DNA of 64,000 nucleotides from Oxalobacter vibrioformis. Its GTDB lineage: Bacteria > Pseudomonadota > Gammaproteobacteria > Burkholderiales > Burkholderiaceae_D. Positions 1 through 64,000 of this stretch are shown piece after piece. The notes under the pieces are model-generated. The model did not search any database. It saw only the letters and a program-made list of their open reading frames with translations, and was not told the DNA's origin. The stretch covers positions 558,001 to 622,000 of the forward strand of contig NZ_CP098242.1 of assembly GCF_027118995.1 (NCBI RefSeq), read 5' to 3'. Positions within the stretch are counted from its first letter, which is position 1. Every line of letters begins with the position of its first letter. The position numbers were made by a program, and so were the translations under genes.

Positions 1-199
1 CACTTTTCCATGCCGCACCTGTCGTTTTTGTCGCGTCTCGCTTGATCTTATTAGTTACCCTTGGATGGGACACTGACAAATCAGAAAGATACGGAAACTC
101 CTTACATTCACCTTCGTGCCCATCCTCTCTGTAACACTTTTTTTCTGAAATATCTTTATACTTCCCTCGAACAGGAAGGTTTTTTTTGCACAGACCCAT
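1..199 (-). CDS. Probable type II restriction endonuclease, N-terminus (partial)
   Basis: Seen: an ATG 2 bp after the controller stop opens a frame of 66 codons with no stop to the window edge. It starts MGLCKKNLPVRGK, has three cysteines near the front (C4, C22, C32) and ends in the basic stretch HPRVTNKIKRDATKTTGAAW. The weak ribosome site GAGG lies within the end of the upstream gene, which suggests translational coupling. Known: in C-protein restriction-modification systems the controller gene lies directly upstream of, and is co-transcribed with, the endonuclease gene. Inference: this is the endonuclease. The HPRVxNKIKRDAT-TTGAAWKS stretch also looks like endonuclease N-termini I recall, but I cannot verify that. 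The rest of the gene is left of the window. Confidence 0.55.
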   Translation of the reverse strand, partial: MGLCKKNLPVRGKYKDISEKKCYREDGHEGECKEFPYLSDLSVSHPRVTNKIKRDATKTTGAAWKS

Positions 200-201
200 C
201 G

Positions 202-423
202 TCAACTTGCCTCATCAAGAACGGCCATTAGCTGGCTTGGTTTGTATTTGAGGGCATACGCAATAGAAACGATATTTTGCAGGGAAACATTTCTTTCTCC
301 CCGCTCAACACTTCCGATATAAGTGCGATGAAGATCACAAAGCGTAGCAAGTTCTTCCTGAGAAAGTCCCAGCTCTAAACGCCTACGGCGTATTTCCCCG
401 CCAAGAAGTTTTGATGACCCCAT
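202..423 (-). CDS. XRE-family controller (C) protein of a restriction-modification system
   Basis: A 73-residue protein that is almost entirely one Cro/C1 helix-turn-helix domain (about residues 8-68). It contains LSQEELATLCDLHRTYIGS followed by VERGERNVSL, the recognition helix and turn typical of C proteins such as C.AhdI and C.Esp1396I. Its length also fits, since C proteins are about 75-100 aa. The start ATG follows a GGGG-rich ribosome site, and 40 bp upstream sits a two-half operator of the C-box type. Known: such proteins bind their own operator as dimers, first activating and then repressing themselves and the endonuclease gene, which delays restriction until methylation is complete. 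A generic phage repressor is the alternative, but the C-boxes and the ORF starting 2 bp downstream favour a controller. Confidence 0.75.
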   Translation of the reverse strand: MGSSKLLGGEIRRRRLELGLSQEELATLCDLHRTYIGSVERGERNVSLQNIVSIAYALKYKPSQLMAVLDEAS

Positions 424-464
424 GACCAGCCCCCCATTAGTGGCTGTTAGATTAGGCGCGTGAT

Positions 465-489
465 GACTATATGTCTACAGACTATAAGT
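465..489 (-). promoter_or_regulatory. C-box operator (two symmetric half-boxes)
   Basis: Plus strand reads GACTATATGTC, then TACA, then GACTATAAGT. On the minus strand this is ACTTATAGTC-TGTA-GACATATAGTC, two near-palindromic boxes with the GACT...AGTC signature and TGTA linker of restriction-modification C-boxes. It lies 42-66 bp upstream of the controller start, where the -35/-10 region is expected. Known: the distal box usually activates and the proximal box represses. The match to the Esp1396I-type arrangement is from memory and was not aligned. Confidence 0.7.
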
Positions 490-539
490 GGCAAGCTGGG
501 CACAAATTTCCGATACACATACTCAACCTCGTTTTGCCT

Positions 540-734
540 TAGCTGTTTGTGTCCGTCGACTTCCCGTAATATGAGACCGGCCAAATTGAAATTTTTTGTA
601 AAACTTTGACACAGGAGACTTAAATGAAGAAGAGCCGATTTACTGAGCATCAGATAGATCGTGTATCAATACTGAAAGAAGCAGATCCTGGGATGAAAGT
701 AGACGATACCTCACGCACCCGACGCGCCACATGA
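540..734 (+). pseudogene. IS3-family orfA transposase remnant
   Basis: A 36-codon frame starts at 624 behind the ribosome site AGGAG. It begins MKKSRFTEHQIDRVSILKEA and continues DPGMKVDD. This is the N-terminus of IS3-family OrfA (usual form MKKSRFTEEQI..ILKEAEAGMKV), with a two-residue insertion and loss of similarity after about base 705. The full OrfA (about 90-100 aa), all of OrfB and the right end are missing. The preceding 80 bp, including CGTAATATGAGACCGGCC, resembles the left terminus of such elements (ACCCACGTAATATGG type), though its exact boundary is not resolved. It sits between the controller gene and unassigned DNA, where a methyltransferase gene could have been expected. Confidence 0.6.
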
Positions 735-1213
735 AGAAGATTTCCTACGTCCAGTGCGCAAAATGCCGGATATCTTTCTTCTGTTGCCTCAACAGCAGAG
801 GCCATCCAGAACAGGATGCCCGTCCGGCAGCGGTGGCAGGCCATGCGTCTGCATCTGGTCAACAACGCGGTCAATTCGGGACATTCAATGCCCCATCCTT
901 GAAATATCCCTTCAGATCATCAACCAGGTCAACCACGCTGACACTACGATCATACGCGCCAATAAAACAGCCTGGCCATCGTGTGGACAGGCTGTTAAAA
1001 CGCTTTCCGGCAGCACCGGACATGACCAATTGGTCATTAATGATAAAAACCCCGAACACCTGGTGCTGGCGGTAGACCCGGATCAGGATCCGCCTGACAA
1101 CCTCGGTCAGCGTCAGCGGCGTCAACTGGTGTTTTCGTAGCCGGGTACGCTTGGGCTTTTTCCGGCGTTTCAGCACTGGAACACGGATCGCCGATGGATG
1201 GGAATATGGAGGC
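735..1213. other. Unassigned accessory DNA, probably degenerate coding sequence
   Basis: About 480 bp with overlapping open frames on both strands (754-1140 plus, 128 codons; 871-1245 minus, 124 codons; 650-874 minus, 74 codons) and no frame I can name. The minus-strand frames look the more protein-like: basic, with a CRRMACHRC cluster and an ERYPAFCALDVGNLL stretch. They are broken by a stop near 871, as in a decayed gene. No start with a convincing ribosome site was found. I do not assign a product. Confidence 0.3.
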
Positions 1214-1438
1214 TTATTTCGCATTTTCAGACTGCAATCTCGCAATAACCCTGTCTACCGCATCGACATGTTTTTTTTGGTAGAATACCCGTTCCGCAAG
1301 ACATGCTATAACGATCTCTGCTGGATAATCCCTCAGAAGATGATTGATTTGACGCACCCGCGCAACTTCACTTATGCTTAAATCCAAAATGCCATTCACA
1401 ATGACACCCACATCGTCAAAATTAGCTAATAGGCTCAT
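1214..1438 (-). CDS. Small hypothetical protein, 74 aa
   Basis: Seen: MSLLANFDDVGVIVNG..., acidic to neutral, with alternating hydrophobic positions and a helical C-terminal half (VFYQKKHVDAVDRVIARL). The start at 1438 was chosen over the upstream ATG at 1456 because a strong AGGAG lies 5 nt before it. The gene is divergent from the DUF4145 gene at 1441, so the two start codons are 3 bp apart and each ribosome site lies inside the other gene's 5' end or leader. I recognise no family. It could be a phage or plasmid accessory protein, or an antisense shadow. Confidence 0.4.
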   Translation of the reverse strand: MSLLANFDDVGVIVNGILDLSISEVARVRQINHLLRDYPAEIVIACLAERVFYQKKHVDAVDRVIARLQSENAK

Positions 1439-1440
1439 AT

Positions 1441-2220
1441 ATGCTCCTGCACACACTTCGTGGACAACCCTGCTCCCACTGCAACGCCTCTACTACTGAT
1501 CAACGCATTCTTCATGCAGCTGTAGAAACGATGCCAGTCCAGGCTATAAACGGCATTGCCTCGTGGGAAGATGGAAAAAATATTCGGGTATTTGTTACCT
1601 GCAGCATCTGCAACCAACCAAGCATGATGTCGCTGAGGCCAAATGAAGGCTTTCAAGGACAAACAATCAGTCAAAATTTTTATAACCACTCTCTTTTTTT
1701 GAATAGACTCAGAACGGATGAAGTGCTTTTTAGCGGAGGGAAACGACAGTCCGCTCGCACAGTTCGGTCGGACGAACCCGGATTGATTGTTAACGGGATT
1801 TACACTGTTGTTGCCCGCTTCCCAGAATCCAGAGTACAACGCCCCAATGCTGACGACATCCCAAGTGATCTGAATCAGGAAATCACCGACCTTGTGGACA
1901 TACTGGATCGACCTCGATATGCCATGATCGGCTGCCGCCGTGTTCTCGAACGCGCGTGCAAGGCTAAACTTGGAGACGCCGCCAATGGAAAAAACCTGTA
2001 CGACCTCATCGATGCGGTTCTTGCGAATATGGAAACCACAAAGGCGCTTTCTGACTGGGCGCATGACCTGAGGCAACTCGGCAATGACGCAGTGCATGGT
2101 GATGACACCCCCATAACCAAAGAAGACGCCAAACAAGCATATGACCTGACCGTTCTTTTGGTCGACTTGCTTTTTTCCTACCCCAACCGCATCGCGAAAA
2201 TGCGCCAAGCTGGAAAATAG
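1441..2220 (+). CDS. DUF4145 domain protein
   Basis: A 259-aa protein. The N-terminal part has two CxxC knuckles (C11/C14 and C54/C57), a likely zinc ribbon. The C-terminal part (about 150-250) carries the DUF4145 hallmark: CRRVLERACKAKLGD, then LSDWAHDLRQLGNDAVHGDD, ending in a hydrophobic helix. Known: DUF4145 occurs alone or fused to nuclease and helicase modules, often near restriction or other phage-defence genes, but its biochemical role is unsettled. The start at 1441 keeps both knuckles, but its ribosome site is weak. The position inside an integrase-bearing island next to a restriction controller fits an accessory or defence role; that is inference. Confidence 0.75.
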   Translation: MLLHTLRGQPCSHCNASTTDQRILHAAVETMPVQAINGIASWEDGKNIRVFVTCSICNQPSMMSLRPNEGFQGQTISQNFYNHSLFLNRLRTDEVLFSGGKRQSARTVRSDEPGLIVNGIYTVVARFPESRVQRPNADDIPSDLNQEITDLVDILDRPRYAMIGCRRVLERACKAKLGDAANGKNLYDLIDAVLANMETTKALSDWAHDLRQLGNDAVHGDDTPITKEDAKQAYDLTVLLVDLLFSYPNRIAKMRQAGK

Positions 2221-2228
2221 CCCAATAC

Positions 2229-2552
2229 TCATTTTTTCTCCTGACGGCCATAAACCATAAAAGTCAACGCCAGCAGTTCCTGTACCAGGCGATTGACCTC
2301 ATGGCCATGAGCCTGGAGCTGCTTTTTCTCTTTTGCATCAACCTCGCCGTCCACAGTGGCAGCATTGAATGTGCCGGACATAGCGCCCAGCTGCGTATAC
2401 AGATCATTCCACTTTTTAAGAAGCTCATCGTTTCCGACCTCTTCAGCAGCTGGTAGCTTGACGAAAACGCCGCCGGATTCATGGGCTACAGCCTGGGCAA
2501 AGTAAGTGGTTTCTGACAGCGACTGCAAGGTCATGGCCATGTTGACGTTCAT
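2229..2552 (-). CDS. CII/YmfL-like phage regulatory protein, short form
   Basis: A 107-aa protein, MNVNMAMTLQSLSETTYFAQ. The segment AVAHESGGVFVKLPAAEEV followed by LGAMSGTFNAATVDGEVDAKE and a helical tail matches the C-terminal half of the phage CII family (PF06892), where AHELGYV.MPLP precedes a DGRVD..E helix. The DNA-binding helix-turn-helix that forms the N-terminal half of that family is absent; upstream codons in frame (to 2723) are the antisense of another gene. The start at 2552 has a weak site, ACAGG. It is divergent from the plus-strand gene at 2619, as lysogeny regulators often are. It may be a truncated, non-DNA-binding remnant. Confidence 0.5.
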   Translation of the reverse strand: MNVNMAMTLQSLSETTYFAQAVAHESGGVFVKLPAAEEVGNDELLKKWNDLYTQLGAMSGTFNAATVDGEVDAKEKKQLQAHGHEVNRLVQELLALTFMVYGRQEKK

Positions 2553-2618
2553 GGTTTGCCTGTTTTCGTATCCGCCCGTGCTCCCAGCATGATCAACAGG
2601 AAGAGGCAGGGGCTGACC

Positions 2619-2870
2619 ATGACTGAAAAACAAGAGTTTCAGCAGCCAACCACATGCACTTGTGACCAGCGTCTGCATCGTTTTGGCGAATTTACCCAGC
2701 CAGTGAAATTCTGCGAGATCCACGGTGACCCGACCATTCTGACGCTGGCTGACCAGATTGCCGAGCTTCAGCGAAAGGTTGACTTGATCATGCGGGTTGA
2801 CCAGGCGCGCTCAATGTCACGGCCCATAAAACTGGGAAAAAGCGTTGCCAGGAGACCTCGCCATGAATAA
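2619..2870 (+). CDS. Small cysteine-containing phage-type protein, 83 aa
   Basis: MTEKQEFQQPTTCTCDQRLH..., with CTC and a later KFCEIHGD that together look like a small metal-binding knuckle (C13, C15, about C34, H36), then a helix rich in Leu/Ile/Arg and a basic tail. The start at 2619 was chosen over 2556 because AGGCAGGGG precedes it and because the longer frame runs over the divergent CII-like gene start. Its stop overlaps the next gene by 8 bp, so it is the first gene of a three-gene set with the excisionase and integrase. Function not recognised. Confidence 0.55.
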   Translation: MTEKQEFQQPTTCTCDQRLHRFGEFTQPVKFCEIHGDPTILTLADQIAELQRKVDLIMRVDQARSMSRPIKLGKSVARRPRHE

Positions 2871-3225
2871 GGACGATCTGATCACAGCGAAACGAGCCGC
2901 CGAAATACTTGGAATGAAGCCCAGGACAGTCTATGACCGCGCAGCGCCAAACGGCCCTATTCCATGTTATCGTTTTGGGGCAAAGTGCATCCGATTTGAT
3001 GAAAACGAAATCAGGGAATATAGGGAATCATGCCAATTTACTACGATGAAAGAAAACGTCGTTGGCGCTTTACGTTCAACAAGGTTGTCAATGGCCACAG
3101 AATCCGCGTCACAAAATTACTTCCGAAAGCGTGGAATAGAAACCAAGCCCAGGCGTTCGACCAGTCAGAAACGGCAAAGCTATTCGGGGCTGCGACTGGT
3201 ACGATCAAGCAACGCTCTCTCATAG
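2863..3225 (+). CDS. Excisionase/AlpA-like DNA-binding protein
   Basis: Residues 1-55 form a winged-helix excisionase (MerR-type HTH_17) domain: DDLITAKRAAEILGMKPRTV, then the YRFGAKCIRFDENEIREY wing and last helix. The start has an excellent AGGAG 8 nt upstream. Known: such proteins bend att-site DNA and steer the partner integrase toward excision. Odd: the typical protein ends here (60-75 aa), but this frame continues to 120 residues. The last about 65 residues overlap the integrase gene out of frame by 196 bp and are basic and low in hydrophobics, so they may be a read-on tail rather than a domain. Confidence 0.65.
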   Translation: MNKDDLITAKRAAEILGMKPRTVYDRAAPNGPIPCYRFGAKCIRFDENEIREYRESCQFTTMKENVVGALRSTRLSMATESASQNYFRKRGIETKPRRSTSQKRQSYSGLRLVRSSNALS

Positions 3226-4019
3226 GCGACGCGGTTGTTGCCTACTGCCAGCACAGATGCCCAAGCCTGAAAGAAGGTGAGGAAATTGAAAAGGAACTGG
3301 CAAGGCTTCACGGATATTATGACGGCCGTTTCATTGATGAATTGCCGGAAGTTGCTCGTGAATATATCGAAGCAGAATGTGACCGCGTAACACCGGCAAC
3401 CCTCAGAAACAAGCTATCGTACCTGCGCGCTGCCTGCCGGTACGCGCAAAAATATCACGGTATGGATAACGTTCCTGACATTGACCTTCCGAGGGTGAGG
3501 AATGAACGCAAGGAATACCTTGTCCGGCATGAAATGATCCAGGTTGCGCGCAGTTGCAAAACACAGAGAAATGGCGCATGGCGATACGCCCGTGCAATGG
3601 TGCGCATTGCATTTTACTCCGGGATGAGGATCAGCGAAATCATGAGGATAGACAATAAAGATCGTCTCGGCCGCTATACCGAAATTGTTGAGGATGGTTT
3701 CATTCTGTACGACACGAAAAACGGTGAGGATCGGTTTGTACCGATGCATCCAAAGCTGAAGGTTTTGCTGAAATATCTGCCTATCCCCTACTCAGTAACA
3801 TGGATGCAGCAGATTGTCCGGCGCGCCATGGATGAAGCAGGGTTTGAGCACATTACCTTCCATGATCTGAGGCATAGCACAGCATCCAACCTGATAAATG
3901 ATGATTCAGACTTGTATAAGGTCGGACTGCTGCTTGGCCACAAAGACCCGCGCAGCACCCAGCGGTATGCGCACCTGGCGAAGAAAACAATGAATGAGTT
4001 TATTCGCAAGCTGGGATAA
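3030..4019 (+). CDS. Tyrosine recombinase / phage-type integrase
   Basis: A 329-aa integrase. The N-terminal arm-binding strand (MPIYYDERKRRWRFTF) is followed by a SAM-like core-binding domain (about 60-150) and a catalytic domain with all expected residues: R200 (SGMRISE), K230, H278-xx-R281 (HDLRHS), H304 (LLGHKD) and nucleophile Y313 (RYAHL). It should catalyse site-specific integration and excision of the island. It is the last gene before tRNA-Ser and points at the tRNA 3' end 96 bp away, the standard geometry for an element inserted in a tRNA gene. It appears intact. The other att copy is not visible in the window. Confidence 0.93.
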   Translation: MPIYYDERKRRWRFTFNKVVNGHRIRVTKLLPKAWNRNQAQAFDQSETAKLFGAATGTIKQRSLIGDAVVAYCQHRCPSLKEGEEIEKELARLHGYYDGRFIDELPEVAREYIEAECDRVTPATLRNKLSYLRAACRYAQKYHGMDNVPDIDLPRVRNERKEYLVRHEMIQVARSCKTQRNGAWRYARAMVRIAFYSGMRISEIMRIDNKDRLGRYTEIVEDGFILYDTKNGEDRFVPMHPKLKVLLKYLPIPYSVTWMQQIVRRAMDEAGFEHITFHDLRHSTASNLINDDSDLYKVGLLLGHKDPRSTQRYAHLAKKTMNEFIRKLG

Positions 4020-4061
4020 ATTTTTTTGTGCAGAAATGGCAAAAAAATGCACACCCCCATG

Positions 4062-4088
4062 AAAAAATGCCACTTTTCAGCGGCATTA
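4062..4088 (-). terminator. Intrinsic terminator downstream of tRNA-Ser
   Basis: On the minus strand the stem AATGCC...GGCATT (4066-4071 with 4082-4087) is followed by TTTTTT. It lies 27 bp past the tRNA 3' end, so it should end the tRNA transcript. If the att core lies in the tRNA, this terminator came with the integrated element. Confidence 0.65.
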
Positions 4089-4114
4089 TGAATGTCGGTA
4101 ACTTATTGATTTAT

Positions 4115-4205
4115 TGGCGGAAAGGGTGGGATTTGAACCCACGATGAGCTATTAACCCATACCGAATTTCGAGTCCGGCGCATTCGACCTCTCTGCCACC
4201 TTTCC
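4115..4205 (-). tRNA. tRNA-Ser (anticodon CGA)
   Basis: A 91-nt tRNA with encoded CCA. The acceptor stem GGAAAGG/CCTTTCC, discriminator G, an anticodon stem CCGGA/TTCGG enclosing loop CTCGAAA (anticodon CGA, codon UCG), a long class II variable arm and a T-arm with GGTTCAAATCC are all readable. A -10 box TATAAT on the minus strand lies at 4238-4243, and a terminator follows at 4062-4088. Its 3' half is the likely attachment site of the island whose integrase ends at 4019. Confidence 0.95.
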
Positions 4206-4237
4206 GTTCCGGAAAACCTGATATTTCGCGAGGCCAA

Positions 4238-4243
4238 ATTATA
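4238..4243 (-). promoter_or_regulatory. Candidate -10 box of tRNA-Ser
   Basis: A perfect TATAAT on the minus strand, 32 bp upstream of the mature tRNA 5' end. A good -35 at 17 bp is not obvious (GAAATG region). The same 140-bp gap must hold the divergent map promoter. Confidence 0.5.
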
Positions 4244-4346
4244 ACAGGAATAGTCACTTTCATTTCGCCTGAATATGCCATTTTGAATGTAAACCACAGC
4301 TGTCGATTATAATGGGAGCTTCTTTACACCTGAAAAACATTTCATC

Positions 4347-5156
4347 ATGGCAGCAAGGCAATATACCTCTCCCGAAGACCTCAAGGGCATCAGAACCGCA
4401 TGTCAGTTGGCGGCAGAAGTACTCGACTATATCGAACCTTTTATCAAACCCGGCATCACGACGGGTGAACTTGACCGCCTGTGCCATGAATACATGACCA
4501 ATGTGCAGGGCACCATTCCGGCACCGCTGAACTACGCGCCACGTGATCATACGCCTTATCCGAAAGCCACTTGCATCTCCTTAAATGATATTGTCTGTCA
4601 CGGCATTCCCGGCGGGAAAATCCTGAAAAACGGGGATGCGATGAATATCGACATTACCGTCATCAAGAATGGCTATTACGGTGACACCAGCCGGATGTTT
4701 TTTGCCGGTCAGCCGAGTATCATGGCCAAGCGGCTTTCCGACATCACCTATGAATGCATGTGGCTTGGCATCATGCAGGTCAAACCGGGCGCCCATCTGG
4801 GTGATATCGGCCATGTCATCCAGACACATGCAGAGAAAGCCGGTTACAGTATCGTTCGTGAATTCTGCGGCCATGGCATTGGTAAATCATTCCATGAAGA
4901 GCCCAACGTGCTGCATTATGGCAAACCAGGCACAATGGAAATCATCAGGCCCGGCATGATTTTCACCGTTGAGCCCATGATCAATGCCGGACGCAGGGAA
5001 ATCCGCACAATGAATGACGGGTGGACAATCAAGACAAAAGACCACAGCCTCTCCGCACAGTGGGAGCACACCCTCCTGGTGACAGAAACCGGCTATGAAA
5101 TCCTAACTGTATCCCCCAATATGCCGCCACCCCCGGCATTTGTGACCAATACCTGA
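4347..5156 (+). CDS. map: Methionine aminopeptidase, type I
   Basis: Removes the initiator methionine from nascent proteins in the cytoplasm. The 269-aa length is right for the bacterial type I enzyme. The pita-bread metal ligands are all present: D102, D113, H176 (GHGIG), E209 (TVEP) and E240, with the substrate-binding H85 in CHGIPGG. The short proline-rich tail (PNMPPPP) is not part of the catalytic fold. The start codon follows the tRNA/island region; glnD begins 20 bp after its stop, so map and glnD are likely co-transcribed, an order also common in related Burkholderiales. Confidence 0.97.
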   Translation: MAARQYTSPEDLKGIRTACQLAAEVLDYIEPFIKPGITTGELDRLCHEYMTNVQGTIPAPLNYAPRDHTPYPKATCISLNDIVCHGIPGGKILKNGDAMNIDITVIKNGYYGDTSRMFFAGQPSIMAKRLSDITYECMWLGIMQVKPGAHLGDIGHVIQTHAEKAGYSIVREFCGHGIGKSFHEEPNVLHYGKPGTMEIIRPGMIFTVEPMINAGRREIRTMNDGWTIKTKDHSLSAQWEHTLLVTETGYEILTVSPNMPPPPAFVTNT

Positions 5157-5175
5157 TACTTTTCATCATACCGCC

Positions 5176-7740
5176 GTGTCAACCAGCAAACCATCACTGA
5201 AGCAGCAACTCTCCAAGCAGCGGCAGGAAGCGATTACGGCTTATCAGAATGATCCGAAACCGGAACGCCTGCTCAAAGCCCTTGCCCGCCATGTTGACGC
5301 AGCACTCATGCAGGCCTGGCGCGACACAGGTATACCGGCAGGAAATACGCTCATCGCAGTCGGAGGATATGGAAGAGGCGAACTTTTTCCCTATTCTGAT
5401 GTTGATGTGCTGATTCTTCTGCAGCGATCACCCGATGAAGCGCTCCAGAAAAAGCTGGAATCGTTTATCCAGACTATCTGGAATCTGGGACTGCAGATCG
5501 GTCACAGTGTACGGACCATTGAAGAATGCCTCCATGCCTCTGCCAATGACATCACGATACAGACCAGCCTGCTAGAGGCACGCCTGGTTACCGGTAGCCG
5601 CGATCTCTTCAGACAGCTTGTCAAACGCTATGACATAGCGATGAATGCCCGGGATTTTTTTCTCGCCAAGACACTTGAAACCCGCCAACGCCATCAAAAG
5701 CTCGGAGACACCCCATTCAGCCTGGAGCCAAACTGCAAAGAGAGCCCGGGCGGACTGCGCGATCTGCAGGTGATTTTATGGGTGGCAAAAGCAGCCGGAT
5801 TCGGCAATTCATGGGAAGAACTCGCCAGGAGGGAGTTGATTACCCGAACCGAGGCGGGACAACTCCGCAAAACCGAACGAACACTGAAAAACATCCGCAT
5901 CCGCCTGCATATCCAGACACAACGTGCGGAAGACCGGATTTTATTTGATGTACAGATACCCCTTGCAGAAGCTTTTCATTTCAAAAAAGCCAAAAAACCG
6001 CTTGATGCACGGGACGCCAGCGAATACCTGATGCAGCATTATTATCTTGCGGCCAGAATCGTACGACAGTTGAATATCATCCTGCTGCAAAACCTGGAAG
6101 CACGGCTTTTCCCCCAAACACATGAGCCTGAGTCCATTAACGAACGCTTCAACAAGGTCAGTGACTTTATTGATATCGCCACAGAGGATACCTTCACAAA
6201 GCATCCCTCATCCCTGCTTGAAGTTTTTCTGCTGCTGGCTGAGCGTTCCGACCTGAAAAACATGACGGCACGCACACTTCGTGCACTGTGGCATGCACGC
6301 GTACATATCAATAAAAAATTCAACCAGGACCCGGAAAATCATTCGCTTTTTCTCCGTATCCTGCAGGCACCCCGCTTTTCGGCACGTGCACTGCAGCATA
6401 TGAATGAGCTTGGTATCCTTGGACGCTATCTGCCCAATTTCGGCAAAATCATTGGCCAGATGCAGCATGACCTTTTTCACCAATACACAGTGGATCAGCA
6501 TATCCTCATCGTTATTGGCAATCTGCACCGCTTTACCCTGACAGAATATGCGCACGAATATCCTTTCTGCAGTCAGCTGATTGCCAATTTTTCCCGTCCA
6601 TGGCTTTTGTATATTGCGGCACTTTTTCACGATATCGCAAAGGGACGCGGCGGCGATCACTCCCTTTTGGGCATGGCTGATGCCAGACAATTCTGCCAGT
6701 CGCATGGACTTTCCGAAGAAGACACCGAACTGATTGTCTTTCTGGTTGAGCACCATCTCACCATGTCGCATATCGCCCAGAAAAGAGATCTTTCCGATCC
6801 GGCTGTCATCCGGGAATTTACCGATCTGATCAAAAACGAACGCCGTCTGACAGCACTGTACCTGTTAACCGTAGCAGATATCCGTGGAACCAATCCGCAA
6901 ATCTGGAACGCCTGGAAAAGCAAACTGCTTGAAGACCTGTATTACATGTCGCTGCGTGTGCTTGGCGGAGAAGTGCTCTCTGTTGATCATGAACTGGCAC
7001 AGCGGCAACAGGAAGCACTGGCCACGCTCAGGCTGTATGGCTTGCCGGAGCACGCACATGAAACCCTCTGGAAACACCTTGATGTCGGTTATTTTTTAAG
7101 ACATGACGCATCGGACATTGCCTGGCAAACGCGCATGCTCTATTACCGCACAGATACCATTGAGCCCGTCGTCAAATGCAGGCTTTCTCCTATTGGCGAA
7201 GGGCTCCAGGTAACTGTTTATACAAGGGACGAACCCGATCTTTTCCTGCAAATATGCGGCTATTTCTCCCGCAGGAATTTCAGTATTCTGGACGCCAAAA
7301 TTCACACCACCAATCATGGCTATGCGCTTGATACCTTTTTAGTGACTGAACAGACTTTTTCACGCAATTATAGGGACATCATCAACCTGGTTGAACATAA
7401 CCTGACGGAGGCCCTGAAAGCGGATGCACCACTGCTTGAGCCATCAATCGGTCGGCTTTCGAGAAAATCCCGATCCTTCCCGATTACACCAGGCATTGAT
7501 TTACGTCCGGATGCCAGTGGTGATCTGTTTGTGTTATCCCTGATCGCCAATGACAGAAACGGCCTGCTCTACGCCATTGCGGAGGTTCTCAGGCGATACC
7601 ATATCAATCTGCATACCGCAAAAATCATGACACTGGGCGAGCGGGTGGAAGATGTTTTTCTGGTGGGTGGCGACTTTCTCAAAAACCCGAAAAACCAGAT
7701 ACAACTGGAAACCGACCTGCTTGAAGTTCTCCGCATTTAA
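5176..7740 (+). CDS. glnD: [Protein-PII] uridylyltransferase / uridylyl-removing enzyme
   Basis: The glutamine sensor of the nitrogen-regulation cascade; it uridylylates and de-uridylylates PII proteins. 854 residues, normal for the family. Order of domains: nucleotidyltransferase with [15 protein letters not shown] (63-78, including the two catalytic aspartates), a GlnD-specific linker region, an HD hydrolase domain with FHDIAKG (H485-D486), and two C-terminal ACT domains (about 677-760 and 785-854) that bind glutamine. It starts at GTG 5176 with no clear ribosome site, which fits coupling to map just upstream. No sign of damage. Confidence 0.97.
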
Positions 7741-7757
7741 TTTTTTCTCTATTTCCT

Positions 7758-8504
7758 ATGACTGATTCTATCCGCTTGTCAAAACGCATGTCCGAACTGG
7801 GAATCTGCTCACGCCGTGAGGCAGATGAGTGGATCGAGCGCGGATGGGTACGTGTTGATGGCCAGATCATTTCCCAGTTGGGAACCAAAATCCATCCTGA
7901 CCAGAAAATCACGATTGAGAAAAAAGCCCAGTCGGAGCAGGCAAAAAAAGTGACGATTCTCATCAATAAACCGATGGGATTTGTCAGCGGGCAGGCAGAA
8001 GACGGGCATAAACCGGCTGTAACCCTTGTCAATGAGAAAACACGCTGGACAGCAGATAAAACAGAAGAACATTTCCATCCCCGCCAGTTAAAAAGTCTTG
8101 TGCCTGCAGGAAGGCTCGACATTGACTCTGTTGGTCTTTTGGTACTGACACAAGACGGGCGCGTGGCAAAACGGCTGATTGGAGAAGAAACAGAGGTAGA
8201 AAAAGAATACCTGGTCAGGGTACGGCACACCCTGCCAGGCAAATTACCGGATGAAAAACTGAAGCAGCTGAGACACGGCCTGAAACTGGATGGCAAGCCC
8301 CTGCTTCCCGCCAAGGTCAACTGGCAAAATGACGATCAGCTTCGTATCGTCCTTCAGGAAGGCAAAAAAAGACAGATTCGTCGCATGTGTGAAGCCGTTG
8401 GTCTGAAAGTTGTCGGCTTGAAACGTGTGCGCATCGGCAAGGTCAAGCTTGGTGACCTCCCGCCCGGACAGTGGCGCTACCTCCATCCGGACGAGAAATT
8501 CTAG
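7758..8504 (+). CDS. rRNA pseudouridine synthase, RsuA/RluB/RluF family (RluF-like)
   Basis: Isomerises a specific uridine of rRNA to pseudouridine. 248 aa: an N-terminal S4 RNA-binding domain (about 5-50, [20 protein letters not shown]), then the catalytic domain with LINKPMGF and the catalytic aspartate D121 in [11 protein letters not shown], and the family tail [14 protein letters not shown]. The inserted segment after LINKPMG is closer to RluF than to RluB or RsuA, but the exact target base cannot be read from sequence. It follows glnD by 17 bp and is probably the last gene of map-glnD-rlu. Confidence 0.88.
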
Positions 8505-8529
8505 AGACTGTTCCTTTCAGAAACAATCA

Positions 8530-9105
8530 TCAGCAGTCATAAGCAGCATACGCTGCGTCGGGCACATACATGACATCAAGCGTATAATCCGTCACTTCAA
8601 CGAGCTGACCCAGGCTGTTTACCCGATACCAGGTATCAGGCTTGATACCATTTTCACCGACAACACCCACAGTAATCCGGATCTGCCTGCCATCACGCCA
8701 TGGCAGCGCGAAAGCGCCATTTTCACCTGCCTTTGCTTTTCCATAAAGCCCCGCCACCACCGCAATGGATTCCCTGCCGGAAGCTGAAGCCATGCTGCCG
8801 TTACCGGAAACCGCGGATTTGCTGTAGGAACCCATCGCCTCAGCAACACAATTATTGCCTGCAGCCGCAGCTGCACTGCAATTGCCCATCGCTTCGGCTA
8901 TGCTGTTGTTCCCGGAGGCTGCAGCCCGGCTGTAATAACCGGAGGAATAAGATTGACTGGCATTACCGGATGTCGCGGCAGTCGCACAATTGCCTTCAGA
9001 TTCGGCTGCACTGCCATATCCGAAGGATGCGTGACTGATGATCTGATCAATTTGCTGTTCAGAATGGGCGGCAGGAATGGGCATTTCATAGATATCGAAA
9101 CTCAT
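8530..9105 (-). CDS. Nonapeptide-repeat (Ala/Ser/Gly) protein with KPDTWYRV tail
   Basis: 191 residues; the start at 9105 has AAGGAG 8 nt upstream. After a 40-residue head come about ten tandem nonapeptides of the form x-A-x-A-x-G-N-x-S (RAAASGNNS, IAEAMGNCS, AAAAAGNNC, VAEAMGSYS, KSAVSGNGS, MASASGRES). The closing domain holds GENGAFALPWRDG, GIKPDTWYRVNSLGQLVEV and a Tyr/Asp-rich end. Such regular Gly/Ser turns predict a beta-roll or beta-solenoid, loosely like YadA-head repeats, but there is no signal peptide, so it is probably cytoplasmic. I recall similar repeat proteins in gut bacteria and their phages; no function is known to me. Convergent with the pseudouridine synthase and flanked by repeat-bearing DNA, which suggests acquisition. 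Confidence 0.75.
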   Translation of the reverse strand: MSFDIYEMPIPAAHSEQQIDQIISHASFGYGSAAESEGNCATAATSGNASQSYSSGYYSRAAASGNNSIAEAMGNCSAAAAAGNNCVAEAMGSYSKSAVSGNGSMASASGRESIAVVAGLYGKAKAGENGAFALPWRDGRQIRITVGVVGENGIKPDTWYRVNSLGQLVEVTDYTLDVMYVPDAAYAAYDC

Positions 9106-9125
9106 CACAATCTCCTTCACTTCCC

Positions 9126-9320
9126 GTGCAGAGGTGGCAGAAAACCGGATTCGACATTGAGGCAGACGACCAGACTCAGGATGCCAAATTGCACTGGGAA
9201 TGTATTATTCATGTCTTGCATGATCAAGACATGTCGGTTTTAAACCCTGAACGAAATACCGTAATAACCGGACATTTCAAATCAGGTCACGAATACAGTG
9301 ATTTGGCACCCGCTGATTAG
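9126..9320 (+). CDS. Possible small ORF or gene fragment
   Basis: GTG-started frame of 64 codons (VQRWQKTGFDIEADD...), with the protein-like stretch HVLHDQDMSVLNPERNTV and ending in SGHEYSDLAPAD. No ribosome site stands out, and it starts only 20 bp from the divergent repeat-protein gene, leaving little room for promoters. It may be the tail of a decayed gene. Its last codons fall in a direct repeat of the intergenic region. Confidence 0.25.
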   Translation: MQRWQKTGFDIEADDQTQDAKLHWECIIHVLHDQDMSVLNPERNTVITGHFKSGHEYSDLAPAD

Positions 9321-9393
9321 GTGCTCGGGATCGGAGACTTTGTACCTTTGATCAGGTACAACATGATAAGGTGGCATTACCCGCTGATTAGGT
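9308..9393. repeat. Direct repeat pair plus inverted repeat in intergenic DNA
   Basis: The 15-mer ACCCGCTGATTAGGT occurs at 9308-9322 and again at 9379-9393. Between them, TTGTACCT (9340-9347) and AGGTACAA (9354-9361) form a perfect 8-bp inverted repeat with a 6-nt loop, and GTACCT recurs near 9404. No coding frame explains them. They could be operator sites for the repeat-protein gene, or a small mobile repeat. Confidence 0.6.
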
Positions 9394-9442
9394 ATGATGA
9401 TCCTGTACCTTATGTCACTACTATAACATATCGCACCGGATA

Positions 9443-9477
9443 ATAAAACAGGCGCCCCATGGTGATGAAACGCCTGC
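9443..9477 (-). terminator. Intrinsic terminator after def
   Basis: Minus strand CAGGCG...CGCCTG (9449-9454 with 9471-9476), followed by TTTTATT. It lies 25 bp past the def stop and closes the smc-to-def gene run. Confidence 0.7.
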
Positions 9478-9501
9478 TTTCAGGTAAAACCGTCTGGAAA
9501 A

Positions 9502-10029
9502 TTATTCTTCAGGAACAGCGGCATTCATGGCATCGATAAACCCGAACAACGACAGGTCATCCATGCGCATCGGATACAAAATGCCATTCAGATGATCACA
9601 TTCATGCTGGACCACCCTGGCATGAAAGCCGGTGGCTTCACGGCTGACAGGCTCACCATGCTGGTCAAATCCTTCATAGTGAACCTTTGCCCAGCGAGGG
9701 ACCACGCCACGCATCCCCGGCAGGGAAAGACAGCCTTCCCAGGCGTCTTCAATTTCCTCGCCAACAGGGCGAATAACCGGGTTGATCAGGATGGTTTTGG
9801 GAATGGCAAACGCGTCAGGAACATCGCGCTGATTTTCAAAACCAAAAATAACCACCTGAAGCGGCACCCCGATCTGTGGTGCCGCCAGGCCCGCGCCATC
9901 AGCCGCAGCCATCGTTTCAAACATATCGTCCAAAAGCGCCTGCAGTTCCGGCGTCCCGAATTCCGTCACCGGTTGTGCCGGGCGTAAAAGACGCGGATCG
10001 CCCATTTTCAGAATCGGTCTGACACTCAT
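9502..10029 (-). CDS. def: Peptide deformylase
   Basis: Removes the formyl group from N-formylmethionine of new proteins; an iron(II) enzyme. 175 aa with all three motifs: [10 protein letters not shown] (45-54), EGCLSLPG (metal ligand C100) and QHECDHLNG (ligands H142 and H146, catalytic E143). The start has a strong AAGGAG. It is 9 bp downstream of galU rather than beside fmt as in many genomes; this may be a second def paralogue, which the window cannot decide. Confidence 0.96.
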
Positions 10030-10038
10030 ACCCTCTCC

Positions 10039-12967
<2,929 letters not shown>

Positions 12968-14293
12968 TCAGTTAAAGAGTCTCATGGCACGAACCGAGCC
13001 GGCAGGAATCAATACTGCTTTCATTTCCTCATAAAAAACATTCACCTGGCCGGCAATATCATCAAGCATGGGGTCAGACAGCATTCTGTCATCGTCGTCG
13101 ACCAGGATGCCATTGAGCCGCTGGCAGAGGGATTTGGCGCACTGAACCATGACACCAAATCCGTTTTTCTCCTGCGCAACACAAGGCACATCCAAAAGCA
13201 GCGTCATGCGTGCTGCCGTATCTGATCCAGGTGCTGTGTCAACAGTAAGCAAAAACAGAACACTTCCATCAGTATCGTGTTTGACAAAAAAACCGTCCGG
13301 ACGCAAATCAAATTTCTGGCGCTCCAGCACGGTTATCAGGGTCTGAACTGACCATGGTGCCCCCCCGGTACGCACATTGATACCCAGCCTGGCATCATGC
13401 TCTGCAACAAAGCGGTATAAATCGCGTGCAACTTTCAGCACATCCGTCATATCCGGCACTTCCGGCTCGGCACCGATACCGTCGGACAGCTGCCTGAGAC
13501 GGGTAATCAGTTCGGAATATTCAATTTCATTCAAGGCGCCAGTCCGGTTTGCCAACTGTACCCCTGCCTTTAACTGATGATAAATGCCGCCATGCATAAC
13601 GGGTTGCCACGATTCTTCTCCAGTATCCGGTTTCCTGACCAGCCCAATAAAATGAACCGGTTTGTTACCGGTATAGCGAAGGGACTGCATCAGCGGCAGG
13701 AATTTTTCTCCCCTGACCGGCTCCTCCAGGTTCAATTCCACAGGATAATCAATCAAATCATCAACCGGTAGGCTTTTCGGGACAGAAGGTGTGGTGGATG
13801 TAACCGGTTCAGGCACAACGGGCGTAACTTTTTCTTCCCCGGGAGTATCAGCAGGCGCAGGATCCGGTGTCGGCTCTGCCTCGTCCATATCAATGGCGGG
13901 CTCCTGATACCCCTCATCAACTGCTTCGACTTCCTCATCGGTTACCAGGTATTCAACCGCTTTTTCATCATCAATCTCTGCAACCGCTTCCAGCGGGTCA
14001 TCAGCCTCAGCTTCTTCATCTAAGGGATGATCCAGGCCGGTAATGGAAATGGACGTATTCATGGCAGGATCTTCCAGCCTGACACCTGCCACCGTATTCT
14101 GAAAAAAAACCGGCTCCCTGCGAAAATCACTGTCTTCAACGGACGCAGATTGCATCAGAACATCTTCAGGCGCATCAGCAAAAGCACGTTCCACTTTTTT
14201 GTGTGCCCGGAATTCCTGCCATTTATTATAGGCAATGACGCCAATAATAATCACTGCACCGATTACGATCAGACTGATCTGCAATTCTGTCAT
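12968..14293 (-). CDS. zipA: Cell division protein ZipA (FtsZ-binding)
   Basis: An inner-membrane division protein that tethers FtsZ. 441 aa: N-terminal membrane anchor (ISLIVIGAVIIIGVIAY, about 6-22), a basic stretch, a long acidic Pro/Glu-rich linker (about 85-190), and a C-terminal ZipA FtsZ-binding domain (about 290-430). It overlaps the smc stop by 4 bp (ATGA), so it is translationally coupled. Beta-proteobacterial ZipA proteins diverge from E. coli, and the call rests on topology, the C-terminal domain and the conserved smc-zipA-ligA neighbourhood. Confidence 0.9.
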   Translation of the reverse strand: MTELQISLIVIGAVIIIGVIAYNKWQEFRAHKKVERAFADAPEDVLMQSASVEDSDFRREPVFFQNTVAGVRLEDPAMNTSISITGLDHPLDEEAEADDPLEAVAEIDDEKAVEYLVTDEEVEAVDEGYQEPAIDMDEAEPTPDPAPADTPGEEKVTPVVPEPVTSTTPSVPKSLPVDDLIDYPVELNLEEPVRGEKFLPLMQSLRYTGNKPVHFIGLVRKPDTGEESWQPVMHGGIYHQLKAGVQLANRTGALNEIEYSELITRLRQLSDGIGAEPEVPDMTDVLKVARDLYRFVAEHDARLGINVRTGGAPWSVQTLITVLERQKFDLRPDGFFVKHDTDGSVLFLLTVDTAPGSDTAARMTLLLDVPCVAQEKNGFGVMVQCAKSLCQRLNGILVDDDDRMLSDPMLDDIAGQVNVFYEEMKAVLIPAGSVRAMRLFN

Positions 14294-17200
14294 GCTGTTT
14301 GAACCTCGTTAGAAAATTCTGTTGCTTTTTCAATATCGACTGACACAATTCGTGAAACACCCTTTTCCTGCATGGTAACGCCAATCAGCTGTTGTGCCAT
14401 TTCCATGGCAATTTTATTATGGGAGATAAACACAAACTGTGTTTTGGCGGACATGCGCTTCACCATATTGCAGAAACGCTCCGTATTGGCGTCATCCAGC
14501 GGCGCATCAACTTCATCCAGCAAACAGAAAGGTGCCGGGTTCAGCTGGAAAAGCGAAAATACAAGCGCAATCGCCGCCAGGGCTTTTTCTCCACCGGACA
14601 GCAGATGAATCGTGACATTTTTCTTGCCTGGCGGCTGCACCATGATCTGCACACCGGCATCCAGAATCTCATCCCCTGTCATGATAAGGCTGGCCTGTCC
14701 GCCGCCAAAGAGCATGGGAAAAACTTCAGAAAGATGGCCGTTTACCTGGTCAAATGTACCCTGCAGCAGGGCACGCGTCTCCCCGTCAATCCGTCTGATG
14801 GCATCTTCCAGCGTCTCGATGGCCGCATTCAGATCGGCATGCTGCTCTTCAAGGAAATTACGCCGCTGCTGCGTCTCGGAAAGCTCACCAGCCGCTGCAA
14901 GGTTAACCGCTCCCAAAGCGGCAATGGCATTGGAAAGGCGTGTTACCTCACCCTGAAGAGAAGATGACCTGAGGCCTGGGTGGAGCATTTCTCCCAGCGC
15001 GGCAATATCGGCACCGGATTCTTCCAGTTTCTGGGAAAACTGTTCGACATTTATCCGGGCGGCCTGTTCCTTTAGCTGCATACTGACAATGAGATCCCGC
15101 TGAGGCTGAAGATTTTTCTCTGCCCCCATGCGCTGCTCCTGCGCCTCACGCAACTGCTGGGCAACCGTTTCCAGATTTTGTCGTAATTTAGCCAGCCCCT
15201 TTTCCTGGTCCAGACGCTGATCAAGCAAAACCTGAAGATTATCCTGCGCAACCTTGTCATTCAAGTCCTGCAATGTCAGTTGCCCCTGCTGTACATTGGC
15301 TGACATCTGTGTTGCCTGTTCCCGGGCGGTTTCAATATGCTTTGTGAGCTCACCGATCCGGTTTTTCAGGGATTTTTCGGAAAACTCCGCTTCCTGGGCA
15401 GCTCTTTCGCTTTCCCGGATACGCACGCGGAAAGCCGCCAGATCACTCTCTTTTTCCAGCAAAATGTCACGGGCTGCCTCTTCCCGGGACTGCATGTCGG
15501 CTAAAGACGCATCCAGTTCTTCCATCCGCACTTCTTCCACAGCAAGCATTTCACGCTGCTCATTTTCCTGGCCGGTTATCCCGGCAAGAACAGATTCAAT
15601 CTGCGTATGACGCTGCAGGTAGCGATCGCGCAGTTCCGATTGGCGAACAACCTGAAGCTGAATGGCATGCAATTCCCTCGTCAGCTCCGTTGCGCGCTGG
15701 TGGATGCCTTGCATCTCGCGATTACACTGTGTCACATCTGACTCACACTGCATGAGCCGTATCCGCTCATCCTGCAGCAGTTTCTGGCCATCCTGAAGTC
15801 GTGCAGAAAGATTTTCAATCTCCTGCTGGCGGGCAAACATCCCTTCCTTTTCCGATTCCGGCGCATAAAAACGGACACTCTGGCGATCAACCAGATGTCC
15901 CTGCGGTAGAACAAAACACGCGCCTTCCGGCAATATCTGGCGCCGTGCCAGAGCGTCTTTCATGTCATGAGCAACAAAAACATGACGCATCCAGCCTGAC
16001 AGGACCGGCGCGAGCCGCTGATCCTGCAATCTGAGCAGGGAAAAGAAGGGCGTGAGCCCGGCTTTATCTTTTTCAGTACCGACCGTTGAAGACAGGGTAT
16101 CGCCGGCTTGCGCTGTGGTAAAGAAGCTGAGTTTTGATGCCGGGGGATCACTCATAAATGAATCGACCCACTCCAGGCGCGACATCTCACGCGCAAAAAT
16201 CCTGTCGCTCAAAACCGATTCAAGCGCCATTTCCCAACCCTGCTCAACCTGTAGTCTTCGCCAGACAGGTGGCAAATCAGCCAGCTCATATTTTTTCAGC
16301 CAGGATTCCGTTTCACCCTGCGCCTGCGAGCGCTCCTGTATCTGGATCAGGGCAGAAAGACGGGCATCCGTCTGCGCCAGCTCTGCTGAACGCCGCTCAA
16401 CCTGTTCCTGTGAAACCCGTCGTTTTTCTTCCAGATCAGGATGGCTGTCCTGCAACAGGGCAAGCCGCTCATGCTGTTGTTGAAGGTGGATTTCCTTTTC
16501 GGCCAGCTCTTCCTGCAACGCCTGAAAAACGGCCTCATCCGGCGCATCCATACCGCTTTTTTCCTGGACAAGTCTCTCGCGTCGCACGGAAAGATCGGTA
16601 AGGATACCGGTAATATTTTTATGGCTGGCCGATGAAAGTGCAATCTGCTGGCGAACCTGCAAAGCCTGGTCATGCAATTGACTGCATGTTGCCTGCGCCT
16701 GGCGCCATGTCTCCTCCACGCCGGGCAAATCCCCTGCGAGTTGCACCACAATCCGGCGGGCCGCTTCACATGAGACAGCCAGATCAACAAGTCGGGCATT
16801 AGCCGTCTCCAACTCGGCAAGATACGTTTGTTCCTGGCTCTGCCATTGCTCTTTCTGCTGGGTATAAGAACCAATCTGCGCCTGCAGGCGGTTGCGTGAT
16901 TCGATCACATAGCGGATTTCCGCTTCCAGACTGCCGATACTGGCATTGGTCTGGTACAACGCCCCTTGCGCTGCATGGAGTTCATCACTGGCGCCTGCAT
17001 GCTGCTGGCGCAGCGCTTCCAGAAGACCATCATGTCTGACGACATCCGCATTCATGGCTTCAAGCGCGGTTTTGGCTTTTTCTGCCTCAATGGTCAGGCG
17101 CGCGTGTTCTTCTTCGGCATTCTTTTTTTCAAGCAGCCAGAAGAGCTTCTGTTTTTCATCCTGCTCTTTTTGCAGGGCATAGTATTTTTCAGCAACCACT

Positions 17201-17835
17201 GCCTGCTCTTCGAGTTTTTCCAGGCTCTGATTGATTTCACGCAGGATATCCGATACACGGGTCAGGTTTTCCCGCGTATCCTGGAGGCGATTTTCTGTCT
17301 CCCGGCGACGCTCCCGGTATTTGGATACACCTGCCGCTTCTTCCAGAAAAACACGCAGCTCTTCAGGGCGCGCTTCAATAATACGCGCAATCATTCCCTG
17401 GCCGATAATGGCATAGGCGCGCGGTCCAAGCCCCGTCCCCATGAAAATATCCTGGATATCCCGGCGCCGGACATTCATGTTGTTGATATGATAGGAAGAC
17501 CCGCCCTCACGCGTCAAAACACGCCTGACAGCCAGTTCATCGTATCGGCCCCACTGTCCGAAAACACGATCATCATCATTATCAAAAGCCAGTTCGACAG
17601 ACGCCCTGCCGGATGACTTTCTCTCTGTGGTACCGTTGAAAATAACATCGCGCATGGATTCACCCCGCAATTCCGAGGCACGTGACTCACCCAGAACCCA
17701 TCTTACCGCATCAATGATGTTGGATTTTCCACATCCATTGGGACCAACAACCCCTACAAGTTGCCCTTGTATCTGGATGGTCGTCGGATCAACAAATGAT
17801 TTGAACCCGGATAATTTGATCGAAGTCAGCCGCAC
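14290..17835 (-). CDS. smc: Chromosome segregation protein SMC
   Basis: The ATPase of bacterial condensin, which compacts and segregates the chromosome with ScpA and ScpB. 1181 aa, full length. N-terminal Walker A GPNGCGKSN (31-39), long coiled coil (about 170-490), hinge (about 510-650), second coiled coil (about 660-1000), then the C-terminal head with signature LLSGGEKALAAIAL and Walker B CLLDEVDAPLDDAN. The start is GTG at 17835. scpA and scpB are not in the window. First gene of the smc-zipA-ligA-galU-def run. Confidence 0.97.
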   Translation of the reverse strand: MRLTSIKLSGFKSFVDPTTIQIQGQLVGVVGPNGCGKSNIIDAVRWVLGESRASELRGESMRDVIFNGTTERKSSGRASVELAFDNDDDRVFGQWGRYDELAVRRVLTREGGSSYHINNMNVRRRDIQDIFMGTGLGPRAYAIIGQGMIARIIEARPEELRVFLEEAAGVSKYRERRRETENRLQDTRENLTRVSDILREINQSLEKLEEQAVVAEKYYALQKEQDEKQKLFWLLEKKNAEEEHARLTIEAEKAKTALEAMNADVVRHDGLLEALRQQHAGASDELHAAQGALYQTNASIGSLEAEIRYVIESRNRLQAQIGSYTQQKEQWQSQEQTYLAELETANARLVDLAVSCEAARRIVVQLAGDLPGVEETWRQAQATCSQLHDQALQVRQQIALSSASHKNITGILTDLSVRRERLVQEKSGMDAPDEAVFQALQEELAEKEIHLQQQHERLALLQDSHPDLEEKRRVSQEQVERRSAELAQTDARLSALIQIQERSQAQGETESWLKKYELADLPPVWRRLQVEQGWEMALESVLSDRIFAREMSRLEWVDSFMSDPPASKLSFFTTAQAGDTLSSTVGTEKDKAGLTPFFSLLRLQDQRLAPVLSGWMRHVFVAHDMKDALARRQILPEGACFVLPQGHLVDRQSVRFYAPESEKEGMFARQQEIENLSARLQDGQKLLQDERIRLMQCESDVTQCNREMQGIHQRATELTRELHAIQLQVVRQSELRDRYLQRHTQIESVLAGITGQENEQREMLAVEEVRMEELDASLADMQSREEAARDILLEKESDLAAFRVRIRESERAAQEAEFSEKSLKNRIGELTKHIETAREQATQMSANVQQGQLTLQDLNDKVAQDNLQVLLDQRLDQEKGLAKLRQNLETVAQQLREAQEQRMGAEKNLQPQRDLIVSMQLKEQAARINVEQFSQKLEESGADIAALGEMLHPGLRSSSLQGEVTRLSNAIAALGAVNLAAAGELSETQQRRNFLEEQHADLNAAIETLEDAIRRIDGETRALLQGTFDQVNGHLSEVFPMLFGGGQASLIMTGDEILDAGVQIMVQPPGKKNVTIHLLSGGEKALAAIALVFSLFQLNPAPFCLLDEVDAPLDDANTERFCNMVKRMSAKTQFVFISHNKIAMEMAQQLIGVTMQEKGVSRIVSVDIEKATEFSNEVQTA

Positions 17836-18032
17836 GATTCAGAAAATAGAGTGATGAACAGCAAAACGCTTATAATACCATTCAGCCAGAATCACTTTCA
17901 CAAAAAACAAGAAGGACTTCCTCAAGCCTGCCGTAAAAAAACCGTTATAAAAAGAATAAATAGTGCGGTTTTTTTGTTACATTTCATCATGTAAGCGATT
18001 TTTTCATGTAATATTTCCTTACAAACAAAATG

Positions 18033-18059
18033 TTGCCTTGCGGAAAGTTGCGGTATAAT
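18033..18059 (+). promoter_or_regulatory. Candidate sigma-70 promoter of the PBP7-type gene
   Basis: TTGCCT (18033-18038) and a perfect TATAAT (18054-18059), spaced 15 bp (shorter than the ideal 17), 31 bp upstream of the chosen start at 18090. Confidence 0.5.
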
Positions 18060-18089
18060 AAGTGGGAAAATTTCTTTAGGGAAAATATT

Positions 18090-19229
18090 ATGCGTAAATT
18101 GAAGGTTGGATTGGCCTCTTTTCTCGTGCTGTTTGCATTGGGAGGGATGTCTGTCCACGCTGCGCCCAAAAAACCGGCAACAAGCAAAAAAACAACAACC
18201 AAAAAGACAACAACCGTTGCAAAGAAAAAGGGCAAGGCATCCGTCAATAACCGGGTGTATGCCACACGCTCGGCCTCAGGCCAGATTGTTGTGGATCGCC
18301 GGGTCACGGCAACACGACAGCTTCTTGCACAGGATCAGGGACATACTCTCGTGAACTATCAGCGGGGTTCGGCAAAACTGGCGCCAATCATGTTTCCCGA
18401 GTTCACGCCACCCTCAAGCAGAACCACTTTTTCTGTTGCCCAGCAGGCTGGCCTGGATAAGACGGCAGACCCGTTATCACTGAGTTCCAGTGCCGCTTAT
18501 GTACTGGACCAGTCCACACTGGGTGTTCTCTTCCAGAAAAATGCGAATGTTGCCCTGCCCATGGCCTCGATTACCAAGCTGATGACAGGCCTGGTTGTGG
18601 TCGAATCCATGCAGGATATGAGCGAAGTGATTGAAATCACCAAGGACGACGCCAGCAGAGCCATCAGTTCACGCCTCAAGGTGGGAACAAAAACGACACG
18701 CGGCAACCTGCTTCACCTTGCGCTGATGAGTTCTGAAAACCGTGCCGCAGCGGCACTGGGGCGTAATTATCCGGGTGGCTATCCGGCCTTTATCGCTGCC
18801 ATGAATATCAAGGCACGTGTGCTTGGCATGTCACATACCCATTATGTGGATACAACCGGACTTTCCAGCAACAATATCGCCAGTGCACAAGACCTGGCCA
18901 AGCTGGTGATGGCCGCAGCCCAGTACCCGATCCTGCGGCAATTTTCAACAGATACCGGTTATGTCATCAACGATGGTATCCAGCCGGTTCACTATGCCAA
19001 TACCAACAGGCTGGTGCACAATCCCAACATGAATATCGAGCTACAGAAAACGGGTTTCATTTCAGCTGCCGGCAATTGCCTCGTCATGCAGGCCATTATT
19101 GAGGAACGCCCCATCGTCATGGTCTTCCTTGATGCAAAAGGCAAGGATTCCCGCATTGCGGATGTCATGAAAATCAGAAACTGGATCCAGCGCTCCAACA
19201 CGATTGCTGAAAACAAACCACAAGTCTGA
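18090..19229 (+). CDS. pbpG: D-alanyl-D-alanine endopeptidase (PBP7-like)
   Basis: A periplasmic peptidoglycan hydrolase of the S11 family that cuts cross-links. 379 aa from 18090; that start was preferred to 18030 because it begins a clean signal peptide (MRKLKVGLASFLVLFALGG..HA-A) and follows AGGGA, downstream of a TATAAT box. After the signal is a Lys/Thr-rich linker (KKTTTKKTTTVAKKK), then the catalytic domain: S160-ITK, S215-EN and K320-TG, all three active-site motifs intact. It stands alone between divergent smc and convergent purA. Confidence 0.92.
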   Translation: MRKLKVGLASFLVLFALGGMSVHAAPKKPATSKKTTTKKTTTVAKKKGKASVNNRVYATRSASGQIVVDRRVTATRQLLAQDQGHTLVNYQRGSAKLAPIMFPEFTPPSSRTTFSVAQQAGLDKTADPLSLSSSAAYVLDQSTLGVLFQKNANVALPMASITKLMTGLVVVESMQDMSEVIEITKDDASRAISSRLKVGTKTTRGNLLHLALMSSENRAAAALGRNYPGGYPAFIAAMNIKARVLGMSHTHYVDTTGLSSNNIASAQDLAKLVMAAAQYPILRQFSTDTGYVINDGIQPVHYANTNRLVHNPNMNIELQKTGFISAAGNCLVMQAIIEERPIVMVFLDAKGKDSRIADVMKIRNWIQRSNTIAENKPQV

Positions 19230-19248
19230 TCGTTCAAAAAAGCGTCAA

Positions 19249-19282
19249 TAAAAAAGGAACCTAAATCAGGTTCCTTTTTTTG
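19249..19282. terminator. Bidirectional intrinsic terminator
   Basis: AAAAAAGGAACCT, a 5-nt loop, then AGGTTCCTTTTTTT. It is symmetric, so it can end both pbpG (plus) and purA (minus), which converge here. Confidence 0.9.
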
Positions 19283-19297
19283 TGCCAGTTATCTCTG

Positions 19298-21770
<2,473 letters not shown>

Positions 21771-21842
21771 GATGTTTCTATAGTCGGAACAATTCAATAT
21801 GACAGGCGTGCATCATCACAACACCTGCATTCATCGATTCTC

Positions 21843-22706
21843 TTATCTGGGATTTTTCATATAACGGAAAAACTCAGAGGACGGATCAACAACCATAACA
21901 TCTTTCTTACTGTTAAAGCTGCCCCTGTAAGCTTCAAGACTTCGATAAAACTTGTAGAACTCAGGATTCTTTCCGAAAGCCTGCGCATAAATCCGCGAAG
22001 CCTTGGCATCTCCCTCACCCCGGATTTTTTCTGCCTCACGATAGGCCTCAGCCAGAATAACCGTCCGCTGCCTGTCTGCATCCGCCTGTATCTTTTCCGA
22101 CTCTGCCGCACCGGTTGAACGTAACTCATTGGCGACACGGGTCCTCTCAGACTTCATCCTTTCATACACCGAAGAATTGATCTGTTCCACATAATCCAGT
22201 CGCTTGATACGAATATCCACAATCTGGATGCCAATCTGCTTGGCTTCATCAGACATTTTTTTCTTGATGGCAGCCATCAGGCTGTCCCGATCCCCGGCAA
22301 TCACCTGCCGTAATGTCCGTTTTGTGATTTCATCATTCAAGGACGCCTTGACGATCTGTGCCAGCCTGTCCTGTGTGCGCTGTTCATCCGCGCCAAAACT
22401 CACGTAATACAGCTTGGGATCAACAATACGCCACTTCACATACCAGTCCACCAGGATATTCATTTTCTCGGCGGTGATAATCCGGTCCGGCTCATGCGTT
22501 TCGCTGGACAAAATCCGCTTGTCAAGGAAGATCACATTCTGGAAAGGTGCAGGGAGCTTGATATTGAAGCCGGGCTGCTCGATAACATTCGTGACTTCAC
22601 CCAGTGCAAACACAATGGCGTATTGTCTCTGGTCAACAACAAAGATGCCCGTAATAAAGGTGATCAGAACAAGAAAAAGACCTGTTGCAGAAATAATGAA
22701 ACGCAT
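21843..22706 (-). CDS. hflC: HflC, modulator of FtsH protease
   Basis: A membrane-anchored SPFH/prohibitin-family protein that assembles with HflK around FtsH and limits its proteolysis. 287 aa: N-terminal anchor (ISATGLFLVLITFITGIFVV), band-7 domain (about 20-190), then coiled coil (ANELRSTGAAESEKIQADAD) and the conserved FYKFYRSLEAYR near the C-terminus. The start overlaps the hflK stop by 1 bp. Confidence 0.96.
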   Translation of the reverse strand: MRFIISATGLFLVLITFITGIFVVDQRQYAIVFALGEVTNVIEQPGFNIKLPAPFQNVIFLDKRILSSETHEPDRIITAEKMNILVDWYVKWRIVDPKLYYVSFGADEQRTQDRLAQIVKASLNDEITKRTLRQVIAGDRDSLMAAIKKKMSDEAKQIGIQIVDIRIKRLDYVEQINSSVYERMKSERTRVANELRSTGAAESEKIQADADRQRTVILAEAYREAEKIRGEGDAKASRIYAQAFGKNPEFYKFYRSLEAYRGSFNSKKDVMVVDPSSEFFRYMKNPR

Positions 22707-23965
22707 TATCTGCCTCCCCTGTCTCTTGACTCACGCCCGCGCCCTGAATCCGTAGAAACAGGCGGCACCTGTGACACACCACTTGACGTCTGTGCCTCGG
22801 TATTTGCTGATTCGGGTTGAGCTGCGGTTTGCGATATCAGCTTGTCAAACGGCAAGTACAGCAGATTGCTGCCGCTTCTGACATCCATCATGAGCTTGGT
22901 GGTATTGGAAAAGATTTCCTGCATGGTTTCAATGTACATCCTGTCCCTCGTGACACCGGGTGCTTTCTGATATTCAGCCACGATCATGTCAAAACGGGAT
23001 GCATTACCTTCTGCATTCGCAATGACCTGATCCCGGTAGCCTTCCGCTTCCTGTATCAGGCGCGAAGCCGTTCCTCTTGCCCGTGGGATAACGTCATTGG
23101 CATAGGCTTCCCCTTCGTTTTTCTGACGTTCACGATCCTGGCCTGCCTTGACCGCATCATCGAATGCCGCCTGCACATCTTCCGGTGGCTGTACATTCTG
23201 CATGGTGACATTGGTAATCTGGACACCTGACTGATACTGGTCAAATATTTCCTGCATCAGGCCATGGGCATCCAGCGCAATCTGGTCACGCCCTTCATAC
23301 AGCACAAAATCCATCTTGTTTCTGCCGACAATTTCACGAATCGCCGTCTCGGCAACCTGGCGCACCATGTCTTCCTGATCGCGGTTATTAAACACCCAGT
23401 CTGCCGCATTTTTCAGGCGATACTGAATGGCAAACTGGATATCCACAATATTTTCATCGTTTGTCAGCATCAGCGCTTCTTTGGGCTGCTTGTTTTTCAG
23501 TGAAGAACGGTACCCGATCTCAACGGTTCTCACCTGCGACACATTCACAACTTCATGGCTCTGGAAAGGGCTGGGAAGGCGCCAGTTCACGCCGGACCCT
23601 GTCATTTTGCTATACCGGCCGAATGTCATCACAACACCGGTTTCCCCCTCCTGAACGATGAAAAAACCCGTCCCCATCCAGAAAAGGAAGGCAACCACAG
23701 CCAGCATGATCAGCCCGAAACGCAATCCCCTGCGTTTATTCAGTTCATCATCATAGTTATCACCTCCGGAGTCGTTGTCATCCCCCGGATCTTCTCCACC
23801 CTTTTTCTTCCTTTTGAACAAACGATTCAACCGCTCATTGAATTTGTTCCACATCCTGTCTATTTCAGGCGGGTCATTGTGATCATAATCACCCGAACCA
23901 CGGCCAAAAAGGTCGTGGAACATGGGCAATAATCTGCGTAAACCGTTTAATGAAAACCGAGCCAT
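22706..23965 (-). CDS. hflK: HflK, modulator of FtsH protease
   Basis: Partner of HflC. 419 aa: a cytoplasmic head rich in Gly, Asp and Lys (DLFGRGSGDYD...KRKKKGGEDPGDDND, about 18-75), one transmembrane helix (FGLIMLAVVAFLFWMGTGFF, about 83-102), the SPFH domain, and a polar tail ending in Arg/Gly (GRGRESRDRGGR). Organised hfq-hflX-hflK-hflC as in many proteobacteria. Confidence 0.96.
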   Translation of the reverse strand: MARFSLNGLRRLLPMFHDLFGRGSGDYDHNDPPEIDRMWNKFNERLNRLFKRKKKGGEDPGDDNDSGGDNYDDELNKRRGLRFGLIMLAVVAFLFWMGTGFFIVQEGETGVVMTFGRYSKMTGSGVNWRLPSPFQSHEVVNVSQVRTVEIGYRSSLKNKQPKEALMLTNDENIVDIQFAIQYRLKNAADWVFNNRDQEDMVRQVAETAIREIVGRNKMDFVLYEGRDQIALDAHGLMQEIFDQYQSGVQITNVTMQNVQPPEDVQAAFDDAVKAGQDRERQKNEGEAYANDVIPRARGTASRLIQEAEGYRDQVIANAEGNASRFDMIVAEYQKAPGVTRDRMYIETMQEIFSNTTKLMMDVRSGSNLLYLPFDKLISQTAAQPESANTEAQTSSGVSQVPPVSTDSGRGRESRDRGGR

Positions 23966-24000
23966 TCGTTCGTTACTGATCTCAAATTGATGATATTTTC

Positions 24001-25170
24001 TCAGGAAGCACTCCCTGCATCAGCCGTATCCGGCTGCATGTGCTGTCTTTTGGCTTCCAAAGCATATTCGGCCACCGCGTGCCTGAGCAGATCCATGCCT
24101 GCTCCGGTATGCGCACTGACCAAAACGCGTTGAATTTTACCATATTCATCCCGCTCCATGCCCGGATTTAAGTCTGCCAGGTCAATCTTGTTCAATACCA
24201 GCAGTTGCGGAACATCATCTGCACCGATTTCTTTCAGCACCAGATTGACCTGCTCTATCTGGTCGCGCCGTGTCGGGCTGGCAGCATCCACCACATGCAG
24301 CAGCAAATCCGCATGAATCGTTTCTTCAAGCGTGGCCTTGAAAGCCGCCACAAGCTGGTGGGGCAATTCCCGCACAAAACCCACCGTATCTGACACAACG
24401 ACATTTCCCGCCTCTTCCAGATAAACACGGCGTGACGTGGTGTCAAGCGTGGCAAACAACTGATCCGCCACATAGGTTCCTGCTTTTGTCAGGGCATTAA
24501 AAAGCGTGGATTTACCGGCATTGGTATACCCGACGAGCGAAAAGGAAAAAATGTGATTGCGGCTGCGTGAGCGGCGCTGGGTTTCTCGTTGCCTTTGCAG
24601 CTTGTCCAGACGGGAACGCAGCATTCTGACACGTTCACCAATCAGGCGGCGATCCGTTTCCAGCTGGGTTTCACCGGGTCCACGCAGGCCAATACCGCCC
24701 TTTTGCCGCTCAAGATGGGTCCATCCCCTGACAAGGCGGGTGGAAAGATGCTGCAATTGCGCCAGCTCAACCTGTACCTTGCCCTCATGGCTTTTGGCGC
24801 GCTGTGCAAAAATATCCAGAATCAGGCTGGTTCTGTCAACCACCCCGGTTTCCAGTTTACGCTCAAGATTTCGCTGTTGCGCAGGTGACAGGGCGTGATT
24901 GAAAATAACCAGATCACACGCATACTGTTCAATCGCAGCCTGTACTTCATCCGCCTTTCCGCTGCCGATAAAAAGAGCTGCGTCGGGACTCGATCGCTTT
25001 GTGGTAATGGTGGCAACCGGGAGCGCACCGGCTGATTTGGCTAAAAGCGCCAGCTCTTCCATACTGGAAGCAAAATCACTTTGCCCGAAATCCACTCCGA
25101 CAAGAAGGGCAGATAACACTTCACCCTGTCCTGCCACTTTTTTTTTCGGGATATCAGGCGTTTTGTGCAT
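24001..25170 (-). CDS. hflX: Ribosome-associated GTPase HflX
   Basis: Splits stalled or stressed 70S ribosomes. 389 aa from ATG 25170, which overlaps the hfq stop by 17 bp; the longer frame to 25218 would overlap hfq by 65 bp and is less likely. Domains: N-terminal HflX nucleotide-binding region (about 25-150, with [11 protein letters not shown]), coiled-coil linker (Arg/Gln-rich, about 160-185), then the G domain: [14 protein letters not shown] (G1), [14 protein letters not shown] (G3), NKIDL (G4). C-terminal tail Ala-rich. Confidence 0.95.
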
Positions 25171-25393
25171 CAGAATGCAGGTTGACCGGTCTGGAAGGCA
25201 CGACCGTTGAAATGGCATGCTTGTATACCATCTGCGTTACGCTGTTACGCAACAATACGACATATTGGTCAAAAGATTCAATCTGTCCCTGTAACTTGAT
25301 CCCGTTGATCAGATAAATCGAAACAGGAATATGTTCCTTTCGCAGGATATTGAGGAAAGGATCCTGCAGCATTTGTCCTTTGCCAGTACTCAT
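25154..25393 (-). CDS. hfq: RNA chaperone Hfq
   Basis: Hexameric Sm-like protein that pairs small RNAs with mRNAs. 79 aa. Sm1 region with proximal-face residues [10 protein letters not shown] (Q8, F42-type positions kept) and [16 protein letters not shown]; Sm2 with the diagnostic YKHAIST. The short C-terminal tail ([12 protein letters not shown]) lacks the long disordered extension of enteric Hfq, as is common in beta-proteobacteria. Confidence 0.97.
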
Positions 25394-25527
25394 AGTGACT
25401 CCATTAATAGTAGTTGTTATTTGAAGTTGGAGATAAACCGGTCTTTTTCAAGTAGAGCATAAAAAATCTAATCAAAGACAGCTTTACTATACCGTATTTA
25501 TGACTTTTTCATCTGATCTGAACCAGA

Positions 25528-26874
25528 TCATTTTCCCTTTTCCGGATCAAACGGATTCTTGCCGGTTCTGAACTCAATCTGCAATGGGGTACCGGTCAGT
25601 GAAAACGCATCCCTGAAGTGTCTTTCCAGATAACGGCGGTAATCCTGGCTGATATGGTCCAGCCCGTTCCCGTGAATCACAATAATAGGCGGATTTTTTC
25701 CGCCCTGATGCGCGTAACGCAGTTTCGGGCGAATCGCACCCTTGGCCCGTGGTGGCTGCTGGTGTTCCGTTGCATCTTTTAATACACGGGTCAACCTTGG
25801 GGTGGAAAGATTGGCCATCGCCGCGGAATAAGCGGCATTGATGGAACGCATGAGCGATGAAATACCGGTCTGCTTTAATGCCGAGATGTAATGGAATTTG
25901 GCAAAAGACAGAAAATGCAGCTTGCGCTCGGCCTCACTTTTCACCAGATTCCGGGTATCAACAGGCAAACCGTCCCACTTGTTGATCCCGACAACGAGTG
26001 CCCTGCCGCTTTCCAGGATAAAACCGGCAATATGCGCATCCTGATCTGAAATATCCTGCTGGGCATCCAGCAAAAGCAGGACCACATTGGCATCGGATAT
26101 GGCCTGCAATGTCTTGACGACAGAAAATTTTTCAATGGCCTGAAACACTTTCCCGCGACGACGCAGGCCGGCTGTATCAATCAGCGTATAATGCTTGCCG
26201 TCACGCTCAAAAGGAATCTCAATCGCATCCCGGGTTGTACCGGGAAGATCAAAGGCAATAACCCTTTCCTCTCCCAAGAGCGCGTTAATCAGCGTGGACT
26301 TGCCCACATTGGGGCGCCCAACAATAGCAAGGCGAATCGGACGATCTGCGGTTTCCTCATCTTCTGGCGGCACCTCAACAGCAGAAACCGCATCAAGCGC
26401 GCTTTCCACCATGGTGTGCACACCATCCCCATGGGCAGAAGAAATAACGAGGGGCTCACCCAGCCCCAGCTCATAAAAATCGGCGGTAACTGCGGTATAT
26501 TTCATTCCCTCGGCCTTGTTGACCACAAGAATGACCGGGCGCCCGGATCTGCGAAGGTATTCGGTAATGGACTTATCATGCGGTGTCATGCCCTGGCGGC
26601 CATCCACCATAAAAACAACGACATCCGCCTCGGCAACAGCCTGCTTCGTCTGCCGGGCCATTTCCTGAAGGATACCGTCCTTGGCAACCGGCTCAAACCC
26701 GCCAGTATCAATCACCAGGAAGGGACGCTCTCCAATCCGGCCTTCCCCATAGTGCCTATCCCTGGTCAGCCCCGGAAAATCGGCCACCAGTGCTGCCCGG
26801 GACCGGGTCAGTCGGTTAAATAGTGTGGACTTGCCCACATTAGGCCGTCCCACAAGCGCAATAACAGGTTTCAT
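25528..26874 (-). CDS. der: Ribosome biogenesis GTPase Der (EngA)
   Basis: Needed for 50S subunit assembly. 448 aa with two tandem G domains, each beginning [10 protein letters not shown] (residues 8-17 and about 184-193), with [17 protein letters not shown] (G3) and NKAEG/NKWDG (G4) and the C-terminal KH-like domain (about 355-440, RLTRVLKDA). Starts 2 bp from the bamB stop. Confidence 0.97.
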
Positions 26875-26875
26875 G

Positions 26876-28057
26876 TCAGTTGATCATTAATGCCAAAAGA
26901 CGCCCGCCTGTCGTCTGGATAATCAGCTTCTCGCCAACCACCAGCGGGGTTGCCTTGATGGCAGAGCCATCGGTTGCGGTGCGCGAGATGAATCCGCCAT
27001 CTTCCTTTGAAAGAAAATGCACATATCCCTGCAGATCACCTACCGCTACCGTCCTCTCAAAAGAAACCGGCGTTGACAGCGCACGGTATGCCAGGCGTTC
27101 ATTGCGCCAGACGCTTTGTCCCCGGAGATTGACAAAGGCATACACCGCACCTGCCTCATCTGCGGCATAAACAAAGTCATCGTCAACGCTGACCCCCACA
27201 TCACTGGAAAGCTCTTTTGCCCAGACACCACCACCACTGACCACATCATAGCAGGCTACCCGGCCTTGAAAAGAGGCGGCGCAAACCAGCCTGCCCAGTA
27301 CGGCAGGCATGCCTGAGGTATCCGCAATTCGCTCCAGATCGGTTGTTCCACGCGGATCACCGACAACCACGTCCCAGTTCGTGCCGCCATTGGCCAGCAT
27401 CAGGGAAATCATCCGGCCGCCAGGCAAGGCAACGATCGCGGTAGGACCAACAATGGCAATACCAGGGGCTGATCGCAACATCAGGGGCGGCGCACGCCGT
27501 GTCACCATCCATTTTCGTTCACCGGAATCTGCCTCAAACCCGGAAATATGATTATCCAGCGTACGTACAACGACCATATCACCACCAACGGCCGGGGCCG
27601 AAAGCGCTTCACTCGACATCTGCGCCTTCCATTTTTCCTTGCCATCAGAATCAAACGCCAGCAACACGCCGTTTTTTCCGGCAACAACAATGGTATGACC
27701 ATCCGTACCCACACCGGCTGTCAGGGGAATACCGGCATCAATCCGCCAGACTTCACTGCCCGTTTGCGGATCAACACGCACAATCGTGCCTTTGGCAGAA
27801 GCAGCATAAATGCTGTCATACGTTGCAACCGGCGTGAAAATGAAATTATCTGATGAACCCACATTGAGTGACCAGGATTCGGTAACTGACCGGATCTGTT
27901 CAAACTCCACCAGGTCTGCCGGCAGATTTCTTGGTGTTCCCCTGGAAAACGGATTGATGGAATCAATCCATGAAAAGGAACAGCCTGACAACAGCAGCGT
28001 CAGGCCTACTGTCAAAACAGCGATAATGGCACGTGTCAATCTCATTGAATCTCTCAT
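26876..28057 (-). CDS. bamB: Outer-membrane assembly lipoprotein BamB
   Basis: A subunit of the beta-barrel assembly machine, at the periplasmic face of the outer membrane. 393 aa: lipoprotein signal with lipobox LLLSGC (Cys about 26), followed by an eight-bladed PQQ-type propeller (repeats such as [40 protein letters not shown]). Start at 28057 overlaps the yfgM stop (ATGA); ATG 28045 with GAGAG before it is equally possible and trims four residues. Confidence 0.94.
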
Positions 28058-28698
28058 TTTGCAGCAGCATCACCACCCAGATCGTCCAGCTTGAGCTGAA
28101 TAAGCGCCCTGCCCGGGTCATCAGGTGAAGCTTTTGTCAACGCAGCCTGATAAGCTTTTCTGGCTTCGTCCAGTTTGTCCTGCGCATAATACACATCGCC
28201 TCTTCTGTCTTCTGCAATACTGGCAAAGGCTTCAGGAAATTTCGCGCTCAATACCCCCTGTGCCTCATCATATTTTTTCTCATCCAGCAAAATCCCTGCC
28301 AGCCTGATACGTGCGATGGCCTTGTATCCATCGCCCTTGCCATTGTCGACAATCCATTTCAGGCGCGCCCTTGCCATGTCATTTTCCTTGAAATCATGTG
28401 CAATGCGCGCAGCAATCAGATTGGTCATGGAAGCATAAGGGGTCGAACCGAATTTTTCCTGCATATCGGATGCAATGCGCTGCGCCCGTTCATTATCATT
28501 CGACTGAACGGCGTTTTGCATTTCGTAATACAGTTGTGATGCCTGCTCAGCCTGTGTGCGCTGATAATTGCCCCAGAGCGTCCAGGCGGTATAAGCAGTC
28601 AACGCAATGATGACAAGCCACAGCACCAGATTGCCGTATTGCTTCCACCAGGCCTTGATAGCCGCTAATTGTTCCTGTTCTTCAAGATCGTATGCCAT
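28054..28698 (-). CDS. yfgM: YfgM-type ancillary SecYEG/periplasmic chaperone subunit
   Basis: A single-span inner-membrane protein with periplasmic TPR-like repeats that links the translocon to periplasmic chaperones in E. coli. 214 aa from MAYDLEEQEQLAAIKAWW; the cytoplasmic head is followed by a transmembrane helix (NLVLWLVIIALTAYTAWTLW, about 23-42) and TPR-like helices (GDVYYAQDKLDEARKAYQAAL). The longer frame to 28764 runs into hisS and was rejected. Neighbours hisS and bamB match the usual operon. Confidence 0.9.
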   Translation of the reverse strand: MAYDLEEQEQLAAIKAWWKQYGNLVLWLVIIALTAYTAWTLWGNYQRTQAEQASQLYYEMQNAVQSNDNERAQRIASDMQEKFGSTPYASMTNLIAARIAHDFKENDMARARLKWIVDNGKGDGYKAIARIRLAGILLDEKKYDEAQGVLSAKFPEAFASIAEDRRGDVYYAQDKLDEARKAYQAALTKASPDDPGRALIQLKLDDLGGDAAAK

Positions 28699-28715
28699 GA
28701 TAATTTCTGTCTTTT

Positions 28716-30104
28716 TTAATGAATGCCATGAGTTGGCGCAGCGCCTAAGCTGCCACAACCACACGCGCAGGTTTCCTCATGTTCCGTTTCCCCGATTATC
28801 TGGTCAACCAGATAATCTGCAACCTTTGCCAGAGGAACCAGGCGCTGGTTGTTTTCCATATCAGGGGAGCGCAGTGCCTTGACGCTGGCATTTCCCCCTT
28901 GTAACTCATCTTCTCCAAGCAGGATGGCAAAGGGTGCGCCGCTGTCATCAGCACGTTTCATCTGCGCCTTGAAACTACTGCCTGCCGCTGCAGGTGAGCA
29001 ATGCAGTATTACATCAAGTCCCGTGCCACGCAAGGCTTCTGCCAGAGCAAATGCCTCAAGCAGGGCATCTTCACCCTGGTGAACGATATAGACATCCACG
29101 TTTTCCGCAAAATTGGCGCTTCCCTGTGTTTTCATCAGATCAATCAGCCGCTCGACACCCAGGGCAAAACCACAGGAAGGTGTCGGACGGCCGCCAAACA
29201 TTTCAAACAGCGGATCATACCTGCCGCCACCGCATATCGTACCCTGCGAACCCAGCTCCTCACTGATCCACTCAAACACGGTACGGTTGTAATAATCCAT
29301 GCCGCGAACCAGGCGCGGATTGATGGTAAACGGGATATTGTTATGCTGCAGGATCTTCTGCAACCCTTCAAAATGCTGCAGGGATTCCTGATCCAGATAA
29401 TCAAGCAGTTTCGGTGCCGCATTGACCATTTCCTGCATGGCCGGGTTTTTGGTATCTAAAATACGCAACGGATTGGAATACAGACGCCTTTGGGCATCCT
29501 CATCCAGGATATCGCTGTGTTTTTCAAAATAAGCAATCAGGTCCGCCCTGTGACGGTTTCTTTCCTCGGCATTGCCAATGGAATTAATCTCCAGGCGAAT
29601 GTTTTCCAGCCCAAGATCATCCCACAACCGCTGGCACAGCAGGATCAGTTCGGCATCAATATCCGGGCCGCCAAATCCAAGCGCCTCTGCGCCAATCTGG
29701 TGAAACTGCCGGTAGCGTCCACGCTGGGGGCGCTCATGACGGAACATCGGGCCACAATACCATAACCGTTTTGGCCCGTTATAGGTGAGATTGTGCTCCA
29801 CAACCGCACGAACCACACCGGCCGTGCTTTCCGGACGCAACGTCAGATTGTCACCATTTAACGCATCCTCAAAAGAGTACATCTCCTTTTCCACAATATC
29901 AGTCACCGCGCCCAGACCACGGGCAAAAAGCGCCGTTTCCTCGACAATCGGTGTGCGAATGCGCTGATAACCATAGCTTTTCAGCACGGATTCTGCCGTG
30001 TTTTCCAGAAGTTCCCATACCGGTGCATCCTCCGGGAGAATATCGTTCATCCCCTTGATGCCGGGTATCTTTCTGTTTTTATTTGTTTTTTTGTTTTCAG
30101 ACAT
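28716..30104 (-). CDS. hisS: Histidyl-tRNA synthetase
   Basis: Class IIa synthetase charging tRNA-His. Motif 1 around [14 protein letters not shown], motif 2 ([16 protein letters not shown]), HisA motif ([15 protein letters not shown]) and motif 3 ([15 protein letters not shown]), then the C-terminal anticodon-binding domain. Start at 30104 (MSENKK) drops four codons from the longest frame. Odd: the protein is about 462 aa, and the last 20 residues after the usual end carry a CACGCG cysteine cluster. Confidence 0.95.
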
Positions 30105-30141
30105 AATGGATGCCACTCATTTCCTGCTTTGCAGTCTTATG

Positions 30142-31395
30142 TTAGCCATAATGCGACTGAACATATTTCAGAATCAATGCCTGAAACTGCTCGTCGAGAT
30201 TATCACCCCGCAGCATGGTTTTTCTTTTACCATCTTCAAATACCATCGCCATGGGAGTTTCGCCATTTCCCGGCAGACTGATGCCGATATTGGCATGCTG
30301 TGATTCTCCGGGGCCATTCACAATACATCCCATCACCGCCACATTCATACTTTCCACGCCCGGATACCGGTTTTTCCATACCGTCATCTGTTCGCGCAGA
30401 TAATGCTGGGTATTGCTGGCAAGCTCCTGAAAGAGCGTCGATGATGTTCTTCCACACCCCGGACATGACGTCACCATCGGAACAAAATTGCGCAGCCCCA
30501 TGCTCTGCAACAACTCCTGCGCAACCACGACTTCACGGGCACGGGAGCTCCCCGGATCCGGCGTGATGGAAATCCGGATCGTATCCCCGATTCCTTCCTC
30601 AAGCAATACCGACAGGGCCGCCGAGGACGCCACGATCCCCTTGCTGCCGACACCGGCCTCCGTCAAACCGAGATGAAGCGCATAATCACACCGTACCGAC
30701 AGCTCACGGTAAACCGCAATCAAATCCTGCACACCGGAAACCTTGCATGACAGAACAATCCTGTCGGCGGGCATACCCAGCGCCTCTGCCTGGGCAGCAC
30801 TCTCCACTGCAGATGTCACCAATGCCTCATACATGACACTTGGCGCAGGCCATGGCGCTGAGCGGCCCGCATTTTCATCCATGATACGTTTTAACAGCGC
30901 CTGATCCAGGCTTCCCCAGTTCACTCCGATACGCACCGGCTTTTCATACCGGCAGGCAATGTCAATCATGGTGGCAAACTGGCTGTCCCGGCTTTCTCCA
31001 ATACCAACATTTCCGGGATTGATACGGTATTTTGCCAGCGCCCTGGCACACGCCGGAAAGTCCTGCAGCAGAACGTGGCCATTAAAATGAAAATCCCCGA
31101 TCAGGGGGACATGGATACCCGCATCATCAAGCCGCTGACGTATCAACGGAACCGCCTGGGCGGCCGCTGGTGTATTGACTGTCATACGGACAAGCTCAGA
31201 GCCGGCCTGAACAAGTTCCATTACCTGGCAGACAGTTTGTTCGACATCAGAGGTATCAGTATTTGTCATGGATTGCACCACAACAGGTGCATCTCCACCG
31301 ATGATAACCGGTCCCGTGTTACCGGGTACCGCAACCGCATGCGTCTTCCTGCGGGGGGCCGATCCTGACGAAATCGGCTTTTCTTCACGTTTCAT
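30142..31395 (-). CDS. ispG: 4-hydroxy-3-methylbut-2-en-1-yl diphosphate synthase (flavodoxin/ferredoxin)
   Basis: Penultimate step of the MEP isoprenoid pathway; a [4Fe-4S] enzyme. 417 aa: TIM-barrel part first ([24 protein letters not shown]), then the iron-sulphur domain with [16 protein letters not shown] and [19 protein letters not shown] supplying the cluster cysteines and the catalytic glutamate region. It starts 7 bp after the rodZ stop. Confidence 0.97.
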
Positions 31396-31401
31396 GATGG
31401 A

Positions 31402-32571
31402 TTACTTCAACTCCACTCTGGCTTCAGCACTTCTTCTGGCGGTTTTCAGCACCAGCGGCTGTTCGCGGAATTCCACCTGCACATTGGCTGCCTTTTCTGC
31501 AACAACCGTAACCGGCTCATTGATTTCCAGCTTCTGCACGTCACCTGCCTTCCCGTCAAATTGACGCAGGGTAGCGCCATTTGCTTTTAACACCTGAACT
31601 TTTGATGGGCCGTTAAAACGGACAACAAGGAAATTCTGCGGTACGGCAGGAGCCGCTTCAGCGGCCTTTTCCGGTTGAGGCTCTGCGGCTTTTTCCTGTT
31701 TGTCCTGCTGCGGTGATGCTGAATCCGCTTTATCTGCATTCTGTTTACCGGCATCCGCAGACGCTGCTTCTGCTGCGGGTTTGTCTCCTTCTTTCTTTGC
31801 AGCATCTGCTTCCGGAACTTTCTCATCCTTGCCAGCAGCATTTTCTGCAGAAGCGGGGGCTTTTTCCGGTTCGGAGATCACCACTTTGGGTGTATCAATC
31901 ACGGTCGAAACAGATTTTGATGCCTCCTGTTTTTTTACCTCAGCAACCGGCTCCGATTTCTTCTTCAGTGAAAAACCGCCAGAAAACCATTTCATGCTGT
32001 GCACGGCATAAGCCAAAGCCAGCACAATGACAATCAGGATAAACCAGCCGGTTTTTCCAAAGCGCCGTTTTTTTCCAAAAGACTGGCTGCTCTGCATGAA
32101 GCGTTCGGAAGTATTCTGCCTGGGGATCTGATCCAGTTGCTTGCTCGCAGGCTCTTCTGATTTAAACATGGCAACCAGCGGTTCCGGATCAACCTGCAGC
32201 ATCTTTGCGTAGGCACGGATAAACCCTCTTGAAATGGCAATGCCATGCAATGCTTCATAGTTATCCGCTTCAAGCTCGCGAACCTGCCGTACCGTCATCT
32301 TCAGACTGGCTGCAACCTGTTCCTGATCGACACCGGCAGCCACACGAAATACCGCGAGCTGAGCACCAGGCTTTAACGGCTCGCTGACGGGTTCGGCAGC
32401 TTTTTCAGCTTCCTCCCCAGCGGAGGTTTTTTCTTCTGCATCCATATTCAAAGACCCCTGCGCATCCGCCGGGGAGGTAACCTGGGGCTCATTTGAGTTT
32501 TTTTCTTCTGATACGTTCGCACCAGATTCAGCAGCATCTTTTTCTTCTTCTTTCATTTCATCGATGTTCAT
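31402..32571 (-). CDS. rodZ: RodZ-like cytoskeletal/cell-shape protein
   Basis: A membrane protein linking MreB filaments to the wall machinery. 389 aa: unusually long acidic head (1-65, Glu/Ala/Ser), helix-turn-helix domain (about 68-135, VDQEQVAASLKMTVRQVREL), one transmembrane helix (WFILIVIVLALAYAVHSM, about 176-193), a Lys/Ala/Glu-rich periplasmic linker (about 200-300) and a C-terminal DUF4115 domain (FLVVRFNGPSKVQVLKANG onward). The position between rlmN and ispG is the usual one. Confidence 0.9.
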   Translation of the reverse strand: MNIDEMKEEEKDAAESGANVSEEKNSNEPQVTSPADAQGSLNMDAEEKTSAGEEAEKAAEPVSEPLKPGAQLAVFRVAAGVDQEQVAASLKMTVRQVRELEADNYEALHGIAISRGFIRAYAKMLQVDPEPLVAMFKSEEPASKQLDQIPRQNTSERFMQSSQSFGKKRRFGKTGWFILIVIVLALAYAVHSMKWFSGGFSLKKKSEPVAEVKKQEASKSVSTVIDTPKVVISEPEKAPASAENAAGKDEKVPEADAAKKEGDKPAAEAASADAGKQNADKADSASPQQDKQEKAAEPQPEKAAEAAPAVPQNFLVVRFNGPSKVQVLKANGATLRQFDGKAGDVQKLEINEPVTVVAEKAANVQVEFREQPLVLKTARRSAEARVELK

Positions 32572-32698
32572 TCAAAACTCCACGTGAGCGCTGCTTGCAT
32601 GTCAATGTGCAACATAAACGCCATGAAAAGCGGCTTTTTGTTTCCAAATCATTCAATATTATTCGTAATCGTCATATTTTTCCAGAAAATCATGTCGA

Positions 32699-33844
32699 TT
32701 AATGCAATTCATCCCCGGATTCGGTATAACAGACCTGCATTTGCATGATTCTTTTCCTGATATCTGTCCTGTCCTGAACCTCGCCGGCCAGCAAGCCACA
32801 GGCAGCGTCAATATCATCGCCCCGTGTTTTACGCACCGTTGTCACGATTCCTGCATCCATCAGAATCTGTGAAAAAGACTGTATCCGCCCGGCCTTTGAA
32901 CGGCGCAAACCGGAGGCCTCAAACGGATTAAACGGAATGAGATTGAATTTGCACGAGACGGGAGAAGGACCATTTTTCACCAGTTCCACCAGTTCCCTTG
33001 CGTGTTCATCAGAATCATTCACGCCATCCAGCATGCAATATTCAAACGTGATGAAGTCTCTTGGCGCGTAATCAAGATAACGACGACAGGCGGCCATCAG
33101 CGACGATAACGGATGCTTGCGGTTCAGCGGAACCAGCCTGTTGCGAAGCGTATCGTTAGAAGCATGCAAAGAAACCGCAAGCGCAACCGGGCATTCCGTT
33201 GCCAGCCTGTCAATCATCGGCACCACGCCACTGGTAGATACCGTTACCCGCCGACGGGACAACCCATAGGCATTGTCATCGAGCATCAGCTTTAACGCAC
33301 TGACACTGGCCTCAAAATTAAAGAGCGGTTCACCCATTCCCATCAGGACAACATTGGAAATCTGCCGAACCGGCCGGTCCTCACCTTCATTCATCATCCG
33401 CAAGGCAAATTCGGCCATCCACAGTTGGCCGATAATTTCACCTGTCGTCAGATTACGGCTGAACCCCTGTTTCCCGGTTGAGCAGAATACACAATTCACC
33501 GTACAGCCCGCCTGCGTTGAAACACACAGGGTACCGCGGTTCCCTTCAGGAATAAAAACCGTTTCAATGGCATTTCCCTGCCCGACATCCATCAGCCATT
33601 TTCGCGTGCCATCCGTTGAGGTATGGTCAGCAATAACAGAAGGGGCAACCACCTGCGCACAATGCGACAGCTTGTGACGCAACGACTTGGCCAGATCGGT
33701 CATCTGGTCAAAATCACTGACACCTGACTGGTGAATCCAGCGTTGCAACTGCCTGGCCCTGAAAGGCTTTTCATCCAGGCGCAAACAATATTCCACCAGT
33801 TGAACCGGATTCAGATCAAGCAGATTTGTCCGGGCTGTCGTCAT
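32699..33844 (-). CDS. rlmN: Dual-specificity 23S rRNA (A2503)/tRNA (A37) C2-methyltransferase
   Basis: A radical-SAM enzyme that methylates carbon 2 of adenine. 381 aa. The radical-SAM motif [18 protein letters not shown] is present; the mCys residue of the family is likely the Cys in [13 protein letters not shown] near the C-terminus. A helical N-terminal domain ([20 protein letters not shown]) binds RNA. It is separated from rodZ by 127 bp that show no gene. Confidence 0.96.
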
Positions 33845-33893
33845 AAATACAGAAAAGAGAAGGCCCGCCCGCTTTTATGGGCAGGTCACATCA

Positions 33894-34319
33894 TTAACGG
33901 GAGTAGGTCTGGGTTTCCGGAAAGAAAAACGCAATCTCCTTGGTTGCCGCTGTCGCACTGTCTGAACCATGTACCGCATTGGCATCAATGGAGTCGGCAA
34001 AATCAGCGCGAATGGTGCCTTTGTCTGCTTCTTTCGGATTGGTCGCCCCCATCAGTTCGCGGTTTTTTGCGATGGCATTGTCACCTTCCAGCACCTGAAC
34101 CATAACAGGACCTGACATCATGAAATCGACCAGATCCTTAAAGAACGGGCGCTCACGATGCTCGGCATAAAATCCTTCTGCTTCAGCGCGGGACAGCTTG
34201 ACCATGCGTGCTGCAATAATTTTGAGGCCCGCATTTTCAAAACGGGAATAAATCTGGCCGATTACATCTTTTGCCACTGCATCGGGCTTAATAATCGACA
34301 GGGTGCGTTCGATTGCCAT
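33894..34319 (-). CDS. ndk: Nucleoside-diphosphate kinase
   Basis: Balances NTP pools by phosphate transfer through a histidine. 141 aa, with active-site H117 in NAVHGSDS, nucleotide-binding [12 protein letters not shown], and [14 protein letters not shown]. First gene of the ndk-to-purA run; the DNA upstream (34320-34734) is a probable rearrangement junction. Confidence 0.97.
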
Positions 34320-34734
34320 GAGACAAACTCCAATGAAAAAATTAAGACGGATTACTTTTTTAGATAGCCTTATATTTTATCATGGAAAATACCAAAATCC
34401 GGGCTTGTTTTATCCATACCACCCTGTCTTCTTTGTTTATCAGGCCAGGCTCAGCCCTCATTAAATTGTCGTGGGCGAAAGACTGATTTTTCCTGACTGT
34501 CAAGGCGACGGCCCAATAGTGGACGAAGCCGTATCGGGCATATGGCGAATTCAATTTTGGCACGGTAACGACGACAGGCGGGAAAAAGCCGCTTTGCAGC
34601 AGGCAAATGAATGAGGGATGAGCCCAGGATCAACGGAATAAAAAAGCACGATCATCACGATAAAAAAATACCATCTTCTGTGACGATTGCTTTTTAACGT
34701 CCAGACATCCGGGGTATGTTTTTCTGCCTGATAG
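34320..34734. other. Gene-free junction between ndk and rseA
   Basis: A 415-bp gap with only short overlapping minus-strand frames (67 and 60 codons) that read RYRAKIEFAICPIRL, then LLGRRLDSQEKSVFRPRQF. I do not think they are genes: the two frames share the same DNA and neither has a ribosome site. The block from about 34440 to 34640 may be a dispersed repeat. T-rich runs near 34660 and 34690 follow the rseA end but form no clear stem. It joins two gene clusters that are not adjacent in typical Burkholderiales. Confidence 0.5.
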
Positions 34735-35025
34735 TCAAATCTCTATTATCAGCCTCTTCTTTTGCCGGATATCCTCTGTTTCATCCAGATCAACAGAAAG
34801 GTAGCTTTCCGATTTCAGATATTCCCGGATTAAAACAGCCAGATCACAAGAAGGCGCCATGAAGGCCTCTCCCTGCCGTAAGACATCTCCGATCTGTAAA
34901 TAAAGTCCGGCGGTTTCATATAAATCCCTATCAGCGAATTCATGCAAAACCCTATCTATCGCTTCGCCCTCAAGTTCACCATCCAGCATGGCTGATAATT
35001 GTTCCTTTACTGCACTTTTTTCCAT
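34735..35025 (-). CDS. Truncated anti-sigma-E factor RseA (N-terminal domain only)
   Basis: 96 aa from ATG 35025 (a start at 35046 is also open). The whole protein is the RseA N-terminal, sigma-binding domain: EQLSAMLDGELEGEAIDRVL, then YLQIGDVLRQGEAF. It ends at RLIIEI with no transmembrane helix and no periplasmic domain. Known: RseA/MucA is normally about 180-220 aa, spans the membrane and is cut by DegS and RseP to release sigma-E. Here rseB and mucD, which usually follow, are absent; a gene-free junction and then ndk come next. A soluble anti-sigma would be blind to the canonical protease cascade. Confidence 0.75.
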   Translation of the reverse strand: MEKSAVKEQLSAMLDGELEGEAIDRVLHEFADRDLYETAGLYLQIGDVLRQGEAFMAPSCDLAVLIREYLKSESYLSVDLDETEDIRQKKRLIIEI

Positions 35026-35046
35026 CTTTATCCATACTCCCTGCAT

Positions 35047-35649
35047 TTACCACCGCCTGTCGACATCCGTTCCCAGCAAGGGACGCAGCCGTACGGCAAC
35101 CGCTTCTCTTGCCCGGAATATACGGCTTCTTACCGTTCCTATCGGACACGCCATAGCAATGGCAATTTCCTCATAACTCAACCCTTCGATTTCCCGCAGC
35201 ATCAGCGCTGATCTCAGATCATCCGGCAACTCATTCATTGCCAGATTGACAGTCTCGGCTATCTGCTTTGAGGCCAAAACCGATTCCGGCGTATTAATAT
35301 CGCGAAGGTTCTCTCCTTCACTGAAAGATTCCATCTGCTCTGCCGTCATATCCGTAGAAGTCGGCACCCGTCTTCCCCGGTTATCCAGAAAATTCCTTGC
35401 GGTATTGATTCCGATCCGGTAAATCCAGGTATAAAATGCCGCATCTCCACGAAACTGATGAAGCGCCCGATAAGCTTTTATAAAAGTTTCCTGCACAACA
35501 TCTTCCGCTTCAGACTGATTATGAACAAAGCGCAACACCAGTCTGAACAGTTTCCGCTGGTATTTCGACACCAGTATGTCGAAACTCGTCTTGTCACCCT
35601 GCTGCACACGTTCGACAAGCACCCTGTCAATTTCTCGCTCAGTTGCCAA
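35047..35649 (-). CDS. rpoE: RNA polymerase sigma factor, RpoE/AlgU type
   Basis: Extracytoplasmic-function sigma factor for envelope stress. Region 2 (FRLVLRFVHNQSEAEDVVQE, AFYTWIYRIGINTARNFL) and region 4 (LPDDLRSALMLREIEGLSYE, CPIGTVRSRIFRAREAV) are complete and close to E. coli RpoE. I place the start at TTG 35649 (about 200 aa), 9 nt after CAGGG and downstream of a sigma-E-type promoter; the ATG at 35688 has no ribosome site and would fall at or before the predicted transcript start. It lies 21 bp before rseA. Confidence 0.9.
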   Translation of the reverse strand: MATEREIDRVLVERVQQGDKTSFDILVSKYQRKLFRLVLRFVHNQSEAEDVVQETFIKAYRALHQFRGDAAFYTWIYRIGINTARNFLDNRGRRVPTSTDMTAEQMESFSEGENLRDINTPESVLASKQIAETVNLAMNELPDDLRSALMLREIEGLSYEEIAIAMACPIGTVRSRIFRAREAVAVRLRPLLGTDVDRRW

Positions 35650-35691
35650 AATGAAATACCCTGTATCCAGGCAATTGCCGGAAACCAATGA

Positions 35692-35718
35692 TTAGAGTTT
35701 CCGAATTGCAATTAGTTC
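35692..35718 (-). promoter_or_regulatory. Candidate sigma-E autoregulatory promoter
   Basis: On the minus strand GAACTA (35713-35718), 16 bp, then TCTAA (35692-35696). This follows the sigma-E pattern GGAACTT-N16-TCTRA and predicts a transcript start near 35685, upstream of the TTG start of rpoE. Known: rpoE is commonly driven by its own sigma factor. Confidence 0.5.
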
Positions 35719-35729
35719 AAAAAATCTAT

Positions 35730-36227
35730 TTACTGCGTTTCATTTTGGTGAACGGTCAACCACTGGCATGCGATGTAAAGCGCCTTGAATTGTTCCGCGT
35801 TGACTGAATCAGGAAAAACAAGCAAAAAACTTTTCCGGGCTGAATCAGACACCAGACGCAGTAGAAGCAATGTCGGCCAAATGGTTGAACCATTTACCAG
35901 GTAAAACGCTTCTGCATCCGGTGCAGCCTGCTTTTGATGGAAGATCTGCGTGGATACATTATGGGTATCTTCGCGTAACCGTATTTGTCCGCTTCCGGAT
36001 ATATCAATCCGGAAGGTTTTTTTGGAGTGGAAATGCAAAAAAATAAAAAAAAGCGATGAAATCAGGCTGGTGACCAGAACAGATATCCTGCCCCAAAAAC
36101 CAAATGACCCCGCATACCCCGAAATGACCAGAAGGCCGGTCAGTAGCAAAAGCACAGCCATTCCGACAGTCAGAAGTGAAAAAAAACGGGATGGCTGAAC
36201 CTGGACAGATACGGCAATTGACATCAT
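35730..36227 (-). CDS. YgfX-like inner-membrane protein
   Basis: 165 aa with two closely spaced N-terminal transmembrane helices (FFSLLTVGMAVLLLLTGLLV and ISVLVTSLISSLFFIFLHF), followed by a soluble domain with IWPTLLLLRLVSD..RKSFLLVFPDSVNAEQF, which resembles the YgfX/CptA C-terminal pattern (LWP..VLRLR...RR.L.L.PDS.....). A gene of this type often lies between fabF and rpoE in beta-proteobacteria. Role not established; the toxin reading of E. coli CptA should not be transferred. A strong terminator separates it from fabF. Confidence 0.65.
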   Translation of the reverse strand: MMSIAVSVQVQPSRFFSLLTVGMAVLLLLTGLLVISGYAGSFGFWGRISVLVTSLISSLFFIFLHFHSKKTFRIDISGSGQIRLREDTHNVSTQIFHQKQAAPDAEAFYLVNGSTIWPTLLLLRLVSDSARKSFLLVFPDSVNAEQFKALYIACQWLTVHQNETQ

Positions 36228-36254
36228 TTATCGCTTCAAAGAAAGCCATATATG

Positions 36255-36290
36255 AAAAAACCCCATTCACTTCGCAATGAACGGGGTTTT
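36255..36290. terminator. Intrinsic terminator after fabF (bidirectional)
   Basis: Stem AAAACCCCGTTCA / TGAATGGGGTTTT on the minus strand with loop TTGCGAAG and a T-run after it; the complementary A-run makes it work both ways. It ends the fab operon 20 bp past fabF. Confidence 0.9.
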
Positions 36291-36310
36291 AGCATAATAA
36301 AATCGTGTAA

Positions 36311-37558
36311 TCAGATCTTGCCGAACAGCAGTGATCCGTTTGTGCCACCAAAGCCGAAAGAATTTTTCAGCGCATAATTGATCTTGCTGTCTCTTGCCGT
36401 ATTGGCGCAATAATCCAGATCACACGCCGGATCCTGATTAAAGATATTGATAGTTGGCGGTATGACCTGATTATGAAGGGCCAGTACGGTAATAACCGCT
36501 TCAAGCCCGCCAGCACCACCCAGTAAATGGCCAAACATCGATTTGGATGAACTGACCACCACCTTTTTGGCATGGTCACCCAGCGTCCGCTTCACAGCCA
36601 CGGTCTCCGCAATATCGCCAAGCGGGGTGGATGTGCCATGGGCATTCACATAATCGACCTGATCCGGATTGATACCGGCATCATTTAATGCATTGAGCAT
36701 ACAGTCGCTGGCGCCACTGCCGTCTTCCAGAGGCGCTGTCATGTGATTGGCATCCGCACTCATGCCGAAACCAACCAGTTCCGCATAAATCTTCGCGCCA
36801 CGGGCCTTGGCATGCTCATATTCCTCCAGCACCATGACACCGCCGCCTTCGCCGAGAACAAAACCATCACGATCCTTGTCCCATGGGCGGGAAGCCGTTG
36901 CCGGATCATCATTGCGGCTCGAAAGCGCACGCGCTGAGGCGAAACCACCAAGTCCCAGCGGTGAAATCGTCGATTCCGCACCGCCGGCAATCATCACATC
37001 AGCATCACCATACGCAATGATTCGTCCGGCAAACCCGATACTGTGCAGCCCGGTGGAACAGGCGGTCACAATCGACAGGTTCGGGCCTTTCATGCCGTAA
37101 CGGATGGAAAGGGAACCGGAAATCATATTGATGATGGAAGCAGGCACAAAAAACGGACTGATTCTGCGGGGACCACGATTCATATACTCTGCATGAGTAT
37201 GCTCAATCATGGGCAGCCCGCCAATGCCGGAACCGATATTGACACCAATACGGCGAGCATTTTCCTCTGTCACCACCAGGCCGCTGTCTTCAATAGCCTG
37301 AATACCGGCGGCCATGCCATAGTGGATAAAGGTATCCATATGACGGGCTTCTTTTGCCGGAATATAATCTTCCAGTTGAAAATCTTTGACCTCGCCGGCA
37401 AACGTGGTGCTGAAACCAGATGCATCAAACCGGGTAATCGGTCCGATGCCGGATTTTCCAGCGGTTACCGCACTCCACATATCGGCAACGTTATTTCCTA
37501 CAGGCGAGATGCATCCCAGGCCGGTAATAACGACCCGGCGTTGTCGTGTACGGCTCAA
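36311..37558 (-). CDS. fabF: 3-oxoacyl-ACP synthase II
   Basis: Elongating condensing enzyme of fatty-acid synthesis. 415 aa with the Cys-His-His triad: C in [13 protein letters not shown] in [13 protein letters not shown] in [12 protein letters not shown], and the structural [12 protein letters not shown] end. Sits 28 bp after acpP and before a strong terminator, the last gene of the fab cluster. Confidence 0.97.
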
Positions 37559-37585
37559 ACTGTTCTCCTTGAATTGATTCGGGGA

Positions 37586-37825
37586 TTATGACTGCATGTT
37601 GGCAGTAGCATAGTCGACGGCTTGTTTCACCGTGGTGATCTTTTCAGCTTGCTCATCGGGGATTTCGATTTCAAATTCATCTTCGAGGGCCATGACAAGC
37701 TCAACTGTATCGAGTGAATCAGCACCCAGATCATCTACGAAAGATGATTCCAGCTTGATTTCGTCTTCAGCAACACCCAGTTGCTCGGCGACGATCTTTT
37801 TCACACGTTGTTCGATATCGGACAT
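37586..37825 (-). CDS. acpP: Acyl carrier protein
   Basis: Carries acyl chains on a phosphopantetheine arm. 79 aa, very acidic; the attachment serine is S37 in [12 protein letters not shown]. Ribosome site GGAG 8 nt upstream. The 149-bp gap before it (37826-37974) is AT-rich and contains TATAAT on the minus strand at 37934-37939, so acpP probably has its own promoter for high expression. Confidence 0.98.
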
Positions 37826-37974
37826 TTGTTGGCTCCAGTTATAAAATTATTGGTAAAGAAAAGTGCGCGCATTTTAGCAGATTTGCGCTTGAAAATTCCA
37901 TTTTTGGTTTTTTGTTTCCAAAGTCGAAAGCTAATTATAGTAAAAAAACGGCTCAAAAAATCACATTCTGGCGA

Positions 37975-38730
37975 TCAATTCATAAACATGCCGCCATTTA
38001 CATGCAATACCGCGCCTGTAATATAGGATGCCTGGGGTGATGCAAGAAAAGCCGTGGCATAAGCCACATCTTCCGGTGTCCCGAAACGGGCCAGCGGAAC
38101 CTGGCGAAGCAACGTGGCAATCTGTTCTTCGCTCAACTGTTTTGTCATGTCAGTATCAATGAATCCGGGGGCAACACAATTGACGGTAATGTTGCGGTTA
38201 CCGATTTCACGGGCCAGCGCACGGCTCATGCCCTCCACAGCCGCTTTTGACGCCGCATAATTTATCTGGCCGGCATTACCCATTGATCCGACAACTGACG
38301 TGACATTGATAATCCGGCCCTCGCGCTGTTTCATCATGCCTCGCAATACGGCCCGGGACAGCCTGCCAACCGCATTCAGATTCACTTCGATAACCTGGTC
38401 CCACTCCTCGTCCTTCATGCGCATGGCAAGGTTATCCTGCGTAATACCCGCGTTATTCACCAGAATATGGATGGTTGCGTATTCCTTTTGCACCTCTTCA
38501 ATCACAGCGAGACTGCGCCCGGCATCACTCACATCTAAAACGACTCCTTTACCCGCATCCGGACGAATCCGGTTCAATGCGTCAGTAATCGCTACCGCAC
38601 CGGACTCAGATGTCGCCGTACCAATCACGGTTGCGCCCTGGCGCGCCAATTCCAGCGCAATGGCATGACCAATACCGCGCGATGCGCCGGTAACAAGCGC
38701 AACCTTGCCCTGCAAATCCTGTGATGTCAT
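37975..38730 (-). CDS. fabG: 3-oxoacyl-ACP reductase
   Basis: NADPH-dependent reductase of fatty-acid synthesis, short-chain dehydrogenase fold. 251 aa: TGASRGIGHAIAL (cofactor loop), NNAGIT, catalytic Ser in TSVVGSMG, Tyr and Lys in YAASKAAVEG. It ends NGGMFMN as typical. Start overlaps the fabD stop by 4 bp. Confidence 0.97.
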   Translation of the reverse strand: MTSQDLQGKVALVTGASRGIGHAIALELARQGATVIGTATSESGAVAITDALNRIRPDAGKGVVLDVSDAGRSLAVIEEVQKEYATIHILVNNAGITQDNLAMRMKDEEWDQVIEVNLNAVGRLSRAVLRGMMKQREGRIINVTSVVGSMGNAGQINYAASKAAVEGMSRALAREIGNRNITVNCVAPGFIDTDMTKQLSEEQIATLLRQVPLARFGTPEDVAYATAFLASPQASYITGAVLHVNGGMFMN

Positions 38731-39659
38731 TGTAAAGTCTCCAGCACGTTTTCGAGAGATGCCTGATCAACAATGGCTTCACCGGTAACCGATCCATCGA
38801 TACGGCGGCAAAGACCCGCCAGCACCTTACCAGGACCGCATTCCACCACATGGGTAATTCCCATGGATGCCATTTTCCTGATCGTTTCAACCCAGCGCAC
38901 CGAATTGGCCACCTGCCTGACCAGCGCATCCTTGATCGCTTCAGGATCATTCAGAACAGCCACATCCACATTATTAATCAGTGGAATTTCCGGGGTGGAA
39001 AAGGTCAGTGACGCCATATATTCTTTCAGGCGTTCCGATGCCGGGGACAACAGAGAAGAGTGAAATGGCGCGGAAACCGGCAGCATGATCGCCCGTTTGG
39101 CCCCTTTGGCCTTGGCCACCTCACAGGCGCGCTCCAGTGCTCCCTTGTGGCCGGCAATCACCAGTTGAGCCGGCGCATTGAAATTGGCCGGCTCAACGAC
39201 TTCTCCCTGTGCCGCTTCCGAGCAGGCTGCAATCACATCCTCATCAGAAAGCCCTAAAATAGCTGCCATACCGCCCTGTCCGACAGGAACAGCCTCCTGC
39301 ATGGCCTGTGCACGAAAGCGCACCAGACGAACGGCATCGGCAAAAGGAATAACACCGGCAGCAACCAGTGCAGAAAATTCTCCCAGGCTATGACCGGCCA
39401 CCACTTCCGGTTTGGCGCCGCCAGCGGCCAGCCACGCACGATAAAATGCCACCGAGGCACTCAACATGACAGGCTGGGTATTGGTCGTCAGATCCAGATC
39501 TTCTTTCGGACCTTCGGCAATCAATCTGGCAATATCCATCTGAATAGCATCAGATGCTTCAGCAAGCGTTTCGGATACAACAGGATTGCCGGCAAAACCG
39601 TTTAGCATTCCTACAGCTTGCGACCCCTGGCCGGGAAAAACAAAAGCAAATTTAGGCAT
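38727..39659 (-). CDS. fabD: Malonyl-CoA:ACP transacylase
   Basis: Loads malonyl units onto ACP. 310 aa. FPGQGSQAVGML at the start, nucleophile S91 in GHSLGEFSALVA, and the catalytic His within VSAPFHSSLL. The position between fabH and fabG is standard. Confidence 0.97.
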   Translation of the reverse strand: MPKFAFVFPGQGSQAVGMLNGFAGNPVVSETLAEASDAIQMDIARLIAEGPKEDLDLTTNTQPVMLSASVAFYRAWLAAGGAKPEVVAGHSLGEFSALVAAGVIPFADAVRLVRFRAQAMQEAVPVGQGGMAAILGLSDEDVIAACSEAAQGEVVEPANFNAPAQLVIAGHKGALERACEVAKAKGAKRAIMLPVSAPFHSSLLSPASERLKEYMASLTFSTPEIPLINNVDVAVLNDPEAIKDALVRQVANSVRWVETIRKMASMGITHVVECGPGKVLAGLCRRIDGSVTGEAIVDQASLENVLETLQ

Positions 39660-39704
39660 GTCTGATATCTACGTGCGGGTTAACGTTAATAAAAAGAAAA
39701 CAGG

Positions 39705-40691
39705 CTACATTCTTGCCAGGACGGCACCCCAGGTCAGGCCGCCACCCAGCGCAACCATCAACACATTCTGGCCGGGCTTGACACGTCCGTCACGAACGGC
39801 CGTATCCAGCGCAAGCGGAATAGAGGCAGCTGAGGTATTGCCATGCTGGTCAACCGTTTCAACCACATGGTCTGAGGTAATGCCCATTTTTTTCGCAGAA
39901 CTTTGCATGATGCGGATGTTGGCCTGATGGGGAATCAGCCAGTCCACTTCTGAAGTCGGTGTGCCTGTCATTTCCAGCACTTCCGTGCCAACCCGGTCCA
40001 TCAGCGTCACCGCCAGTTTATAAACGGCCGTGCCATCCATGTACAGAAAAGCCTGCCCTTCAATCGCGCCATGATTCAGTTTGCCAGGAATACACAGGAT
40101 ATCGCCATAGGTGCCATCTGCATGCAGGCGTGCGCCCAGGATACCCGGCTCGTCAGACGCTGACAGCACAACAGCACCGGCGCCATCGCCAAAAAGAACG
40201 CAGGTGGTACGATCCTTGAAATCCAGGATACGGGAATACACCTCGGCACCAATAACCAGAACCTTCTTGTAGGTGCCAGAGCGGATAAAGCTGTCAGCAA
40301 CACTGAGCGCATAAACAAAACCGCTGCATACCGCCTGGACATCCATGGCGGCGCAGCCATTCATGATACCCAGTTTCGACTGTACGACTGAAGCGGTATT
40401 GGGAAATCCGCCCAGAAAATCAGGCGTTGCGGTGGCAAGAATGATCAACTCAATTTCATTGGGATCAACCTTGGCCATTTCCAGCGCTTTTTTCGCCGCT
40501 TCCGTACCAAGATCACTTGATTGCATGTTGCTGTCGGCAAAGTGCCTGGCAGCAATACCGCTGCGTGAGCGAATCCAGTCATCCGACGTTTCCACACCGG
40601 TTGCGGCCAGCATGGTGACAAGCTCTTCATTTGTAACACGCCTTGGAGGCAGATAGCTGCCGGTACCGATTATTTTTGCATAAACTGTCAT
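39705..40691 (-). CDS. fabH: 3-oxoacyl-ACP synthase III
   Basis: Initiates fatty-acid synthesis from acyl-CoA and malonyl-ACP. 328 aa with C122 ([10 protein letters not shown]), His in [10 protein letters not shown] and Asn in [10 protein letters not shown]. Start overlaps the plsX stop by 4 bp, so the two are coupled. Confidence 0.97.
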
Positions 40692-41803
40692 GCTGATTTC
40701 TGTTCCTGTATTTCCGATTGCGCTGCAGTACCATCCGCATCATTTCCGTTTTCCGACTTCTGCAGAAATTCAGCCATCATGGTTGATATACGTAACATTA
40801 CATTGCTGTTGACGGCATCGTACGCGCGTCTGATTGCCCATTCAAAGGCAAAAGCATCCGCACTGCCGTGACTTTTAAAGACAAGGCCCTTCAGGCCCAA
40901 AAGACTCGCACCATTAAAACGTGACGGATTAAGCCTTTCGCGAATCGACTTCAAGGCTTTTCTGGCCAGCAGGGCACCCAGCATATTCAACGGACTGCTC
41001 TTGAGTTCTGAAACCAGGACATTGCGGAAAAACCGGCCCAGCCCTTCCACTGATTTCAACGTCACATTCCCCACAAAACCATCGCAAACGACGACATCGC
41101 AGGTACCTTCGAATAAATCATTGCCCTCGACGTTACCCAGATAATTCAGTGAGCCTTTGCGGGCCTCTGTTTTCAGCAATTCACCAGCCTCTTTTACAAC
41201 CTCGTTTCCCTTGATTTCTTCTGTTCCCACATTAAGCAGGCCAACCCGTGGATTCGGCACATCCTCAACTGCAGAAAACAGAAGTGATCCCATAATGGCA
41301 AACTGGTGCAGATGCTCTGCTTCGCAATCCACATTGGCACCAAGATCCAGCGCATACGTCGGACCGCCTTTCTGGTTAGGCAAAATGGCGCAGATCGCCG
41401 GTCGGTCAACACCCGGCAGCGTTCTCAAAAGATAACGGGAAATCGCCATCAGCGCACCGGTATTACCCGCAGAAACGCACGCCTGCGCCTCCCCGCTTTT
41501 GACCTGTTCAATGGCAACCCGCATGGAAGAATCACGCTTTTTGCGCAAGGCAATTTCCAGCGGGTCCTCCATTGTCACCACTTCGGTTGCATTTTTGATG
41601 GAAATGCGCGGATGATTCTCTGCACGAAGCCTTTTCAGTTGGTCAACGATCTGATCCTGCATGCCGACCAGCACCAGTTCCGCATCGGGAGTCTGCTTGA
41701 GAAAAGCAATACAGGCAGGAATGGTCACAGATATCCCGTGATCACCGCCCATACAGTCAATTGAAATTTTTATACTATCTGGTTCACTCCGAGCCACGCT
41801 CAT
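40688..41803 (-). CDS. plsX: Phosphate acyltransferase PlsX
   Basis: Makes acyl-phosphate from acyl-ACP for phospholipid synthesis. 371 aa from ATG 41803 ([20 protein letters not shown]); the longer frame would start at TTG 41827. Hallmarks: [38 protein letters not shown] and [16 protein letters not shown] polar Gln/Glu tail ends the protein. Confidence 0.96.
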
Positions 41804-41904
41804 ACGGATTTTCGGTCCGCCCTCCAACGATTTTCAGTCTGGTACAACATAAAATGGCGCACAGGTTAAACCAGCTGCGCCATACATGAAAGCGTCTGAA
41901 TTAC

Positions 41905-42087
41905 TTATTCATCACTCTTGGTCTTCATGACCTTCTTGCCACGATAATAGCCATTCGGGCTGACCTGGTGGCGACGATGCTTTTCACCGGATGTCGGCTC
42001 AATCGACAGATTGGGCGCCGTGAGCGCATCGTGTGAACGATGCATACCACGTTTTGATGGTGATTTTTTATTTTGCTGGACTGCCAT
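41905..42087 (-). CDS. rpmF: 50S ribosomal protein L32
   Basis: 60 aa, [20 protein letters not shown], then a basic middle with [17 protein letters not shown]. Cysteine-free form, as in proteobacteria. It lies between yceD and plsX, the conserved order. Confidence 0.97.
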
Positions 42088-42177
42088 AATTACTCCTGAT
42101 TCAAAATTTCGGAAATTCTAACACATTCGTGTATCCATATTGCGGAAATTCGGCTTCCCGTTTTCCGCTGATGTTCT

Positions 42178-42690
42178 TCAGTTCTTTTTATTCCCGTCCG
42201 TTTTCAGGTTTTTGAGAACCGCAAAGGGCGATTCCCGTTTTTCCCCAAAAACAAGGCGGCTGGTATCCGGACAGATATCATGCCGCGGTGACAATGGTAT
42301 TGTCAGGAGCACTTCATCTTCCACCAGAACCAGAATATCGATTTTTTCACCCCCGACGATAACCTCCGTCGGATCATCATCGTCCAGCGCATCTTCAATT
42401 TCGTCCGCGGCTTCCTCGCTGCCAGCCAGAATAATGGCAGCTCTGGAATCCAGATCAAAAGAAAAAGCCTCCAGACAACGCTGGCATATCAGATCAATAC
42501 GGCCTTTTACCGTCAAATCAAGCTGGGAATGGCCGGACGGGCTTATTCTTCCTGTCACTGCCCATTGCAACTCACCGGATTTGCTGGCACAAACTACCGA
42601 AAGACGCTCCAGATCCGCAACCTTTACCCTGCCTTCACGCTGCTGGTTTTTTCGGCAGAACTCGCCCGGATCATCAAGAACAGCATCCAT
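42178..42690 (-). CDS. yceD: YceD/DUF177 family protein
   Basis: 170 aa. The core holds KGRIDLICQRCLEAFSFDLD with a CxxC pair, an acidic middle (DEIEDALDDDDPTEVI) and the family end LSPRHDICPD (third cysteine). Known: in E. coli YceD is tied to ribosomal RNA/large-subunit assembly and is nearly always followed by rpmF, as here; plants use a relative for 23S rRNA accumulation. Divergent from maf, 92 bp apart. Confidence 0.9.
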   Translation of the reverse strand: MDAVLDDPGEFCRKNQQREGRVKVADLERLSVVCASKSGELQWAVTGRISPSGHSQLDLTVKGRIDLICQRCLEAFSFDLDSRAAIILAGSEEAADEIEDALDDDDPTEVIVGGEKIDILVLVEDEVLLTIPLSPRHDICPDTSRLVFGEKRESPFAVLKNLKTDGNKKN

Positions 42691-42782
42691 ATATTAGATT
42701 GGGTGTAAAACCTGCGATAATAGCAATTATATCCCTTTGTAGTCAAAGAATTAGTCTCTTTTTTGTTATTTTTTTATTTTTT

Positions 42783-43406
42783 ATGCCTGCAACCCCTTCT
42801 CCCCGCCTGATTCTGGCATCCGGTTCCATCTATAGGCGTGAGTTGCTTGATCGCCTGTGCCTGCCGTTTGATGTCGTTGTTCCGGACATTGATGAGGCGT
42901 CTCATCCATCAGAATTACCCCAGGAAACGGCACTGAGACTGGCTCTTGAAAAAGCAGCCGCTGTCGGAAAAAAGCATCCGGGTTCCATCGTGATCGGATC
43001 AGACCAGGTCGCAACACTGGATAACCGGCAAATCGGCAAACCCGGCACACATGACAACGCCATGCAGCAGCTCATGACCATGCGGGGACGATGTGTTATT
43101 TTTCACACGGCGCTCTGTGTCTGGGATGGACGACAGCCGCAACCGGAGAAAACCGCACAAACCGCTAATGTGCAGACTGCCGTGACATTTCGTGATTTAC
43201 CCGAAGCCGAATTTGAAGCCTATCTGCAAAAAGAACAACCCTATGATTGTGCCGGCAGCGCCAGAAACGAGGCACTGGGAATCATCCTGCTTGAAAAAAT
43301 TGAAAGTACGGATCCAACCGCGCTGACAGGACTCCCGCTGATTGCACTGACAAGCATGCTGCGCCATTGCGGCATCACTTTTTTTCCGGAAAATCCGTCT
43401 GCATGA
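42783..43406 (+). CDS. Maf-family nucleotide pyrophosphatase (YceF type)
   Basis: Hydrolyses non-canonical nucleoside triphosphates; the YceF subgroup prefers 7-methyl-GTP. 207 aa from MPATPSPRLILASGSIYRRE; the upstream codons to 42699 are hydrophobic leader-like and were rejected because Maf is cytoplasmic and starts at LILAS. Motifs: SxxR (SIYRRELL), the metal-binding E in PDIDEASHP, and SDQVATLDN. It overlaps the next gene by 4 bp. Confidence 0.92.
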   Translation: MPATPSPRLILASGSIYRRELLDRLCLPFDVVVPDIDEASHPSELPQETALRLALEKAAAVGKKHPGSIVIGSDQVATLDNRQIGKPGTHDNAMQQLMTMRGRCVIFHTALCVWDGRQPQPEKTAQTANVQTAVTFRDLPEAEFEAYLQKEQPYDCAGSARNEALGIILLEKIESTDPTALTGLPLIALTSMLRHCGITFFPENPSA

Positions 43407-44155
43407 AACCCGGCACACTTTATCTGATCCCTGTCTCCCTTGGCGCATCTGAAAAAGAAGGTGATACACTGGCGCACATTATTCCCGCACAGGTCAAGGA
43501 AATCACCGCCGGGCTTGCCTACTTTATTGCAGAAAACGCCAAATCAGCACGTGCCCATTTAAAAGAAGTTGCCAAAACGCGGGAACTCAACCGGCCAATC
43601 CAGCAGATCCGGATTGCCGAACTCAACGTGCGCACCGGAAAAGAATCACTGCCAGCGCTTTTGGAGCCCATTCTTGCTGGTGAGGATGGCGGCCTGATTT
43701 CCGAAGCAGGTGTTCCCGCGGTTGCCGATCCGGGTGCTGACCTGGTTGAAATGGCTCACCGGGCAGGCATTCCGGTCAAACCGCTTGTTGGTCCTTCATC
43801 CATATTGCTGGCCCTGATGGGAAGCGGGCTTAATGGACAAAGCTTTGCCTTCAACGGCTACCTTCCCACCAATCCGACAGACCGGGCAAAACAGATCCGG
43901 GCAATGGAAAACCGATCCCGCCAGGATAGACAAACCCAGATTTTTATTGAAACCCCTTACCGCAACCAGGCACTGCTTGAAGCGCTGTGTGACAATTGCA
44001 GGGGAGATACCCGCGTGTGTGTTGCAACCGATCTGACCCTGCCGACAGAATCCATTGAAACGCTTTCAGCCAGCCAGTGGAAAAAAAGAATTGCCGGGAA
44101 AAACATGCCGGATATCCAGAAAAAACCCAGTATTTTTCTTTTACTGGCAGCCTGA
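43403..44155 (+). CDS. SAM-dependent methyltransferase, tetrapyrrole-methylase fold (RsmI relative)
   Basis: 250 aa, starting MKPGTLYLIPVSLGASEKEG, coupled to maf by an ATGA overlap. The fold markers are GEDGGLISEAGVPAVADPG and KPLVGPSSILLALMGSGLNG, as in RsmI (16S rRNA C1402 2'-O-methylation), but the N-terminal LYVVATPIGNL box of RsmI is replaced and the usual C-terminal domain is missing, so I would not call it rsmI. A maf-linked homologue of this kind is common in beta-proteobacteria; its substrate is unknown to me. Confidence 0.8.
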   Translation: MKPGTLYLIPVSLGASEKEGDTLAHIIPAQVKEITAGLAYFIAENAKSARAHLKEVAKTRELNRPIQQIRIAELNVRTGKESLPALLEPILAGEDGGLISEAGVPAVADPGADLVEMAHRAGIPVKPLVGPSSILLALMGSGLNGQSFAFNGYLPTNPTDRAKQIRAMENRSRQDRQTQIFIETPYRNQALLEALCDNCRGDTRVCVATDLTLPTESIETLSASQWKKRIAGKNMPDIQKKPSIFLLLAA

Positions 44156-44180
44156 CTACAGGCTGGCTACAACCGAAGGG

Positions 44181-45098
44181 TCAATCATCATCGCGGTTCT
44201 TTACGGGCAGCTTGCCCTGGCCTGTCGACATATCATAATGAGCCGAAGCATCCTGTTTCAGCAAAGACAAGAGGCCCGGCATCATCTCTTCAAGATCTTC
44301 CCGCAGTTTCCATGGCGGGTTAATAATAAACAGACCGCTGCCATACAGCCCGAAACCATTTGCGGCAGGCTTGCTGACAGTCAGTGTCACCTCAAGCCAC
44401 TCCTTTACCGGCAGACGTTTCAACTGCTCAGGGAAACGGCGCGCCTCCGGTCTCTGGACAATGGGATACCACACCATATAAATGCCCCCGGCAAACCGTT
44501 TGACCGCATCAGCAAGCATGGCTGTCACATGGCGATAGTCCTGCCTGTCTTCATAAGGGGGATCAATCAGAACAACGGCTCGTCTTGATGGCGGGGGCAA
44601 CAGGCCTTTTAAAGCAGCAAACCCGTCCCGCTTTTCAATCATGACCCGCTTGCCGCGCCCACTGCTCTTCTGGCCATTGGCAGCCGCATGGGCCGCCATC
44701 CGGGCAACATTTTCGGACAAAATCCGGTTTTCTGTCGAATGCAATTCAAAAAGACGAAGCCTGTCCTGGCTCCTCAATATTTTTTCAGCGAAACAGGGAG
44801 ATCCGGGATAACGGCGTAAAACCCCATCAGGATTGAGTTCCCGGATGAGCGTCATGTACGCCTGCAATTGGGGCGGCAAATCATTTTGGCTCCATAATCT
44901 GCCAATACCTGACTCAAACTCCCTGTTTTTCTGCGCCTCTGCCCTGTTAAGCGCATACATGCCCGCACCGGCGTGGGTATCAATATAAAAAACCCCTGCC
45001 TCTTTCTGGCAGACATACTGTAAAATCGCAAGCAAAACGGCATGCTTGAGAACATCTGCATGATTTCCTGCATGAAAGGCATGCCGGTAACTGAACAT
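44181..45098 (-). CDS. rlmJ: 23S rRNA (adenine(2030)-N6)-methyltransferase
   Basis: 305 aa. N-terminal FSYRHAFHAGNHADVLKHAV, SAM-site DTHAGAGMYAL and catalytic DPPY (VLIDPPYEDRQDY) define RlmJ. It acts on 23S rRNA before subunit assembly. Convergent with the preceding gene, 25 bp apart. The two insertions of polar residues (GQKSSGRGK) are not in the core. Confidence 0.93.
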   Translation of the reverse strand: MFSYRHAFHAGNHADVLKHAVLLAILQYVCQKEAGVFYIDTHAGAGMYALNRAEAQKNREFESGIGRLWSQNDLPPQLQAYMTLIRELNPDGVLRRYPGSPCFAEKILRSQDRLRLFELHSTENRILSENVARMAAHAAANGQKSSGRGKRVMIEKRDGFAALKGLLPPPSRRAVVLIDPPYEDRQDYRHVTAMLADAVKRFAGGIYMVWYPIVQRPEARRFPEQLKRLPVKEWLEVTLTVSKPAANGFGLYGSGLFIINPPWKLREDLEEMMPGLLSLLKQDASAHYDMSTGQGKLPVKNRDDD

Positions 45099-45153
45099 GG
45101 TGAATCCCTGTAAAAATAACTGTCCGTCATCTTAACCCGGAATACGGCAGGAA

Positions 45154-46029
45154 TTAAAAAAGTTCGAGAAACAGTCTTGCTGCGGCCGACAATCGCTTTC
45201 CTGAACGCCAGATAATGGCAGAAGACGATTGCAGATTGCAATCCGCTATGGCCATGCGGTGAAAATCCTCCGGCGGCCGGATGGACAGCGCCGATTCGGG
45301 CAGGATGGCAATACCCAGTTGCCGGTCCACCAGTGAAAGCAATGCGGAAACCTGGTCACTTTCACAGAAAATATTGGGTGCCAAATCTGCCTGACGCATG
45401 GCATCAAGCACCATATCATGGCTGCGCGCCCCATCCTGGCGATGCATCAGAATCAGCGGCGCCTCCGACAGTTCCTTCAGGGTAATCACATCCTGATCCA
45501 TCCACTTTTCATCCTGTGCATGGGCAACAGCCACCCACGCCTCTGTCAGAAGCGGAATGGATTCATAGGCACCCGCAGGAATTGGCAGCCTGACAATGCC
45601 GAATTCAATCACATGCGCATCCAGAAGCTCCAGAATCCGGTAGGTGTTTCCTCCCCGCCAGTTAAAACGCACATGCGGATATTTTTCACTGAAAATCTTG
45701 ATGCGGTCCGGAATATAAAGGCCGCCCATGGCAGGCAGACCGCCAAGTGAGAGCACACCATGAATGCCATGTTCCATATTGCGGATTTCTTCGGCTGTCG
45801 TGCCGATCAGATCCAGAATCTGTGTCGCCCGATGATAAAACGTGTGTCCGATCTGCGTGAGTCTCAAATGCCGGGTATTTCTCTCAACCAGTTTGACACC
45901 CAGCTCTTCCTCAAGGAGTTTTAACTGCAGACTTAAAGGCGGCTGGGAAATATGGAGGCGTTCCGCTGCCCGGCTGATATTTCCCTCTTCGGCAATGGCA
46001 CAGAAATAACGGAGCTGTTTTAAATCCAT
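45154..46029 (-). CDS. LysR-family transcriptional regulator
   Basis: 291 aa: N-terminal winged helix (MDLKQLRYFCAIAEEGNISR...AERLHISQPPLSLQLK) and a substrate-binding domain from about 90. It is divergent from the PanE-like gene (113 bp apart), the classical LysR layout, and probably controls the 46.1-50.2 kb set in response to a small acid. A 15-bp palindrome at 46079-46093 lies between them. The inducer cannot be read from sequence. Confidence 0.9.
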   Translation of the reverse strand: MDLKQLRYFCAIAEEGNISRAAERLHISQPPLSLQLKLLEEELGVKLVERNTRHLRLTQIGHTFYHRATQILDLIGTTAEEIRNMEHGIHGVLSLGGLPAMGGLYIPDRIKIFSEKYPHVRFNWRGGNTYRILELLDAHVIEFGIVRLPIPAGAYESIPLLTEAWVAVAHAQDEKWMDQDVITLKELSEAPLILMHRQDGARSHDMVLDAMRQADLAPNIFCESDQVSALLSLVDRQLGIAILPESALSIRPPEDFHRMAIADCNLQSSSAIIWRSGKRLSAAARLFLELF

Positions 46030-46078
46030 ATATATTTAAAATGTATAAATAACAAATAAAAAAAGTATTTTTAATATA

Positions 46079-46093
46079 TATCGAAAATCGATA
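46079..46093. promoter_or_regulatory. Candidate LysR operator palindrome
   Basis: TATCGA-AAA-TCGATA, a perfect 6-bp dyad with a T-N11-A core, 50 bp from both divergent start codons inside an AT-rich spacer. This is the form and position of LysR-type binding sites. Confidence 0.55.
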
Positions 46094-46142
46094 CACTGCA
46101 ATCAGGGTATTTCAACTTTACAAACTGACCAGGGAGAAAATC

Positions 46143-47120
46143 ATGAAAATCTGTATTTATGGAGCAGGTGCCATTGGCGGATACATGGCAGTGCAATTGG
46201 CAGAGGCCGGCGCAGATGTCTGTGCCATTGCCAGGGGTGAACATCTCAAGGCCATGCAGAAAAACGGTTTGACGCTTCTGATCGATGGCAAAGAAAAAAA
46301 TGTCAACATCCCTGCCAGCGATAACCCGGCCGATTTTGGTCCCCAGGATTATGTGATCTGCGCGCTCAAGGCACACCAGTCCCATGAAAATGCCAAAAAA
46401 TTTGCGCCGCTGCTCGGACCTGATACAGCCATGGTTACCGCGATGAACGGCATTCCCTGGTGGTATTTTTACAAGGAAGGCAGCCAGTTTGAAGGCCGCC
46501 ATCTGGAATCCGTCGACCCGGGCGGCATGCAGTGGAAACATATCGGTCCACAACGAGCAATTGGCTGTGTTGTCGATCCGGCAACAGAAGTCATTGCTCC
46601 GGGGGTGATTGAACACCATGAATTCAACCGTTTCATTATTGGCGAGCCTGATGGCAGTCAATCCGAACGGATAACCAGACTGGCTGATATTTTCAAAAAG
46701 GCCGGATTTGATGCCCCCATCCGGGATGCCATTCGCTGGAATGTCTGGTTAAAGCTCTGGGGTAATGTCTGTTTCAATCCGATCAGTGCCCTGACACATA
46801 CGACGCTTGACCGGATTACCCAGGGGCCCCTTCGCGAACTGTGTATCAAGGCCATGACTGAAACCCGGGCGGTGACTGGCTCACTCGGCGTTAATATCCC
46901 TGAGGAAATGATGATACGCCGTCTGGATGTTGCCGGAACTGCCGTAGGACACAAAATGTCCATGCTGCAGGATATCGAGCGCCATCGTTCACTCGAAATT
47001 GACGCGCTGGTCACAGCAGTGCAGGAACTGGGGCGGCTTACCGGTGTACCCACACCGACAGTGGATGTTCTGCTGATACTGGTGCAGGAGCTGGGACGCA
47101 AAGAAGGACTTTATGAGTGA
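46143..47120 (+). CDS. 2-dehydropantoate 2-reductase-family (PanE-like) oxidoreductase
   Basis: NADPH-dependent ketoacid reductase fold. 325 aa: Rossmann motif GAGAIGGYMAVQLAEAGADV (6-25), ICALKAHQ segment with the catalytic-type Lys (about 79), and a C-terminal helical domain with NVWLKLWGNVCFNPISALT and EIDALVTAVQELG. Good ribosome site AGGGAG. Known: PanE reduces ketopantoate, but many paralogues act on other 2-keto acids. Being in a catabolic-looking cluster under a LysR gene rather than with panB/panC suggests a different substrate; inference. Confidence 0.85.
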   Translation: MKICIYGAGAIGGYMAVQLAEAGADVCAIARGEHLKAMQKNGLTLLIDGKEKNVNIPASDNPADFGPQDYVICALKAHQSHENAKKFAPLLGPDTAMVTAMNGIPWWYFYKEGSQFEGRHLESVDPGGMQWKHIGPQRAIGCVVDPATEVIAPGVIEHHEFNRFIIGEPDGSQSERITRLADIFKKAGFDAPIRDAIRWNVWLKLWGNVCFNPISALTHTTLDRITQGPLRELCIKAMTETRAVTGSLGVNIPEEMMIRRLDVAGTAVGHKMSMLQDIERHRSLEIDALVTAVQELGRLTGVPTPTVDVLLILVQELGRKEGLYE

Positions 47121-47156
47121 GTGACTGTAAAACCACACTCACAAGGAGACAGTGCT

Positions 47157-47624
47157 ATGGACTATACGACAATCAGACACAACTTTGAAAATCACGGATT
47201 TTCCACCCGGTTTTTCCCTACCGCAGAAGAAGCCAGGGATTATCTGGTCAAGACGCTGGAACGTCAGACGATCGGTTTTGGCGGAAGCGTGACATTGCGT
47301 GACCTGGGACTGTTTGAAGCCCTGCAGGAAAAAAATGCGGTGGTATGGCACAACAAGGTCAAGGTGGAATCCCATGACATCAGGCGCATGGCAAACACGG
47401 CCAGTGTCTATATCACCAGTGTGAATGCCCTGGCGGAAACAGGACAGATCGTCAACATCGACGGCACCGGCAACCGGATTTCCATGACCGCTTTTGGTCC
47501 GCGATCCTGCTATTACGTGGTGGGCAAAAACAAGATCATGCCAACGCTGACAGATGCCATGGACCGGGCGCCTTATGGCATGCAGTCAGAAATCATTTTT
47601 GTCGATCAGGACCTGGGGCTGTAG
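47157..47624 (+). CDS. LUD-domain protein, short form
   Basis: 155 aa from ATG 47157 (AAGGAG before it). LUD (LutC/YkgG) fold: MDYTTIRHNFENHGFSTRFF, TIGFGGSVTLRDLGLFEAL, VYITSVNALAETGQIVNIDG, GPRSCYYVVGKNKI. It is a close paralogue of the 49559 gene but lacks about 42 residues between KI-PTLTDAMDRA and APYGMQSEIIF, the part that holds the cysteine cluster in the longer copy. Known: LUD proteins take part in lactate or related hydroxy-acid oxidation, usually with Fe-S partners; single-domain versions are poorly characterised. Confidence 0.85.
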   Translation: MDYTTIRHNFENHGFSTRFFPTAEEARDYLVKTLERQTIGFGGSVTLRDLGLFEALQEKNAVVWHNKVKVESHDIRRMANTASVYITSVNALAETGQIVNIDGTGNRISMTAFGPRSCYYVVGKNKIMPTLTDAMDRAPYGMQSEIIFVDQDLGL

Positions 47625-47717
47625 TCAGCCATCACATCCATTTAAGGAAAAAGGAATTTCGGGAAGTGAGGAAAACCAGCCGCTGTTAGTGACAGCATCA
47701 CTTCCTGAAGAATTATC

Positions 47718-48662
47718 ATGAAAAGCATTATCGATTCTGCAAAGAACTGGACCCTGCCGATGGCGATCGTTATTGGTACCGCCGGCTTTCCTGTTCTGGG
47801 TTATTTTTCTTTTCTGCTGCCCTGGTTTATTTTCGGGATGTTGCTCCTGACTTTTTGCCGCATTCCGTTGAGTGAAATACGCTTTACTGCCATGCATTTC
47901 TGGCTGCTGGCGCTTCAGCTTGGCGGGAGCATACTGGCTTATTTCCTGATCAGCCCGTTTAATATCCTTCTGGCTGAAGCCGCCATGGTCTGCATCATTG
48001 CGCCAACAGGAACGGCTGCTGCCGTTATTACCCGAAAGCTGGGAGGCAGCGCGGCAAGCCTCACCAGTTTTTCGATTCTCTCCAATCTGGGCGTCGCGGT
48101 TGCGGTCCCGCTTCTTTTCCCGCTGGTTCATCCGGGCGACGGCGATATCGGATTTTTGGCTACCTTTTTTACCATCCTGCAGAAAGTATTTCCTCTTGTG
48201 ATCCTGCCTTTTATCCTTGCCATGTTTCTCCGCCGTTTTACACCGGTGCTGAATGAAAAGCTGAGCAACCTGCAGGAATGGGCGTTTTATATGTGGTCGA
48301 TCGCCCTGATGATTGTGGTCGCAAAAACCGTCAATTCACTCGTTCATGATCCGGCAGGCGGCATAACCGCCATCTGGCTGGGCCTGATTGCCATGAGCGC
48401 TTCCGGTCTTCAATTCTTTATCGGAAAACAGCTGGGCCGGTTTTATAACGAACGCATCACAGCAGGACAGGCATTGGGACAGAAAAACGCCATTTTAGGC
48501 GTCTGGATGGCCGATACCTACCTGACACCAATAGTTTCGATTGCCGTCAGCGCCCAGCTTGTCTCGCAGAATCTCTTCAATGCCTGGCAACTCTGGATGG
48601 CAAGAAGAGCAGAAGAAAAGAAAGCACACAGCAAAGAAGCCCGGCACCTGGTTTCCGGCTGA
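47718..48662 (+). CDS. BASS (bile acid:sodium symporter)-type membrane transporter
   Basis: 314 aa with about nine to ten hydrophobic segments (for example LPMAIVIGTAGFPVLGYFSF, FWLLALQLGGSILAYFLI, VFPLVILPFILAMFL) and the conserved APTGTAAAVITRKLGG and QALGQKNAILGVWMADTYL stretches, the latter matching the ion-site helix of BASS/PanS-like carriers. Known: relatives carry bile acids, pyruvate and, for PanS, ketopantoate. Next to a PanE-like reductase, import of a 2-keto acid is a reasonable inference. Confidence 0.8.
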   Translation: MKSIIDSAKNWTLPMAIVIGTAGFPVLGYFSFLLPWFIFGMLLLTFCRIPLSEIRFTAMHFWLLALQLGGSILAYFLISPFNILLAEAAMVCIIAPTGTAAAVITRKLGGSAASLTSFSILSNLGVAVAVPLLFPLVHPGDGDIGFLATFFTILQKVFPLVILPFILAMFLRRFTPVLNEKLSNLQEWAFYMWSIALMIVVAKTVNSLVHDPAGGITAIWLGLIAMSASGLQFFIGKQLGRFYNERITAGQALGQKNAILGVWMADTYLTPIVSIAVSAQLVSQNLFNAWQLWMARRAEEKKAHSKEARHLVSG

Positions 48663-48701
48663 TGTGCCACGTATCCTGAATCCCGACAAAGGAGAATAAC
48701 C

Positions 48702-49478
48702 ATGCAAACCGATAGCATTGAACAAATCTACTTCAGTCCCTCAGGCACAACCAAGGCGGTTGTCGATGAGTTAAGCAAGGCTTTTTTTGGACAGAAAAAC
48801 GAATTCAATCTGATGTGGGACCCGCTGGATGAAGAGACGGTTATTCCATCCAATACGCTTGCAATTGTCGCCATGCCGGTTTTCTCCGGACGGATTCCGG
48901 ATCTCTGCGCGCAAAAACTCGCCCATCTGAAAGGGAAAAATACCCCTGCCATCGCCGTAGTGACGTATGGCAATGAAGAATATGATGATGCCCTGCTCGA
49001 ACTGAAAACCATCCTCGAAGGAAACGGGTTTGTCCTTTTGGCCGCAGGAGCGGTTGTGACCCAACACTCGATGTTTCCCATCGTTGGAACAGACCGGCCT
49101 GACACGCAGGATAAACGAGCGCTGACAACCTTTGCGAGACAGTGTTCTCAAAAACTCCGGGCATTTCCGGAAAAACCGCTTCCGGCAATTGAAGTCAAGG
49201 GCAATTTCCCTTACCGGGAATATGAGATCCCCACACTTAAGCCAACGGTAAATGACAATTGCACGCTTTGTGGAATTTGTGCTTCGGTATGCCCTGTTGC
49301 GGCAATCCCGCCGGATAATCCGAAAACGAAAGATTATGATCTGTGCATCGGCTGTACAGCCTGTATTGCCGTATGCCCGGAGAAAGCGCAGGGGTTCCAT
49401 ATGCCTGAATACACGGAATTCAGCACCAAGTTTGCCGAGATGAACAGCGAACGCAAAGAACCCGAATTTTTTATGTAA
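48702..49478 (+). CDS. EFR1-type ferredoxin (flavodoxin-like domain + 2x[4Fe-4S])
   Basis: 258 aa. N-terminal flavodoxin-like fold with the FMN-type loop YFSPSGTTKAVVDEL (10-24), then two ferredoxin motifs: C187-C190-C193-C197P and C215-C218-C221-C225P. Such EFR1-family proteins are typical of anaerobes and are thought to move electrons, but partners are undefined. Strong ribosome site AAAGGAG. Lying between two LUD genes, it is a natural electron carrier for the set; inference. Confidence 0.88.
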   Translation: MQTDSIEQIYFSPSGTTKAVVDELSKAFFGQKNEFNLMWDPLDEETVIPSNTLAIVAMPVFSGRIPDLCAQKLAHLKGKNTPAIAVVTYGNEEYDDALLELKTILEGNGFVLLAAGAVVTQHSMFPIVGTDRPDTQDKRALTTFARQCSQKLRAFPEKPLPAIEVKGNFPYREYEIPTLKPTVNDNCTLCGICASVCPVAAIPPDNPKTKDYDLCIGCTACIAVCPEKAQGFHMPEYTEFSTKFAEMNSERKEPEFFM

Positions 49479-49558
49479 GGCATTACCTGACGATAACGCA
49501 ATCATCACATCTGGATCAGGTATCAAGGACGAAATAACCCCGGAAAGGAGATCAGGAC

Positions 49559-50152
49559 ATGGACTACGAGACTATAAGAAAGAACTTTGAAAGTCATGGG
49601 TTCTCAACACAGTTTTTTGCAACAAACGAAGAAGCCAAAGCTTATCTGGCTGAGACCGTTCAGAGAACAACTATCGGGTTCGGCAGCAGCATGACATTAC
49701 AGGAATTGGGGCTGTATGAAGCACTGGAGAAAAAAAACACTATCGCATGGCACATGAAAACCCCTTCAATGTATGTCAGGCGTCTTGCAAGTCATGCCAA
49801 CGTGTATATCACGAGCGTGAATGCGGTAACTGAAACGGGCGAAATTGTGAATATTGACCGGATCGGAAATCGTGTCGCCATGACGGCCTTCGGCCCGAGA
49901 AACTGTTACTACATCGTGGGCAAAAACAAGATCACGAAAAATGTGGCCGAAGCCCTCCATCGAGCCAAGCATGTGGCCGGGCCCAAAAACGCCCAGCGCG
50001 TCAAGTCCGAAACACCTTGTGCCGTATTGGGTGACAAATGCTATGACTGCAATGTGCCAGGAAGAATCTGCCGCATGACGATGATTACCGAGCGGGCACC
50101 TTATGGCATGCAATCGGAAGTTATTTTTATTGATCAGGACCTGGGACTGTAA
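49559..50152 (+). CDS. LUD-domain protein, full-length form with Cys cluster
   Basis: 197 aa, AAGGAG before the start. It shares MDY.TIR.NFE.HGFST.FF, TIGFG.S.TL..LGL.EAL and the identical ending APYGMQSE.IF.DQDLGL with the short copy at 47157. The extra segment (about 142-183) contains TPCAVLGDKCYDCNVPGRIC, four cysteines (C-C-x2-C-x6-C) that could bind metal. Known: CxDC...RxC motifs occur in single-domain LUD proteins. Last gene of the cluster. Confidence 0.87.
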   Translation: MDYETIRKNFESHGFSTQFFATNEEAKAYLAETVQRTTIGFGSSMTLQELGLYEALEKKNTIAWHMKTPSMYVRRLASHANVYITSVNAVTETGEIVNIDRIGNRVAMTAFGPRNCYYIVGKNKITKNVAEALHRAKHVAGPKNAQRVKSETPCAVLGDKCYDCNVPGRICRMTMITERAPYGMQSEVIFIDQDLGL

Positions 50153-50183
50153 CTCGTTCTGACAATACCTAGCAGAAGTTTGC

Positions 50184-50217
50184 GCTTCGGCTTTCCTGAT
50201 TGCCGGCAAGCCGAAGC
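50184..50217. other. Strong hairpin between LUD and cheD genes
   Basis: GCTTCGGCTT (50184-50193) pairs perfectly with AAGCCGAAGC (50208-50217) over a 14-nt loop. There is no T-run on either strand, so it is not a classical intrinsic terminator, though it sits where the plus-strand cluster and cheD converge. Confidence 0.5.
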
Positions 50218-50273
50218 AACACAAAACGGGAAATAAGCGACATCCCGGAATTTTTACTGTTTGTGTAGTCGTA

Positions 50274-50882
50274 TCAGAACAGATCGACAGATCCGGAAAC
50301 CGGCTCGCGCTTCAGACGGTTTGCATAATCCTGTTCGCGGTTGGCAATCGTATTGTTGTTCAGGCGGCGCAGCTTCTTGACCAGCACCCTGCCTGTTCGG
50401 GGAAAAAAGTAGACTTTTCGTGGATAGACATCTTCAAGATCTTCAGCAACGACCCTGATCCGTTCCGTTTTCAGGTAGTCACGCACAAACTGGGCATTGC
50501 GCTCTCCCACATTGATGGTACTGAAACTGCTCAGCACATGCCCCCCGCCAAATACCTTTGCTTCGAGGTTTTCCCGGCGGGCACCGGCCTTGAGAAGGTC
50601 ATTGACCAGCACCTCCATCGCATAGGTACCATAGCGCATTGAAGCAGAAAGCAGTCCATCACCATCATTACCGCCATCAGGAAGCATGAAGTGATTCATC
50701 CCCCCCACACCACTGATGCGATCCCGGATACAGGCAGACACGCAGGAACCCAGTACCGTGACAATCACCATGTCCTTCGGGGTGAAGAAGTATTCTCCCG
50801 GGAGAATCTTTGCGGCATCAATATCAAATGATCGATCGTAATAAATATTGGTCGCAAACTGATTTTCTGCAGTTGTACTCAT
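50274..50882 (-). CDS. cheD: Chemoreceptor glutamine deamidase CheD
   Basis: Deamidates glutamines in chemoreceptors to tune adaptation. 202 aa with the catalytic pair C47 ([11 protein letters not shown]) and H64 ([11 protein letters not shown]) and [10 protein letters not shown] later. Start overlaps the cheR stop by 4 bp. No cheA, cheW, cheB or flagellar gene lies in the window. Confidence 0.95.
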
Positions 50883-51787
50883 GTATCGGCGCTTTTCTCC
50901 GTATTCTCTACCGGCCTTCCGCTGGCACCAGCGGAAGGCGATGACAGTTTATAGACGGTTTTTCCGGCCAGTTTGAAATCATTGGTCACATAAGTGAAAT
51001 TCTCGGAATGCCCGGCAAACAGAAGGCCGTCCGGCTTCATCAGTGGAGCAAATCGGGAAAGAATTTTTCCCTGTGTCGGCTTGTCAAAATAAATCATGAC
51101 ATTCCGGCAAAAAATCGCATCAAACGGTCCTCTTATCGGCCAGTTATTTTCAAGCAGATTCACCTGGCGGTAAGTGATCAGATCACGCAGTTCCTGGCGT
51201 GCACGTACCATTCCCGCCTGCTTGCCCTTGCCGTTTAAGAAAAACTTCTTCAGACGATCCTGCGCCATTTTTTCAACTTTGTCGCTGGTATAAACCCCGT
51301 TTGCTGCTGTTTTCAGTACGTTTGTATCAATATCTGTTGCAATAATCTGCACCGGGGGCTTTAATGAATTGAAAGCTTCACACAGGATAATGGCAATGGA
51401 ATAGGGTTCTTCACCGGTTGAACTTGCGGAACACCATACGGTGAAAAGTCCATCTCCCCGTTTTTTCCGCGCATGTTCAGCCAGAATCGGGAAATGCTGT
51501 GACTCGCGGAAAAACGAAGTCAGGTTAGTTGTCAGCGCATTGGTAAATGACTCCCACTCATTTTCCATCTTGCCGCCTTCAAGCCGATCAAGATAAGTGC
51601 CAAAATCCTTGTAACCCGTTGCACGCAACCGCCGCGCGATCCGACTGTAAACCATTTCTTCCTTGCTGTCAGCCAGGGTAATGCCTGCGCGCTTGTATAT
51701 CAGCGAACGGATACGTCTGAAATCACCGGTCGTGAAATCAAATTCTTTTGGTGTACGCAGGTTATTGCTGCTGTCTTCTTTCGTCAT
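50879..51787 (-). CDS. cheR: Chemotaxis protein methyltransferase CheR
   Basis: Methylates receptor glutamates with SAM. 302 aa: N-terminal helical domain ([16 protein letters not shown]), then the methyltransferase domain with [33 protein letters not shown] and GHSENF. It has a Ser/Arg-rich C-terminal tail and no TPR extension. Forms a coupled pair with cheD. Confidence 0.96.
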
Positions 51788-52125
51788 TTCTTGTCAGTCT
51801 CTTAATCAGCTCAGGAATCTGTCTCATAACAAAAATATTTTTCGACAGGCTTTACACTTATTGTACGGCTTTTTCCAAAATATTGCCTAACGCCAACTTT
51901 TTAACATCTTAACCTGTTTCTCAGGAATTGGTTAAAAGTTGCTCATTTATTTTCTTTAAAATAAAAATAAAGGCAGATATTTGTGGTTATAACCCGTTAA
52001 AATGAAGCCTTGGGCGGCACGAACCATGTTATGCCAGAGCGCTTTCAGAAAAAAACGCACAATTTGCCGCCATGCCCTGAAAAATATTCGGCCAATTACC
52101 CTTTTTTCTTTATAAGCATATATCG
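51788..52125. other. Divergent intergenic region, cheR / histidine kinase
   Basis: 338 bp, AT-rich around 51890-51990 (TTTATTTTCTTTAAAATAAA). It must carry promoters for cheR (minus) and the kinase (plus). I looked for sigma-28 (TAAA-N15-GCCGATAA) and sigma-54 (GG-N10-GC) elements and found no convincing match. No ORF or RNA gene seen. Confidence 0.5.
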
Positions 52126-53628
52126 ATGAGAGACAGTCAGTGGCTCACAGCTATTCTACAGACATCATTTGATGAAATTTACGTCATTGATGCCCAGACA
52201 TCACGCATTATTCATGCCAGTGAGTCAGCCTGTGCCAATCTGCAAAGACCATTTGAGGAATTGCGGGGCCTGCCCTTTCCTGCTCTGGCGGCATCATCGG
52301 CAGAAACACAGCTTGAGCGTCGCCTGCGATCATTAAACAGACAAACACGCAACAAGGAAAAAGACAAGGAGCCAGTGAGTTTCAGCGCGGTTCTGGTCAG
52401 AAAAAACGGAACGGCTTATCCCATTCTTTTTCGTCTGCAAAAATGTGAAATTAATCAGATATCCGCCATCATCGCCGTTGGGCAACCACAAAGCGCCTCA
52501 AAAAAAGGGGATGAAGAAACCGGCCCCGTCTCCAATCCTTTCAAAACCAGCGATATCCCCTCAGATATCAACACGCCCTGGCTGGTTTACCAGATCATCC
52601 GGAAAAATGATGGGAGCGTGTCCTTTCCCCACCTGAGCGGCGGATGCGAAAATCTTCTGGGTATCACCCAGGACCAGCTTCACACCAATCCGGACCTTTT
52701 CCTTTCGCTGGTTCTCCCGCAGGATCGCGATTCGTATATTGAATCCATGACCGATTCCGCCATTTATATGAAAAGCTGGAACTGGGAAGGCCGGATCTGG
52801 GTGGACTCCATCAAGGAAATCCGCTGGATCAACCTGCTGGCAGCTCCCCACCAGCTTGATAATGGCCGTGTGCAATGGGAAGGTATCATGACGAACATCA
52901 CCCAGAGCAAACAGGAAGAAATGGAGATCAAGCTCTCCAAAAACCGGCTTGCCGAACTGTCTGCACACGTTGAAGAAGTCAAGGAGCAGGAACGAACGCA
53001 AATATCACGTGAAATACATGATGACCTGGGCGGCAACCTGACGGCCATCAAAATGGCACTGGCACTGCTTGCAAAACGCCTTCCCCACAATCAGCCGGAG
53101 CTGGCTGAAAAAGCAGAATATGTGGACCAATTGGTGGACAGGACCATTGAAGCCGCCCACCGTATTGCCAGCAACATGCGTCCGAGTATTCTGGATATCG
53201 GCATTGTGGCTGCATTGGAATGGCAGGCGGATGAATTCTCCCGCCAGTCAGGCATCCTTTGCAAATTTGAATCAACAGCTCCGGATATACAGTTGCAACC
53301 GGCACAATCCACTGCATTTTTCCGCATTGCACAGGAAGCCCTGACCAATATTGCACGGCACGCTGAAGCCAGCCGAGTATCCATCCAACTGACCGCCAGC
53401 AAGGCGCATGTTCAGCTTAAAATTATCGATAACGGAAAAGGCATCACGGTGGCCGATCGCATGAAACCGCAATCCTTCGGCATTCGTGGCATGATAGAGC
53501 GGGCGCACTCGCTGGGAGGAAAACTGTCTTTCGATTCGGTCCCCAAAAAAAGGAATGCCATTACTGTCGTGATACCGTTTACCGACATGCTGTTTGATTC
53601 AGAAATAAGCCTGCCGGTGAAAAACTGA
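52126..53628 (+). CDS. PAS-domain sensor histidine kinase, NarX/DegS type
   Basis: 500 aa. No transmembrane helices, so cytoplasmic. Two PAS-like domains (about 1-115, starting DSQWLTAILQTSFDEIYVID, and about 140-265, LVYQIIRKNDGSVSF), a short coiled coil, then HisKA_3 with phosphoacceptor H298 in ISREIHDDLGGNLTAIKM and a HATPase domain with IDNGKGI and SFGIRGMIERAHSLGGKL. It pairs with the response regulator 36 bp downstream. Signal unknown. Confidence 0.93.
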   Translation: MRDSQWLTAILQTSFDEIYVIDAQTSRIIHASESACANLQRPFEELRGLPFPALAASSAETQLERRLRSLNRQTRNKEKDKEPVSFSAVLVRKNGTAYPILFRLQKCEINQISAIIAVGQPQSASKKGDEETGPVSNPFKTSDIPSDINTPWLVYQIIRKNDGSVSFPHLSGGCENLLGITQDQLHTNPDLFLSLVLPQDRDSYIESMTDSAIYMKSWNWEGRIWVDSIKEIRWINLLAAPHQLDNGRVQWEGIMTNITQSKQEEMEIKLSKNRLAELSAHVEEVKEQERTQISREIHDDLGGNLTAIKMALALLAKRLPHNQPELAEKAEYVDQLVDRTIEAAHRIASNMRPSILDIGIVAALEWQADEFSRQSGILCKFESTAPDIQLQPAQSTAFFRIAQEALTNIARHAEASRVSIQLTASKAHVQLKIIDNGKGITVADRMKPQSFGIRGMIERAHSLGGKLSFDSVPKKRNAITVVIPFTDMLFDSEISLPVKN

Positions 53629-53664
53629 GTATATTTTTTCTATCGACCTTTTGACGGGAATACC

Positions 53665-54315
53665 GTGAACGAAAAAAACTCCATCCGCGTCATGATCGTT
53701 GATGATCATGCCATTGTCCGGGAAGGATTAAAACAGATTCTCGCGGATACGGATGATATCGTTGTCACAGCCGAAGGAGAAAACGGGCTGGAAGCAATCA
53801 GGCTGTCCAGAACAGAAAAAGGCGATATCATGCTGTTGGACATCACCATGCCCGATAAAAACGGCATTGAAGTCCTGAAACAGATTCACAAGGAAAAACC
53901 CGAGCTTGCCATCCTGATGCTGTCAATGCACCGCGAAGACCAGTATGCCATCCGTTCTCTCAAAGCCGGTGCGGTAGGATACCTTAACAAACAGAGTGCG
54001 CCGAATGAACTGGTCAAGGCGATACGGCAGGTTGCATCAGGAAACAAATACATCAGCCCTGTTTTAGCCCAGGAACTGGCCCGCCATGTGACAGAAGACA
54101 CGCAAAAAGCGCCGCATGAATCCCTGTCAGACCGGGAATTCCAGACGCTGATGATGATAGCCGGCGGCAAATCCGTATCGGATATCGCAACCGAGCTTTC
54201 CCTGTCAGTCAAAACCGTCAGCGAATACCGCTCCCGTATCCTGTCAAAAATGAGCCTGAAAAACAATGCCGAACTGATGCATTACGCCATACGGCACAAG
54301 CTGGTTACGGAATGA
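53665..54315 (+). CDS. NarL/FixJ-family response regulator
   Basis: 216 aa from GTG 53665. Receiver domain with acidic pair D13/D14 (VDDH), phosphoacceptor D59 (LLDITMPDKNG) and Lys in YLNKQSA; C-terminal LuxR-type helix-turn-helix (about 150-210, SLSDREFQTLMMIAGGKSVS, KTVSEYRSRIL). Partner of the kinase at 52126. Confidence 0.95.
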   Translation: MNEKNSIRVMIVDDHAIVREGLKQILADTDDIVVTAEGENGLEAIRLSRTEKGDIMLLDITMPDKNGIEVLKQIHKEKPELAILMLSMHREDQYAIRSLKAGAVGYLNKQSAPNELVKAIRQVASGNKYISPVLAQELARHVTEDTQKAPHESLSDREFQTLMMIAGGKSVSDIATELSLSVKTVSEYRSRILSKMSLKNNAELMHYAIRHKLVTE

Positions 54316-54453
54316 CCCTTCGTTTTTCTTCATCATGCCCTCCGTGATAGCGGGGCTGTATGCAAATGGAGACAAAAACATTCATCATTCCTTCAAAACA
54401 TGAAATAATGTATTTTGCCCATGTGTGGATGAAAAGAAACTTTATCCCCGTTC

Positions 54454-56106
54454 ATGACAAGTTCGGACGGCTGCCCCCTGAATCGTAAAAAAATGAACAA
54501 GAAAGCACCGCCACAATCAGAAAAATCCATTGCGGATATTGCCAGAGAGGCTTTTCGTCTGCTTGGCTCAAGACGTGCTGCCCCGACTCCCGACGCCTAT
54601 AAGACAGCCTTTTATGAGGTTGCAGGAATCGAATCGCCCAAAGAAACGCCAGCCATAAAGAAACCGGCAGAAAAGAAGAAGGAAAACGATCAGAAATACA
54701 CCGAAGCCACTGCGGTCCTGGAGGATTTTGCACAGCGACTGATCCGGCTGCATGATGAAATTGCCGACTGTGGGCACCATCTCCTGATGGCCATACAGGA
54801 AAAAGATTTTAAAAAATACGAAAAAACACTGGGTGATCTGGCTGAAAAATATCTGAAACCGGTTTCCAGAGGAACACCGCTTGTTGACCAGGAGCCGGCA
54901 AAAAATATCACCTATGAATTGCGGGAGCTTTTGGTCAGGACGCTTTCCTTCGGTTTGGCCACCCTTTTGCATGACGCCCCTGAACTCGCCAATGAAGCCG
55001 AAAACCTGGGAGAGGCATTAAAAACCGCCCAGGACGAAAAAGCGTTTGAAGGCATCAGCAAACGCTTAAATCAGCTTTGTTTCAAGGTTGAAATGAAAGG
55101 TGCCACCAGCGCGGAACAACAGGAACTGCTGCTGCGTCTTTTCCGGCTGTTACTCAATAACATCGGGGAGCTGCTGGAAGATGACAACTGGTTAAGGGGC
55201 CAGATTGACGTCATGCAGGAACTGATATCAGGCCCGGTCAGTTTCCGGGCACTGGAAGATACCGAGACGAATCTGAAAGAGGTCATCTACAAGCAGGGCC
55301 TCTTGAAGCATAGCCTGAATGAAGCCAAGGAAAGCATGAAACAGATGATGATCAGTTTCATAGAACGCCTGGGCTTCATGACAGAAAGCACAGGCAACTA
55401 CCATGACCGTATCAAGGGGCTTTCTGAAAAAATCAGCAAAACCGATAATGTCATTGAGTTAAATTCCCTGCTGGAAACCATTATGTATGAAACCAACGCC
55501 ATCCAGACGGATACGCTGGTTTCCCTCAATCAGATGCAGTCTACCCGCAAAAGGGTGGAAGAAGCCGAAACGCGTGTCAGAGACCTGGAAGGCCAACTGG
55601 AACAGATGAGTGAACTGGTTCGCGAAGACATGCTGACCGGCAGTCTCAACCGCCGTGGGCTGGAAGATGCGTTTGACCGCGAAATTGCCCGCGCGGAAAG
55701 ACAGCAAACGCCGTTGTGTGTGGCAATGCTGGACCTGGATAACTTCAAGATACTCAATGATACCCATGGACACCTGGCCGGGGACGACGCACTGATACAC
55801 CTGGTTCGTGTTGTCAAGCAGACACTGCGGCCGACTGATGTCATTGCGCGATATGGCGGCGAGGAATTTGTCATCCTTTTCCCGGAAACGCAGCTCAACG
55901 ATGCCATATTCACCATGCAGCGACTGCAAAGAGAATTGACCAAGCATTTCTTTATGCACAACAACGAACGTATCCTGATTACGTTCAGCGCCGGTGTCGC
56001 CCTGCACAAGCCCAATGAGGACTGGGATACCGTCACTCACCGCGCAGACAAGGCAATGTATGCCGCAAAAAAATCCGGTAAAAACCGGGTGCTTGCTGCT
56101 GAATAA
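54454..56106 (+). CDS. Diguanylate cyclase (GGDEF domain)
   Basis: Makes cyclic di-GMP. 550 aa (ATG 54493 would shorten by 13). About 370 N-terminal residues are helical and polar, with no transmembrane helix and no domain I can name (REAFRLLGSRRAAPTPDAYK at the start), then a coiled coil (EEAETRVRDLEGQLEQMSEL) and the catalytic domain with active site GGEEF (468-472). The inhibitory site R-P-T-D lies five residues upstream, so product feedback is expected. It follows the two-component pair by 138 bp; a functional link is inference. Confidence 0.92.
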   Translation: MTSSDGCPLNRKKMNKKAPPQSEKSIADIAREAFRLLGSRRAAPTPDAYKTAFYEVAGIESPKETPAIKKPAEKKKENDQKYTEATAVLEDFAQRLIRLHDEIADCGHHLLMAIQEKDFKKYEKTLGDLAEKYLKPVSRGTPLVDQEPAKNITYELRELLVRTLSFGLATLLHDAPELANEAENLGEALKTAQDEKAFEGISKRLNQLCFKVEMKGATSAEQQELLLRLFRLLLNNIGELLEDDNWLRGQIDVMQELISGPVSFRALEDTETNLKEVIYKQGLLKHSLNEAKESMKQMMISFIERLGFMTESTGNYHDRIKGLSEKISKTDNVIELNSLLETIMYETNAIQTDTLVSLNQMQSTRKRVEEAETRVRDLEGQLEQMSELVREDMLTGSLNRRGLEDAFDREIARAERQQTPLCVAMLDLDNFKILNDTHGHLAGDDALIHLVRVVKQTLRPTDVIARYGGEEFVILFPETQLNDAIFTMQRLQRELTKHFFMHNNERILITFSAGVALHKPNEDWDTVTHRADKAMYAAKKSGKNRVLAAE

Positions 56107-56273
56107 CCTGCCGGCCAATACCGGCAGACCGAAAAAAAATTTCAGAACCCCCCCAAAACCGCAGATTTCTGCGAGAATGCGCTTTTTTTAGTAAATCCTT
56201 TCCGTCAGAAAAACCGGAAAAACAAAACCGTGCAGCCTGTCTGCCGATAATGGCAAAAAGCCGGCGTCAAACT
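56107..56273. other. Gene-free leader DNA between cyclase and decarboxylase
   Basis: Contains a perfect inverted repeat CTGCCGG-CCAATA-CCGGCAG just after the cyclase stop and a small CGCAG/CTGCG hairpin with a T7 run at 56183-56189, too far from the stem for a sure terminator. No ORF with a ribosome site. Confidence 0.4.
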
Positions 56274-56317
56274 GAACTGTCTACGCAGAGGGTACCCTGC
56301 ATACGCAGTTCTTTTTT
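56274..56317 (+). terminator. Intrinsic terminator, first of tandem pair
   Basis: Outer stem GAACTG (56274-56279) with CAGTTC (56306-56311) encloses an inner GCAG(A)GG/CCCTGC stem; TTTTTT follows at 56312-56317. Two-tier fold. Confidence 0.7.
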
Positions 56318-56344
56318 CATACCGACCTGACCCCATGAAGCGTA

Positions 56345-56378
56345 AGGAGAGATCACCAGAAAATTCTCCTGTTTTTTT
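56345..56378 (+). terminator. Intrinsic terminator, second of tandem pair, just before decarboxylase
   Basis: AGGAGA (56345-56350) pairs with TCTCCT (56365-56370), followed by GTTTTTTT. It ends only 26 nt before the start codon at 56405, so it can only make sense as an attenuator of that gene, or the gene's promoter lies inside this gap. Confidence 0.6.
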
Positions 56379-56404
56379 GCACCCCCTATCACCTGGAGAC
56401 CGCG

Positions 56405-58657
56405 ATGAAATTCCGCTTTCCAATCGTCATCATTGACGAAGACTACCGTTCCGAAAACACCTCAGGACTTGGCATCCGGGCGCTGGCCAAAGCCATGGAA
56501 GATGAGGGTATGGAAGTGCTGGGTGTCACGAGCTATGGCGATCTTTCCCAATTCGCCCAGCAGCAGTCACGGGCATCTGCCTTCATTCTTTCGATTGATG
56601 ACGAAGAATTCGGCGAAGGAACCGAAGCCGAAAGCAATGATGCCTTAAAGCCGCTTCGTGCTTTCGTTGAAGAAATCCGCTATAAGAATGCAGACATCCC
56701 GATTTATCTGTATGGTGAAACCCGCACCTCACGCCATATCCCCAATGACCTGCTGAGGGAACTGCACGGTTTTATCCATATGTTTGAGGATACGCCTGAA
56801 TTTGTTGCGCGCCATATTATCCGGGAAGCCAAATCCTATCTGGACGGGCTGGCCCCGCCCTTTTTCCGTGCCCTCATGCACTATGCCCAGGATGGCTCTT
56901 ATTCCTGGCACTGCCCGGGACACTCAGGTGGTGTGGCCTTTCTCAAATCACCGATAGGACAGATGTTCCATCAGTTTTTCGGCGAAAACATGTTGCGTGC
57001 CGATGTGTGCAATGCGGTGGAAGAACTGGGACAGCTCCTTGACCATACCGGTCCGGTTGCACAAAGTGAGCGCAATGCGGCGCGCATCTTTAATGCAGAC
57101 CATTGCTACTTCGTCACAAACGGCACCTCCACTTCCAACAAGATCGTCTGGCACTCGACCATCGCCAGCGGTGATATTGTCGTGGTGGACCGCAATTGCC
57201 ATAAATCCGTTCTGCATGCCATTATCATGACAGGCGCCATACCGGTTTTCCTGATGCCGACACGCAATCATTACGGCATCATCGGCCCGATTCCCAAAGA
57301 AGAATTCGAGCCGGAAAACATCCGGCGCAAGATCGAAGCCAATCCTTTTGCGCGCGATGCGCAGATCAGGAAGCCGCGCGTGCTGACGCTGACGCAGTCC
57401 ACCTATGACGGCATCATCTATAACGTGGAAACGATCAAGGAAATGCTGGACGGCGAAATTGACACGCTTCATTTTGATGAGGCCTGGCTGCCACATGCCA
57501 CTTTCCATGCGTTTTACAAGGATATGCATGCCATCGGGAAAGACTCGGCCCGCGCCAAAAAATCCATGATTTTTTCGACACAGTCGACACACAAACTGCT
57601 GGCCGGTCTCTCGCAGGCTTCGCAGATCCTGGTTCAAGAGTCAGAAACGGTCAAGCTGGACCAGGATGTCTTCAATGAAGCCTTCCTGATGCATACCTCC
57701 ACTTCACCACAGTATGCCATCATTGCCTCCTGTGATGTGGCAGCTGCCATGATGGAACCCCCAGGCGGAACCGCCCTGGTTGAGGAATCCCTGCTCGAGG
57801 CACTGGATTTCAGACGTGCCATGAAAAAGGTTTCTCAGGAATTCGGTCAGGACTGGTGGTTTGAAGTCTGGGGCCCGGACAAATTTGCAGCAGATGATAT
57901 TGGAGAGCGCGAAGACTGGCTACTTCGTGCAGAAGACAACTGGCACGGATTTGGTGATATTGCCCCCGGCTTTAATATGCTTGATCCCATCAAGGCAACG
58001 ATCATCACTCCCGGTCTTTCACTGGATGGCGACTTCAAGGAAACCGGCATCCCGGCCTCTATTGTCAAAACCTATCTGGCCGAACATGGCGTGATTATCG
58101 AAAAATGCGGCCTGTATTCCTTTTTCATCATGTTTACCATTGGCATTACCAAGGGCCGCTGGAACACGCTGTTGACCGCATTGCAGCAATTCAAGGATGA
58201 CTACGATAAAAATCAGCCCATCTGGCGGGTCCTGCCGGAATTTGCGGCAAGCTCACCACGGTACGAACGGCTGGGTCTGAAAGACCTTTGCCAGAGCATC
58301 CACGATTTTTACCGGGAATATGATGTCGCCCGTCTGACAACCGAAATGTATCTTTCCGATATGGTGCCGGCCATGAAACCGGCTGACGCTTTTGCCAGAA
58401 TGGCACACCGGAAAATCGAGCGGGTGCCCATCGATGAGTTGGAAAGCAGGGTAACCGCCATTTTGCTGACACCCTATCCGCCGGGTATTCCCCTTCTCAT
58501 CCCTGGAGAGCGTTTCAACAAAACGATTGTGGACTATCTCAAATGCACCCGGGATTTCAACGAAAAGTTCCCGGGATTTGAAACCGATGTTCACGGCCTG
58601 ATATCGCGTGAAGTCGATGGCAAGCGCGGTTATTTTGTTGACTGTGTGATTGACTGA
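56405..58657 (+). CDS. Arginine/lysine/ornithine decarboxylase (fold-type I PLP)
   Basis: A large acid-stress/polyamine-type decarboxylase. 750 aa. N-terminal wing (FPIVIIDEDYRSENTSG, response-regulator-like), PLP core with K397 in STQSTHKLLAGL, HFDEAWLPHATF (cofactor Asp) and CPGHSGGVAFLKSPIG, then C-terminal domain. Length is closer to biodegradative arginine decarboxylase (about 755) than lysine (715) or ornithine (about 730) enzymes, but substrate cannot be fixed from sequence. Ribosome site GGAG. No antiporter gene lies next to it. Confidence 0.92.
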   Translation: MKFRFPIVIIDEDYRSENTSGLGIRALAKAMEDEGMEVLGVTSYGDLSQFAQQQSRASAFILSIDDEEFGEGTEAESNDALKPLRAFVEEIRYKNADIPIYLYGETRTSRHIPNDLLRELHGFIHMFEDTPEFVARHIIREAKSYLDGLAPPFFRALMHYAQDGSYSWHCPGHSGGVAFLKSPIGQMFHQFFGENMLRADVCNAVEELGQLLDHTGPVAQSERNAARIFNADHCYFVTNGTSTSNKIVWHSTIASGDIVVVDRNCHKSVLHAIIMTGAIPVFLMPTRNHYGIIGPIPKEEFEPENIRRKIEANPFARDAQIRKPRVLTLTQSTYDGIIYNVETIKEMLDGEIDTLHFDEAWLPHATFHAFYKDMHAIGKDSARAKKSMIFSTQSTHKLLAGLSQASQILVQESETVKLDQDVFNEAFLMHTSTSPQYAIIASCDVAAAMMEPPGGTALVEESLLEALDFRRAMKKVSQEFGQDWWFEVWGPDKFAADDIGEREDWLLRAEDNWHGFGDIAPGFNMLDPIKATIITPGLSLDGDFKETGIPASIVKTYLAEHGVIIEKCGLYSFFIMFTIGITKGRWNTLLTALQQFKDDYDKNQPIWRVLPEFAASSPRYERLGLKDLCQSIHDFYREYDVARLTTEMYLSDMVPAMKPADAFARMAHRKIERVPIDELESRVTAILLTPYPPGIPLLIPGERFNKTIVDYLKCTRDFNEKFPGFETDVHGLISREVDGKRGYFVDCVID

Positions 58658-58676
58658 ATAGCTGGCCTCATCAGCA

Positions 58677-59219
58677 TCAAACTGATGAGGTCCCTTCCTC
58701 CTGCCGGGTATAGGCAACAATCAGGTTCTTGTGTCGGGGAAAGCTGTCAAGTAATTCTGCCCGCTTGCCCAGTTCAAAATCATCAAAATCAAAACCCGGC
58801 GCCACCGTGCATCCGACAAAAGAAAATGCGCAACCTTCCACAGGCCGGGCGCCAAACCAGTAGCCGGCCGGCACAACATACTGCACATATTCACCCGCTG
58901 TTATATCCTGCCCAAGGAGCACTTCGGTAAAGCGGCCTTCGGGCGAAATCATCACCAGATGTAAAGCGCCCCCGAGATAAAAATGCCACATCTCATCCTG
59001 CCGGATGCGGTGAAGCGCCGAAAAATCATTTTTTTCAAGCAGATACAAAATGGCCGTACAAACATTTCGGGCGGCCATGAAGCCTTCCGGCAGGCAATGA
59101 ACCGGTATCACCTCGGATGACCGGTAGGTTTCGCGGTAAAACCCGCCTTCAGGATGAGGGGTTAACCGGTAATGTGAAATAATTTCTTCTGCTTTTTTTT
59201 CCTGATGATGCCAGATCAT
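58677..59219 (-). CDS. Cupin, DUF985 (YML079w-like) family
   Basis: 180 aa from ATG 59219 (MIWHHQEKKAEEIISHYRL). Family marks: LTPHPEGGFYRETYRS, AILYLLEKNDFSALHRI, DEMWHFYLGGALHLVMI, VVPAGYWFGARPV and SFVGCTVAPGFDFDDFEL. Known: a double-stranded beta-helix fold of unknown enzymatic role. The longer frame to 59279 lacks support. Convergent with the decarboxylase. Confidence 0.92.
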   Translation of the reverse strand: MIWHHQEKKAEEIISHYRLTPHPEGGFYRETYRSSEVIPVHCLPEGFMAARNVCTAILYLLEKNDFSALHRIRQDEMWHFYLGGALHLVMISPEGRFTEVLLGQDITAGEYVQYVVPAGYWFGARPVEGCAFSFVGCTVAPGFDFDDFELGKRAELLDSFPRHKNLIVAYTRQEEGTSSV

Positions 59220-59288
59220 ATGCTTTCCCTGGTTTTCCCTTATCCGGACAGCATACCGGATATCAGGCTGTATCAACATAACATGCCG

Positions 59289-59525
59289 TTATGCGTCTTT
59301 GGCAAAAAAACCGTTTTTCTGAACGCCGGTTTCTCCATGCACATATTCCGACAGTGTACGAACCTCACGGCTTTTGTTCGAATAGCGGCTGGTGCCGCCA
59401 GGCATATCTGCCGTTATCACCGCATTTGCCGGACTCCGGAATAACACGGTCGCAAAAATACAGACCGGAAGTGCAATAAATACGGCTGTTTTTCCCGCCT
59501 TCCGGCTTATACCCGAATATCTCAT
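59289..59525 (-). CDS. Small exported hypothetical protein, 78 aa
   Basis: MRYSGISRKAGKTAVFIALP, then VCIFATVLFRSPANA-VITA: a basic head and hydrophobic core ending in AxA, a likely signal peptide (about 1-35), leaving about 43 mature residues rich in Ser, Thr and Gly. Ribosome site AAAGGA 8 nt before ATG 59525; a second ATG at 59531 is possible. No family recognised. Confidence 0.5.
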   Translation of the reverse strand: MRYSGISRKAGKTAVFIALPVCIFATVLFRSPANAVITADMPGGTSRYSNKSREVRTLSEYVHGETGVQKNGFFAKDA

Positions 59526-59776
59526 GATCATTTCCTTTCGTGAGTATAAAAGATCAATGTTTCGGAACCCGGCTGTCTTTTGAACAGCGTTTTCCGATAC
59601 ATTCAGGATACCGGCTGATTATTACAGGCGCGTGACAAGGCTGCATGTGATGACATGAGAAAAGGACCCGATGACATTGCGTCTTTGCCCTAATGAAAAA
59701 CACGGGAAGGATGCATAATCCTTTTTCATCCCTCATAATATCTGCCTGTTTTCCCCCTCTGTTTCCAGGCATCACC

Positions 59777-60976
59777 ATGAATCCATACTTGAACCGGCTG
59801 CAGTCTTATCCATTTGAAAAGCTGCGTCAGCTTTTTTCTGATACGGCGCCGAATACCTCCTGCCCGCACATCAATCTGGGTATTGGTGAACCCAGGCACC
59901 CGACACCCGCTTTTATCCGGCAGGCAATCTGCGACAATCTGGATGGACTTGCGGCTTACCCGGCCACCATCGGACAGGAAACCCTGAGACTGGCGATTGC
60001 CCACTGGTTAACACAACGTTATGACATTCCGATGCCCGATCATGCGACACAGATCATTCCAACGCTTGGTTCCCGGGAGGCACTCTTTTCGCTGGCACAG
60101 GCGGTGCTGGATCCGGCAGAGCATGGCATCGTTGTCTGCCCGAATCCGTTTTATCAGATATACGAAGGTGCTGCGCTGCTGGCCGGTGCAACCCCTTACT
60201 TTGTCAACGCCGACCCGAAGCGCAACTTCAATGGTGATTACGACAGTGTGCCAGAGGCCATCTGGGAAAAAACCCGGCTGCTTTATCTGTGCTCGCCAGC
60301 AAACCCGACAGGCGCGGTTCTGACGCTTTCGCAGTGGGAAAAACTGTTCGCGCTGTCAGACCGCTATGGCTTTATCATTGCCTCGGATGAGTGCTACTCT
60401 GAAATCTACTTCGGTGACAACGCGCCTTTGGGCGGGCTAAAAGCGGCACATCGCCTCGGCAGAACCGATTACCGGCGGCTGGTCATGCTCTCCAGCCTGT
60501 CCAAACGCTCCAACGTGCCGGGTATGCGATCCGGGTTTGCCGCAGGCGATGCGTCCATCCTGAAATCATTTCTCCTGTACCGGACCTATCATGGCAGCGC
60601 CATGAGCCTGACGGTGCAAAATGCCTCGATTGCTGCCTGGCAGGATGAAAATCATGTCAGGGAAAACCGTGCAAAGTACCAGGAAAAATTCGACAAGGCC
60701 ACACCCTTGCTTCAGGAAGTGCTTGATGTTGCCCTGCCGGACGCCAGCTTTTATCTTTGGGCTGAGGTCTTCGAAAAAACGGGACTGACCGATACCGCAT
60801 TTGCCAGAAAACTGTATGCGGATTGCCATGTGACTGTTTTGCCGGGAAGTTACCTTGCCCGGGAAGCACATGGCATCAATCCGGGCAGCAACCGTATCCG
60901 GATAGCACTGGTAGCCGAACAGGATGAATGCCTGGAAGCGATGAACCGCATCACAGACTTCGTCAGACGTTTATAA
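59777..60976 (+). CDS. dapC: Succinyldiaminopimelate transaminase
   Basis: Third-to-last steps of lysine/diaminopimelate synthesis, succinyl branch. 399 aa from ATG 59777 (MNPYLNRLQSYPFEKLRQLF). Class I aminotransferase: SPANPTGAVL, ASDECYSEIYF, PLP lysine in SLSKRSNVPGMRSGF, and the substrate-anchoring Arg in NRIRIAL. The order dapC-dapD-dapE supports the name over other class I enzymes. Confidence 0.93.
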   Translation: MNPYLNRLQSYPFEKLRQLFSDTAPNTSCPHINLGIGEPRHPTPAFIRQAICDNLDGLAAYPATIGQETLRLAIAHWLTQRYDIPMPDHATQIIPTLGSREALFSLAQAVLDPAEHGIVVCPNPFYQIYEGAALLAGATPYFVNADPKRNFNGDYDSVPEAIWEKTRLLYLCSPANPTGAVLTLSQWEKLFALSDRYGFIIASDECYSEIYFGDNAPLGGLKAAHRLGRTDYRRLVMLSSLSKRSNVPGMRSGFAAGDASILKSFLLYRTYHGSAMSLTVQNASIAAWQDENHVRENRAKYQEKFDKATPLLQEVLDVALPDASFYLWAEVFEKTGLTDTAFARKLYADCHVTVLPGSYLAREAHGINPGSNRIRIALVAEQDECLEAMNRITDFVRRL

Positions 60977-61006
60977 TGACTTTTTTTGTAATAACCAGTA
61001 AACCCC

Positions 61007-61846
61007 ATGACACAAGACCTGCAAAAAACCATTGAAGATGCCTGGAAAAACCGTATCAACCTGGCCGCTCTGTCATCTTCCACCGAAATCCGCGAAGCCA
61101 TTAATGAAGTCATTACCCGCCTGGATCAGGGCAGTCTGCGTGTTGCCGAAAAACACAATGGCGAATGGATCGTGAATCAATGGACCAAGCAGGCTGTCCT
61201 GCTTTCTTTCCGGATGGAGGAAAACGTCTCCATGCCTGTCGGTGTATCCGGTGCGCATGCCATGCATTTTTATGACAAGGTTTCCAGCAAGTTTGCCACC
61301 TATACGAATGCGGATTTTGCCCGCGGAGGTTTCCGGGTGGTGCCTCCGGCTGTCGCGCGCCGAGGCAGCTTTATTGGCAGAAATGTGGTGATGATGCCGT
61401 CCTTCGTCAATATCGGCGCTTACGTGGACGAGGGCACCATGATCGACACCTGGGCTACTGTCGGCTCATGCGCGCAGATCGGCAAGCATGTGCATCTGTC
61501 AGGCGGTGTCGGTATAGGCGGTGTGCTGGAGCCCATGCAGGCCAATCCGACCATTATTGAGGACAACTGTTTTGTCGGTGCGCGCTCCGAGATTGTCGAA
61601 GGCGTGATTGTCGAAGAAAACAGCGTGATTTCAATGGGTGTCTATATCGGCCAGTCCACCCGCATTTATGATCGCGAAAATGACCGTATCCTCTATGGAC
61701 GGGTGCCATCGGGGTCTGTCGTCGTCCCGGGCAACCTGCCGTCTGAAGATGGCAAATACAGCCTGTACTGCGCTGTCATTGTGAAACGGGTCGATGCGAA
61801 AACACGCGCCAAAACCGCGATTAATGATCTCTTGCGGGAGGCATAG
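61007..61846 (+). CDS. dapD: Tetrahydrodipicolinate N-succinyltransferase
   Basis: Succinylates tetrahydrodipicolinate. 279 aa: helical N-terminal domain ([17 protein letters not shown]), then left-handed beta-helix hexapeptides ([55 protein letters not shown]). Lies 30 bp after dapC. Confidence 0.97.
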
Positions 61847-61852
61847 AAAACC

Positions 61853-62983
61853 ATGAGCACCACGCTGGAACTTGCCAAAAAACTGATTGCGCAGCCTTCT
61901 GTCACACCGGATGATCATGACTGCCAGAAACTGCTGGTTGAAGTGCTTGAACCGCTGGGTTTTACCTGTGAAACCATCATGTCCAATGGCGTGACCAATC
62001 TGTGGGCAAAACACGGGAACACCGCCCCGCTCGTTATCATGGCCGGACACACGGATGTGGTGCCATCCGGCCCGCTGGATAAGTGGGCTTCTGATCCTTT
62101 TTCTCCGACAGAACGCAACGGCAAACTGTACGGACGCGGTGCGGCGGATATGAAAGTACCGGTTGCAGCCATGGTTGTTGGCGCAAAAGAATTCATTGAG
62201 AAACACCCCGATTACACAGGTTCCATTGCTTTTCTGATCACCAGCGATGAGGAAGGGCCGGCAACAGACGGTACAATCCTTGTCTGCGACCTGTTGAAAA
62301 AACGCGGGGAAAAACCGGATTTCTGTATCGTTGGCGAACCAAGCTCCCTGCAGAAACAGGGTGACATTATCAAAAATGGCCGTCGCGGATCATTATCTGG
62401 CAGACTGACTGTCAAGGGTATTCAGGGACATATTGCCTATCCTGCTATCGCAAAAAACCCGATTCATTTGGCACTGCCTGCGCTGGCCGAACTGGCCATG
62501 GAAAAATGGGATAGCGGCAATGCGTATTACGATCCCACCTCCTGGCAAATCTCGAATATCCATGCGGGAACGGGAGCGTATAATGTGATTCCCTGCGAGG
62601 TAGTGATTGATTTTAACTTCCGTTTTTCTACCGAGAACACGGTAGACAGTCTGCAACAACGCGTTCAGTCCATTTTAGACAGGCATGCACTGGAATATGA
62701 ATTGGACTGGAGCCTGTCCGGCCTGCCATTCCTTACGCCGGAAGGCACTTTATGTGAAGCGCTGTCTAAGGCCATTACCGATGAAACGGGTGTCATACCT
62801 CAACTGTCTACCACAGGGGGCACCTCGGACGGGCGCTTTATCGCGCAAATCTGCCCCCAGGTGGCAGAGTTCGGCCCACTGATGACAACGATTCACCAGA
62901 TTGACGAACATGTGCCCATCGCCGACATCGAACCACTGAAAAATATTTATCGACGCACACTGGAAAACCTGCTTTTAAAATGA
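61853..62983 (+). CDS. dapE: Succinyl-diaminopimelate desuccinylase
   Basis: Zinc peptidase-family enzyme releasing succinate from succinyl-DAP. 376 aa: metal ligands in [11 protein letters not shown] (His) and GRGAADMK (Asp), catalytic and bridging Glu in [12 protein letters not shown], and [11 protein letters not shown] near the end. 6 bp after dapD; overlaps prmB by 4 bp. Confidence 0.97.
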
Positions 62984-63870
62984 GTACTGCATCTCCCGCT
63001 TTTCATACCATTCGTGACATGCTGCGCCTGGCCGTGACACGATTCAACGAGGCCCGGCTTTTTTTCGGTCATGGCAACAGCAACGCTTTTGATGAAGCGG
63101 TTTACCTCATCTTAAAGAGCCTGTCCCTGCCGCTTGACACACTGGAACCTTTTCTGGATGCAAGACTGACACCGGAAGAAATCAGCCGCATCCGCAGGCT
63201 GATTGACCGGCGTGTTTCCGAGCGCATGCCGGCTGCCTATCTGACAACAGAAGCCTGGTTGCAGGGCTATCGCTTTTACGTGGATCAGCGCGTCATTATC
63301 CCGCGCTCATTTATCGCAGAACTGATCATGGAACAGTTTGCGCCATGGGTTGACGATCCTCAAACACCGCATGACATTCTTGAACTGTGTACCGGATCAG
63401 GCTGCCTTGCCATCATGATGGCAGATGCTTTCCCGCATGCGGTGATTGATGCCGTTGATCTTTCAACTGAGGCACTCGATGTTGCACGGATCAATGTGGC
63501 CGAATATGAAATGGCCGACAGGATCAACCTGATCCACTCTGACCTGTACCAGGCGATTGGGCAAAAAAAATACGATCTGATTGTCACCAACCCGCCTTAT
63601 GTCAACAGCGCGTCCATGAAAAAGCTGCCGCCTGAATATCAGCATGAGCCGCAAATGGCACTGGCAGGCGGCGATGATGGTATGGATCTCGTCAGGAAAA
63701 TCGTACGTGAAGCCGGACAGCATCTGAATGAAAAAGGCCTGTTGATTGTGGAAATCGGCAATGAAGCCGCACATGCCGAAGCCGCCTTCCCTGATCTGGC
63801 GCTGACCTGGATTTCTACCAGCGGTGGTGATGATCGCGTTTTTCTTGTTGAAGCCTCCCAATTGCGTTAA
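62980..63870 (+). CDS. prmB: 50S ribosomal protein L3 glutamine methyltransferase
   Basis: Methylates a glutamine of L3. 296 aa: helical N-terminal domain, [20 protein letters not shown] site [15 protein letters not shown] and catalytic NPPY ([13 protein letters not shown]). Coupled to dapE. Confidence 0.94.
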
Positions 63871-63881
63871 CGCCGACGATC

Positions 63882-64000
63882 ATGATCCGCTTTCAGCACG
63901 TCAACCTGATGCGAGGGACAAAATCCCTGCTGGAGCAGGCCGACGCCATCCTCAATCCAGGTGAAAAAATCGGCCTGATCGGGCCGAATGGTGCCGGGAA
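63882..64000 (+). CDS. ABC-F-type ATPase, N-terminus (partial)
   Basis: MIRFQHVNLMRGTKSLLEQA..., then EKIGLIGPNGAG, a Walker A motif cut by the window edge. The absence of a membrane domain upstream and the LL.(E/D)A.A.L.PGEKIGL.G form fit soluble ABC-F translation factors (YheS/Uup type). Follows prmB by 11 bp, a common Burkholderiales order. Confidence 0.8.
   Translation, partial: MIRFQHVNLMRGTKSLLEQADAILNPGEKIGLIGPNGAG

Follow-up and report, generated by a model that had tools for sequence, protein, structure and literature searches.

DraIII, a Type IIP restriction-modification (R-M) system of Deinococcus radiophilus, has CACNNNGTG as its target and an HNH nuclease of known structure (PDB 4L0K). 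In the sections of the published account available to us, alanine changes at the eight zinc ligands, at H183 and at N202 of DraIII abolish activity (PMC3996161). No description of DraIII together with a controller protein was found in the open-licence literature.

Two brakes on methylase synthesis are known, each from separate systems: the controller (C) protein from Esp1396I, and methylation by the system's own enzyme from AhdI and CfrBI. In the parts of the papers drawn on here, C of Esp1396I represses the methylase (PMC3758141, PMC11736437) and the TATA of its operator OR sits in the -35 (PMC3758141), while the methylase promoters of CfrBI, LlaDII and AhdI are methylated at the system's own site (PMC12707154, PMC6237814, PMC5333194, PMC4824078, PMC3874152). 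One of these sources sets out AhdI, Esp1396I and EcoRV, in the portion consulted, as three separate ways (PMC11736437). Within the excerpts of the open-licence literature consulted, no description of both brakes on one methylase promoter was found.

A DraIII-family locus at the edge of the window

The window is the whole stretch of Oxalobacter vibrioformis DNA that was analysed, 64,000 nucleotides long, and corresponds to C1:558001-622000 of a genome consisting of a single contig of 2,606,300 bp. To its left two 20 kb stretches were read, one of which, L002, is numbered as the window position plus 18000. The genome sequence on that side places the start of the window inside an intact-looking Type II R-M system (Table 1). 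An earlier sequence-only reading of the window had proposed a restriction system under C-protein control, in which C and R share an operon preceded by a two-box operator, and the longer sequence supports this.

Table 1. Positions of the restriction locus and of neighbouring features, numbered on the window, on the genome contig (C1) or on the stretch L002
Feature	Position	Strand	Details
Endonuclease gene, 5' part	window 1-199	-	ATG at 199, 226 aa; runs on to C1:557519 (L002:17519)
C (controller) gene, 73 aa	window 202-423	-	HTH_3; PADLOC 'Control_protein' E=1.4e-21; C.BclI and C.AhdI structures
C/R operator	window 465-490	-	box CACTTATAGTC (490-480), TGTA, box GACATATAGTC (475-465); sequence read directly
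Predicted methylase promoter, -35	C1:555538-555543	+	promoter scan
Own-target site CACATCGTG	C1:555542-555550		overlaps end of -35; motif search
Putative C-box TACTTATAGTG	C1:555557-555567		covers -10; motif search (ACTTATAGT at C1:555558-555566)
Predicted methylase promoter, -10	C1:555561-555566	+	promoter scan
Methylase gene, 641 aa	C1:555579 (GTG) or 555588 (ATG) to 557504; L002:15579/15588-17504	+	wholly left of window
IS481 family transposase, full-length frame	L002:14256-15266	+	above NCBIfam cut-off; about 0.3 kb before methylase start
Transposase N-terminal remnant	L002:15280-15419	-	HTH_Tnp_1 E=2.2e-05
Transposase N-terminal remnant	window 624-731	+	HTH_Tnp_1 E=0.005, below Pfam cut-off
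Phage_CP76 phage-like regulator, HTH_17 frame, tyrosine integrase (3030-4019)	window 2229-4205		beside tRNA-Ser(cga) 4115-4205

By its sequence the endonuclease is an HNH nuclease of the DraIII family. It matches family PF21586 with E=5.3e-80 (267.6 bits against a Pfam cut-off of 27) and the DraIII structure 4l0k with E=2.7e-73, 223 residues being aligned to 4l0k residues 1-224. All of the zinc and catalytic residues are shared with DraIII, the two systems being compared through the endonuclease alone, and about half of the residues differ as judged from the alignment. The ATG start lies 2 bp past the C stop codon, and an alternative TTG start at 205, which would give 228 aa, overlaps that codon. 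The open frame seen running off the window 2 bp past the C gene does continue as proposed. It reaches C1:557519 at 226-228 aa and so has no early stop; the earlier reading had reckoned with a frame that ended within a few dozen codons or belonged to a non-restriction family, and what lies there is a DraIII-family HNH endonuclease.

The 73-aa protein encoded ahead of it had been assigned to the C.AhdI/C.Esp1396I type, which its HTH_3 and Control_protein matches and its closest solved structures, C.BclI (4.8e-13) and C.AhdI (5.9e-13), confirm. Its gene stands right before the endonuclease gene with the two-box operator upstream, as in AhdI/Esp1396I-type systems, and the operator had been read correctly save for an omitted first C. 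The C protein and the endonuclease would be expressed from one operon, with C binding the two boxes at its own promoter, where it would first activate and then repress as in Esp1396I. A search with the operator pattern RACTTATAGTS gave no match in the genome because the real boxes start with C or T, and NACTTATAGTN was used as the C-box pattern in its place. The sequence ACTTATAGT occurs 3 times on both strands of the 2,606,300 bp, against 59 times for the same letters read backwards, and this rarity rules out a chance operator. Of the three copies, one is in the C/R promoter, one covers the methylase promoter's -10 and one, at C1:288971, was placed inside a gene by inspection of the printed sequence; the earlier reading had reckoned with an operator that is common in the genome, and there are three copies, two of them in the R-M system. 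Scanning the C/R promoter gave TTGCCA/17/TATAGT within the boxes (1 found, 2.4 in shuffles), and its position is less certain than that of the methylase promoter.

By its domains the methylase belongs to the N6-adenine type and is fused to a specificity domain (N6_Mtase, 9.8e-30; Type I-like Methylase_S, 1.6e-05). As in other Type II systems, the partner methylase is present at full length, and it is convergent with the endonuclease gene, leaving 14 bp between the gene ends. Esp1396I likewise has its methylase convergent with C and R, and its endonuclease and methylase families differ from those found here.

These two genes bear directly on whether the locus is a relic, with a lost methylase or a dead endonuclease. 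Both had been suggested from the window, together with the alternative that the methylase lies beyond the endonuclease, and reading left of base 1 proved this alternative to be the right one (C1:555588-557504). Over its whole length the methylase can be aligned with eight relatives, with DPACGT and NPPF in the same columns, and the full-length endonuclease keeps 10 of 10 residues whose alanine change inactivated DraIII; C6, C24, H30, C34, C158, C161, H199, C202, H184 and N203 occupy the matching positions and are invariant in 14 relatives. Transposase remnants flank the restriction block on both sides and two true relics exist elsewhere in the family, as would suit decay, but in view of the two genes we consider a relic extremely improbable. 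Point mutations that inactivate either enzyme and are invisible in its motifs may be present, and both enzymes are predicted to be active. The identity and layout of the locus as a complete DraIII-family system are near certain.

The G+C content is 41.5% in the methylase gene and 45.7% in the C-R part, lower than the 50.8% of the window, which suggests transfer, and the system was probably acquired in this way. An IS3 remnant had been reported to the right of the C gene; an HTH_Tnp_1 match gives a transposase remnant there weak support, whereas the name IS3 came from no search. Further into the window, the region from 2229 to 4205 resembles an island at a tRNA gene. A search for a second attachment copy of the tRNA-Ser end gave none that was convincing; the strongest match elsewhere spanned 23 bases at 87%. 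A DUF4145 protein at window 1441-2220 (+) has a weak match to PADLOC PD-T7-4 (E=1.1e-04) and is a possible further defence gene.

The methylase promoter and its two predicted brakes

The predicted methylase promoter, TTGACA/17/TATAGT, scores 11/12 in a scan that found 1 such promoter against 0.6 in shuffles. A putative C-box covers its -10; systems of the Esp1396I type have a C-box in the methylase promoter as well. At the other end CACATCGTG has the form of the DraIII target, so that an own site lies in the core promoter as in systems of the AhdI/CfrBI type, provided that the system shares the DraIII target CACNNNGTG. The only A in the CAC of CACATCGTG is the sixth base of TTGACA. By analogy with DraIII, an enzyme about 50% identical from which the specificity is taken, the system likely cuts and methylates CACNNNGTG. 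The genome shows no clear avoidance of this sequence (328 occurrences vs 350 for the reversed pattern), and the count neither supports nor excludes activity.

Together these elements make a two-brake methylase promoter a well-supported prediction. Binding of C to the one box over the -10 would repress the methylase, and a second brake would act through the own-target copy overlapping the -35, where methylation would be expected on the final A of TTGACA. Upon entry into a naive host the methylase promoter would be bare and strong. As genome methylation rises the promoter would become methylated as well, and as C accumulates it would be occluded, so that methylase synthesis would go down while the endonuclease goes up. 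If methylation were then diluted, for the methylase promoter this would mean being bare again, and the methylase would recover.

The arrangement combines features of systems described separately. Esp1396I is alike in having C boxes at the C/R promoter (operators OL and OR) and one at the methylase promoter (OM), but the excerpts consulted do not mention an own-target site in its methylase promoter, such as is predicted here. For AhdI, whose C protein is among the two structures closest to ours, the methylase promoter is reported to be methylated at the system's own site, and a predicted own-target site occurs in the methylase promoter here too; C is not reported, in the parts seen, to act on that promoter, whereas here a C-box covers the -10. 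CfrBI and LlaDII are described in the passages available as sensing methylation through a copy of their recognition sequence in the methylase promoter, where a predicted own-target site lies here as well. The CfrBI genes, in the same passages, are divergent with overlapping promoters, while the present locus has convergent genes, promoters that are separate and, in addition, a C protein.

The probable own-target site across the family

To compare these promoters we assembled relatives of the locus. A protein search yielded 745 homologues, 120 of them listed, and DNA loci were taken from genome contigs (32), a viral contig (L047), a conjugative Phaeobacter plasmid (L049) and two genomes (L053 and L057). 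The family set comprises 37 loci including L002, with L048, L050-L052, L054-L056, L058 and L059 excluded as repeats. C and R are adjacent on one strand in 37/37 loci and the methylase is convergent in 32/37; in several relatives a contig end truncates it, and in L036 it is spread over two frames. Many of the relatives, though not all, show the two operator boxes ahead of their C gene. Three of the five loci without a convergent methylase end inside R (L041, L042 and L046), and the other two have a short R, L043 being cut after residue 74 and L017 missing about 15 C-terminal residues. In these two the C gene is present and no methylase match was found in about 6 kb of downstream sequence, which fits the earlier argument that loss of the methylase needs a dead endonuclease, for L017 provided that its shortened enzyme is inactive. 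L017 and L043 are relic loci and indicate a possible order of decay.

The wider searches added little. Genome searches found the locus in 1/369, 2/388, 1/391, 2/385 and 1/244 genomes, the starting genome being counted each time, and gave two new loci, with a readable methylase promoter only in L053, where the site is absent. Among phage records searched for the family there was no match, and among plasmid records one. Four alignments used to find further members in viral contigs recovered one contig only, L047 (the same as L058 and L059), and viral contig scans gave two distant methylases at 29% identity. A strict composite promoter pattern, which fits only 6/26 family promoters, matched one viral contig inside a frame of 493 aa; that contig has no C, R or M match, and the hit was rejected as chance.

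The region before the methylase (213-260 bp) could be read in 26 of the 37 loci. It contains CACNNNGTG in 18/26, compared with a mean of 1.6 and a maximum of 6/26 in 1000 dinucleotide shuffles, and CACNNNGTG ranks first among 640 gapped palindromes in these regions. The second-ranked palindrome, ACA-N3-TGT, occurs in 13 loci and overlaps CACNNNGTG in 10 of the 13. Before the C gene of the same loci (regions of 142-230 bp) the site occurs in 1/26, the exception being L031, which carries CACGATGTG there as well. Most relatives examined probably carry the system's own target in the methylase promoter, which could thereby detect whether protection of the DNA is already in place.

The site shares one register in 17 loci, ending 10 nt before a -10-like hexamer, and the spacer is 17 bp wherever TTGACA occurs. 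The CAC and GTG are invariant in the 17-row display by choice, so the fair figure is 17/26. The three middle bases take 8 forms among the 17 in-register loci. This bears on a plainer scheme in the style of Esp1396I, in which C alone controls both promoters and CACNNNGTG has no regulatory role. Esp1396I does work in that way, the C-box over the -10 would serve it, and 8/26 family loci manage without the site. However, in 17/26 loci the six recognition bases are preserved in a single register, with variable bases between them. TTGA is in register in 11/17 of these loci and the remaining 6/17 keep the recognition bases without it, so the -35 does not explain why they are kept. Control by C alone is on this evidence unlikely.

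The same anatomy would be expected if the site were an operator bound by the methylase or endonuclease as a protein repressor, with methylation irrelevant, or if the endonuclease cut the unmethylated site and switched the methylase gene off in failing cells. A core-promoter site would double as a binding site, and AhdI is modelled in the portion of one paper available to us as repression by a methylase dimer (PMC11736437), unlike two accounts that name methylation. The sequence offers nothing against these schemes, as their anatomy equals that of methylation sensing; we hold them to be quite improbable. We think it probable that the locus is a complete Type IIP R-M system of the DraIII family in which both the C protein and the promoter's own methylation lower the activity of the methylase promoter. 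The judgement is tempered because no more than 13/17 in-register loci have TATAAT, TATAGT or CATAGT as the -10 hexamer.

A clade without the site and its meaning

The full site is lacking in L019, L023, L026, L032, L035, L037, L038 and L053 (8/26), and in L027 it is displaced downstream of the -10, with CATTTCGTG in register. In-register remnants are CAT-N3-GTG in L026 and L027, GTG in L037 and L038, and CAC in L053; L023 has neither half. The anchor was set by eye for these six loci, and L019, L032 and L035 have no anchor. We had predicted beforehand that L053 and L057 would hold the site; L053 lacks it and L057 ends before the methylase start. In a tree of the endonucleases L053, L037, L038, L023, L032 and L035 form one branch (support 95/92), a placement of L053 that was seen only after the prediction had failed. 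The tree label 'none' requires 3 changes vs 7.0 in shuffles and the label 'site' 4 vs 7.6. The relatives are not independent, since six of the losses are one clade and there are near-copies among the loci with a site (L022/L049 and L020/L021).

A third element resembling a C-box, CTACYYATAnAAT, follows the usual pair in the downstream direction in the C/R promoter of L023, L032, L035, L037, L038 and L053, the whole of the no-site clade, and of L028, where the methylase start is not covered. This pattern finds no third box in the other 20 readable loci, and L019 and L026 have neither the site nor the third box. On balance we lean slightly towards the view that most of the DraIII family share a two-input methylase promoter and that one clade, mostly Chloroflexota, swapped the methylation input for a third C-box at the C/R promoter. 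Under the same two-input reading the no-site clade would represent a timing circuit that has been rewired naturally, a view that we favour by a similarly narrow measure.

Natural variants of the family with and without the site make the value of the methylation input directly testable. For restriction systems not yet characterised, the footprint in the promoter may also allow the target to be revealed from sequence alone. If both brakes act, the system measures actual protection in addition to the level of its regulator, which would help to explain its presence in distant phyla.
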